Assembly: GCA_028285645.1 (NCBI GenBank)
Contig: JANQOV010000042.1
Location: 1-37,889 of the forward strand
DNA: 37,889 bases
Reading direction: 5' to 3'
DNA from: Hyphococcus sp.
Lineage (GTDB): Bacteria; Pseudomonadota; Alphaproteobacteria; Caulobacterales; Parvularculaceae
In this document: positions 1 to 37,889 of the stretch, piece by piece
Numbering within the stretch: the stretch's first letter is position 1
Layout: every line of letters begins with the position of its first letter
Notes under the pieces: model-generated
What the model was told of the DNA's origin: nothing
Seen by the model: only the letters and a program-made list of their open reading frames with translations
Databases searched by the model: none
Made by a program: the position numbers and the translations under genes

Positions 1-48
1 CGCCTCTTTGCTGATTTCGCCGCCGATGCGCCGCGCGCTGATCGTCAT
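1..48 (-). CDS. 5' end of a divergent gene, product unknown (partial)
   Basis: An ATG at 48 on the minus strand opens a frame that runs off the window edge, giving 16 codons that begin MTISARRIGGE. An AAGGG lies about seven bases upstream of the ATG, at a normal Shine-Dalgarno distance. The frame points away from the lipid operon that starts at 262, so 49-261 would be a divergent promoter region. Sixteen residues are too few to name a family. The plus strand also has a short open frame over 2-178, which has no start signal and looks accidental. Confidence 0.35.
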   Translation of the reverse strand, partial: MTISARRIGGEISKEA

Positions 49-261
49 TGCCGTGCCCTTTAGACCGCGCACTAGAGTGCGCTGCGGCACGCTATCGATC
101 CGGCGAAAAAATACCGTTAACGAAAGCGGCGGACTTCCCGAATATTTGGCAAGAATGCTGACCCAAAACGGTTATTGACGCACGCGGGAGAACGGGTCCT
201 GCACACGCCGAGAATCTGGTTATGAGGATCTCCCTATTCGACCGTCGGCGGCGAGGTCTTC

Positions 262-879
262 GTGGCGACCATTTACGACTTGAAGCCGAAATTTCAGGCC
301 ATGCTGCGCCCGTTATGCACGGCGCTGGCGAAGGCCGGCGTTACCGCCAATCAGGTCACGCTGGCGGCGTTTGCTTTGAGTGTCATTTACGGTGCAGCAA
401 TCTTCCTGACCAAAGGCGCAGCGTATCTGTTGATCGGCCTGCCGGTCATTTTGTTTCTGCGCATGGCGCTTAACGCCATCGACGGCATGCTGGCCCGAGA
501 GTTCGATCAGAAATCAACGCTCGGCGCGATCCTTAATGAGTTGACGGACGTCCTGTCTGATGCGGTGCTCTATCTTCCCTTCGCCATGATCGCCGGTATT
601 CATGCGCCGCTGGTAGTCGTCGTTGTAATGTTCGGCGTGATTGCGGAAATGACTGGCGTCATCGGCCTCCAGATCGGCGCATCGCGTCGCTATGACGGAC
701 CCTTCGGCAAAAGCGATCGTGCGTTTTTCTTTGGCGCGTTGGCGTTGGCGATCGGCGTTGGCGCAAGCCCTGCGCTGTGGAGCACGATCTTGCTTGCACT
801 CGCGGCGATGTTGGGCGCTGCAACGATATACAATCGCGCAAAGAGGGCGCTGAAAGAGGCTGGCGATGGAAACCTTTAA
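262..879 (+). CDS. CDP-alcohol phosphatidyltransferase family protein (YnbA-like)
   Basis: This 205-aa membrane protein belongs to the family that moves a phosphatidyl group from CDP-diacylglycerol to an alcohol acceptor at the inner membrane. The CDP-alcohol signature lies at residues 71-100: DG at 74-75, AR at 78-79, G88 and the final Asp at 96. The first and third Asp of the usual four-Asp signature read Asn (N71, N92). I take the GTG at 262 as the start because GAGG sits at 253-256, five bases away. The stop overlaps the next gene, a CdsA-like enzyme, by 14 nt. The pairing resembles E. coli ynbA-ynbB. The acceptor alcohol cannot be told from sequence. Confidence 0.8.
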   Translation: MATIYDLKPKFQAMLRPLCTALAKAGVTANQVTLAAFALSVIYGAAIFLTKGAAYLLIGLPVILFLRMALNAIDGMLAREFDQKSTLGAILNELTDVLSDAVLYLPFAMIAGIHAPLVVVVVMFGVIAEMTGVIGLQIGASRRYDGPFGKSDRAFFFGALALAIGVGASPALWSTILLALAAMLGAATIYNRAKRALKEAGDGNL

Positions 880-1834
880 CGGGCTGCCCTTGCGGGTCCT
901 TTACGCGATCGGCGTTATCTACGCGGTGCTGATTGTCGCGAGCCTAATTGTTTTTGTGTTGCGTAAATCATCGCCCGGCGAAGCCACAGAGGAATTGTCG
1001 CGGCGCGTTACGTCCTGGTGGTGGATGATAACGGTATTCACCATTGCGATCGTCACCAACCGGATCGTTTCAACCGTCTTTCTCGGCTTCGTGGCGTTCC
1101 TTGCGTTCAAGGAATATCTTTCACTTATTCCAACGCGGCGCGTTGATCGGCTGATATTGCTGTTCGCCTATTGGGCGATCCCGGTGCAGTTTTATTTCGC
1201 CCATGAGGGCAGGTACGGATTGTTCCTGACGTTCATTCCGGTCTGGATGTTTTTATTTTTCCCAATGGCGATGACCCTTGCAGGCAAGACGGAAGGTTTC
1301 CTGCGCGCTGTTGGAACCTTGAGCTGGGGCATGATGATCACGGTCTTTGCGCTGTCGCATACGGCGATGCTTTTGTCGGCGGGCGCCGGCGGCGTCATCG
1401 CTGCAGGGCCGGCTGGCGGCGCAGGGCTTCTTCTTTTTCTGGTGGCGCTGACGCAATTCAACGACGTTGCGCAATTTACATGGGGCAAGCTCTTTGGCCG
1501 GCACAAAATCACGCCGCGGGTAAGTCCTAAGAAAACCTGGGAAGGATTTCTTGGCGGGCTTGCGAGCACAGCGATTGCGGCTGCGCTTGCCGGCCCGTAT
1601 TTGACGCCCTTGTCGATGCAATGGGCCGCCGCCGGCGGCGCCATGATCGCGATTGCTGGCTTTTTGGGGGACATCACCATATCGGCGTTCAAGCGCGATC
1701 TCGGCGTTAAAGATTCCGGCGGGCTCATCCCCGGCCATGGCGGCATCCTTGATCGCGTCGACAGTCTTACTTATTCCGCGCCGGTCTTTTATCACGCCAT
1801 GCATTTCTTCGTCTTCAGTGGACGGATCACATGA
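866..1834 (+). CDS. phosphatidate cytidylyltransferase family protein (CdsA/YnbB-like)
   Basis: A 322-aa polytopic membrane protein expected to make CDP-diacylglycerol from phosphatidate and CTP. The C-terminal CdsA signature is complete: S-A-F-K-R, then KD four residues on, then LIPGHGGILDRVD. It is preceded by SPKKTWEGFLGG, another hallmark of the family. Several hydrophobic segments cover most of the chain. It overlaps the phosphatidyltransferase upstream by 14 nt and the acyltransferase downstream by 4 nt (ATGA), so the three are probably translationally coupled. Its place in an accessory lipid operon suggests a second CDP-DAG synthase (YnbB type) rather than the housekeeping CdsA; that is inference. 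Confidence 0.85.
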   Translation: METFNGLPLRVLYAIGVIYAVLIVASLIVFVLRKSSPGEATEELSRRVTSWWWMITVFTIAIVTNRIVSTVFLGFVAFLAFKEYLSLIPTRRVDRLILLFAYWAIPVQFYFAHEGRYGLFLTFIPVWMFLFFPMAMTLAGKTEGFLRAVGTLSWGMMITVFALSHTAMLLSAGAGGVIAAGPAGGAGLLLFLVALTQFNDVAQFTWGKLFGRHKITPRVSPKKTWEGFLGGLASTAIAAALAGPYLTPLSMQWAAAGGAMIAIAGFLGDITISAFKRDLGVKDSGGLIPGHGGILDRVDSLTYSAPVFYHAMHFFVFSGRIT

Positions 1835-2466
1835 CCAAATATCTGCGGGCGGCGTTTTTTCTCCTTGTCGTAAGGCCGGTCCTGCTGGTGATTTTGGGCG
1901 TAAACTTGCGCGGCCGTGAAAACTTGCCGACCAAAGGCCCGGCGGTGATTGCCGCCAATCACAATTCCCATCTTGATACGCTGACATTGCTGGCGCTTTT
2001 TCCGTTGCGGGACCTGCCGCGTTTGCGGCCCGTTGCGGCGATGGATTATTTCCTCAAGAACAAAATTCTTGCCTGGTTCGCCCTCAACATCATCGGGATC
2101 ATTCCCCTGGCGCGGGGCGTCGTTAAGAAAAATCCGCTTGCCGATCTCGAAGAGGCGCTCGATCGCGGCGACATTCTCATTCTCTTCCCGGAAGGATCGC
2201 GAGGCGAACCGGAGCAACGTACAGAATTCAAACGCGGCGTCGCGTATCTCGCTAAAGCGCGGCCTCAAACGCCGATCCACCCGGTCTTTATGCACGGGCT
2301 TGGCAAGGCGCTGCCTAAAGGAAGCCTGTTTCTGGTGCCGTTTAATTGCGACGTCATCGTCGGCGAACCATTCACCTGGGAGGAACCGGTTTCCGCCTTC
2401 ATGGAAACGCTTGAGGACCGGATGAACGCATTAGCGGAACGGGGGCATTTTCCGCGATGGGAATAG
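1831..2466 (+). CDS. 1-acyl-sn-glycerol-3-phosphate acyltransferase family protein (PlsC-like)
   Basis: A 211-aa acyltransferase of the PlsC/LPLAT family, which esterifies lysophosphatidate or a related lysolipid at the membrane. The catalytic HX4D motif is H44-N-S-H-L-D49, and the substrate-binding motif FPEGSRG lies near residue 120. A hydrophobic N-terminus (about residues 7-24) would anchor it. The start overlaps the stop of the CdsA-like gene in an ATGA. Together the first three genes could turn a lysophospholipid precursor into phosphatidate, then CDP-DAG, then a phospholipid. The true acyl donor and acceptor are not visible from sequence. Confidence 0.85.
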   Translation: MTKYLRAAFFLLVVRPVLLVILGVNLRGRENLPTKGPAVIAANHNSHLDTLTLLALFPLRDLPRLRPVAAMDYFLKNKILAWFALNIIGIIPLARGVVKKNPLADLEEALDRGDILILFPEGSRGEPEQRTEFKRGVAYLAKARPQTPIHPVFMHGLGKALPKGSLFLVPFNCDVIVGEPFTWEEPVSAFMETLEDRMNALAERGHFPRWE

Positions 2467-3047
2467 AAAAGCCGCCGCGCTGGTTCATGGACAAACGGCT
2501 TTGGCTTACCGGCGCGATTGTTTGGGGCGCGGCGGAAGCGACATTCTTTTTCATTGTGCCTGACGTGATTTTGACGGCTGCGGTGATCGCCTATGGCTGG
2601 CGTCAGGCGCTCAGATTTGCCGGCGCCGCCGCCTTGGCTGCGGCGATCGGGGGGTATTTCATGTGGCGGCTTGGCGCTGCGTCGCCCGATGCGGCGCGGG
2701 ACTTTTTGCTGTCCGTGCCGCTGTTGGGCCAAGACCTTATTGAGCGCGTTCAGTCGGAAATAAACGGCGCATGGCCCGTGCATCTTACGCTCGGCGCCAT
2801 AACAGGCGCGCCTTACAAGATTTACGCAGCAGAGGCGGGCGCCGCCAATATCAATCCGGCGCTCTTTGCTGCGATGTCGGTCCTTGCGCGGTTTGCCCGC
2901 TTTGCATTGCTCATTGCCATCGTGGCGCTCGGCAAGGAAGCGCTGAAGCGGATAGGCAAGGACGTGCTAGCGCCATGGGCGCTCGCCGCCATGTGGACGC
3001 TGGTCTACATCGTTTATGGGTTTATCCGGCTCAACGCCGGAACCTGA
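2457..3047 (+). CDS. conserved membrane protein, possibly of the DedA/VTT-like group
   Basis: A 196-aa protein with about four hydrophobic segments (residues 20-50, 55-70, 110-125, 138-160) and a last one near the C-terminus. The central GAITGAPYKIYA segment recalls the re-entrant glycine/proline loop of DedA/YqaA (VTT domain) membrane proteins, but the match is weak. It overlaps the end of the acyltransferase by 10 nt and is the last gene of the lipid operon, so a role in moving or handling the lipid product is reasonable. Function is otherwise unknown. Confidence 0.6.
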   Translation: MGIEKPPRWFMDKRLWLTGAIVWGAAEATFFFIVPDVILTAAVIAYGWRQALRFAGAAALAAAIGGYFMWRLGAASPDAARDFLLSVPLLGQDLIERVQSEINGAWPVHLTLGAITGAPYKIYAAEAGAANINPALFAAMSVLARFARFALLIAIVALGKEALKRIGKDVLAPWALAAMWTLVYIVYGFIRLNAGT

Positions 3048-3134
3048 CCGAAATACAATGTTGCGGCTGAGTTGGACCGCAAGGGGCAATCCGCTAGGGT
3101 CAGCGCAAATTCGAATCAACAAAGGAGAATTCCG

Positions 3135-4124
3135 GTGCGAGGAATGAGGATTTTTGGCGCAAGCCTGTTGGCGCTAGCGGTTGCGGCCTGCAACAGCTCT
3201 GAGCAAGCCGAGGCTGAAGAGCAGCCGGAATCGCCAGAGGGCGCCAACACTGTTGAAGCAGAGGCGCCGCCGGCAAGTAATCCGGAAGCCGAGGCAAAAG
3301 CCGCCGCCGATTTTGAAAAACTGGCGACGGAAAATGCCGCCGCCTCTGCGGCCTTCCTTGAAGAAAATGCGGCCCGCGAGGGCGTTGCCACAGCCGATGA
3401 CGGCCTTCAATATATGGTCTTGGAAGAAGGCGCGGCTGAAGGCGTCAAACCGGCGCTCGGCGATCTCATCGACATCGAATATGTGGGCACGTCCAGAGAC
3501 GGCGTTGAATTCGACAGTTCCGGCGGTCGCGGCGCGGCTGCGCGCTTCCCGCTCACCGACCAACTGCCCGGTTGGACCAAGGGCATCATGATGATGCGCG
3601 AGGGTGATCGCTACAGATTTTTTGCGCCGTCTGAACTCGCCTATGGCAAGGACGGCGCGCCGCCCGTCATCGGGCCCAATGAAGCGGTGATTTATGAAGT
3701 GGAGCTATTGAAAGTGCACAGCGCTGAGAAGAACCTCGAGGCGGCAAACAAATTCCTTGAAGAAAACGGTAAGAAGGAAGGCGTCACAACGACTGAGTCC
3801 GGCTTGCAATATGAAGTCTTAACGGAAGGACCTGCTGACGGTGAAAATCCGACGGCGGCTGACGTCGTTCGGGTGCATTATCAGGGCACGCTGATCAACG
3901 GCACGGAATTCGATTCTTCATATTCACGCGGTCAGCCGGCTGAGTTTCCGTTAGGGCAAGTCATTGCCGGTTGGACGGAAGGCGTGCAGCTGATGAAGGT
4001 CGGCGACAAGTTCCGTTTCTTCGTGCCGCCTGACCTCGGCTACAAAGAAACCGGCACGCCGGGCGGTCCAATCGGACCTAATGAAGCGCTGATTTTTGAA
4101 GTCGAGTTGCTCGAAATCAAATAG
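3135..4124 (+). CDS. tandem FKBP-type peptidyl-prolyl isomerase lipoprotein
   Basis: I start this protein at the GTG at 3135, seven bases after AGGAG (3123-3127), giving 329 aa. The N-terminus is a lipoprotein signal with lipobox VAAC (Cys19), followed by an acidic Ala/Glu-rich linker. Two FKBP domains follow, at about residues 88-195 and 220-329, each preceded by an FLEEN helix. Domain 2 keeps the FKBP pocket pattern (VHY, EFDSS, FPLGQVIAGW, LGY, FEVELL). Domain 1 has QLPGW where domain 2 has VIAGW, so it may be less active. The protein is predicted to fold or scaffold periplasmic clients from the membrane surface. A strong hairpin follows the gene, so it is probably monocistronic. Confidence 0.88.
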   Translation: MRGMRIFGASLLALAVAACNSSEQAEAEEQPESPEGANTVEAEAPPASNPEAEAKAAADFEKLATENAAASAAFLEENAAREGVATADDGLQYMVLEEGAAEGVKPALGDLIDIEYVGTSRDGVEFDSSGGRGAAARFPLTDQLPGWTKGIMMMREGDRYRFFAPSELAYGKDGAPPVIGPNEAVIYEVELLKVHSAEKNLEAANKFLEENGKKEGVTTTESGLQYEVLTEGPADGENPTAADVVRVHYQGTLINGTEFDSSYSRGQPAEFPLGQVIAGWTEGVQLMKVGDKFRFFVPPDLGYKETGTPGGPIGPNEALIFEVELLEIK

Positions 4125-4146
4125 CGAATTTTGTGTTTTTTGATGC

Positions 4147-4199
4147 GCGGGAGCTGCGTTCCACAACGTATCGCTCCCGCAATCTTCATTATTTTTTTA
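4147..4199 (+). terminator. terminator of the FKBP gene
   Basis: GCGGGAGC at 4147-4154 pairs with GCTCCCGC at 4173-4180. Six inner pairs (TGCGTT with AACGTA) close a CCAC loop. A seven-base T run begins about ten bases after the stem. The offset T run is slightly unusual, but the stem is very stable. Confidence 0.7.
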
Positions 4200-4261
4200 C
4201 CATGTTCGGCGTAACCGCCTAAGGGCTGGCAATTGGTCAGCGATCTAGGGGAACGCCTAAA

Positions 4262-4639
4262 ATGAGAAAAACGACCAAAGCCGCCAAGCCGGCGGCCAAA
4301 AGAAAAACTGCGGCCAAATCAAAAACCAAGGCTGCTACAAAAAGAACCACTGCAAGAAAAACGACGGCGCGTAAAACGACAGCCCGTAAGACTACGACCC
4401 GCAAAACGACAGCGCGCAAAACAACGACGCGCAAAACTGTCGCCAAGCGCAAGACGGCGAAGAAAACGACGTTGAAAGTCAAGAAAACGCCGGCCAGCAA
4501 AAAAGCGGCAAAACCAACAACCAAGAAAAAAACAGCAAGAAAAGCTGTCAAAAAAAGCACGGCTAAAACGGCCGCGCGTAAAACGGTTCGCAAGCCGGCG
4601 GCCAAGCGCCGTACGGTGCGGTCGCGCAAAGCAGCGTAA
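4262..4639 (+). CDS. histone H1-like Lys/Ala/Thr-rich repeat protein
   Basis: A 125-aa very basic protein made almost only of Lys, Ala, Thr and Arg. Residues 28-60 are reiterations of a five-residue unit of the type TARKT. The rest is KK/AAK-rich, like the C-terminal tail of histone H1 or bacterial AlgP/Hc1-like proteins. Such tails bind DNA or RNA without a folded domain, so nucleoid binding is the likely role. The start is supported by AGGGGA at 4247-4252. The gene is monocistronic, lying between the FKBP terminator and its own strong terminator. The repeats make it prone to length variation between strains. Confidence 0.75.
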
Positions 4640-4664
4640 AGCAAGTACGCGTACCGAGTACCTT

Positions 4665-4698
4665 AAAAGCCCCGATGATTTCATCGGGGCTTTTTTTT
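4665..4698 (+). terminator. Rho-independent terminator of the H1-like gene
   Basis: GCCCCGATGA (4669-4678) is directly followed by its perfect complement TCATCGGGGC (4681-4690) and then eight T residues. An A-rich left flank would make it work in both directions. Confidence 0.92.
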
Positions 4699-4736
4699 AT
4701 GGGCGGCCTCAAAAGCCCCAATTCGCCCTTGCAAAT

Positions 4737-4758
4737 CATATAAAGATATCTTTATATG
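4737..4758. promoter_or_regulatory. 22-bp perfect palindromic operator upstream of the methionine synthase unit
   Basis: The stretch 4737-4758 is a perfect 22-bp palindrome with half-site CATATAAAGAT, centred in GATATC. It ends 20 bases before the start codon of the homocysteine methyltransferase gene. Palindromes built on ATAAAGATATCTTTAT are typical of ArsR-family regulators, and the SahR-type regulators of the methionine/SAH cycle fit the gene that follows. The regulator identity is inference. No ArsR gene lies in the window. Confidence 0.6.
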
Positions 4759-4778
4759 TTCTGCGAAAGGGTGTCCTT

Positions 4779-5852
<1,074 letters not shown>

Positions 5853-5906
5853 GCCGAACGCAACAAACAGATTGAAAACATCGCTGCGGGCGCGCAGGTT
5901 ACCCCC

Positions 5907-7064
5907 ATGACAGACCTTTCCGATCAGATCGCCTGGATCGAGCGTCTTGTTGCGCATGATACGACGTCTTCAAAATCGAACCTTGCGTTAATCGAGGAAG
6001 TAGAGGCGTATCTTGCTGGCCTTGGAGTGACGAGTTTTCGTGTTCCTAATGAGGACGGGACGAAAGCAAATCTCTATGCGGTTGTCGGACCGGATGTCGG
6101 CGGCGGCGTTGTTCTCTCAGGCCACACAGATGTGGTGCCCGTAGAGGGTCAGGATTGGGATACCGACCCATGGACGGTCGCCCAAAAAAATGACCGTCTT
6201 TACGGCCGCGGCGTTGCGGACATGAAGAGCTTTTCCGCCATCGGATTGTCGCTCGTTCCGGAGATGCTCGAAGCAGGATTGAAGCGGCCAATTATTTTCG
6301 CGCTTTCTTATGACGAGGAAATCGGCTGTCTTGGCGCGCCATCAATGATTGCCGAGATTGCAAACAAAGTCCCGGCGCCGTCGGCGGTGATTGTCGGCGA
6401 ACCAACCAGTATGAAAGTCATCGACGGCCATAAGGGGATCGCGTCTTATCGCGTTACCGTTACCGGCTATACCACCCATTCAAGCCAGACGGACAGGGGC
6501 GTTTCCGCCGTTGAAGCAGCAGCGCGACTGATCACCAAAATCACTGAGATGCGCACCGCACGCGAGCGGTCCGCCGAAGCAGATTCCCCCTTTGACCCGC
6601 CATATTCGACTATGACCGTCAATGTCGTCCATGGCGGCACGCAGCTCAACATCATGGCGGGCGAGGCGGTGTTCGATTGGGATCTGCGGGCGGTGCCGGG
6701 CGAGGCGCCGCAGGAGATATTTGACGAGTTTGAGGATTACGCCCGCGGCATTGAAACGGAAATGCGCTCGCGCTCGCGTGACTGCAAGATTTCAATCGAG
6801 CAAATGACCAATGCGCCTGCTTTTGCGCCTGCGGCGAATAATCCGGCGGCCGATCTTGCTAAAGCGATCACCGGGCATAATTCAACCGATGTGGTCGCTT
6901 ACGCAGCGGAAGCCGGGCAATTTCAAGAAGCCGGCTTTTCGACCGTGATCTGCGGGCCAGGCTCCATCGATCAGGCGCATCAGCCAAATGAATCGATCAC
7001 GCTTGAGCAAGTAGCGGCGTCAAAGGACTTTATTCGTAAGCTGATAAAACGTCTTGCTGCTTGA
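5907..7064 (+). CDS. argE: acetylornithine deacetylase (M20 family, ArgE-like)
   Basis: A 385-aa M20 metallohydrolase expected to hydrolyse N-acetylornithine to ornithine and acetate in arginine synthesis. The dinuclear zinc site is visible: H73 and D75 in SGHTD, D105 in GVADMK, the catalytic E137 and ligand E138 in YDEEIG, and a C-terminal His in AHQPNES. GEPTSMKVIDGHKG around 165-178 leads into the dimerisation lid domain. The pattern fits ArgE better than DapE, but substrate cannot be proved from sequence. It follows the MetH unit by 54 nt and may share its transcript. The ribosome binding site is weak. Confidence 0.82.
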   Translation: MTDLSDQIAWIERLVAHDTTSSKSNLALIEEVEAYLAGLGVTSFRVPNEDGTKANLYAVVGPDVGGGVVLSGHTDVVPVEGQDWDTDPWTVAQKNDRLYGRGVADMKSFSAIGLSLVPEMLEAGLKRPIIFALSYDEEIGCLGAPSMIAEIANKVPAPSAVIVGEPTSMKVIDGHKGIASYRVTVTGYTTHSSQTDRGVSAVEAAARLITKITEMRTARERSAEADSPFDPPYSTMTVNVVHGGTQLNIMAGEAVFDWDLRAVPGEAPQEIFDEFEDYARGIETEMRSRSRDCKISIEQMTNAPAFAPAANNPAADLAKAITGHNSTDVVAYAAEAGQFQEAGFSTVICGPGSIDQAHQPNESITLEQVAASKDFIRKLIKRLAA

Positions 7065-7240
7065 TTAATTTGCGACTGCTCATGGCCGGCTAATTTTCCG
7101 CGCACGCCATCGCTGCAAGGCTTCGTTAAAACTCCTAAAGCCTTTCCAAAAAATCATTGTGAAGCCAGCTTTTACGGCCTGTTTACGCTGTGCTGCGAGG
7201 GTGACGGCCAATCGTTGCGTCTTGAGGAAATGGCCAGCAA

Positions 7241-8593
7241 ATGAAAAAAATAACCAAGTGCCGGGCGTGCGGTTCCAAAGCGTTGACGCCAGCCTTTACA
7301 ATGCTGCACCAGTCGGAGACGCGATGGTTCTGGAACGGCCGAGACCGCAAGGGCGGGTATGTGTTGTGCGATCCTTCCCATGACGCGCGCGCCTGCGGTT
7401 TGTTGCAAGCCGCTTATGAGACGGCGCCTTTGCCGACAGCGCCGTCGGGCAGACATCGTTCGAACAGGGATCAATTGCGCGCTGTTGCAACGGAGTCGCT
7501 CGAACTGCTTTCCGGCCGCGATTGCTCAGCTCTCGACGTTGGCTGCAATGACGGCACGCTGTTGTCTTACTACCCGCGCTGGGTAGAGCGCTATGGGATT
7601 GATCTGGATGACGTGGTCGACGGCGTTGGAGAATGGGCGACGACGACCAAGGCTGCGTTTCCATCGAAGGACGCTGACGCTGCGTTCGGCGACAAAAAAT
7701 TCGACATCATCACGGCGGTATCCGTTCTTGAGCATGTGGACGATCCGCGCGCGCTTATCGCCCGCGTTAAATCGCTGCTCACGGAAGACGGCGTCTTTGC
7801 GCTCGAAACGCTTTACGCGCCGATGACCCTTACCCGCAATTCAATTGAAGCGTTGCAGACCGGCGTTTCGTCCTTGTTTTCGCTTTCGGTTCTAGAGTGG
7901 CTGCTGCGGGAGAACGATCTTAAAATTTTCAAAGGCGCGCTGACGGAAAAAGACGGCGGTTCTATTCGCCTCTTCATCACTCACAAAGAGACGGAGAGCT
8001 TTGACTTTGATCCCTGGTTCGAACGGCTGGCGCAGCTTTGGGATGAAGAAAATGCCCTCGCCATGCGCGCGCTTCAGCCGTATCAATCCTTCGAACAGCG
8101 TGCGGCGTCAATTCGCACGGCCTTTGTCGAGCAGCTCGAAGACATTGCCGGCCGCGGTGAGAACGCGCATATTCTTGGCGCCGACGCATCGACTTTAGCG
8201 TTTCTTGAGTGGATTGGTCCGGCGGCGAAGGTGATTACCGCAGCGGTTGACAGCGCCGCTTTGCGTGAAAGCACAACACTCGGCGAAAAGGGAATTCGGA
8301 TCATATCGGAGACCGATTGCCGAACAGCGGAGCCGGATTTTCTGATTGCGCCGGCGCGCTACAAGCAGGAGATGCTGGAGCGCTGGCGCGAGTCTATTCT
8401 GCTCGGCGCGCGCATGTTGTTCGCCACCCCGCGGCCCCATGAAATCAATGCTTCAAATTTTGCAGCGGAATTTGCGAAAACGCTGGCCAGCGGCGACGCC
8501 CAGGGTGATGTTGAATCGCTGCGGTCGATATTGTCCGTTGCGGGCGGTCCGCGGTTGATTGCTGATAACAAAGAGCAGTCCGCCGTCGGCTAA
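7241..8593 (+). CDS. SAM-dependent methyltransferase with N-terminal zinc-finger-like motif (sugar C-methyltransferase type)
   Basis: A 450-aa three-part protein. An N-terminal CxxC (CRACG, residues 7-11) opens a zinc-binding-like domain. A class I Rossmann methyltransferase follows, with SAM motif LDVGCNDGT near residue 103 and motif AVSVLEHVDDP near 165. A third domain of about 150 residues comes last. This order is that of NDP-hexose C-methyltransferase-type enzymes, which act on nucleotide-activated sugars. Neighbouring galE and kdsB fit a sugar or surface-polysaccharide role. GAGGAAA at 7224-7230 is the ribosome binding site. It converges on the phosphatase gene with only nine bases between them. 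The 7065-7240 gap shows nothing recognisable. Confidence 0.7.
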   Translation: MKKITKCRACGSKALTPAFTMLHQSETRWFWNGRDRKGGYVLCDPSHDARACGLLQAAYETAPLPTAPSGRHRSNRDQLRAVATESLELLSGRDCSALDVGCNDGTLLSYYPRWVERYGIDLDDVVDGVGEWATTTKAAFPSKDADAAFGDKKFDIITAVSVLEHVDDPRALIARVKSLLTEDGVFALETLYAPMTLTRNSIEALQTGVSSLFSLSVLEWLLRENDLKIFKGALTEKDGGSIRLFITHKETESFDFDPWFERLAQLWDEENALAMRALQPYQSFEQRAASIRTAFVEQLEDIAGRGENAHILGADASTLAFLEWIGPAAKVITAAVDSAALRESTTLGEKGIRIISETDCRTAEPDFLIAPARYKQEMLERWRESILLGARMLFATPRPHEINASNFAAEFAKTLASGDAQGDVESLRSILSVAGGPRLIADNKEQSAVG

Positions 8594-8602
8594 CGGGTCT
8601 GC

Positions 8603-9340
8603 TTACGTTGTCAAAAACCGCCGGCGATTGTCTTCCAGCACAAGAGCAGTCAATCGGTCGGACCAGACAGCGCCTGTATCGACATTAATGCGCCAGCCAT
8701 GATCTTGCGCTTTTTTCACCGGATGGTGGCCGTGCACGATAATCTTGTCAGGCCGTTCCTCTTCAATGGCGTTGTGAAAACGCCCGCGGATCCAAAGCAA
8801 GTCTTCTTCTTCTTGCTCGTTGAGCGCGACGCCCGGACGAACGCCCGCATGGGCGAAATAATAGTCGCCAAGTTGATGGCATAGTTTGAGGTTTTGCAAG
8901 AACGCAAGGTGGTCTTCGGGCATGGCTGCCCTGAGGTCTTCCGCAAGCACATGCGAGGCGCGTGCGAGAACACTTTTAACGCCATAGCTTGCTAGCGTTT
9001 CTTCGCCGCCCCAATCGAGCCATTGCATCATGTCTTCAGGGTCGCTCAGAAAGTCGAGCATCGCCGCTTCGTGATTGCCTTTGAGAAATACAACGTCGGC
9101 GAAATCCGGCTGCAGCGCGATCAATCGATTGAGAACCCCGCGCGAATCTGGTCCGCGATCAACATAATCGCCAAGAAAAATCAGCGTCGCCTTGGCGGGC
9201 CCGCCGGCATCTTTTGCAATTTTGTGAAGGAGATCGTCCAGCAAGTCGGCGCGTCCGTGAATGTCGCCAACCGCATAAATCTTAGCGCCCGCGGGCGCTT
9301 CGCCCGAATTCTTACCAGATGTAAACAATTTGTTGAACAT
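8603..9340 (-). CDS. PPP-family metallophosphoesterase (PrpA/ApaH-like)
   Basis: A 245-aa cytoplasmic phosphoesterase with the complete PPP signature: GDIHG (D26, H28), GDYVDRG (D58), GNHE (N89, H90), then AHAG and VHGHHP near the C-terminus. Members are Ser/Thr or diadenosine-tetraphosphate phosphatases; the length and FLGDYVDRGPDS wording are common among alphaproteobacterial Ser/Thr phosphatase 1 homologues. The substrate is open. It is transcribed towards the methyltransferase and away from galE. A short inverted repeat (CATAG, two bases, CTATG) overlaps its start codon. No clear Shine-Dalgarno is seen. Confidence 0.85.
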   Translation of the reverse strand: MFNKLFTSGKNSGEAPAGAKIYAVGDIHGRADLLDDLLHKIAKDAGGPAKATLIFLGDYVDRGPDSRGVLNRLIALQPDFADVVFLKGNHEAAMLDFLSDPEDMMQWLDWGGEETLASYGVKSVLARASHVLAEDLRAAMPEDHLAFLQNLKLCHQLGDYYFAHAGVRPGVALNEQEEEDLLWIRGRFHNAIEEERPDKIIVHGHHPVKKAQDHGWRINVDTGAVWSDRLTALVLEDNRRRFLTT

Positions 9341-9491
9341 AGTTCTATGGTATTGTTCCGGCTCGAAAACTACAAATTTTTGTGAAACGATCGACGCAAG
9401 CCCCCAACATTGAATATGTGGGCTATTAAAGAAACGCTACGATGCGTCGACGTTTTTAAGAACGAGAGGGCTGGGCAGGGAGAGATCGCGA

Positions 9492-10487
9492 ATGAGCGTG
9501 CTTGTCACCGGCGCCGCCGGCTATATCGGCTCCCACATGGTTCTGGCGCTTCTGGACGCCGGAGAAAAAGTCTTCGCCCTTGATGACCTTTCGTCGGGCG
9601 CCAAATGGCTGACGCCGAAAGCAGCGCCGTTGACTGTCGCCGATGTGGGCGACATGGAGTTGGTCTCGGCGCTTATCATAAAGCACGACATTGTCGAGGT
9701 AATTCACTTTGCCGGATCCATTCTGGTGCCGGAATCCATCAAGCATCCGCTCGATTATTATACCAACAACACCGCAAAGACCCTTGAGCTTCTGAAAGCG
9801 TGCGTCACAAGCGGCGTTAAGCGGTTCATCTTTTCTTCGACGGCCTCGGTTTACGGCATGCCCGAGCGGGCGCCGATCTCCGAGCAGACGCCGATCCATT
9901 CGATCTCGCCGTATGGCGCGTCAATGGCCATGAGCGAGCGCATTTTGCAGGACGCCGCCGCCGCCCATGACCTTACCTATATGACGCTGCGCTATTTCAA
10001 TGTCGCCGGCGCCGATCCAAAAGGCCGCGCCGGGGAAATCGGCAAGCCGACGCATCTCATTAAAGTGGCGGCGCAGATCGCCGTCGGCGCGCGGCAGGAA
10101 AAACTGCAAGTTTATGGCGGCGACTATCCAACGCCGGACGGCACCGCCATTCGTGACTATGTACATGTGACCGATCTGGCCGAAGCACACCTTGCAGCGT
10201 TGGAGCAGCTCCGCGCCGGCAGCGGTTCAGCGACCCTTAATTGCGGCTATGGGCGCGGCTATTCGGTTTACGAAGTGATGGATGCGTTCAAGCGCGTTAC
10301 CGGCAAGGCGCTGCCTTATGAAGTTGTTGATCGCCGGCCTGGCGATCCGCCGCAATTGATTGCCGACAATGCGGCGATCCGCACGGTCCTTGATTGGCGC
10401 CCGCGCTATGACGAGATCGACTTTATTGTCGAAACGGCGATCAACTGGGAGCGCGACCTCATCGGCCGCACAGGAAACGCCGCCTAA
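9492..10487 (+). CDS. galE: UDP-glucose 4-epimerase family protein with a Lys-to-Met change in YxxxK
   Basis: A 331-aa extended short-chain dehydrogenase matching GalE throughout: NAD-binding TGAAGYIGSH (6-15), FSSTASVYG (114-122), LRYFNVAGADP and IRDYVHVTDLA. The catalytic YxxxK motif reads Y141-G-A-S-M145, so the Lys that activates the catalytic Tyr and contacts NAD is Met (codon ATG at 9924-9926; AAG would restore Lys). Everything else looks functional, so activity is uncertain. GGGAG at 9478-9482 precedes the start. The stop overlaps the VanZ-like gene by one base, and kdsB follows, forming an envelope-sugar operon. Confidence 0.88.
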   Translation: MSVLVTGAAGYIGSHMVLALLDAGEKVFALDDLSSGAKWLTPKAAPLTVADVGDMELVSALIIKHDIVEVIHFAGSILVPESIKHPLDYYTNNTAKTLELLKACVTSGVKRFIFSSTASVYGMPERAPISEQTPIHSISPYGASMAMSERILQDAAAAHDLTYMTLRYFNVAGADPKGRAGEIGKPTHLIKVAAQIAVGARQEKLQVYGGDYPTPDGTAIRDYVHVTDLAEAHLAALEQLRAGSGSATLNCGYGRGYSVYEVMDAFKRVTGKALPYEVVDRRPGDPPQLIADNAAIRTVLDWRPRYDEIDFIVETAINWERDLIGRTGNAA

Positions 10488-10900
10488 TGAAAAACGTAAT
10501 GCTTTGGCGCGGCGTATTTGTGCTTTGCCTGCTGCTGGTCACTTGGCTCACGCTTACGCCTAATCCTGACGATACGGAAAGCGGCATGGCGATCACCCGT
10601 TGGTTTGCACGTATGCTTTTTGGCGATGAAGCTCTAAGCGACAAGCTTGCACATTTTGGCGCCTATGGTTTGCTCGGCGTTCTGGCATTGCCGGCGCGCG
10701 TTAACTTATTGAATCAGAAATGGGCGGCGCCGGCGTTGTTGGCGGTTTACGGCGTCTTGCTGGAAGGGGTGCAAGGCCTTGGCGGCGTGCGCACGCCGGA
10801 GCTGGCCGACGCCGTCGCAAATGCAGGCGGCGCCGGCGCGGGGTTCGTTGCGGCCTGGCTGGCGCTGCGTTGGCGACGGCAAAAACAAAATCCGGCATGA
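10487..10900 (+). CDS. VanZ-like membrane protein
   Basis: A 137-aa protein with an N-terminal transmembrane segment (about 5-23), the SDKLAHFGAYGLLGVLAL segment near residue 50, and a C-terminal segment containing the family pattern ExxQ, RTPELADAVANAGGAGAG. These are the conserved VanZ-family features. The fold is known but the biochemical role is not; in the van cluster it gives low-level teicoplanin resistance. Here it sits between galE (1-base overlap) and kdsB (4-base overlap), so translation is coupled to envelope sugar genes. Confidence 0.8.
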   Translation: MKNVMLWRGVFVLCLLLVTWLTLTPNPDDTESGMAITRWFARMLFGDEALSDKLAHFGAYGLLGVLALPARVNLLNQKWAAPALLAVYGVLLEGVQGLGGVRTPELADAVANAGGAGAGFVAAWLALRWRRQKQNPA

Positions 10901-11685
10901 GCGGCGCTGCGATTATCATCCCGGCGCGCTACGCTTCTGAACGCTTGCCGGGCAAACCGCTGCTTAGCGAAACCGGAAAGCCCCTAATCCAACATACGTA
11001 TGAACGCGCCGCCGCCTGCCGCGCTGCAGACGCGGTGATTGTCGCCACCGACGATGAACGCATCATGCGCGCAGTCGAAGATTTCGGGGGCAGGGCGGTC
11101 ATGACCAGCGATCATCATGAGACCGGGACGGCGCGCGTCGCGGAAGCAGCGGCGATGGTTGAAGCGGGTGTGATTGTGAATTTGCAAGGGGACGAACCGG
11201 AGATCGATCCGGCGTATCTTGAAAAGCTGATCGAAATTCATGGGAAGTCAGGCGCATTTGCGTCGACCCTTGCTTGCCGGTTTTCAAAGGAAACGGCGAC
11301 AGGACCTGGTTCTCCGGACGACCCCGCGTCAGTGAAGGTTATCTTGGCGGATAAAGAGGGCGCCGAAGACTTTTATTGGGCGCTATTTTTTACGCGGGAT
11401 ATCTGTGCGCACCCGCGGACGGCCAGCGGCGCGATTTCACGCCCTCAGGATTATTTTCTGCATCTTGGCGTTTACGCCTTTTCACGCGAGAACCTGGCCA
11501 ACTTTGCGCAATCGCCGCAAAGCCCGCTTGAACAGGCCGCGAAACTTGAACAGCTTCGTATCTTGGAAATGGGTGAGAAGGTAGCCGTTGGGCTTGTTGA
11601 CGGGGCGGCGCCAGGCGTCGATACGCCGGAAGACTATGCGGCTTTTGTCAAGCGCGAAGGCGATAGAAACGCTGACCCAAAATGA
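10897..11685 (+). CDS. kdsB: 3-deoxy-manno-octulosonate cytidylyltransferase
   Basis: A 262-aa nucleotidyltransferase that activates KDO with CTP to CMP-KDO for lipopolysaccharide core synthesis in the cytoplasm. The N-terminal nucleotide-binding motif IIIPARYASERLPGKPL, the metal-binding region NLQGDEPEI, the LEQAAKLEQLRILEMG stretch and the C-terminal GVDTPEDY are all typical of KdsB. In the GT-x-R motif the usual acidic residue is Ala (HETGTARVAEA). The ATG at 10897 overlaps the VanZ stop (ATGA). A longer in-frame reading from 10720 is possible but would duplicate the vanZ region and is not supported. It is the last gene of the galE operon. Confidence 0.88.
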   Translation: MSGAAIIIPARYASERLPGKPLLSETGKPLIQHTYERAAACRAADAVIVATDDERIMRAVEDFGGRAVMTSDHHETGTARVAEAAAMVEAGVIVNLQGDEPEIDPAYLEKLIEIHGKSGAFASTLACRFSKETATGPGSPDDPASVKVILADKEGAEDFYWALFFTRDICAHPRTASGAISRPQDYFLHLGVYAFSRENLANFAQSPQSPLEQAAKLEQLRILEMGEKVAVGLVDGAAPGVDTPEDYAAFVKREGDRNADPK

Positions 11686-11722
11686 AAAGACCACAGCGGC
11701 AAATACGCGCCGCTATGGTCTT
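11681..11722 (-). terminator. hairpin terminator of the small peptide gene, possibly bidirectional
   Basis: AAGACCA and AGCGGC on the left pair with GCCGCT and TGGTCTT on the right, with one C-A mismatch. Read on the minus strand, the stem is followed by TTTTCATTTT, so it ends transcription of the peptide gene at 11750. On the plus strand it lies directly after the kdsB stop but lacks a T run. Confidence 0.6.
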
Positions 11723-11749
11723 CGGTGGGCGGGGGTGGGCTGTCGGGCG

Positions 11750-11839
11750 TTAAACCAGCGTTGCATAAGCGTAAACCGCAGGGGCTGCTGCTGCAGCCAA
11801 AACGCCGACAGAAGTCAGTACAGTAATTAATCTAGCCAT
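11750..11839 (-). CDS. 29-aa single-span membrane or exported peptide, unknown function
   Basis: A 29-codon frame starting MARLITVLTS, continuing with an Ala/Val-rich hydrophobic stretch and ending AYATLV. A purine-rich GAGAGAGGAAAA lies just upstream of its ATG (11839), and a hairpin with a T-rich tail follows its stop, so it looks like a real transcription unit. It could insert as one membrane helix or be a cleaved signal peptide. A similar small frame (25 aa, ending SSLV) occurs at 24209-24286. No family is recognised. The remaining part of 11686-12004 holds only a GCGCC/GGCGC hairpin near 11910. Confidence 0.5.
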   Translation of the reverse strand: MARLITVLTSVGVLAAAAAPAVYAYATLV

Positions 11840-12004
11840 GATCGTTTTCCTCTCTCTCCGACAAGGGCGAGATAGGGAATACAAGGCGGCTTGAAAAGTG
11901 TTCGCCCGCGCCGTTCGGCGCATGCGGAAAACGGTTTGTCGATTGATATTTTGAAGCCTGCAGTTCGTCGCAAGGGACACGCAGCTTGTCGCCGCAAACA
12001 ATCG

Positions 12005-12862
12005 TTAACGCGTTTCTTGGGGAGCGTTCTGATGCTTTTGAGCCCGCCATTGCGCAGCGAACGGCCCGTCGGGCAAGTCCTTGGCGGCGTGGACAGCACT
12101 GCGGATTTCCGCCGTCGCCCTGATCGCTTCAAAGTCTTTGCCGCCCTCAAGGAAGCCCAGCCGATGCAGATATTCAGCAGAACGGCCCGTAAAGACATGC
12201 GAGCGGCGCCAGGGAAGCGATCCCGGAAAGGCGTCGTTCACCGCCTTGGCGAGTTCGTTGGTGCAGTTCGAGGTCAGCGTATTGTAAAAGCGCGGGCGCT
12301 CGATCAGCCGGTTAGTGCGAGCGATGAAATGCTCAAGGATGGCGCGCGCCTGTTCAGGGGAAACATCGAGGCGATAAGCGTATAGCTCGTGATCAAGATG
12401 AACAGCGATGCGCGTCAGAATGTCCTTTTCCGTTGACCAGACATAAAGCAGCTCATAAGCGTTAAAGGCGCCGCGAAGAGCGGAATAATCTTCCCCCTCT
12501 TCTTTTCTCGCTTCGACCGAAACGCTGATGGTTTGCGGGGTCTCGCCGTCGAAGACGAAACTCACAAAACTGTGGGCGACTGCGTCCCAGCTTTCGAAGG
12601 GCTCGACAAAAAACCAGATTTCCTGGAGCGCCGCCGGATCAATTTCCACCGGCCGCCATTCTGCAACGGCGGCGCCTTCGGGTGCGAATTCAAAGGCGCG
12701 CAAATGATCGATCGCCCAACGGCCATTTTCGGTCTGACCAAACAGCGGCGCGCGCGACAAGGGGGCCTGCCAATCGCGGTCGGTCCGCGGGGTGCGCAAC
12801 CCGATAATCAGGGCGACGACCGCAATCACCAGCATCAGTATAAGGAAAAACAGGCGCATCAT
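12005..12862 (-). CDS. DUF4105 (Lnb N-terminal periplasmic domain) protein
   Basis: About 285 aa. A single N-terminal transmembrane helix (MRLFFLILMLVIAVVALIIG) is followed by a periplasmic region. Residues around WFFVEPFESWDAVAHSFVSFVF and FYNTLTSNCTNELAKAVND match the DUF4105 pattern, in which the Cys of the N-C-T motif is conserved and probably catalytic. The family is thought to be papain-like and is linked to membrane or lipoprotein processing, but its reaction is not established here. The ATG pair at 12862/12859 is preferred; a TTG at 12895 would add 11 residues. It is divergent from the TerC gene. Confidence 0.68.
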   Translation of the reverse strand: MMRLFFLILMLVIAVVALIIGLRTPRTDRDWQAPLSRAPLFGQTENGRWAIDHLRAFEFAPEGAAVAEWRPVEIDPAALQEIWFFVEPFESWDAVAHSFVSFVFDGETPQTISVSVEARKEEGEDYSALRGAFNAYELLYVWSTEKDILTRIAVHLDHELYAYRLDVSPEQARAILEHFIARTNRLIERPRFYNTLTSNCTNELAKAVNDAFPGSLPWRRSHVFTGRSAEYLHRLGFLEGGKDFEAIRATAEIRSAVHAAKDLPDGPFAAQWRAQKHQNAPQETR

Positions 12863-13019
12863 TCTCACAAGGTGACCAGCCAATACCCTTATCAAATATT
12901 GCGTGGTCTCGAAACCAAGTGCACCACACTACGCCCACAAATTCTCCGGCCTTGCGAGGGCTAGGCGAATTGTGGCTGATTGCCGCCCCTGCGCCCCCAA
13001 AAGAAGGAGACGGCGACCC

Positions 13020-13817
13020 ATGGAATCTCTATTTGCGCCCGAAAACTGGTTCACGCTGTTGATGTTGATTATGCTGCAGGCGGTGCTTGGTTTTGACAAT
13101 CTGCTTTATATCTCGATTGAATCCAGCAAAGTGCCGGCGCCGAGCCAGCGCATGGTCCGGCGGGTGGGGATCGGGCTTGCGATCCTTTTGCGCCTGATCT
13201 TGATGGTCGTCGTTTTAGCGCTGATCAACAACCTTACACAGCCCTTGTTTCACATTGCCTTCGTCAATGTGGTGGAAGGTACGTTCACATTCCATGCGAT
13301 CGTATCGATCCTCGGCGGCGTTTTTATCATGTACACGGCGACGCAAGAGATCATGCACCTGCTGGCCGTCGAGCATATCGAACAGGCGACCGACACCCGC
13401 AAACGCTCCGTGTTGACGGCGATCATCTGGATCGTCTCCATGAATCTTGTCTTTTCCTTTGACTCGCTTTTGTCGGCGATCGCGCTGACGCACGTTGTCT
13501 GGGTGATCGCAACGGCGATTATCATCAGCGGGATTATGATGATTGCGCTCGCCGATCAGGTAGCGGACTTTCTCAAAAAGAACCGCATGTTCGAAGTCAT
13601 CGGGTTGTTTATCTTGCTGGTCGTCGGCATTTTGCTGATCACCGAAGGCGGCCACCTTGCCCATCTCGAACTCTTCAATTTCAAGGTTGAAGCCATGTCG
13701 AAGGCAAGTTTTTACTTCGTGATTTTCGTGATGGTGCTGGTGAGCATTGTCCAGACCCGCTATCGCAACAAACTGGAAGCGCAGCGTCTAAGTGAACTTG
13801 CGACGGCTGCCGCGTGA
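13020..13817 (+). CDS. TerC-family integral membrane protein
   Basis: A 265-aa protein with about seven hydrophobic segments and the two TerC acidic motifs inside the membrane: LGFDNLLYISI (residues 23-33) and VFSFDSLLSAIAL (near 143-155). TerC proteins act in metal (notably manganese) export or homeostasis and tellurite resistance, and some load metal onto exported enzymes. AGAAGGAG at 13002-13009 is an excellent ribosome binding site for the ATG at 13020; an upstream in-frame extension to 12903 is not needed. The gene stands alone with its own terminator. Confidence 0.85.
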   Translation: MESLFAPENWFTLLMLIMLQAVLGFDNLLYISIESSKVPAPSQRMVRRVGIGLAILLRLILMVVVLALINNLTQPLFHIAFVNVVEGTFTFHAIVSILGGVFIMYTATQEIMHLLAVEHIEQATDTRKRSVLTAIIWIVSMNLVFSFDSLLSAIALTHVVWVIATAIIISGIMMIALADQVADFLKKNRMFEVIGLFILLVVGILLITEGGHLAHLELFNFKVEAMSKASFYFVIFVMVLVSIVQTRYRNKLEAQRLSELATAAA

Positions 13818-13826
13818 CAAGAAAAG

Positions 13827-13862
13827 AAGCGCTGCAGCTATTTTGCTGACAGCGCTTTTTTT
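13827..13862 (+). terminator. Rho-independent terminator of the TerC gene
   Basis: AAGCGCTG (13827-13834) pairs with CAGCGCTT (13850-13857), with a T run to 13862, ten bases after the stop codon. Confidence 0.88.
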
Positions 13863-13907
13863 GGGGCTGGGTTTTTAGCGGGACCCGCTGTCGCCTCTTG
13901 CGGGCGA

Positions 13908-14180
13908 TCAATCCATCGGCCGGAAGACGAGGGTCAAGACAACGCCGATGACGCCGATCACTGCCCAGAGCGGCAGGTTCATCACCGTGCCAAGCGCCTG
14001 AGAAAGGCCGCCAGGAGAGTTTTCAGCAAGGCTAATCCCGTCAATGCCGACGAGCCCAAGGATTTCTGCGGTCGTCCGCATGACCGGTTCGCCATTTTCC
14101 ATGGACGAAATCCCGTCCGCCCCGAGCAACGCCACTGCAATCGCCACCAACACCCAAGCTATAAAACGAAACGCCGCCAT
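13908..14180 (-). CDS. small two-span membrane protein, unknown function
   Basis: A 90-aa protein with an N-terminal transmembrane helix (residues 3-19, FRFIAWVLVAIAVALLG) and a C-terminal one (about 68-85), separated by a hydrophilic loop containing ENGEPVMRTTAEILGLVGID. AGAGGGGG lies five bases before the ATG at 14180, which fixes this start rather than a longer upstream reading. Short proteins of this type are widespread in alphaproteobacteria without known function. It lies between the TerC terminator and the tRNA-Ser gene, in opposite orientation to both. Confidence 0.7.
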   Translation of the reverse strand: MAAFRFIAWVLVAIAVALLGADGISSMENGEPVMRTTAEILGLVGIDGISLAENSPGGLSQALGTVMNLPLWAVIGVIGVVLTLVFRPMD

Positions 14181-14325
14181 ATCGGCCCCCTCTGACCAGA
14201 ACGCAAAAATGTCATGGCAGACGATACCCCGATCAAGGGGCCGCTGCAAACCGGCCGCCCTTCAATGGTTAACGCCTCCCGCCCTTGCGCGGCGCGGGCC
14301 CCAAGGTATAGTCCGGCGCTTCAAC

Positions 14326-14415
14326 GGACAGGTGGCCGAGTGGTTGAAGGCGCACGCCTGGAACGCGTGTAGGCGGGCAACCGTCTCGAGGGTTCGAATC
14401 CCTCTCTGTCCGCCA
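14326..14415 (+). tRNA. tRNA-Ser (GGA)
   Basis: The 90-nt cloverleaf is complete. The acceptor stem GGACAGG pairs with the segment ending CTGTCC, with discriminator G and an encoded CCA (14413-14415). The D arm is GCCGAGTGG-type. The anticodon stem CACGC/GCGTG carries loop CTGGAAC with anticodon GGA at 14360-14362. A long variable arm of class II is present, and the T arm is GAGGG-TTCGAAT-CCCTC. Two tandem repeats carrying copies of its 3' end follow immediately. Confidence 0.97.
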
Positions 14416-14638
14416 CTTCAGAACCTCGGAAAAACTCGAGCGCTCGCCACAGCGGGATGGTCTCCCCCTCGATTCTTATGAAAGCGCGCCATTGGCGCGC
14501 GGGGTTCGAATCCCTCTCTGTCCGCCACTTCAGACTCTCGGAAAACTCGAGCGCTTGCCACAACGGGATGGTCGCACCCTCGATTCTTATGAAAGCGCGC
14601 CATTGGCGCGCGGGGTTCGAATCCCTCTCTGTCCGCCA
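14416..14638 (+). repeat. two tandem ~111-nt repeats, each ending in the 3' end of tRNA-Ser
   Basis: Unit 1 is 14416-14527 (112 nt) and unit 2 is 14528-14638 (111 nt). They differ by one indel and a few substitutions in their first half and are identical over about the last 60 nt. Each unit ends in an exact copy of the last 26 nt of the tRNA gene (14390-14415), at 14502-14527 and 14613-14638, starting inside the T stem and including CCA. Just before each copy is a perfect hairpin, GCGCGCC-ATT-GGCGCGC (14484-14500 and 14595-14611). The upstream halves of the tRNA are not repeated, so these are not functional tRNAs. After unit 2, 14639-14822 shows no gene. Confidence 0.93.
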
Positions 14639-14822
14639 GCTTCACCTACTTGAGCAGGCTACCGGTAAGTCACGCGCTCAACGGTTCATGGAGAAACTCG
14701 CGCTGTATGTTCGTTTGGCGAAGGCTCTAACGCCGGAGCTTTAACAAAGCGAAGGCGGACGGATTGTCTCAATGCTAAAGCGTTTCCTTGTTTGAGGTCG
14801 CTTTCAAAGAGTGTGTGTCAGT

Positions 14823-16628
14823 TTACTTTCGCCGTCGATCAGGCCGCCGTTCCACATGGAACACAGTGTCCTGCAGCTCGTCGCCGATATTTGTGTTGTT
14901 TCGAATGACGGCTGCGAGCGTCACATCTTCCACGAGGCGCCGTTCGTCGCGCGTTAAGTCTCGCTCATACCAAAAGCGATCGCCGTCTCTTAGGGCTTCA
15001 AACTGGCGGACAAGGATTTCCCGAAACAGCGGGCCGAGTTGCGAACCCTCATTAACAAGCGGGTCTTCGGCCAAACCGCCTATCCAAAGATCAATATCAT
15101 CGACCGAGCCGTATGTATCAAACAATGCCTGCTGCAGGTCGGTATCTGAAGTGATTTCGTCAAAATCCGATACGCGCGGCATGCCCAATGCTTCGCGCGT
15201 GTCGTTATACGACCCAACGCCATGGTCGCGGCCGCGTTGAATATTCAACGATGCGAGGTCGAAACCGCCTTGTCCGGGCTGGCCGAACAAAAAATTTCTG
15301 AGGGCATTGACGATTTTTACATCTAGTTTTTGATGGGGTTGGCTTGCGAGCCCGCGCAATATCGGATCAAGGTCGTGCTCACTTTGCAAATGGATTGGCG
15401 CAGTGAAAAATGCATCGCGTAATGCAACATGGCCAGCGTCAATTTCTTGTCCGGTTGCGTCTAACCGGAAAATTTCGTTACTCAGCAGACTATGTCCAAG
15501 CCTGTAGGCCGCGACTGAAAATTCATTGAATATGCTTGGATTGATTTCAGGATCGTAACGGCGATATCGGGATATTGCGTTACGTCCAAGAAGCGCTGGT
15601 AGAAATTCATTATAGGTGATGATTTGAATTTCAGCCGCAACGAGACGGCGCGCCGTTTGAAATATCTCTTCAGCATCGGCGTTCGAGTGTTGGCGTTGCA
15701 GGCGTCGCGCTAAACGATTGTGTTCGCGTACGAAGAGCGTGTGCATGACGGCAAGGCCAAGCTGCTCGTTAACCCGCACATCACCGGCCAGGAACAAAGT
15801 TGTCGGGTCCTGGACAAATCCATTCGCGTTCGCCAGCGCGTCCACATTATACGGCAACAGATTTCCGGGGCTTGTCTTTAAGAATGGACTGTCGGGCCCA
15901 GCGCGCAAAGCAGCGGCGCGTTCGTCATCCGATCCGTAGATCATGGACGCGTCTATCCAACTTGTAATCTCATTTTCTTGTTCGCGAGGGTTTTTAAGAT
16001 CGGTTCCCGTTTCTGGGTCATAAAGCGCCCGATTAAATGGAATAACGACCGACCCGGACCCTGTTGGATCAAAGAAAGGATCGCCGGCCGGAACCGCGAT
16101 ATTTGCTTCTTCATCCGTGCTGCCGTCCGTTAAATCGATATCGTGATCAAGAAATTGCCCCCACTGCCAAATGAAATCGCTTGTGCCGAAATCGTTCGGG
16201 ATTGTTTCATCTTCTGTTTGGTCGACTATATTATTGCTAATGACTCTTGCGCTTGGGCGCAGCGGTCCGGCAAGTGTTGAGATGCCGTCAGCATAATCGG
16301 ACGGACCAAAGCGCTGAAGGTGAATGAACGAGGCGCCCCAAGAGGGGTGGGCCAGATTGTTATTTGTTCCATCATAGGTGCGTATTTCGCGCGCGCCGAT
16401 GCGAGGTCGATCAAACCTTCCGCTGTCGCGCTCGCTTTTGATCCGACGGCGTTTTTCCGCTCGATCATCATCGATTCCTTGAGGTGACCTTGAAGATTCA
16501 TTTTGAGAGGCGTTGTTCGATCGCTGGGCTGCAGCGCTTGACGAAAGCAGGACGTTGATCGATGCGCTTCCGAGCAGTGTGCCGGCTGTCAATGCCAAGG
16601 CGAGGGGTGAAAAGAAAAAACGCGGCAT
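14823..16628 (-). CDS. secreted animal-type haem peroxidase
   Basis: A 601-aa protein with an N-terminal signal sequence (about 1-35) and an animal haem peroxidase domain. All key residues seen in myeloperoxidase are present: distal Q158 and H162 with D161 and D163 in QFLDHD, distal Arg285 and Glu288 in AGDVRVNE, REHNRLA, proximal His379 in YRLGHSLL, and NIQRGRDHG. It should bind haem and a calcium ion and oxidise halides or organic substrates outside the cytoplasm with peroxide. The product of that oxidation is not predictable. GGAGAAG precedes the ATG. Its base composition looks more AT-rich than its neighbours (by eye, not counted), and with the tRNA repeats beside it, this suggests acquisition. 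Confidence 0.88.
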   Translation of the reverse strand: MPRFFFSPLALALTAGTLLGSASINVLLSSSAAAQRSNNASQNESSRSPQGIDDDRAEKRRRIKSERDSGRFDRPRIGAREIRTYDGTNNNLAHPSWGASFIHLQRFGPSDYADGISTLAGPLRPSARVISNNIVDQTEDETIPNDFGTSDFIWQWGQFLDHDIDLTDGSTDEEANIAVPAGDPFFDPTGSGSVVIPFNRALYDPETGTDLKNPREQENEITSWIDASMIYGSDDERAAALRAGPDSPFLKTSPGNLLPYNVDALANANGFVQDPTTLFLAGDVRVNEQLGLAVMHTLFVREHNRLARRLQRQHSNADAEEIFQTARRLVAAEIQIITYNEFLPALLGRNAISRYRRYDPEINPSIFNEFSVAAYRLGHSLLSNEIFRLDATGQEIDAGHVALRDAFFTAPIHLQSEHDLDPILRGLASQPHQKLDVKIVNALRNFLFGQPGQGGFDLASLNIQRGRDHGVGSYNDTREALGMPRVSDFDEITSDTDLQQALFDTYGSVDDIDLWIGGLAEDPLVNEGSQLGPLFREILVRQFEALRDGDRFWYERDLTRDERRLVEDVTLAAVIRNNTNIGDELQDTVFHVERRPDRRRK

Positions 16629-16696
16629 GGGGCTTCTCCGTTACATGTATACAGACTGTTTTGCCCCGCCGGATTTCTTGGCGCTAAACTTCCCCT

Positions 16697-16930
16697 CTAC
16701 AGCAAATGAATAGCGGTCTCCTCCTTCTGTAGATCGCCTCGTGTTACGACGCTGTTTCGCCGGATCACATAGGATTTTCGAATCTGACCAGCGCTGAACA
16801 AATTGACCTGGACAAACAACGATGATTGCTTATCGAGTATTCCATAGCGTTGAATTATTTTAATCTGTGAAATTGGATCGATCGTTTTTGAGAACGCCAA
16901 ATCTGGCGTCTGCCCAGTCGGCGATATCAT
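16697..16930 (-). CDS. possible 77-aa hypothetical protein
   Basis: An open frame of 77 codons beginning MISPTGQTPDLAFSKT. It lacks a Shine-Dalgarno, but TATACT lies a few bases before the ATG with ATGACC seventeen bases further upstream, so a leaderless transcript is possible. No domain or membrane segment is recognised. It could also be a degraded gene remnant or chance. It is the only candidate in the 442-nt gap 16629-17070, where I otherwise see nothing. Confidence 0.22.
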   Translation of the reverse strand: MISPTGQTPDLAFSKTIDPISQIKIIQRYGILDKQSSLFVQVNLFSAGQIRKSYVIRRNSVVTRGDLQKEETAIHLL

Positions 16931-17070
16931 TAAAGTATAGAGAGAATTCGCCAGTCGGTCATTTGCTGTTTTGATCGGCGCGGAACCAATCGAGATTCAT
17001 TCAGGTTCGCTGCGGCATCCAAAAAAAACATCTCGCCACACGCAACACCAAGGCGTTGATCTAATTACGC

Positions 17071-17400
17071 CTAATGGAGGATCGAAGTTAGCCTGTCTAA
17101 TTTTTCAGCGAATGAAATTTGTTCTTCTTGCGGATAGACCCAGACATTCACTGCGATCATCAAGAGCAAGTTGACGAACAATAGGAAAACTTTGAGCGGC
17201 TTCTCTTTTGGAAGAGTAAAAAACAGGATGATCGCCCAAAGCGCATTTAAAGGCCATATCACATAGAACAGTGCGAGCGCTCCCATGCCCTGGTTTGGAA
17301 GCGCTTTCCAGAGCAGTACTTGAAGCGCAGCAGCGGCTGCGATGAAAACAACGGCAAGAAGCGCGGGCGACAAAACCGATTTATCAGCGTTGTTTGTCAT
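17071..17400 (-). CDS. small membrane protein with three predicted spans, unknown function
   Basis: A 109-aa protein with hydrophobic segments at about residues 11-30, 40-62 and 70-90, with a short lysine-rich loop (PKEKPLK) between the last two. The start codon overlaps the stop of the upstream 75-aa gene in an ATGA, so the two are translationally coupled. No known domain is recognised. The pair lies at the downstream end of a run of small minus-strand genes (17071-18623). Confidence 0.6.
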   Translation of the reverse strand: MTNNADKSVLSPALLAVVFIAAAAALQVLLWKALPNQGMGALALFYVIWPLNALWAIILFFTLPKEKPLKVFLLFVNLLLMIAVNVWVYPQEEQISFAEKLDRLTSILH

Positions 17401-17624
17401 GCCAGGTCGCTGGCGATATCAGCGGCGACATTTACGGCGGCGTCGATGTCGCCCGCCTCGATATCGTCGAGCTCAAAACTGCTGTTAATCAACTTATGCA
17501 GTTCTGCGTAATTTTCCTTGACCAATTTTAGGAGGCTTTCCTGGTTGCAATCGTTGTCGGATATCGTTGTCTTTGCGAGATCTGCAGCGATTTTCAAGCA
17601 ATTCACTTTTTGAGCGATATCCAT
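17397..17624 (-). CDS. small helical soluble protein, unknown function
   Basis: A 75-aa acidic, mostly helical protein beginning MDIAQKVNCLKIAADLA and ending in an Asp/Ala-rich segment. GGAGAG lies about five bases before the ATG at 17624, which is why a longer upstream reading to 17675 is not used. It overlaps the membrane protein gene downstream by four bases, suggesting that the two products work together, for example as a soluble partner and membrane anchor. No family recognised. Confidence 0.58.
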   Translation of the reverse strand: MDIAQKVNCLKIAADLAKTTISDNDCNQESLLKLVKENYAELHKLINSSFELDDIEAGDIDAAVNVAADIASDLA

Positions 17625-17695
17625 CGGTTCTCTCCAGTTCATTTTCATTCGAGGCAAAAGCGCCGGCTTGCGCATTTTTTCGATTGATAAGGGGC

Positions 17696-17753
17696 GGCCC
17701 GGGACGTTTGGCGCGTTGACCTTGGGGGAGCGCCGAACGCGGGTTCCCGGGCC
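17696..17753 (-). other. long GC-rich hairpin in a minus-strand intergenic region
   Basis: GGCCCGGGA (17696-17704) is the exact complement of TCCCGGGCC (17745-17753). Inside it CGTT-T-GGCGC pairs with GCGCC-G-AACG, leaving a loop at 17715-17729. The stem therefore has up to 18 pairs. No T run follows on either strand, so it is not a standard terminator. An 11-nt direct repeat, CCTTGGGGGAG, lies at 17720-17730 in the loop side and again at 17753-17763 just outside. It could be an RNA processing or stability element. Confidence 0.6.
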
Positions 17754-17770
17754 TTGGGGGAGTTGGTGAT

Positions 17771-17848
17771 TTACGTTGCCGTAGCTTCACGCTCCTGCCC
17801 ATCTTTGCCGCTGTCCTCAATCATCTGGCGGAGGTTTTGTGTGAGCAT
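17771..17848 (-). CDS. possible 25-aa peptide
   Basis: A 25-codon frame beginning MLTQNLRQMIEDSGKDG, hydrophilic and acidic to neutral. GGAGG lies about six bases before the ATG at 17848, a good ribosome binding site. It is directly downstream of the PRC-barrel gene on the same strand and followed by the long hairpin at 17696-17753. The frame is short enough to be chance. Confidence 0.3.
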   Translation of the reverse strand: MLTQNLRQMIEDSGKDGQEREATAT

Positions 17849-17875
17849 AATCGCCTCCATGATTGAAGCGGCCGA

Positions 17876-18232
17876 TTACTCGGACCAATGGAAGGCCGGC
17901 ATGGCCTCAAGTTGTTTCTTCGTGGCCTCGGGCAGAAGCACCTTATCGGCGCCTTCGATTTCGAACTCATCGGTTGGCACCGCGACGAGTTTTTCATCAA
18001 TGCCGAGAAAACCTCCGACGCCGACAACAGCAAACGCCGTATTGCCGGAACCGGAAATGACGATGTCATGAACGCGCCCGATTTCGTCATTTTGCGCATT
18101 GTGAATCGACCGCTCCAGTAGTTTGGAAGCGCGATAGCCGTGAGCAACCGTGCCATGCACGAGCACTTCGACAGCATTTACCTGGGAGCCGACAGTCGGC
18201 GCATGGTGAATTGAGTTTTGAGCATTAGCCAT
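17876..18232 (-). CDS. PRC-barrel domain protein
   Basis: A 118-aa protein whose core (residues 33-95) matches the PRC-barrel pattern: YRASKLLERSIHNAQNDEIGRVHDIVIS followed by the hallmark VVGVGGFLGIDEKLVAVP. Small PRC-barrel proteins in alphaproteobacteria are often stress-induced and sit near membrane or envelope genes; their binding partner is usually unknown. AAAGGAT lies eight bases before the ATG. The gene belongs to a run of small minus-strand genes. Confidence 0.83.
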   Translation of the reverse strand: MANAQNSIHHAPTVGSQVNAVEVLVHGTVAHGYRASKLLERSIHNAQNDEIGRVHDIVISGSGNTAFAVVGVGGFLGIDEKLVAVPTDEFEIEGADKVLLPEATKKQLEAMPAFHWSE

Positions 18233-18290
18233 TTTGTTTTATCCTTTGATGAGTGGTTAGACAGACGGAAACGCCGGTGATGGCGATCCT

Positions 18291-18623
18291 TTACGCAACC
18301 TCTTTTTGGAAATCGGCCTTGGCTTTGGCGACGGCTTTTGAAAACCGGTCCCAATCCTGTTCCAGGCTTTGCCGCCCTTCTTTCCAGGCGATTTCCGCTT
18401 CATCCCATCCGTCGCCGAGCTTTGCTTCGATGCGCGCGTCCCACGCTTCGGCTTTTGCCTCGAAGGCTTTCCAGTCGGCTTTCAAAATTTTCAATTGGCG
18501 ATTGAGTTTTTCGCGGCCCTGATCGCTGAGATCGCTTATATGACTTTCAATTGAATGAAGGTCTGCGCTCCAGGACGAAAGTTGGCGTTTTGCGCTCTTC
18601 AGGAAGTCTGCAATGTTGGTCAT
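18291..18623 (-). CDS. helical coiled-coil-like protein, unknown function
   Basis: A 110-aa protein predicted to be almost wholly helical, rich in Lys, Ala, Glu and with regularly placed Trp residues (SSWSADL, ADWKAFEAKAEAWDARIEA, DGWDEAEIAW, QDWDRF). The heptad-like spacing suggests an amphipathic or coiled-coil stress protein. No catalytic motif is visible. It lies 58 nt upstream of the PRC-barrel gene on the same strand and is probably cotranscribed with it. Confidence 0.6.
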   Translation of the reverse strand: MTNIADFLKSAKRQLSSWSADLHSIESHISDLSDQGREKLNRQLKILKADWKAFEAKAEAWDARIEAKLGDGWDEAEIAWKEGRQSLEQDWDRFSKAVAKAKADFQKEVA

Positions 18624-18784
18624 TCTTTTCTCTCATCTTGTCAGGTCGCGGTCCGCGGCTGCGGAACCTGAAATGATCATGACCTGGCCGATGAGAGGGC
18701 GGCAGAGATTCACAGTGAAGAAGGCGCGATCTGGCGGCTCTTTGTTCTCAAGGCTCCAACTGAGCGAAATCAGTGTGCAGGGGG

Positions 18785-19453
18785 TTATGAACGGCGGCGA
18801 AAAAGACCGGCAACAAGGGCGATAATCAACATTACGGACATTGCCGCGCCGGCGACATAGGTCATCGCCGCAGCGCCCAACATCGCACGCGCGCCTTTTC
18901 GGCCTTCTGACCCGATAAGGTTTAGTTCATTTAATTCGCTAAGGGCCCGGCGGCTGGCGTTGAATTCAATGGGCAAGCTCAAGACCTGCAATCCCATGGC
19001 GCCGAGAAAAAGAACCATGCCGAGTTGCGAGATAAAGCCGAGCGACAGGATCAAGCCGGCAACTGTCAAAATCATTCCAAAGCGCACGCCGGCCATCGCC
19101 AGCGGCGCTAGGTACATCTGCAGTTTCATCGGAGCATAGGCCGTCGCCTCCTGCATCGCATGACCGCATTCATGGGCCGCAACCGCCATGGCCGCAACGC
19201 TGCGCTCGCCGTAGATCGGCCGTGACAGCCGGATCACATCGCCGCTTGGAAGATAATGGTCGGTCAGGGCGCCGCGGACAGCCTCAAGCTTGACGTGGCG
19301 CAAGCCGTTGGCGTCCAAAATGGTCCTCGCGATTTCTGCGCCGGTCATGCCCGATTTGTTGGGAATCATCCGCCATTTCTCAAACGTGCTTTTCAACCGG
19401 TGTCGGACGACAAATGAGGCAAATAGACCGATCGCAACAATGATTGTGAACAT
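18785..19453 (-). CDS. YugP-like membrane zinc metallopeptidase
   Basis: A 222-aa membrane protein with the zinc-peptidase motif HECGH (in AAHECGHAMQEATAYAP, about residues 93-109) after a soluble segment and followed by several membrane spans. The wording matches the YugP / neutral zinc metallopeptidase family, whose substrates are not known but are expected to be membrane or envelope proteins. An N-terminal span lies at about residues 1-16. AAAGGG eight bases before the ATG supports the start. It is divergent from the TolB/TPR gene, sharing the 146-nt region 19454-19599. Confidence 0.82.
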   Translation of the reverse strand: MFTIIVAIGLFASFVVRHRLKSTFEKWRMIPNKSGMTGAEIARTILDANGLRHVKLEAVRGALTDHYLPSGDVIRLSRPIYGERSVAAMAVAAHECGHAMQEATAYAPMKLQMYLAPLAMAGVRFGMILTVAGLILSLGFISQLGMVLFLGAMGLQVLSLPIEFNASRRALSELNELNLIGSEGRKGARAMLGAAAMTYVAGAAMSVMLIIALVAGLFRRRS

Positions 19454-19599
19454 TGTAACACCCTTTCGGCGGAGGCATGCGCGCCAGGTTTGTTGATCGT
19501 TTGATTTTCATCCGGATTTCCGTTGGTTCGGAGAGATTCACTGTTAATATCAGCCACGGCAGTTTTTTTGGGTTCTCGTATGGCGCGTGGGAGAGCGAG

Positions 19600-21231
19600 A
19601 TGGCGTTGGCCACAACAAACGGCGAAGGCGACATCGCACGGCAGCCTCAACCCAAGGATATTAGAGCTGCCTTAGGCCGCGTTCTTGATAGTGCGCAGTT
19701 CCGTTCGACAAAACGCCTGGGAAAGTTTCTGGAGTATGTCGTTACGGAGTCTCTCGCCGGCCGCGGCGACCGGCTAAAAGGCTATACGCTAGGCCTTGAA
19801 GTGTTCGATCGAAGCGAAGATTTCAATCCGGAAACAGACACGATTGTCCGGGTTCAAGCTGGTCAGATGAGGCGGCGGCTCGACCTTTACTACGCCGATG
19901 AGGGCTGTGATGATCCGGTGCGGATCAGCATTCCCAAAGGCGGATACGCCGCGGTTTTCGAAGACCAATCCGTATCGGCACAGGGGACATCGGCTGCAGC
20001 TGATACGCCGCCGCCTGTCGCCGAACTCTCGCGCGGGCCTTCAATCGCCGTGCTTCCGTTCGATAACTTTAGCGCCGACCCAAATGACCAGTTTTTTGCA
20101 GACGGCTTGACGGAAGAGACCATCGCAAATTTGTCACGCTTTAAGGACCTTTTTGTTCTGTCGCGTTTTACGTCAGCAAAGCTCGCCCGCGACGGCGCCA
20201 ATATCAGAAGGTTCCATGAAGAAACAGGCGTTGATTTTGTCCTCGACGGAAGCGTTCGAAAATCGACAGACAAAGTGCGCGTAACGATTCAATTGCTTGA
20301 CGCGGCGCTGGATGGCCATATCCATACGGAGCAAATTGAAAGACAGGCGTCGACGGACGGTATTTTTGAAATACAAGATGAGATTGCATTGCTTTTGGCC
20401 GGACGCATCGCCAATCGACACGGGCCGCTCGGCCGTTATGTGGCGCGTGCGACGCGCAAGGGCAAACCGCGCTGGATGGAAACTTACTACTGGATAACAA
20501 GATTCTATCAGTATTACACAAGCCACGACCCCGAACTGCACCTGGAAGTGCGTGACGGCCTGACAGCAGCGCTTAAAACCGACCCAGATTGCTCAGACGC
20601 GTGGGCGGCGCTTTCGATTATTTTGCTCGATGAGGACAGGTTTCATATCAATGAAACGCCTCATTCTGATGCGCGCGTCAATGCATTGGCGCACGCACAA
20701 CAAGCGGTATCTTGCGATCCTGCGAACGCATTCGCCTATCATGCGTTGGCAATCGCCCACTATTATAGCGGCCATTACGCCGAGTTTACAGCAGCCGCAG
20801 CATCCGCGCTTGAATTCAATTCAGGAAACGCGGATATTCTGGCGGACATAGCGCACTGCTATGCCTGCCAATGCAACTGGGAGCGCGCCCTTCCGCTAAT
20901 TGATAAAGCCATTGAGCTTAGTCCGGCCCATCCTGGTTGGTACCATCACGTTTGGTTCTTCCATCATCTCATGAATGACAATTTTGAGTCAGCGGCTACA
21001 GAATTGAAAGCAGGCCCGCTTGCAGGCTTTCCCTGGCATCACGCCTTTCTTGCCGGCGCCTATGCAATGAAAGGCGATCAGCAACTTGCAGAAGAAGAAA
21101 GGGCTAAGACGCTTCGCGCCAATCCAAAGTTTGCTGTTTACGCGCGCAAAACACTGGAAAAGAACTGCGCCGCAAAACTCGCCGAAAAGGCCGTCTTTTC
21201 ATTGAACAAGGCGGGCTTCGACATCGAATAG
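19600..21231 (+). CDS. TolB-like/TPR protein with an alphaproteobacterial N-terminal module
   Basis: The protein has 543 aa when started at the ATG at 19600, which follows GGGAG. Residues about 20-120 (IRAALGRVLDSAQFRSTKRLGKFLEYVV to DPVRISIPKGGYAAVFE) form a module common at the N-terminus of alphaproteobacterial proteins often labelled adenylate-cyclase-like, although no cyclase domain is present. A FlgO/TolB-N-like domain follows (SIAVLPFDNFSADPNDQFFADGLTEE), then a C-terminal TPR solenoid. No membrane span is evident. The role is probably regulatory or scaffolding, without direct evidence. A hairpin terminator overlaps the stop. Confidence 0.7.
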   Translation: MALATTNGEGDIARQPQPKDIRAALGRVLDSAQFRSTKRLGKFLEYVVTESLAGRGDRLKGYTLGLEVFDRSEDFNPETDTIVRVQAGQMRRRLDLYYADEGCDDPVRISIPKGGYAAVFEDQSVSAQGTSAAADTPPPVAELSRGPSIAVLPFDNFSADPNDQFFADGLTEETIANLSRFKDLFVLSRFTSAKLARDGANIRRFHEETGVDFVLDGSVRKSTDKVRVTIQLLDAALDGHIHTEQIERQASTDGIFEIQDEIALLLAGRIANRHGPLGRYVARATRKGKPRWMETYYWITRFYQYYTSHDPELHLEVRDGLTAALKTDPDCSDAWAALSIILLDEDRFHINETPHSDARVNALAHAQQAVSCDPANAFAYHALAIAHYYSGHYAEFTAAAASALEFNSGNADILADIAHCYACQCNWERALPLIDKAIELSPAHPGWYHHVWFFHHLMNDNFESAATELKAGPLAGFPWHHAFLAGAYAMKGDQQLAEEERAKTLRANPKFAVYARKTLEKNCAAKLAEKAVFSLNKAGFDIE

Positions 21232-21240
21232 CCCGCCTTT
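21208..21240 (+). terminator. terminator of the TolB/TPR gene
   Basis: AAGGCGGGC (21208-21216) pairs with GCCCGCCTT (21231-21239), with only three T residues following. The stem overlaps the last codons and stop of the gene. Confidence 0.6.
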
Positions 21241-21278
21241 GGCGATCTGGTAACTTGTCCCGCTGCTATGCAACGTAG

Positions 21279-21818
21279 CTACTGCGGGATCATTTCCAAC
21301 TCAACTTTGCCTGCATGAATTCCGCGCCAACCAACATTTGCCTTGTTATAAACTGTGCCGTCAGGGCGCAGGATTAATACATCGCGGAAACCAAGGCGGA
21401 TGGTGCTTCCATTAGCCCTCGGCAAGTCAATCAGATATTCCAATCTGAATGCAGGCCCATCCATATAGCCTCTTGCTTCTCCGACAACATCTTCGCGCAC
21501 GCCAACATAGGTTCCGTCCTCTTGTCGGGTTAAGCGCCATGTCTTCTTGTCCTTTTCTCCGTCATCATATTCAAAGTCTTCTTCCAGGATGAAAACGTTG
21601 CCTTCCTGTTTGCCATAGAGCTGGACAGTGAAGCCCCGACTGCCGCCGGTAATGCTCTTGAACGACCCCCGGCCGACCGCCGGACCCAAAAGGTCGCGCT
21701 CAAGTTTGAAGGCAGCCGAGTCAGATGCTTCGGACGGAATTTTTGGGCGCGTGGCGCAGCCCGTTATCACAAGGACTGCTCCCGTAACCGCCAGGATTGC
21801 AGAGTTTCTGGCCATCAT
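21279..21818 (-). CDS. DUF3833 lipoprotein
   Basis: A 179-aa lipoprotein with lipobox VITGC (Cys21). The body follows the DUF3833 pattern: FKLERDLLGPAVGRGSFK, FTVQLYGKQEGNVFILEEDFEYDDGE, TWRLTRQEDGTYVGVREDVVGEARG, then a conserved Asn near the end (YNKANVGWRG). The function is unknown, but the family is repeatedly found in clusters with photolyase, a short-chain dehydrogenase, cyclopropane fatty-acid synthase and RpoE-ChrR genes. Two of those partners (the dehydrogenase at 23226 and photolyase at 24393) are nearby here. GAGGA lies just before the start. Confidence 0.8.
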   Translation of the reverse strand: MMARNSAILAVTGAVLVITGCATRPKIPSEASDSAAFKLERDLLGPAVGRGSFKSITGGSRGFTVQLYGKQEGNVFILEEDFEYDDGEKDKKTWRLTRQEDGTYVGVREDVVGEARGYMDGPAFRLEYLIDLPRANGSTIRLGFRDVLILRPDGTVYNKANVGWRGIHAGKVELEMIPQ

Positions 21819-21840
21819 ATTTTCCTCGGTTTTTCCTAAA

Positions 21841-21870
21841 TAGATACGCTGGCCTCAATCTTTTGGATTA
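21841..21870 (-). promoter_or_regulatory. candidate ECF-type promoter of the DUF3833 gene
   Basis: Read on the minus strand, TAATCC (21865-21870) and TATCTA (21841-21846) are 18 bases apart, with the start codon 22 bases further on at 21818. The spacing and the -35 element resemble the site at 22533-22562 (TGATCC, 18 bases, TATAAT). This is inference. Confidence 0.3.
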
Positions 21871-21989
21871 AACTCGGTTTGCTCCAGGCCGTTTGGAAAC
21901 ACTATGATTCGACGTCGCACGCAGGCGTATTGCCCGCCAGTTGAACGGGCTGCGATTAAGCGGTTAGGGGAAGTCGCACAAAGACAAAT

Positions 21990-22202
21990 TTAAAACGCAG
22001 CGCTACCTTGGCTGATGAGCAATGTAAAAACCATCAGAATCGCGATCGTGACTGCTTGCGCTACAACGCGAAGGCGCATGAGGTTGTTTGCATTCTTCTT
22101 TGAGAAGGCGCCGCCTCTTGCGAGCGAATAAATGCCAAGTCCAAGGAATGCTGCTGTGGCGAGCAATCCTACTGGTATCAATAAAAAGAATAGGCCGCTC
22201 AT
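21990..22202 (-). CDS. HIG1-domain twin-transmembrane protein
   Basis: A 70-aa protein with two transmembrane helices (about 3-22 and 45-63) joined by a loop containing the HIG1-type sequence GGAFSKKNANNLMRLRVVAQ. In alphaproteobacteria these proteins are related to mitochondrial hypoxia-induced Rcf1/HIG1 and are linked to respiratory-complex assembly, though the role here is unproved. The start at 22202 is chosen because AAGAGG lies upstream and because the preceding in-frame residues are not hydrophobic. Confidence 0.7.
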   Translation of the reverse strand: MSGLFFLLIPVGLLATAAFLGLGIYSLARGGAFSKKNANNLMRLRVVAQAVTIAILMVFTLLISQGSAAF

Positions 22203-22586
22203 GCGCGAAAACCTCTTCAATCTACATTCCCGATTTGGCCGTCGAGAACGCATGCACAGTCCAAAGCGTTGGGCGCTCACTGATTTTGGGGGAACAGGCG
22301 AGCGCCCTTACGCAACAACGACACTTGGTTCAAGCGATTACGCTGCTCGAACAAAGGTAATACGCATTAGAATGGCCGTTGGATCAGTCAGGGAGAGCGT
22401 CGTTTTGCTGACGTGACGGTTAGACAGGCGCTAGCATATGAAATTCGCCGTAAATCCAATGTATTCACGGGTTCCGGGATGACATCGCCGCGCATTGAGC
22501 AAGCGCCGGATTGATCACAACTGACCTTTGCATGATCCGTCCCAGCCGCTTCAGCGTATAATCCGCTAAGCAACCGGGAGCGAAAA
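22203..22586. other. 384-nt region without a gene
   Basis: No reading frame with a credible start or family match is seen on either strand. It serves as the shared upstream region of the HIG1 gene (minus) and the 98-aa membrane protein gene (plus). The only element recognised is the promoter-like site at 22533-22562. Confidence 0.6.
22533..22562 (+). promoter_or_regulatory. candidate RpoE/ECF11-type promoter
   Basis: TGATCC (22533-22538) and TATAAT (22557-22562) are separated by 18 bases. TGATCC is the -35 element of RpoE-ChrR promoters in Rhodobacter. The distance to the next start codon (22587) is 24 bases. The identity of the sigma factor is inference; the -10 is also compatible with a housekeeping promoter. 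Confidence 0.38.
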
Positions 22587-22883
22587 ATGTCTAACATCTT
22601 CAGCGCCGTGATGGACCCTGAGCAAAATCCATTATCGAAGCTTCCGAGAGCGCAACGGTTTCAGCTGATGGTTTACTTGAGCCTGATGTGGACCACAATA
22701 TTCTGCTTCGGCATCGGGTATTGGGCGCTCTACGGGCAACTTGTATTGCTTCACATTCTGGTGGCTTTGGGGGCCACATTCACCGGATACACCTTCATTG
22801 CTGCGCGGCGAGAAACGCATCGAGACAAATTCAAAAGTGAAGATGGCGCAGCGCGTTATGATGACCTTTGGGGCGCGCCGTAA
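22587..22883 (+). CDS. small two-span membrane protein, unknown function
   Basis: A 98-aa protein beginning MSNIFSAVMDPEQNPLSKLP with two transmembrane helices (about 29-48 and 53-71) and a charged C-terminal tail (RRETHRDKFKSEDGAARYDDLWGAP). CGGGAG precedes the ATG. No domain is recognised. A promoter-like site with TGATCC lies 24 bases upstream, and the gene starts a plus-strand run towards the photolyase, so it may be part of a stress regulon. Confidence 0.65.
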   Translation: MSNIFSAVMDPEQNPLSKLPRAQRFQLMVYLSLMWTTIFCFGIGYWALYGQLVLLHILVALGATFTGYTFIAARRETHRDKFKSEDGAARYDDLWGAP

Positions 22884-22924
22884 AGTTTAACGCCTAACTG
22901 GACAGTTTAAGGGCTGAAAGAAAA

Positions 22925-23128
22925 ATGGAAACTTGCAGCCATTGCCGGTTTTTCCGCGATGAACTGAGCGAGTGTCGCCGCAATGCGCCTGTGCCCGCCG
23001 GCCATCGCCAAATTGCGCAGTGGCCAAAAGTGAAGGTGAATGACGGCTGCGGCGAATTCATAAGTGCGGCAGCAACAGTGACCGATGACGAAAAGCGCTC
23101 GTCCTATACGCTGGTTGCTTCTAAATGA
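22925..23128 (+). CDS. small four-cysteine putative metal-binding protein
   Basis: A 67-aa protein with Cys at 4, 7, 17 and 42 in the pattern CSHCRFF, SECRRNAP, WPKVKVNDGCGEF. Small proteins with this CxxC ... C ... WP ... CGEF pattern occur in proteobacteria and phages, and probably bind zinc or an iron-sulfur cluster. The role is unknown. A purine-rich GAAAGA lies just before the ATG. It follows the 98-aa membrane protein by 41 nt on the same strand. Confidence 0.7.
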   Translation: METCSHCRFFRDELSECRRNAPVPAGHRQIAQWPKVKVNDGCGEFISAAATVTDDEKRSSYTLVASK

Positions 23129-23225
23129 GCAATCACATCGGTCTATCATCATTTTTCGAATGGTTGCGAAGTCGAATAAAAACGTCGTCTTGGGCGTGTC
23201 GAATTTTCTAGAGTGAGAGCGCATT

Positions 23226-23930
23226 ATGGCAACTGCTTGCGCCGCGCCCAATCGATCGGCTCTTGTCATAGGCGCTTCAGGCGGTATCGGCGCCGCCATT
23301 GCATCGGCGCTCCGCGAGGACAGCGCGTTCGCATCAGTCGTGACGCTGAGCAGAACAAGCAATGGTTTTGATATAACAAATGAATGCTCGGTCCGCGAGG
23401 GTGCGGCGCAATTGGCTGAGCATGGTTCGCGGTTTGACCTGATTTTTGATGCGACGGGAGCCTTGGAGGCCAATGGAAACCCGCCGGAAAAGGCGTTCGC
23501 CGCGCTGGAGCCAGCTTCTTTGCAAGCATCGTTTTCTGTCAACGCAGTCGGACCGGCGCTTCTTTTCAAACACTTTGCCTCACTTCTCAATCATAAAGGA
23601 AGGTCGGTTTTCGCGACGCTTTCCGCGCGTGTTGGTTCCATCGGGGATAACAGGCTTGGCGGTTGGATGAGCTATCGAGCGTCGAAAGCTGCGCTTAACC
23701 AGATTGTCCGTTGTGCGGCGATTGAAATTAAGCGAGGCCGGCCAAACTCTATCGTTGTTGCGCTTCACCCCGGAACCATAGAAACGCCGCTTACCCGAAA
23801 ATACGCCCGCGGGCGGTTTACCCACACTGCAAACGCTGCCGCACGCAAAATGTTGAACGCTCTGGAAGCGCTGTCCGCCAAGGATACAGGCAAGTTTTTT
23901 GATTACGCCGGAAACATTGTCGATTGGTGA
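23226..23930 (+). CDS. short-chain dehydrogenase/reductase (CsgA-like)
   Basis: A 234-aa classical short-chain dehydrogenase. The Rossmann motif GASGGIG is at about 17-23 and the catalytic YxxxK reads YRASK near residue 149. The C-terminal LHPGTIETPLTRKY is typical of the CsgA-like group, found beside photolyase/cryptochrome genes in proteobacteria. The substrate is unknown. Its stop codon overlaps (GTGA) the start of a photolyase-related pseudogene, so the two once formed a coupled operon. Confidence 0.85.
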   Translation: MATACAAPNRSALVIGASGGIGAAIASALREDSAFASVVTLSRTSNGFDITNECSVREGAAQLAEHGSRFDLIFDATGALEANGNPPEKAFAALEPASLQASFSVNAVGPALLFKHFASLLNHKGRSVFATLSARVGSIGDNRLGGWMSYRASKAALNQIVRCAAIEIKRGRPNSIVVALHPGTIETPLTRKYARGRFTHTANAAARKMLNALEALSAKDTGKFFDYAGNIVDW

Positions 23931-24158
23931 CCAATGCGACTTTGATCTTGATCCTCAGTGATCAACTGTCCCCTAATCTCGCAAGTTTGAAAGCAGGAGA
24001 TAGGCGTAAAGATATTGTCGACATGGCAGAACGCCAAGACACAGCAACAAATGTAAGGCGCGGTAAAGAAACCCCTTTTCTATTTTCGGCGATGCGCCAT
24101 TTTTATAGCCGAAGCACTCATCCATTCAGAAAGCAGGGCCGTAAAAGAAGGAAAATGA
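23927..24158 (+). pseudogene. N-terminal remnant of a photolyase-related (PhrB/CryB, PF04244-type) gene
   Basis: A GTG overlapping the dehydrogenase stop opens a frame reading VTNATLILILSDQLSPNL, later DIVDMAE and FSAMRHF. These are the N-terminal landmarks of (6-4) photolyase/cryptochrome-B-like proteins (LGDQLS, MAE, AMRHF). After AMRHF the frame is lost. Deleting one T from the T run at 24100-24104 restores a continuation reading IAEALIHSESRAVKEGK, which then meets a stop at 24156. The normal protein is about 500 aa, so most of the gene has been lost. It sits between the dehydrogenase and the intact CPD photolyase, a usual position for this gene. Confidence 0.68.
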
Positions 24159-24208
24159 CAGCGGCCAATCTGTGTCTTGGTCACGAAAGAAAGAAAAGGA
24201 GCGTCAAA

Positions 24209-24286
24209 ATGATCCGTATCGCAAGCATAGGACTGGTTGGTATGATTTCGGTTGGCTATGTCGCCGCGATTTCGTCTCTTGTCTAG
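24209..24286 (+). CDS. 25-aa single-span membrane peptide, unknown function
   Basis: A 25-codon frame starting MIRIASIGLVGMISVG and ending AAISSLV, nearly all hydrophobic. AAAGGAG (24196-24202) lies six bases before the ATG, a near-perfect ribosome binding site. It lies downstream of the photolyase-related remnant and 106 nt upstream of the photolyase. Size, composition and the xLV ending resemble the 29-aa peptide at 11750-11839. No family is recognised. Confidence 0.5.
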   Translation: MIRIASIGLVGMISVGYVAAISSLV

Positions 24287-24392
24287 TGATGGCCATGATC
24301 AACATCGGAAAGCATTGCGCCAGCGTGGGTGCAATAATTTGACTTGGTGTTGCGAACCACTCAAAGACCTCACATTTATGGATCAATCATAA

Positions 24393-25814
24393 ATGCCATC
24401 AAAGAGATCGATTGTCTGGTTTCGGCAGGACTTGCGTTTGCGTGACAATCCCGCACTGTCAGCAGCAGCGCAGGATGGCGACGTGACGCCAATCTTTATT
24501 CTTGATGATGACGCCGCGGACGAGTGGAAAATCGGCGGGGCGAGCCGCATCTGGCTGCATCATTCGCTTGAGGCGCTAAACGCCTCGCTGGATGGCAAGC
24601 TCTCGATATATAGCGGGAACGCACTCGAGGTGCTTGACGACATCATCGAACGCACCGGGATAACGGGCGTCTATTGGAATCGATGCTACGAACCGTGGCG
24701 CATAAAACGCGATAAGGAGATCAAGAAACGCCTGATTGAAGACGACATTGCTGTTCACACATTTAATGGCTCTTTGCTCTGGGAGCCTTGGCAAGTCACG
24801 AAATCCGATGGCTCCCCCTATCGCGTGTTTACGCCCTTTTATCGAAAGGGCTGCCTTAATGCAGCGCCGCCGCGGGCCCCGTTGCCAAAACCTAAAAAAA
24901 TCCAACTTGTTTCTGATGAAGGCGCGCACGGACTCGTCGCGCTGTCGTTATTGCCAACGAAAATCCGCTGGGATGAAACGATCGTAAATGCCTGGCGATT
25001 TGGAGAACAGGCAGCGACGAAAGTGCTGGATGAATTTCTTGAAACTGGACTCAATGGCTACAAGCAAGGGCGCAACTTCCCGGCGCAGAAAAATGTTTCT
25101 CGACTGTCGCCTTATTTGCGCTGGGGCGAAGTTTCTCCGAACCAGGCCTGGCATGCCGCACGGTCTGTTGGCGACAATGAAGATGTTGATAATTTTTGTT
25201 CGGAATTAGGGTGGCGTGAGTTCTCTTATTCGCTTCTCTATCATTTTCCGGATTTGCCTTCGAAGAACTTTCAACCGAAATTCGATCACTTCCCTTGGGA
25301 AAAAAATGATCGCATGCTCGAAGCCTGGCGCCGCGGCTTGACCGGCGTGCCGATTGTCGATGCTGGCATGCGGGAACTTTGGCGAACGGGTTATATGCAT
25401 AATCGCGTGCGCATGATCGTCGCCTCATATCTCATTAAGAATCTCAAAATAGATTGGCGGGAAGGGCAAAAGTGGTTTTGGGATACGCTTGTCGATGCTG
25501 ATCTCGCCAACAACAGCGCCTCATGGCAGTGGGTCGCTGGCTCCGGCGCAGATGCTGCGCCATATTTCAGGATATTCAATCCGGTCACCCAAGCGGAAAA
25601 ATTCGATCATGAAGCGACTTATATTCGTGAGAATGTTCCCGAACTTTCACGGCTTGAAGGAAAAGACATCTTTGCGCCCTGGAACGCTGACGAAAAGACA
25701 CTTAAGGATGCGGGCGTTACGCTGGGCGAAAATTATCCAAGGCCGCTCGTTGATTTAAAGCAATCGCGTGAAGACGCCCTTGCGGCTTTTCGAAGTCTGA
25801 AGGAATTGAATTAG
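24393..25814 (+). CDS. phrB: deoxyribodipyrimidine photolyase, class I (CPD)
   Basis: A 473-aa photolyase that repairs cyclobutane pyrimidine dimers with blue light. It has an N-terminal antenna domain (IVWFRQDLRLRDNPAL, residues 7-22) and the FAD domain. The FAD domain contains SRLSPYLRWGEVSP (236-249), ELGWREFSYSLLYHFP, MHNRVRMIVASYL (335-347) and the signature ANNSASWQWVAGSGADAAPY (372-391). Length and motifs are complete. No good ribosome binding site is seen before the ATG. Neighbours are a dehydrogenase and a photolyase-related remnant, consistent with a light-stress cluster. It converges on the enolase-family gene at 25884. Confidence 0.92.
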   Translation: MPSKRSIVWFRQDLRLRDNPALSAAAQDGDVTPIFILDDDAADEWKIGGASRIWLHHSLEALNASLDGKLSIYSGNALEVLDDIIERTGITGVYWNRCYEPWRIKRDKEIKKRLIEDDIAVHTFNGSLLWEPWQVTKSDGSPYRVFTPFYRKGCLNAAPPRAPLPKPKKIQLVSDEGAHGLVALSLLPTKIRWDETIVNAWRFGEQAATKVLDEFLETGLNGYKQGRNFPAQKNVSRLSPYLRWGEVSPNQAWHAARSVGDNEDVDNFCSELGWREFSYSLLYHFPDLPSKNFQPKFDHFPWEKNDRMLEAWRRGLTGVPIVDAGMRELWRTGYMHNRVRMIVASYLIKNLKIDWREGQKWFWDTLVDADLANNSASWQWVAGSGADAAPYFRIFNPVTQAEKFDHEATYIRENVPELSRLEGKDIFAPWNADEKTLKDAGVTLGENYPRPLVDLKQSREDALAAFRSLKELN

Positions 25815-25883
25815 CTTTTTGAAGCTAACTGGGGCTAACTTGTTTGTGGTTCCGTAGGCAAAGTAAGCTGGTCATTCTTTTCG

Positions 25884-26987
25884 TCAATTTATCACGAAAA
25901 CAGGATCGCCCAGGACGCTAAAATCCGGCTCGACGCCAAGGCCCGGCCGATCCGGCGCGATCATCCGGCCCTGTATTCGTTTTGGCGCGCCTTTGGCGAT
26001 TGATTTGGCGACGTAGCTGTTGAAGTCCGTTGCGGAAAACAAAAGCGGCGCGGGCGTTGATTGCGCAAGATGGCTGATGGCAGCGGTGACGATATCGCCA
26101 CCCCAGGTGTCTTCGACGGTCATGGCGATGTTGTTTGCAATAGAGACATCGCGAATTGTCTTCGCCTTAGTCAGGCCACCAACTTTTGAAATTTTTAGAT
26201 TGATGACATCCATGGCGCCATCGGCGAGGCCGCGCAGGAGATCAGGCAATCCATGAATTGATTCATCAAGGATAAACGGTCTTGCGGTCTTTCGGCGAAC
26301 GGCAAGACACGCCTCATAAGTATCGCAAGGTTGTTCGATATAAACATTGACGTTGCGCACAGCGTCAGCAACGCGGACAGCTTCATGTTGCACCCAGCCT
26401 GTGTTCGCGTCGGCGACCAGCGTATCACTATCCGCCAGGACCGTGCGTGCAGCATGAATACGCTCAATATCCGTGTCAGGATCGCCTCCGACTTTAAGCT
26501 GAAATTTTGTGTATCCGTCCTTTCGGTATTGGGTAATTTTCTCCGCCATTTTTTCCGGCGCTTCCTGAGAAATCGCCCGGTATAAAATGATCTCTTCTTG
26601 CAGCTTGCCGCCGAGCAGGGCGTAGACTGGCATATTGGCGTGTTTGCCAAGAAGGTCCCAACAGGCGACATCAACGGCTGCTTTGACATAAGGGTGGCCG
26701 CGCAGGGCCGCGTCCATTTTCTGGTTGACGGCGGCGGTTTGCGTCGGGTCAAGGCCGATCAAGTCGGCGCCGATATGTTTAAGCCCCGCCCGTACGCCTT
26801 CAGCATAGGAGGGCAGGTACGCCGAGCCCAACGGACAACACTCGCCATAGCCCACAAGACCGCTGTCTGTTTCCAGGGCGACGATCGTTGAATCGAAAAC
26901 TGCTACGGAATTGCCATGGGACCAGTTATAATTCTTCTCAACAAGCGGGAGGTCAACTTGATATGCCCGCAGGGCGGTGATCTTCAT
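25884..26987 (-). CDS. enolase-superfamily dehydratase, probably cis-3-hydroxy-L-proline dehydratase
   Basis: A 367-aa mandelate-racemase/muconate-lactonizing-type enzyme of the enolase superfamily. Metal ligands are D193 (VADAN), E218 (YIEQP) and D241 (ILDES). The catalytic lysines are K165 (FQLKVGG) and K265 (INLKISK). The first Lys of the common KxK motif is Gln163. Set beside hydroxyproline racemase-family genes and a pyrroline-2-carboxylate reductase, the best fit is cis-3-hydroxy-L-proline dehydratase, known from Labrenzia (Roseibium) aggregata. A 4-hydroxyproline-betaine epimerase is the main alternative. GGGAGG lies six bases before the ATG. The gene is downstream of the GntR regulator on the same strand. 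Confidence 0.75.
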
Positions 26988-27053
26988 TCGAGGCCTCCCG
27001 GTTGCCCTTCAACATCCTCTCCCGATCGCAATCGTCAGGAATGCAGTATGCCG

Positions 27054-27713
27054 CTACTTCTCATTTTGCAGCGCTTCCTTCAAGTCTTCGCCCACGCCTT
27101 TGATGTGCAGGCTAAGTAATGCTTTTGCCTCGCGTTTCTTTTTTTGTTCGCATAACTTGAGCAACTCACCGTGTTCCTTTGCAGCTCTTTTGATGTGGTC
27201 GTCATCAAGCAGTTGGAGCCGGTGATAGCGGTCGCATTTTTTGTGCAGCGATTCGAGTAGCGCCATGGTCTCCGGTTGGTCCGCCGGGCGATAAAGCGTC
27301 GAATGAAACTCCCAGTTGAGTTCGCTCCAATGTTTCATATCCCTATGTTCCTTCAACGCATTGTCGAAACGCACAAGGATGGCTGACGCCGCTGCGATGT
27401 CTTTTTCGGTCATGTTGTCGATTGCGCGGCCGATGATGTCTGCCTCAATCAGGCGGCGAATATTGATCCACTCAAGGGCTTTGTCGAGCGTGAACTTGGA
27501 TGCAACAACGCCGCGCCTTGGCAACAGTTCGACAACGCCTTCGGCTTCAAGCTGGCGAAAGGCTTCGCGCACGGGAATAATGCTGACGCCATATTGCTCA
27601 GCGATGAGGTTCTGGCGGATCGGTTCGCCCTGTCTAATCTCGCCCGACAAAATTTGCTCGCGCAGTTTCGAGGCGACGAACGCGGAAATCGTTGAACTCT
27701 CTAGCGGCTTCAT
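27054..27713 (-). CDS. GntR-family regulator with FCD domain
   Basis: A 219-aa transcription factor with an N-terminal winged helix (IRQNLIAEQYGVSIIPVREAFRQLEAEGVVELLPRRG, about residues 27-65) and a C-terminal FCD effector domain with several His residues likely to bind a metal and a small carboxylate. GntR/FCD proteins usually repress a nearby catabolic operon and are released by a pathway intermediate. Its place upstream of the dehydratase at 25884 and next to the hydroxyproline genes makes it the likely regulator of this cluster. Candidate operators are the palindromes at 31495-31507 and 32936-32947. Confidence 0.85.
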   Translation of the reverse strand: MKPLESSTISAFVASKLREQILSGEIRQGEPIRQNLIAEQYGVSIIPVREAFRQLEAEGVVELLPRRGVVASKFTLDKALEWINIRRLIEADIIGRAIDNMTEKDIAAASAILVRFDNALKEHRDMKHWSELNWEFHSTLYRPADQPETMALLESLHKKCDRYHRLQLLDDDHIKRAAKEHGELLKLCEQKKKREAKALLSLHIKGVGEDLKEALQNEK

Positions 27714-27821
27714 CTGAGGCGTCCCACCCCATATGGCCGGTTGGTCTGTGATCGCATCATTGTCGCGCCGCTGTTTGCACCCGGTTAACTGCGATTGTTG
27801 ATTGGAGCGTTCGCAGCTTTC

Positions 27822-27852
27822 TTGGTCGATTTATGCGTCTTTTCGCTATAAT
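27822..27852 (+). promoter_or_regulatory. candidate promoter giving a leaderless or near-leaderless FGE transcript
   Basis: TTGGTC (27822-27827) and TATAAT (27847-27852) are separated by 19 bases. Transcription would begin around 27858-27861, directly at the first suitable ATG (27862). No Shine-Dalgarno is present before that ATG. The spacer is longer than ideal. Confidence 0.4.
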
Positions 27853-27861
27853 AATGCAACA

Positions 27862-28896
27862 ATGGCCGCCATGATTAATCTCCGAACCGTCGCACTCATC
27901 ACAAGTGTTGCGTTGCTCTTGGCGGGCGCCGTGTATCTCATTGCGATACGAAAAGAGATGGAACCAATCTCAGCGGCGCATGAGGCTGCAGCGCAATGTT
28001 TGGCCGCGCAGGGCGCCGGCGAGCGCGATGTGCTCGTCGAAGGGGGAAGCTTCCAGATGGGCGGCGATCAATACTATCCCGAGGAAGGCCCGCCGACACA
28101 GACCATAGTCGGGAGTTTCCGCATTGACCGTTCAGAAGTCACCAATGCCGAGTTTGCAGCGTTTGTGGAAGCAACCGGCTATGTCACGAAGGCCGAGCGC
28201 GGCTTGAGCGAAGACGACGTGCCGGGACTTGCGGATGAGTACAAACAGCCCGGGTCAATGGTGTTTACGCCACCCGAAGTCATGCGCGGCGCTTCTCCCC
28301 TTTCCTGGTGGCAGTTTGTCGTCGGCGCGAATTGGCGTCACCCCTTTGGTCCTAGCAGCTCAGTCGAAGGCAAGGAAAACAACCCAGTCGTGCATGTGAC
28401 TTATGAAGATGCGGCGGCCTATGCCGAATGGCTGGGGCGGCGGCTGCCAACGGAAGCGGAATGGGAATATGCGGCGCGGGGCGGCAAGCATGGTGAGGAA
28501 CCAAGTGACGCCGAGGGCGAACAAAGAACGCCAGACGCCAATCACTGGCAGGGCATGTTTCCGGTGCTGGATGCAGGGAGTGACGGCCACAAAGGCATCG
28601 CGCCTGTTGGCTGTTATGCGCCAAATGCGCTCGGGCTCTATGATATGATTGGCAATGTCTGGGAGCTGACCCAAAGCGTCTATTTCCCGACTCACGACGA
28701 AGTTCAGATCGCTCAAATGCCGGCGGAGGGTTTTGACCCCGCGCAGCAGGGCGTTCCCGTGCATGTCATCAAAGGCGGCTCTTTTCTTTGCGCCGACAAT
28801 TATTGCCGTCGTTATCGGCCTGAAGCGAGGCAGCCGCAGGATGCATTGCTCGCCTCCTCGCATATCGGGTTTCGAACAGCGGCGGACGTCGAATAA
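27862..28896 (+). CDS. formylglycine-generating enzyme (SUMF1/FGE family), membrane-anchored
   Basis: A 344-aa protein from the ATG at 27862, with an N-terminal signal anchor (about 7-28) and an FGE-sulfatase domain. Domain marks are GGSFQMGGDQYYPEEGPP, VHVTYEDAAAYAEWLGRRLPTEAEWEYAARGG, IGNVWELT and KGGSFLCADNYCRRYRPEAR. The two copper-site cysteines C310 and C315 (CxxxxC) and the adjacent Arg/Tyr residues match active FGE, which converts a sulfatase Cys to formylglycine. No sulfatase gene is in the window, so its target is unknown; members of the family also act on other proteins. It is on the opposite strand to the hydroxyproline genes on either side. Confidence 0.85.
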   Translation: MAAMINLRTVALITSVALLLAGAVYLIAIRKEMEPISAAHEAAAQCLAAQGAGERDVLVEGGSFQMGGDQYYPEEGPPTQTIVGSFRIDRSEVTNAEFAAFVEATGYVTKAERGLSEDDVPGLADEYKQPGSMVFTPPEVMRGASPLSWWQFVVGANWRHPFGPSSSVEGKENNPVVHVTYEDAAAYAEWLGRRLPTEAEWEYAARGGKHGEEPSDAEGEQRTPDANHWQGMFPVLDAGSDGHKGIAPVGCYAPNALGLYDMIGNVWELTQSVYFPTHDEVQIAQMPAEGFDPAQQGVPVHVIKGGSFLCADNYCRRYRPEARQPQDALLASSHIGFRTAADVE

Positions 28897-28946
28897 TTCG
28901 TTGCGCGTGTTGCGTTGCTGTTATTCACGCTGAGCAATTTCCGAAA

Positions 28947-29879
28947 CTAAAGGCGTTTTGATGCGTCAGCAAAGTAAAGCGCCGTCATCACATCGAGATG
29001 GGCGCCGCCGCCGTTTTTAAACACCGTAACGTCTTCGTCGTTGCGCTGAAAATTCTCGCCATCGCATAGGCCATATAAGTCGCTTTCAATATCGTCGCGC
29101 GTGATGACGTCCTCACGGATCGGAATCATGATTTCACCGATATGCTCGATGGTGGTGTCAACGCAATCAACGAAGAGCCGCGCCTTCTTCATGAGCGCAT
29201 CGTCAGCTTCGCGCATCGCCGGACTGTAAGCGCCGATAAGATCTATATGCGCGCCAGGCCTGACGGCGCCGCCGGGGATAATGGGCTCTGTTGATGGAGT
29301 GGCGCTCGATACGATATCGGCTTCGAAGACGGCTGCTGACAAATCTTCGGCGGGTTCGGCGCCGTCATGCATGGCGGCGAGGGCTTTTGCTTTGTCATGC
29401 GATCGTCCCCAAACCGACACGGTTTCGATGGTGGGGAAGTAAGCCTTGTAGCCCTCAACGAGCGCATTTGCGATGAAGCCAGTTCCGATAACAACAAGCG
29501 TCTTCGGATGCGGGCGCGCCAGGATTGACGCGCCGGCGAGCGAGTCAGCGACCGTTTTCCAGCGGGTCAAAACAGCGCCGTCGATAATGGCTTTAAGAGC
29601 CCCGGTGTTTGGCGCAAACAGAAAGAAAGCCCCCTGAACAGCGGGCAGGGGCGGCGTCTGCGACGGATTTTCGAGATTAATCGTCGCGGCTTTGACGCCG
29701 GCGCCGAGCCCTTCGATTGTCGCCGAGCGGGTTAGCAAGTCGCCTTTTTCCGTTTGCAATAACGTGTCGCCCAGCTTTGCGCGCGGGCGTTTATGACCTT
29801 GCTTGATCGCTTCTGCCGCGTCTTTCCAGCTCAAGGCCTTTTCTATTTCCGAACCGATGAAGGGCGGTGAATTGGACAT
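28947..29879 (-). CDS. lhpI: ornithine-cyclodeaminase-family protein, probably pyrroline-2-carboxylate reductase (LhpI)
   Basis: A 310-aa member of the ornithine cyclodeaminase/mu-crystallin family. The NAD(P)-binding Rossmann motif is IGTGFIANAL near residue 130, and LIGAYSPAMREAD and DLYGLCDG follow. In hydroxyproline clusters the family reduces delta1-pyrroline-2-carboxylate to L-proline, the product of the 3-hydroxyproline dehydratases next to it (29883 and 25884). Ornithine cyclodeaminase is the less likely alternative. The start lies three bases after the stop of the racemase-family gene, so the two are one operon. GGGAG sits within the upstream gene's last codons. Confidence 0.78.
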   Translation of the reverse strand: MSNSPPFIGSEIEKALSWKDAAEAIKQGHKRPRAKLGDTLLQTEKGDLLTRSATIEGLGAGVKAATINLENPSQTPPLPAVQGAFFLFAPNTGALKAIIDGAVLTRWKTVADSLAGASILARPHPKTLVVIGTGFIANALVEGYKAYFPTIETVSVWGRSHDKAKALAAMHDGAEPAEDLSAAVFEADIVSSATPSTEPIIPGGAVRPGAHIDLIGAYSPAMREADDALMKKARLFVDCVDTTIEHIGEIMIPIREDVITRDDIESDLYGLCDGENFQRNDEDVTVFKNGGGAHLDVMTALYFADASKRL

Positions 29880-29882
29880 CTC

Positions 29883-30911
29883 TTACGCTCCCGGCCATGT
29901 GTCGGACAGACGATATCCATTGGGCCACGGATCATCGGGGTCGAGGGAGAGTTGGGTCTTCCCTGTTATCCAGGCGCGTCCGGTGATCGAGGGAATGATC
30001 GCGGACGCGCCGGCAACGGTCGTTTCATCTTCGATGCGTCCCAGAAATTCCGAATCGATAATCGACCGCGCCCGAAGCATATCGCCTTTCACCAGTTCGC
30101 CGCGCGCATGAAGCACGGCAAGACGCGCCGACACGCCAGTGCCGGTCGGCGATCTGTCGATTTTCCCGGGCCGGATAGCGACCGCGTGTTTCGTTACAGC
30201 AGCGTCATCGCCTTTTTCCAGCGGCGTTGCAAAAAGGCAAAAGGAAATATGGTTCCATTCGGGAAGTTCCGGGTGAGAAAAACCGATCTGCTCATTTGCA
30301 GCTTGGGTGATGCGCATGCCGAGATCTGCGAGCTTTCTCGCTTCGCTTGGAGCAAGGTCAAGGCCAAGTTTGCCTGCATCGACAATGACGAAACTGTCGC
30401 CGCCATAGGCGGTGTCTACAAGTATCTTGCCTATTCCTTTCACTTCAATAGCGGCGTCAAGTTTTGCTGCAAATGACGGGCGATTTTGGATGGCAACGCT
30501 TTTGACTTTTCCATTCTCGCACCATGCGGTGACCTTGATGAGGCCGCCGGGCGCTTCGAGCACCATCGTCGTTTGAGGTTCGCGCATGTCTATCATGCCG
30601 GTCTCTAACAGGACGGTTGAAACACAAATAGCGTTTGACCCCGACATGGGCGGCGTATCAGCCGGTTCCATGATGATGAAGGCTGCATCCGCCTTCGGGC
30701 TTTTGGTCGGCACGAGCAAGTTGACATGGCGGAAGACGCCGCCGCGGGGCTCATTTAATACAAAGTTTCTGAGGCGCTCATCGTTTGCGATCCAGCGCGC
30801 CTGTTCCCAAACGGTATCGCCGGGGGGCGGTGCGACGCCGCTGACAATAACATCGCCGACTTCGCCTTCCGCATGGCAACCAACGATTTGGATGACTTCG
30901 TTTGATCGCAT
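29883..30911 (-). CDS. proline-racemase-family protein with Ser/Thr active-site pair, probably trans-3-hydroxy-L-proline dehydratase
   Basis: A 342-aa proline racemase fold starting [17 protein letters not shown]. The start at 30911 avoids overlap with the PepSY gene; a start at 30965 would add 18 residues. The two catalytic Cys positions of racemases/epimerases read Ser (PPMSGSN) and Thr (DRSPTGTG). A Cys-to-Thr change at the second site is typical of trans-3-hydroxy-L-proline dehydratase, which makes pyrroline-2-carboxylate by losing water. The adjacent reductase gene (28947, three bases away) would use that product. Ser at the first site leaves the exact activity open. Confidence 0.75.
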
Positions 30912-30922
30912 GAGAGCGGCTT

Positions 30923-31462
30923 TTACAATTGCGCTTTGCTGGCGCGCTTTTTTCTTCGCCGCCATCTAGCGTAATGGGGCAGGAAGAAAAGATAAATGCC
31001 AGTCATCCACAAAAAGACCAATATGACGCCGGCAGGTAAAAAGAGATACCGCTTCGCCCCGTCGCCAAAGAACGATCCATCATGGATGGATTCAATAATG
31101 TCGGACCGCCGGAAGGATTTTTGCACTACATCGCCGCTATTGATATCGATTTGCACTTCCCAATTTGTATTCGATACAAACTTTACAACATATTTGTCCG
31201 GTTTGATGTCGACCCGCGAAAGATCCGTCCAACTATTTATATTTGCCTCCGGCGCTGCTGCTTTTGCAATTTCATAAAGCTCGGCGATGGTGATTTGCGG
31301 CGGCAGCTCGGATGCCGTTCCCCGCTGTGTCGGCGGCTGGATCCAGGCAAAGTCTTTTTTCAGCATCAAGAAAATGCCGGCGATAAATATCACGCCGGCC
31401 TGGAGCATAATCAGCAGCGATCCCCAATGATGGATTTTCCGGAACAACACTTTTGTATTCAT
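30923..31462 (-). CDS. PepSY-domain transmembrane protein
   Basis: A 179-aa membrane protein with an N-terminal helix (about 8-33, [20 protein letters not shown]), a periplasmic PepSY region (about 55-120, including [30 protein letters not shown]), a second helix (about 140-162) and a basic tail RRRKKR. HHWG plus the PepSY repeat is typical of PepSY-associated TM proteins, many of which relate to iron or redox functions. Its stop lies eleven bases upstream of the racemase-family start, so it is in the hydroxyproline operon, where its role is not obvious. Confidence 0.8.
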
Positions 31463-31494
31463 CGTCGGGACGCCTGTTGTTGGGGGTGGTTCGC

Positions 31495-31507
31495 CATAAG
31501 ACTTATG
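31495..31507. promoter_or_regulatory. palindrome CATAAG-A-CTTATG upstream of the PepSY gene
   Basis: A perfect 13-base inverted repeat in the 82-nt gap between the FAD dehydrogenase stop and the PepSY start. It may be an operator for an internal promoter of the minus-strand operon. No copy was seen elsewhere in the cluster, so its regulator is unknown. Confidence 0.35.
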
Positions 31508-31544
31508 CTGGAGAGTATGAACTTACGGAGCGGGTTTTCGCAAT

Positions 31545-32798
31545 CTAAAACCGGTCGATGCTGAAAGGCGCTGGATCGACCGGCGGTGTTTTGCCTTTGA
31601 TGATGTCGCCCATCATCGCTGCGGTCACGCCTGCAAGGGTAAGACCGAGATGTTGATGTCCAAATGCGAAGAAGGCGTTGTTGCATTTTCGTGTGGCGCC
31701 AATCACAGGAAGATAGTCGGGTAACGTCGGGCGATGGCCGAGCCAGGAGGTGGCGCCGGCTAGATCAAGGTGCGGCGTCAGCGCTTGCATGTGTGACTTC
31801 AGCTTTTCAATGTTTTTTTGGCGTGCTGGCTTTTCAAGGCCCGCCAGTTCAACAAAGCCGGTGATGCGCAAGCCTTCGTCAAGAGGCGTCATGATGACAT
31901 TGCGCTCGAAGGAAGAAACCGGTTTCGTCATTTTGGGCTGATAAGCAGGGGCAGTAACATGATAGCCACGTTCGGCTTCGAGAGGAGCGTTGCAACCGAG
32001 CTGTTTCGCCAGTCGATGAGACCATGCGCCGGCGGCGATAATCACTTTGTCAGCCTTTACAGAGCCTGATGCGCCTTCAAACGCAAAACCTGCGGGCGTC
32101 AATGTTTTGATCTGATCAATTTCGTTCTTTATCACGCATCCGCCAGCCTGCTCGAAGGCTTCAAGCAGTTTCAGACAAACGGAATAGGGATTAAGTACAT
32201 GCCCCGTCTCAGGATAGAATACCGCGCCGGCAATATCGCCCGTTAGGTCAGGCGCCAGTCCGGCGACATCCGCCGGCTCCATCCATTCTGAAAGAACGCC
32301 GTGTTTTTTTTCTTCTTGGCGTAATCGCTCAATGCGCCTTAGGGAACGCGCGTCTTCAACCAGCATGAGATGGCCGTCCATGCGCAGGAGGGACTCTGCA
32401 TTGGCGGATTGTAGCAGATTTCGCGTTTCCTCGCCGGCGATGGATTGAAGCGAGGACAACGCCGCAACGCCGCGCTTATAATTGTGCGGCAACGCGCTTT
32501 TCGCAAATCGCAACAGCCAGGGCGCTGCTTTCAGCCCATAGGCGGGGTCGATGCGCAGGGGCGAATTGGAACCGCATACCAAACCGGGCGCCGACAGAAG
32601 CGTCTGCGGCGAGGCGAGGGGAAAGACGAGTTCGGTTGCAATATGTGCTGCGTTGCCAAACGAGCAGCCACGGCCGGGCGCGTCACGGTCGATCAAGACA
32701 ACATCTGCGCCGTCATGCGCCAGTCTTAGCGCGCAGGCAAGGCCGATCACCCCGGCGCCGACAACAGCAATCTCAGCGTCTTCACTCGGTGCGTTCAA
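31545..32798 (-). CDS. FAD-dependent D-amino-acid dehydrogenase, probably D-hydroxyproline dehydrogenase
   Basis: A 417-aa DadA/DAO-type flavoprotein with N-terminal FAD motif VVGAGVIGLACALRLA (about 12-27), RGCSFGNAAHIATE, and C-terminal GHRPTLPDYLPVIG and GHQHLGLTLAGVTAAMM. In hydroxyproline catabolism such an enzyme oxidises cis-4-hydroxy-D-proline, made by the epimerase at 33964, to pyrroline-4-hydroxy-2-carboxylate and passes electrons to the respiratory chain. The start codon is a TTG at 32798, supported by GAGAGG five bases upstream; no nearby ATG is better. It is divergent from the deaminase gene at 33020. Confidence 0.8.
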   Translation of the reverse strand: MNAPSEDAEIAVVGAGVIGLACALRLAHDGADVVLIDRDAPGRGCSFGNAAHIATELVFPLASPQTLLSAPGLVCGSNSPLRIDPAYGLKAAPWLLRFAKSALPHNYKRGVAALSSLQSIAGEETRNLLQSANAESLLRMDGHLMLVEDARSLRRIERLRQEEKKHGVLSEWMEPADVAGLAPDLTGDIAGAVFYPETGHVLNPYSVCLKLLEAFEQAGGCVIKNEIDQIKTLTPAGFAFEGASGSVKADKVIIAAGAWSHRLAKQLGCNAPLEAERGYHVTAPAYQPKMTKPVSSFERNVIMTPLDEGLRITGFVELAGLEKPARQKNIEKLKSHMQALTPHLDLAGATSWLGHRPTLPDYLPVIGATRKCNNAFFAFGHQHLGLTLAGVTAAMMGDIIKGKTPPVDPAPFSIDRF

Positions 32799-32935
32799 GG
32801 GGGCCTCTCACTTGCGGAATGGGTTGCACGGCCTCTTTACCGTTTTGCACGAAGCGCCGCGATTCGGGGCGTTTTGGCGACCTTAACGCCCCTCAAAACT
32901 ATGGCGCGCTGGCGGTCTCTTAGAAAGCTTGATAT

Positions 32936-32947
32936 ATAATATATTAT
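32936..32947. promoter_or_regulatory. AT-rich palindrome in the divergent hydroxyproline promoter
   Basis: ATAATATATTAT at 32936-32947 is a perfect 12-base palindrome within the 221-nt region between two oppositely transcribed pathway genes (dehydrogenase and deaminase). GATA and TATC arms flank a wider imperfect version at 32931-32948. GntR/FCD regulators bind short AT-rich palindromes, and such a regulator is encoded at 27054. The match is inference. Confidence 0.38.
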
Positions 32948-33019
32948 CCGTTAGAGGGGCGGTTTGAGGGTGAGATGTTGGCCGTTCGCCAAAGCGGGAA
33001 AGCCAAGGATATTCGAACA

Positions 33020-33943
33020 ATGAGCAATAGCGATACTTCAAAGTGGCGCGGCGTCTTTCCCGCGGTCACCACGCAATTCAAAGAAGATATGTCGGTCGAC
33101 ATTGAAGCGACCCAAAAGGTGATCGACGGGCTGATCAATGACGGCGTCCACGGTCTCATTCTGATGGGCACGGTCGGCGAAAACAACTCTTTGGAGCCCG
33201 ATGAAAAGCGCCAGATATTGTCAGCCGCGAAAGAAGCGATCGCAGGCCGTGTGCCGGCGCTCACGGGTGTCTCTGAATTCACGACCGAACGCGCGCAGCG
33301 ATATGCGCAAGACGCTGAAAAAATCGGCATTGACGGGCTGATGGTGCTGCCGGCCATGGTCTATGTGCCGAATGCTGACGAGTTGGATGCGCATTTCCGG
33401 CAAGTGGCGGCGTCTTGTTCGCTGCCGGTCATGATCTACAACAACCCTGCGTCCTACCGGATCAACATTGAGCTTGAATCGATGAAGCGGTTGGCTGACG
33501 TTAAAAATATCGTCGCTATCAAGGAGTCCGCTGAGGATACGAGACGCTTCACGGATCTGTTCAACGCCGTCGGCGACCGCTTTATCATTTTCGCCGGCTT
33601 GGACGATATGGCGTACGAAGGTTTGACCCTTGGCGCCGCTGGCTGGATTTCCGGACTGACCAATGCGTTTCCGAAAGAATCGGTCGCCATTTATGACCTC
33701 GTGCAGCGTGGGGAACTAAAAAAAGCGGTGGAGATTTACCGCTGGTTCATGCCGCTTTTACATCTCGATTCTCAACCCAATCTCGTTCAGTGCATCAAAC
33801 TGGCGGAACAAGTCATGGGCCGCGGCTCAGAGCGGGTGCGCATGCCGCGCATGCCGCTTGCCGGCGACGAACGAGCGGAGGTGATCGCGATGGTGGAAAA
33901 AGCGCGCGATACGAGGCCCGATTTTGACGCCATGCTGGGCTGA
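33020..33943 (+). CDS. lhpC: DHDPS/NAL-family lyase, probably pyrroline-4-hydroxy-2-carboxylate deaminase (LhpC)
   Basis: A 307-aa TIM-barrel aldolase-type enzyme from the ATG at 33020 (AAGGA ten bases upstream). The Schiff-base lysine is K168 (IVAIKES) and the catalytic tyrosine Y140 (MIYNNP); GTVGENNSL (51-59) is the phosphate or carboxylate-binding loop. In the hydroxyproline pathway this family deaminates pyrroline-4-hydroxy-2-carboxylate to alpha-ketoglutarate semialdehyde. The flanking epimerase and semialdehyde dehydrogenase genes, on the same strand, supply the preceding and next steps. It is divergent from the FAD dehydrogenase. Confidence 0.85.
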   Translation: MSNSDTSKWRGVFPAVTTQFKEDMSVDIEATQKVIDGLINDGVHGLILMGTVGENNSLEPDEKRQILSAAKEAIAGRVPALTGVSEFTTERAQRYAQDAEKIGIDGLMVLPAMVYVPNADELDAHFRQVAASCSLPVMIYNNPASYRINIELESMKRLADVKNIVAIKESAEDTRRFTDLFNAVGDRFIIFAGLDDMAYEGLTLGAAGWISGLTNAFPKESVAIYDLVQRGELKKAVEIYRWFMPLLHLDSQPNLVQCIKLAEQVMGRGSERVRMPRMPLAGDERAEVIAMVEKARDTRPDFDAMLG

Positions 33944-33963
33944 TTAACACGGACAGGAATTTC

Positions 33964-34971
33964 ATGCCCAATCAACCGCACGCCTTTTTTTGTGTTGACG
34001 GACACACTTGCGGCAATCCGGTTCGATTGGTTTCAAAAGGCGCGCCTGAACTCAACGGCGCCAATATGAGTGAAAAACGGCAGGACTTTCTGACGCGGTT
34101 CGACTGGATGCGCACATCGCTGATGTTTGAACCGCGCGGACACGATATGATGTCTGGCGCCTTTCTCTATCCGCCTGTGACAGAGGGCGCTGACGCCTCA
34201 ATCCTATTCATTGAAACTAGCGGTTGCTTGCCCATGTGCGGCCATGGCGCCATCGGCGCGCTCACCATGGCGATCGAAGGCGAGCTGATTACGCCCTCCA
34301 GCGATAGGGAAGTGATCATTGATGTGCCCGCTGGAACAATCAAAGCAGAGTACCTCCGCAGGGGTAAATATGTTGAAGAAGTGCGGCTCTATAATGTGCC
34401 GAGTTATCTTGCGGCCAGCGACATTGTTATTGACTGTCCCAGTCTTGGCTCATTGAATGTTGATGTCTCTTATGGCGGAAATTTTTACGCGATCATTGAT
34501 CCGCAGCCCAATTTCTCGGGCCTCGAGGATATGAGCGCTGATGAGATTGTACGGCTTAGTCCCATCGTACGTGATCTTGTGCGAGAAAAGTTCAAGCCCG
34601 TGCATCCGGAAGACGATACGATCAAAGGCGTCAGTCATGTGATGTGGACAGGCGCGCCGCAAACGAAACGCGCCCATGCGCGTAATGCGGTCTTTTATGG
34701 GGACAAGGCGATTGATCGCTCTCCTTGCGGCACCGGCACCAGCGCGCGCATGGCGCAATGGGCGGCGAGAGGAAGACTAAAACCCGGCGATGAGTTCATC
34801 CATGAAAGTATCATCGGCAGCATGTTTGATGGTCGCGTCGAAGAAGCAGCACAAGTTGGCGAGTTTGACGCCATCCGTCCAAGCTTTGCCGGTTGGGCGC
34901 GCATGACCGGATTGAATACAATTTTTGTTGACGAGCGGGATCCGTTTTGGCGCGGGTTCACGGTGAAATAG
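33964..34971 (+). CDS. 4-hydroxyproline 2-epimerase
   Basis: A 335-aa proline-racemase-family enzyme with both catalytic cysteines intact: C92 in MCGHG and C255 in SPCGTG. These are the acid/base pair that inverts C-alpha of trans-4-hydroxy-L-proline to cis-4-hydroxy-D-proline. The start (MPNQPHAFFCVDGHTCGNP) follows ACAGGA by about six bases and the lhpC stop by 20 nt. It works upstream of the FAD dehydrogenase at 31545. Its Cys/Cys pair contrasts with the Ser/Thr homologue at 29883. Proline racemase is a less likely alternative given the neighbours. Confidence 0.88.
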   Translation: MPNQPHAFFCVDGHTCGNPVRLVSKGAPELNGANMSEKRQDFLTRFDWMRTSLMFEPRGHDMMSGAFLYPPVTEGADASILFIETSGCLPMCGHGAIGALTMAIEGELITPSSDREVIIDVPAGTIKAEYLRRGKYVEEVRLYNVPSYLAASDIVIDCPSLGSLNVDVSYGGNFYAIIDPQPNFSGLEDMSADEIVRLSPIVRDLVREKFKPVHPEDDTIKGVSHVMWTGAPQTKRAHARNAVFYGDKAIDRSPCGTGTSARMAQWAARGRLKPGDEFIHESIIGSMFDGRVEEAAQVGEFDAIRPSFAGWARMTGLNTIFVDERDPFWRGFTVK

Positions 34972-34984
34972 AAAAGGGCCAAGA

Positions 34985-36424
34985 ATGTCGGTTTTCAAAA
35001 ACTATATTGGCGGCGAATGGCGCGAGGGCGACAGCGTAAACCAAAACATCAACCCGTCTGACACCAATGACGTCATCGGCGAATACGCTGTCGCTTCAGC
35101 GAAAGACGCAGCCGCCGCCATTGACGCTGCTGCAACCACGGCGCCGCAATGGGCTGCGTCAACATTGCAACAACGCTTTGATGCGCTCGACATGATCGCC
35201 GCCGAAATCTTCGCCCGTAAGGCTGAACTCGGGGAACTTTTGGCGCGTGAAGAAGGCAAAACCCTTCCCGAAGGGATTGGCGAAGTCGCCCGCGCCGGTC
35301 AGATATTTAAATTTTTCGCAGGTGAGGCGTTGCGCAGCCAGGGCGATGTTCTGGGCTCGGTTCGTCCGGGCGTCAAAGTCGAAGTAACGCGCGAACCGAT
35401 CGGCGTTGTCGGCGCTATCACGCCCTGGAATTTTCCCATCGCGATCCCCGCTTGGAAAATTGCACCGGCGCTCGCCTTTGGCAACACAGTGGTGTTCAAG
35501 CCGGCAGGGCTTGTGCCCGGTTCGGCATGGGCGTTGAGCGACATTATTGCGCGCGCGGGATTGCCTGACGGCGCATTCAACATGGTCATGGGTTCGGGAA
35601 GTGTTGTCGGCGAGGCAATGCTTGGTTCTGACAAAGTCAACGCGGTGACGTTTACGGGGTCAGTAGAAACCGGCGCCCATGTTCTTGCGAAAACGTCAGG
35701 TCACGGCGTTAAGGCGCAGCTTGAGATGGGCGGCAAGAACCCGCTTGTGGTGCTCGACGACGCTGATCTAAGTATCGCTGTTGATTGCGCTCTCCAGGGC
35801 GCGTTTTTCTCAACCGGCCAGCGGTGCACGGCTTCTTCGCGCATTATCGTCACTGAAATTATCGCCGACCGGTTTATCGACGCGCTACGTGAAGCAACGG
35901 CTGAGTTGCGTGTTGGCGACGCCCGCGCGAAAGATACGCAAATCGGTCCGCTCGCAGATGCAAGCCAGCTGGCGAAGACCGAAGACTATGTCGGGATTGG
36001 CAAAAAAGAGGGCGCAGACCTTATCGCCGGCGGCGAGCGGATCGATGCAGCAACGCCGGGTTACTATTACGCGCCGTCGCTGTTTGATAATGCGAGCGCA
36101 GAAATGCGCATTGTCAGAGAGGAAATTTTCGGTCCCGTCGCCGCGATCCAGCGCGTCAAGGACTATGACGAAGCGCTTGCCGCCGCCAATGACACAGAAT
36201 TCGGACTTTCATCGGGTATATGTACAACGTCTTTGAAATATGCAGAGCACTTTAAGGCGAATGCAAAAGCCGGAATGGCGATGGTCAACCTGCCAACCGC
36301 CGGCGTTGACTACCATGTGCCGTTTGGCGGACGGAAAGCATCAAGTTTTGGCCCTCGCGAGCAAGGCGCTTATGCTGCGGAATTCTACACCATCGTCAAG
36401 ACTGCCTATCAGCGCGCAGGATAG
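34985..36424 (+). CDS. alpha-ketoglutarate semialdehyde (2,5-dioxovalerate) dehydrogenase
   Basis: A 479-aa aldehyde dehydrogenase that would oxidise alpha-ketoglutarate semialdehyde to 2-oxoglutarate, the last step of hydroxyproline breakdown. Catalytic Cys281 (GQRCTASS), Glu247 (LEMGGKN), Asn149 (PWNFP) and the NAD-binding Lys172 (FKPAG) are in place. The start follows AAGGG by six bases and the epimerase stop by 13 nt, so the three plus-strand genes form an operon. Related enzymes act on succinate or sugar semialdehydes, but the context favours this substrate. Confidence 0.88.
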   Translation: MSVFKNYIGGEWREGDSVNQNINPSDTNDVIGEYAVASAKDAAAAIDAAATTAPQWAASTLQQRFDALDMIAAEIFARKAELGELLAREEGKTLPEGIGEVARAGQIFKFFAGEALRSQGDVLGSVRPGVKVEVTREPIGVVGAITPWNFPIAIPAWKIAPALAFGNTVVFKPAGLVPGSAWALSDIIARAGLPDGAFNMVMGSGSVVGEAMLGSDKVNAVTFTGSVETGAHVLAKTSGHGVKAQLEMGGKNPLVVLDDADLSIAVDCALQGAFFSTGQRCTASSRIIVTEIIADRFIDALREATAELRVGDARAKDTQIGPLADASQLAKTEDYVGIGKKEGADLIAGGERIDAATPGYYYAPSLFDNASAEMRIVREEIFGPVAAIQRVKDYDEALAAANDTEFGLSSGICTTSLKYAEHFKANAKAGMAMVNLPTAGVDYHVPFGGRKASSFGPREQGAYAAEFYTIVKTAYQRAG

Positions 36425-36585
36425 GCGACGCGGCTGACACCTTGTTTGGTTTCGAGTTGTCGTTAACGCGCTCCCAATGAGACACATAGAGTTGTCATCT
36501 GCAGCCCCGCAAAATCTTTACCGGCGCTGCGGCAACACTATTCCTGCGTCGATCAGTGACGCAGCGTCTTCGGATCAACGCGCCC

Positions 36586-37889
36586 ATGGAAAAAGCACTG
36601 TCAGCGCCGAATGCGATCTTGCATGGCTTGGCCGGTCTAGTACGCGATTCAGGATTGCTTGTCGCGGGACGCCTTTTGGGTACGGCAGCGAGCTTTCTTT
36701 TTCTGCTTCTATTGGCGAGAACGCTTGCGCCTCATGAAGTCGGCGCATTTTTAAGCGTCGTGTCCGCCGCCTTCCTGGCTTCCGTAGTTGTCACACTAAA
36801 CATCGAAGCGGGAAGCATCAGGTTTCTTGCGTCAGCCCGGGCGAACGCCCGCGCTGATGTAATGAGTGGCGTTATCTTCATCGGGCGCGCGGTGCTCGTG
36901 ATCATGTCGCCGCTTGTGGTTGGCGGGTTTTTGCTTGGATTTTTCCATTGGGGCGGCAAGACAGCATTGCAGTTTCCCTTGCTGTTATTGCTGGTCGCCG
37001 CAGCGATACCGATCATGGGCTGGCTGCGGTTGTCTGCGTCTCATGCAACCGCATTGTGTCGCCCGCTTAAAGGATCGCTGCCGCGCAGCGCCGTGCAACC
37101 CTTTTTGCTCTTGCTCATATACGCCGCGGTTTGGGCCGTTGGCGCAGTGAGCCTTGATGTAGCGGCCTTGAGTTTTCTCGCCGCCTTTGCTGCTGCGGCT
37201 TTCTTACAGTTCTCATTGTTGCGTAAGTCCATGCGAGGGGTCTCGCATAAACCGCGCAACATCAGCGACTGGCGTCAATGGACCGCCCACGGGATTTGTT
37301 TGTCTCCGGTAATCTTGTTGCAGGAAAATCTTCAACACACGGTTATTCTCATCGCCACGCTGTCGCTTGATGTTGCCGATATCGCTGTCTTAGGCGTTGC
37401 ATTGCGATTTGTTGCGATCATCCGTTTTGGCGTCATGGCAGTGAACATGGTGGCAAGTCCGCGCATATCGGCGGCGATGGCCAGCGGCGCCTCGGACGAA
37501 GCCGTGTCGCAGCTTCGTTCTGCAGCGCTGGTCCGCATTGCGCCGGCCGCCTTTGCGTCTATTGCGATTTTTGCGTTTGCCGCTCCCGTGCTTTCCCTCT
37601 TCGGCGCTGAATATGCCCGCGGCGCGGGCGCGCTGGCGTGGTTCCTGTTGATACCGCTTTCGGCTGCGATTCTCGGCCCTAATCAACTGATCCTCAATAT
37701 CGCCGGCGAGCGTCGCGCCATTTTAATCGTATCTTGCTTTGCGTTGTTGGCGCTCGCGATTGCAATACCCGCCGGCGCGTCTGCCGCGGGACTGAACGGC
37801 GCCGCTGCAGCGGCAGCGCTGGTTTATGTTTCTTGGGAAGCAGCGCTATTCCATGCCGCCAAAATAAAAGTCGGACTGGACGCGTCGAT
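36586..37889 (+). CDS. Wzx/MATE-like polysaccharide flippase (3' end outside window)
   Basis: An open frame from the ATG at 36586 to the window edge (434 codons, no stop) encodes a polytopic membrane protein beginning MEKALSAPNAILHGLAGLV. Its first span contains AGRLLGTAASFLFLLLLARTLAPHEVGAFL, typical of the Wzx/MATE-type lipid-linked oligosaccharide flippases. About ten hydrophobic segments can be followed. A GTG at 36556 is an alternative start; neither has a strong ribosome binding site. The partner polysaccharide genes would lie beyond the window. The upstream gap 36425-36585 shows no gene. Confidence 0.78.
   Translation, partial: MEKALSAPNAILHGLAGLVRDSGLLVAGRLLGTAASFLFLLLLARTLAPHEVGAFLSVVSAAFLASVVVTLNIEAGSIRFLASARANARADVMSGVIFIGRAVLVIMSPLVVGGFLLGFFHWGGKTALQFPLLLLLVAAAIPIMGWLRLSASHATALCRPLKGSLPRSAVQPFLLLLIYAAVWAVGAVSLDVAALSFLAAFAAAAFLQFSLLRKSMRGVSHKPRNISDWRQWTAHGICLSPVILLQENLQHTVILIATLSLDVADIAVLGVALRFVAIIRFGVMAVNMVASPRISAAMASGASDEAVSQLRSAALVRIAPAAFASIAIFAFAAPVLSLFGAEYARGAGALAWFLLIPLSAAILGPNQLILNIAGERRAILIVSCFALLALAIAIPAGASAAGLNGAAAAAALVYVSWEAALFHAAKIKVGLDAS

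Follow-up and report, generated by a model that had tools for sequence, protein, structure and literature searches.

Two tandem repeats, each carrying the 3' end of a tRNA, lie directly behind the tRNA-Ser(GGA) gene of Hyphococcus sp., and they raise the question of what such units are, how they arise and what keeps them beside a tRNA. The locus belongs to a stretch of 37,889 nucleotides, which was analysed as a whole and is called the window below. An earlier note on this DNA had described the tRNA, its two repeats, their periods of 112 and 111 nt and a perfect GCGCGCC-ATT-GGCGCGC hairpin before each copy, and we find all of these features as described (Table 1), with one extra G between hairpin and copy. 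With both strands of the whole window considered, the 26-nt tRNA end recurs exactly at these two places only, which is far beyond chance. The homogenised second half of the units, set against a diverged first half, is also confirmed: the seven differences between units 1 and 2 (six substitutions and one gap) all fall within the first 50 of 112 nt, while the last 62 nt are identical (P = 0.0028 if differences were placed randomly). A feature that had been missed is the heptamer CCCTCGA, which in both units is complementary to the V/T-stem junction of their own tRNA and which we call the anti-T-stem. Simple scans of positions 14200-14850 returned no terminator-like or sigma-70-like site, and no mirror-image 5' unit of the kind described below was seen in the window.

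Table 1. Features of the tRNA-Ser(GGA) locus and its two units (window coordinates).
Feature	Position	Strand	Basis or remark
tRNA-Ser(GGA) gene, CCA encoded	14326..14415	+	ARAGORN; Rfam tRNA model 14326-14412, 56.5 bits
tRNA 3' end, T-arm to CCA, 26 nt, copied twice downstream	14390..14415	+	repeat search
Spacer L, unit 1; akin to this genome's tRNA-Gly(CCC) spacer	14416..14465	+	sequence comparison
Anti-T-stem, unit 1: CCCTCGA, complement of TCGAGGG in the tRNA	14466..14472	+	
Hairpin, unit 1, 7 bp, loop ATT	14484..14500	+	
First copy of the tRNA 3' end	14502..14527	+	
Spacer L, unit 2; diverged from the unit 1 spacer	14528..14576	+	
Anti-T-stem, unit 2: CCCTCGA	14577..14583	+	
Hairpin, unit 2; same sequence as unit 1 hairpin	14595..14611	+	
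Copy 2 of the tRNA 3' end, followed by unrelated sequence	14613..14638	+	

The closest known kind is the tRNA-linked repeat (TLR) of Escherichia coli, and we place the window repeats with it. The parallel with rtT at tyrT had already been drawn in the earlier note; it is right and extends further, as rtT is one of 22 E. coli TLRs at ten loci (PMC8144298, as excerpted) and as relatives of the window hold equivalent units behind many tRNAs. According to the same excerpts, which cite Rudd 1999 as the source, TLRs share 18-19 bp with the 3' end of the upstream gene and number one to five per locus; they were first described in 1978, an early tyrT phenotype was withdrawn, and in 2021 they were still without known function. 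Where TLRs stand directly behind a tRNA (or rRNA) gene and repeat its 3' end, the window units do likewise, with 26/26 nt twice (16-25/25 nt, mostly 24-25/25, in other units) and two repeats at the locus. The layout is thus alike, whereas the sequence is unrelated: RtT (RF00391) has no match in the window at the gathering score, nor in 14250-14700 up to E = 5, and none in six further loci searched in Parvularculaceae or the class (L059, L060, L062, L106, L104, and L178), while an E. coli locus (L175) has four. The copy is also longer in alphaproteobacterial units (25-26 nt, against 18-19 in E. coli TLRs), and only in the former does the hairpin abut the copy.

Equivalent units are found both in the same genome and in its relatives, where they stand behind other tRNAs as well. 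In the same genome, another unit follows tRNA-Gly(CCC); its spacer is related, and its copy matches the 3' end of that Gly tRNA (24/25 nt). The exact hairpin occurs at three places only in this genome, namely the Ser-GGA and Gly units. A search of named genomes with the exact pattern gave six stretches: four contigs of three Parvularculaceae MAGs, one of Marinicaulis flavus, and one of a MAG labelled Candidatus Marinimicrobia. In M. flavus SY-3-19, units follow Ser-TGA and Cys, and Ser-GGA has a 5' copy. The unit in the MAG labelled Marinimicrobia (L061) reflects either a mislabelled bin or a wider spread. With model R2, 17 of the 62 family genomes have a match of at least 40 bits; 16 of them were inspected at the sequence level, and the matches of the remaining one (G067) sit at contig ends. 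A locus of 37.8 bits (L319 of G084) is a unit as well. Outside the family, units were confirmed in two genomes (G192 and G251) among the 299 of the order searched with model R1, some of whose weak matches were inspected, and four further order loci proved to be plain tRNA-Ser(GCT). In the class search, 94 of 385 genomes pass E = 1e-5, mostly with weak matches, and weak model matches are often plain tRNAs. Among the 21 class loci inspected (L275-L295), eight are units, one (L286) has a partial copy with neither hairpin nor fitting segment, and 12 have no copy; the class units stand behind Ala, Gly-GCC, Tyr (in tandem), Ser-TGA, Ser-CGA, His, Val, and Pro-TGG. Over all inspected alphaproteobacterial loci, tRNAs of ten amino acids carry units (Ser, Gly, Trp, Pro, Cys, Arg, Val, Ala, Tyr, and His), most loci other than the window hold one or two, and every inspected unit adjoins a tRNA.

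These units share one order: the tRNA, spacer L, an anti-T-stem of about 10 nt, an AT-rich stretch of 10-15 nt, the hairpin, and the copy from T-arm or T-stem to CCA. Spacer L mostly measures 44-56 nt (14-36 in some units and 73 in one). Directly before the copy, all 24 units tested have a perfect hairpin (stem 5-9 bp, loop 3-6 nt), a count that is partly by construction, as most units were found with a model that rewards hairpins. Between distant genomes the hairpin sequence differs, and the spacer is not conserved either. Compensatory changes were evaluated over 19 units: pairs changed on both sides number 6 against 2.4 in shuffles, and cells 11 against 3.5 (0 of 500 shuffles in both cases), while the number of further pair types was reached by 31 of 500 shuffles. 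Predicted folding gives no strong support. The two window units folded alone have z scores of -1.12 and -0.70 (29 and 46 of 200 shuffles as good) and three other units range from -1.23 to -2.28; tRNA and unit 1 folded together reach -2.62, but the predicted minimum-energy fold breaks the cloverleaf. Three other ideas on the nature of the unit were discarded. A relic of the tRNA-Ser variable arm is ruled out by the same layout behind Gly, Trp, Pro, and Val; a tRNA-like fold in which 5' and 3' copies nest was dropped because many loci hold just one of the two; and the Rfam near-matches (Plastid-psbl-rps4, sX4, TB9Cs1H3, and mascRNA) stay below the gathering score.

The segment before the AT-rich stretch tracks the T-stem of the tRNA next to it. 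At 24 unit loci, exact complementarity to the V/T region of the adjoining tRNA runs to 8.46 nt on average (longest stretch per locus); permuting the tRNAs lowers this to 6.45 (sd 0.25), and none of 20,000 permutations reached the observed mean. When 27 loci were scored by their best spacer site against 10 nt of the tRNA (5 nt of T-stem strand and 5 nt of T-loop), the stem part matched at 5/5 in 21 loci and at 4/5 in the other six, in two of which (the window and L036) the script had picked another, wrong site. Units found later (L275-L280, L282, L284, L316, L318, and L319) match their own T-stem at 5/5 in 11 cases out of 11 and span the T-stems GTCGG, GAGGG, GTAGG, GTGGG, GCGGG, GGCGG, GGGGG, GCAGG, and GGGAG; model R2 scores what the segments have in common rather than how well each one suits its tRNA, and for L316, L318, and L319 the tRNA type was already represented among the units in that model. 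Five homologous units at Ser genes of two species (genomes G003 and G008) share spacer L (seven of ten pairs beat all 1000 shuffles; the weakest pair is at 0.175), yet between them their segments suit three different T-stems, with a mismatch in one unit. Where copies are worst preserved (five loci, 92/125 nt), the segment keeps 46/50, so it seems better kept than the copy; this comparison is suggestive only, being based on few loci and on the best site taken, with one locus (L007) scored low through a 1-nt gap. Two simpler accounts of the segment fail. It is not a usual trailer feature, since complements of at least 8 nt are not clearly more frequent behind tRNAs lacking a detected copy (7/159) than in controls (42/1577), and five of these seven copy-less trailers are decayed or weaker units (L209, L071, L073, L074, and L079). 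Nor is it a direct copy of the 3' strand of the T-stem, as L040 and L043 combine a CCCTC strand with a CCCCC segment.

Several loci bear traces of exchange. The spacer is found again after the copy, scoring at least 20, in eight loci out of 27; in the cross-locus control the 99th percentile is 12 and the highest score 36. Within a genome, spacers behind different tRNAs may be alike: in G003, the Ser-CGA and Ser-GGA spacers score 39, its other unit pairs 8-13, and 774 other pairs at most 27; likeness is also seen in G008 (35) and G000 (26), and is weak in G022 (17, under the 99th percentile of 19.5). The Ser-CGA locus of G251 (L270) provides another example. Here the T-stem GTGGG faces CCCTC, leaving a T-T mismatch in the tRNA, while both copies downstream read CCCAC, the Ser-TGA version, and continue with the acceptor strand of Ser-CGA itself; as read from these hybrid copies, the locus points to gene conversion.

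From these sequence comparisons, the reading that we favour, to which we would give not quite an even chance, is a non-coding module in the tRNA 3' trailer: recombination would renew its copy of the tRNA end, and pairing with the tRNA would keep the anti-T-stem. Direct observations are the anatomy, the fact that many different tRNAs are followed by it, and the agreement of both copied end and anti-T-stem with the adjoining tRNA. The units would be transcribed together with the tRNA, with no terminator-like site between them. As the tRNA end recombines with its copies, units would be gained or lost and the copies kept tRNA-like, and gene conversion may move units between tRNA-Ser genes. The anti-T-stem would be kept since it pairs in the RNA with a T-arm, either that of the copy (a local hairpin) or that of the tRNA itself (at long range), and the trailer may thus adopt two folds, acting on maturation or quality control of that tRNA. 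We lean to selected pairing because the segment differs fittingly within related units. Counted in favour of the trailer module are the permutation test, the later units, the five Ser units, the poorest-copy loci, the hairpin compensation, the lack of a terminator-like site, the spacer recurrence, and the hybrid copy of G251. Against it count the low occupancy given below, the weak folding with its broken cloverleaf, the number of further pair types reached by 31 of 500 shuffles, the imperfect segments (six loci of 27), the weak segment in most E. coli repeats, and the mirror units, which fit a 3'-trailer role poorly.

These mirror units lie upstream of relatives' tRNA-Ser genes as copies of the tRNA 5' part (18-27 nt). 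Their order, judged by eye, is in most cases 5' copy, hairpin, AT-rich stretch, complementary segment, and then the real tRNA, which on the other strand equals the order of the 3' units. The set comprises 12 loci, all Ser, largely because Ser-GGA loci had been chosen; complements to the tRNA measure at least 9 nt in seven of them, 7 nt in two and 4-5 nt in three, counts that carry no permutation control. One locus (L114) has just 12 nt between 5' copy and tRNA and no such hairpin. At three loci (L023, L021, and L007), a promoter-like CTATAGT or CTATATT precedes the 5' copy, as one would expect had the functional tRNA been pushed downstream. A need of 5' units for TTCGA on the other strand of the D-arm, which among 41 and 37 tRNAs is found in Ser only, is a weak idea, as Ser is favoured at 3' ends too (6/9).

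Occupancy was measured over 120 tRNAs of three genomes (41 in G003, 42 in G008, and 37 of the 41 found in G022). A 3' copy with an abutting hairpin is present at nine: six Ser, Trp, Cys, and Arg-CCT. Two more 3' matches, at Arg-CCT and weakly at Glu of G003, have no hairpin. At the 5' side, Ser-CGA (G003) and Ser-GGA (G008) have a match with an abutting hairpin, and Ser-GGA and Arg-CCG of G022 a copy without one. In controls using the flanks of other tRNAs at a cut of 13, 3' ends gave 14/615 matches in G003 (neighbouring tRNAs unmasked) and 0/555 in G022, and 5' ends 3/615 and 4/555, respectively. Such patchy occupancy indicates that the unit is dispensable and not needed for tRNA function. 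Strain-level empty sites were sought at Pro-CGG in one genus and at Trp in another, where the flanks are too diverged to date insertion. Two hairpin-less arrangements were seen besides: a longer copy of the tRNA 5' half upstream of Arg-CCG in G022 (L149), and tandem partial tRNA copies from near the anticodon, spaced by about 130 nt, at Arg-CCT in G003 (L133), which look like repeats of another, att-like kind.

Together, mirror units and patchy occupancy favour a DNA-level origin by target copying, and hence the main rival to the trailer module: a selfish or mutational DNA element, useless to the cell, whose hairpin arrives at a tRNA end in an event that copies this end together with an inverted piece of T-stem. 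This might happen by template switching, the T-arm being nearly palindromic, or through a hairpin element that has a guide-like segment. Units with the same order on the other strand suit a DNA event better than RNA processing; spacers common to different tRNAs of one genome point the same way, as do copies that mostly match at 24-25/25 nt and are thus young or renewed. However, hairpins of unrelated sequence and one geometry throughout the class need a mechanism that makes or keeps hairpins, and the segment looks better kept than the copy where copies are poorest, weak as that test is with one of its five loci scored low through a gap. We regard such an element as possible but doubtful. The short palindromic mobile repeats REP and RPE also combine a hairpin with a guide-like strand beside the junction; they differ in that the units inspected here all adjoin tRNAs. 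Trailer module and DNA element may also be combined, with origin by copying and persistence by pairing.

That the trailer yields a discrete regulatory small RNA or sponge, in the manner of E. coli 3'ETS-leuZ or the 5S-linked TLRs, is improbable. In E. coli, rttR is annotated as an ncRNA, and Hfq and CsrA are bound in vitro by the 5S-linked TLRs (PMC8144298), but in the same paper the 19 TLRs of tRNA operons have low CsrA-type scores, and neither spacers nor hairpins keep their sequence among distant genomes. 3'ETS-leuZ, by annotation, is likewise a non-coding RNA in a tRNA trailer, but no copy of the tRNA end lies downstream of leuZ.

Scars of integration, that is att repeats left by a phage- or island-type recombinase after loss of its element, correspond to the remnants of repeated integration that the earlier note had offered as an alternative. 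Att repeats at tRNA genes directly repeat the 3' end of the tRNA, from around the T-loop to CCA, which is also the part copied here, and hairpin-less partial tRNA copies of such look do occur elsewhere (L133). The integrase and matching distal site that should accompany an island boundary were both sought: there is no integrase in the 30 of 120 ORFs scanned, and the genome itself (86.6% complete) holds no distal 26-nt copy, just other tRNA-Ser ends and the tRNA-Gly unit. Phage and plasmid matches cover only 13-26% of the query, at tRNA-Ser ends. The window units further differ from such scars in their 85-nt spacing and in having a hairpin and an anti-T-stem, and a single anatomy recurs behind tRNAs of ten amino acids, where units at different tRNAs hold that tRNA's own end, the hairpin and mostly a tRNA-specific anti-T-stem. 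We thus consider this origin very improbable. Finally, a plain tandem duplication peculiar to this genome, which the two copies in the window would suggest, is refuted as the whole story by the same anatomy in the 17 family genomes and behind other tRNAs of the class; it has next to no chance beyond explaining the second unit.

How far the features extend to E. coli was assessed in 15 stretches of strain K-12, in which 11 of 53 ARAGORN predictions have a 3' copy. Three of these 11 repeats carry an anti-T-stem of 9-13 nt: lysQ and lysV, with a 13-nt complement (GATTCGAACCTGC) in repeats that are alike and hence not independent, and proK, with 9 nt. At tyrV, 10 nt are complementary to the acceptor side, and the other seven repeats have complements of 5-8 nt; on the score used above, the segment is weak (at most 7/10) in 8 of the 11. 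A perfect stem of at least 6 bp lies within 80 nt before the copy in nine, and the trailer recurs after the copy at tyrV, proK, lysQ, and lysV. The 15 stretches hold no 5' mirror unit, the lone 5' match being a prediction on the strand opposite argV. The lysQ and lysV repeats (L228 and L229) lie some 1.7 Mb from each other; they hardly differ, even in the trailer before and after them, which suggests transfer between tRNA-Lys loci.

A more general proposal, which we think unlikely on present data, is that TLRs from Alphaproteobacteria to E. coli are cis-acting antisense modules, in which a T-stem-matched segment and a two-state trailer would control or check the maturation of one tRNA. If true, this would be a layer of tRNA control that was not found in the open-access literature searched. 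In a DNA counterpart of this proposal, the segment may be the guide of a tiny mobile hairpin cassette that copies its target anew at each new tRNA. The open-access literature likewise yielded, where searched, no prior description of the anti-T-stem, of 5' mirror units or of TLRs in Alphaproteobacteria. New here are the anti-T-stem that tracks each tRNA's own T-stem, the mirror-image units upstream of relatives' tRNA-Ser genes, and the hairpins of unrelated sequence with compensatory changes. An anatomy common to two classes, a tRNA-tracking segment and 5' mirror units together provide a sequence signature with which the origin and role of TLRs can be tested.

As for the neighbourhood, the tRNA and its repeats are flanked upstream by a TerC-family gene and downstream by a gene for an animal-type haem peroxidase, which adjoins the repeats (14823-16628 on the minus strand; PF03098, 523.8 bits). 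Further along the window, positions 28947-36424 hold a cluster of two proline-racemase-family genes with DHDPS-family, aldehyde dehydrogenase, DAO oxidoreductase, and ornithine-cyclodeaminase-family genes, a set that suggests hydroxyproline breakdown.
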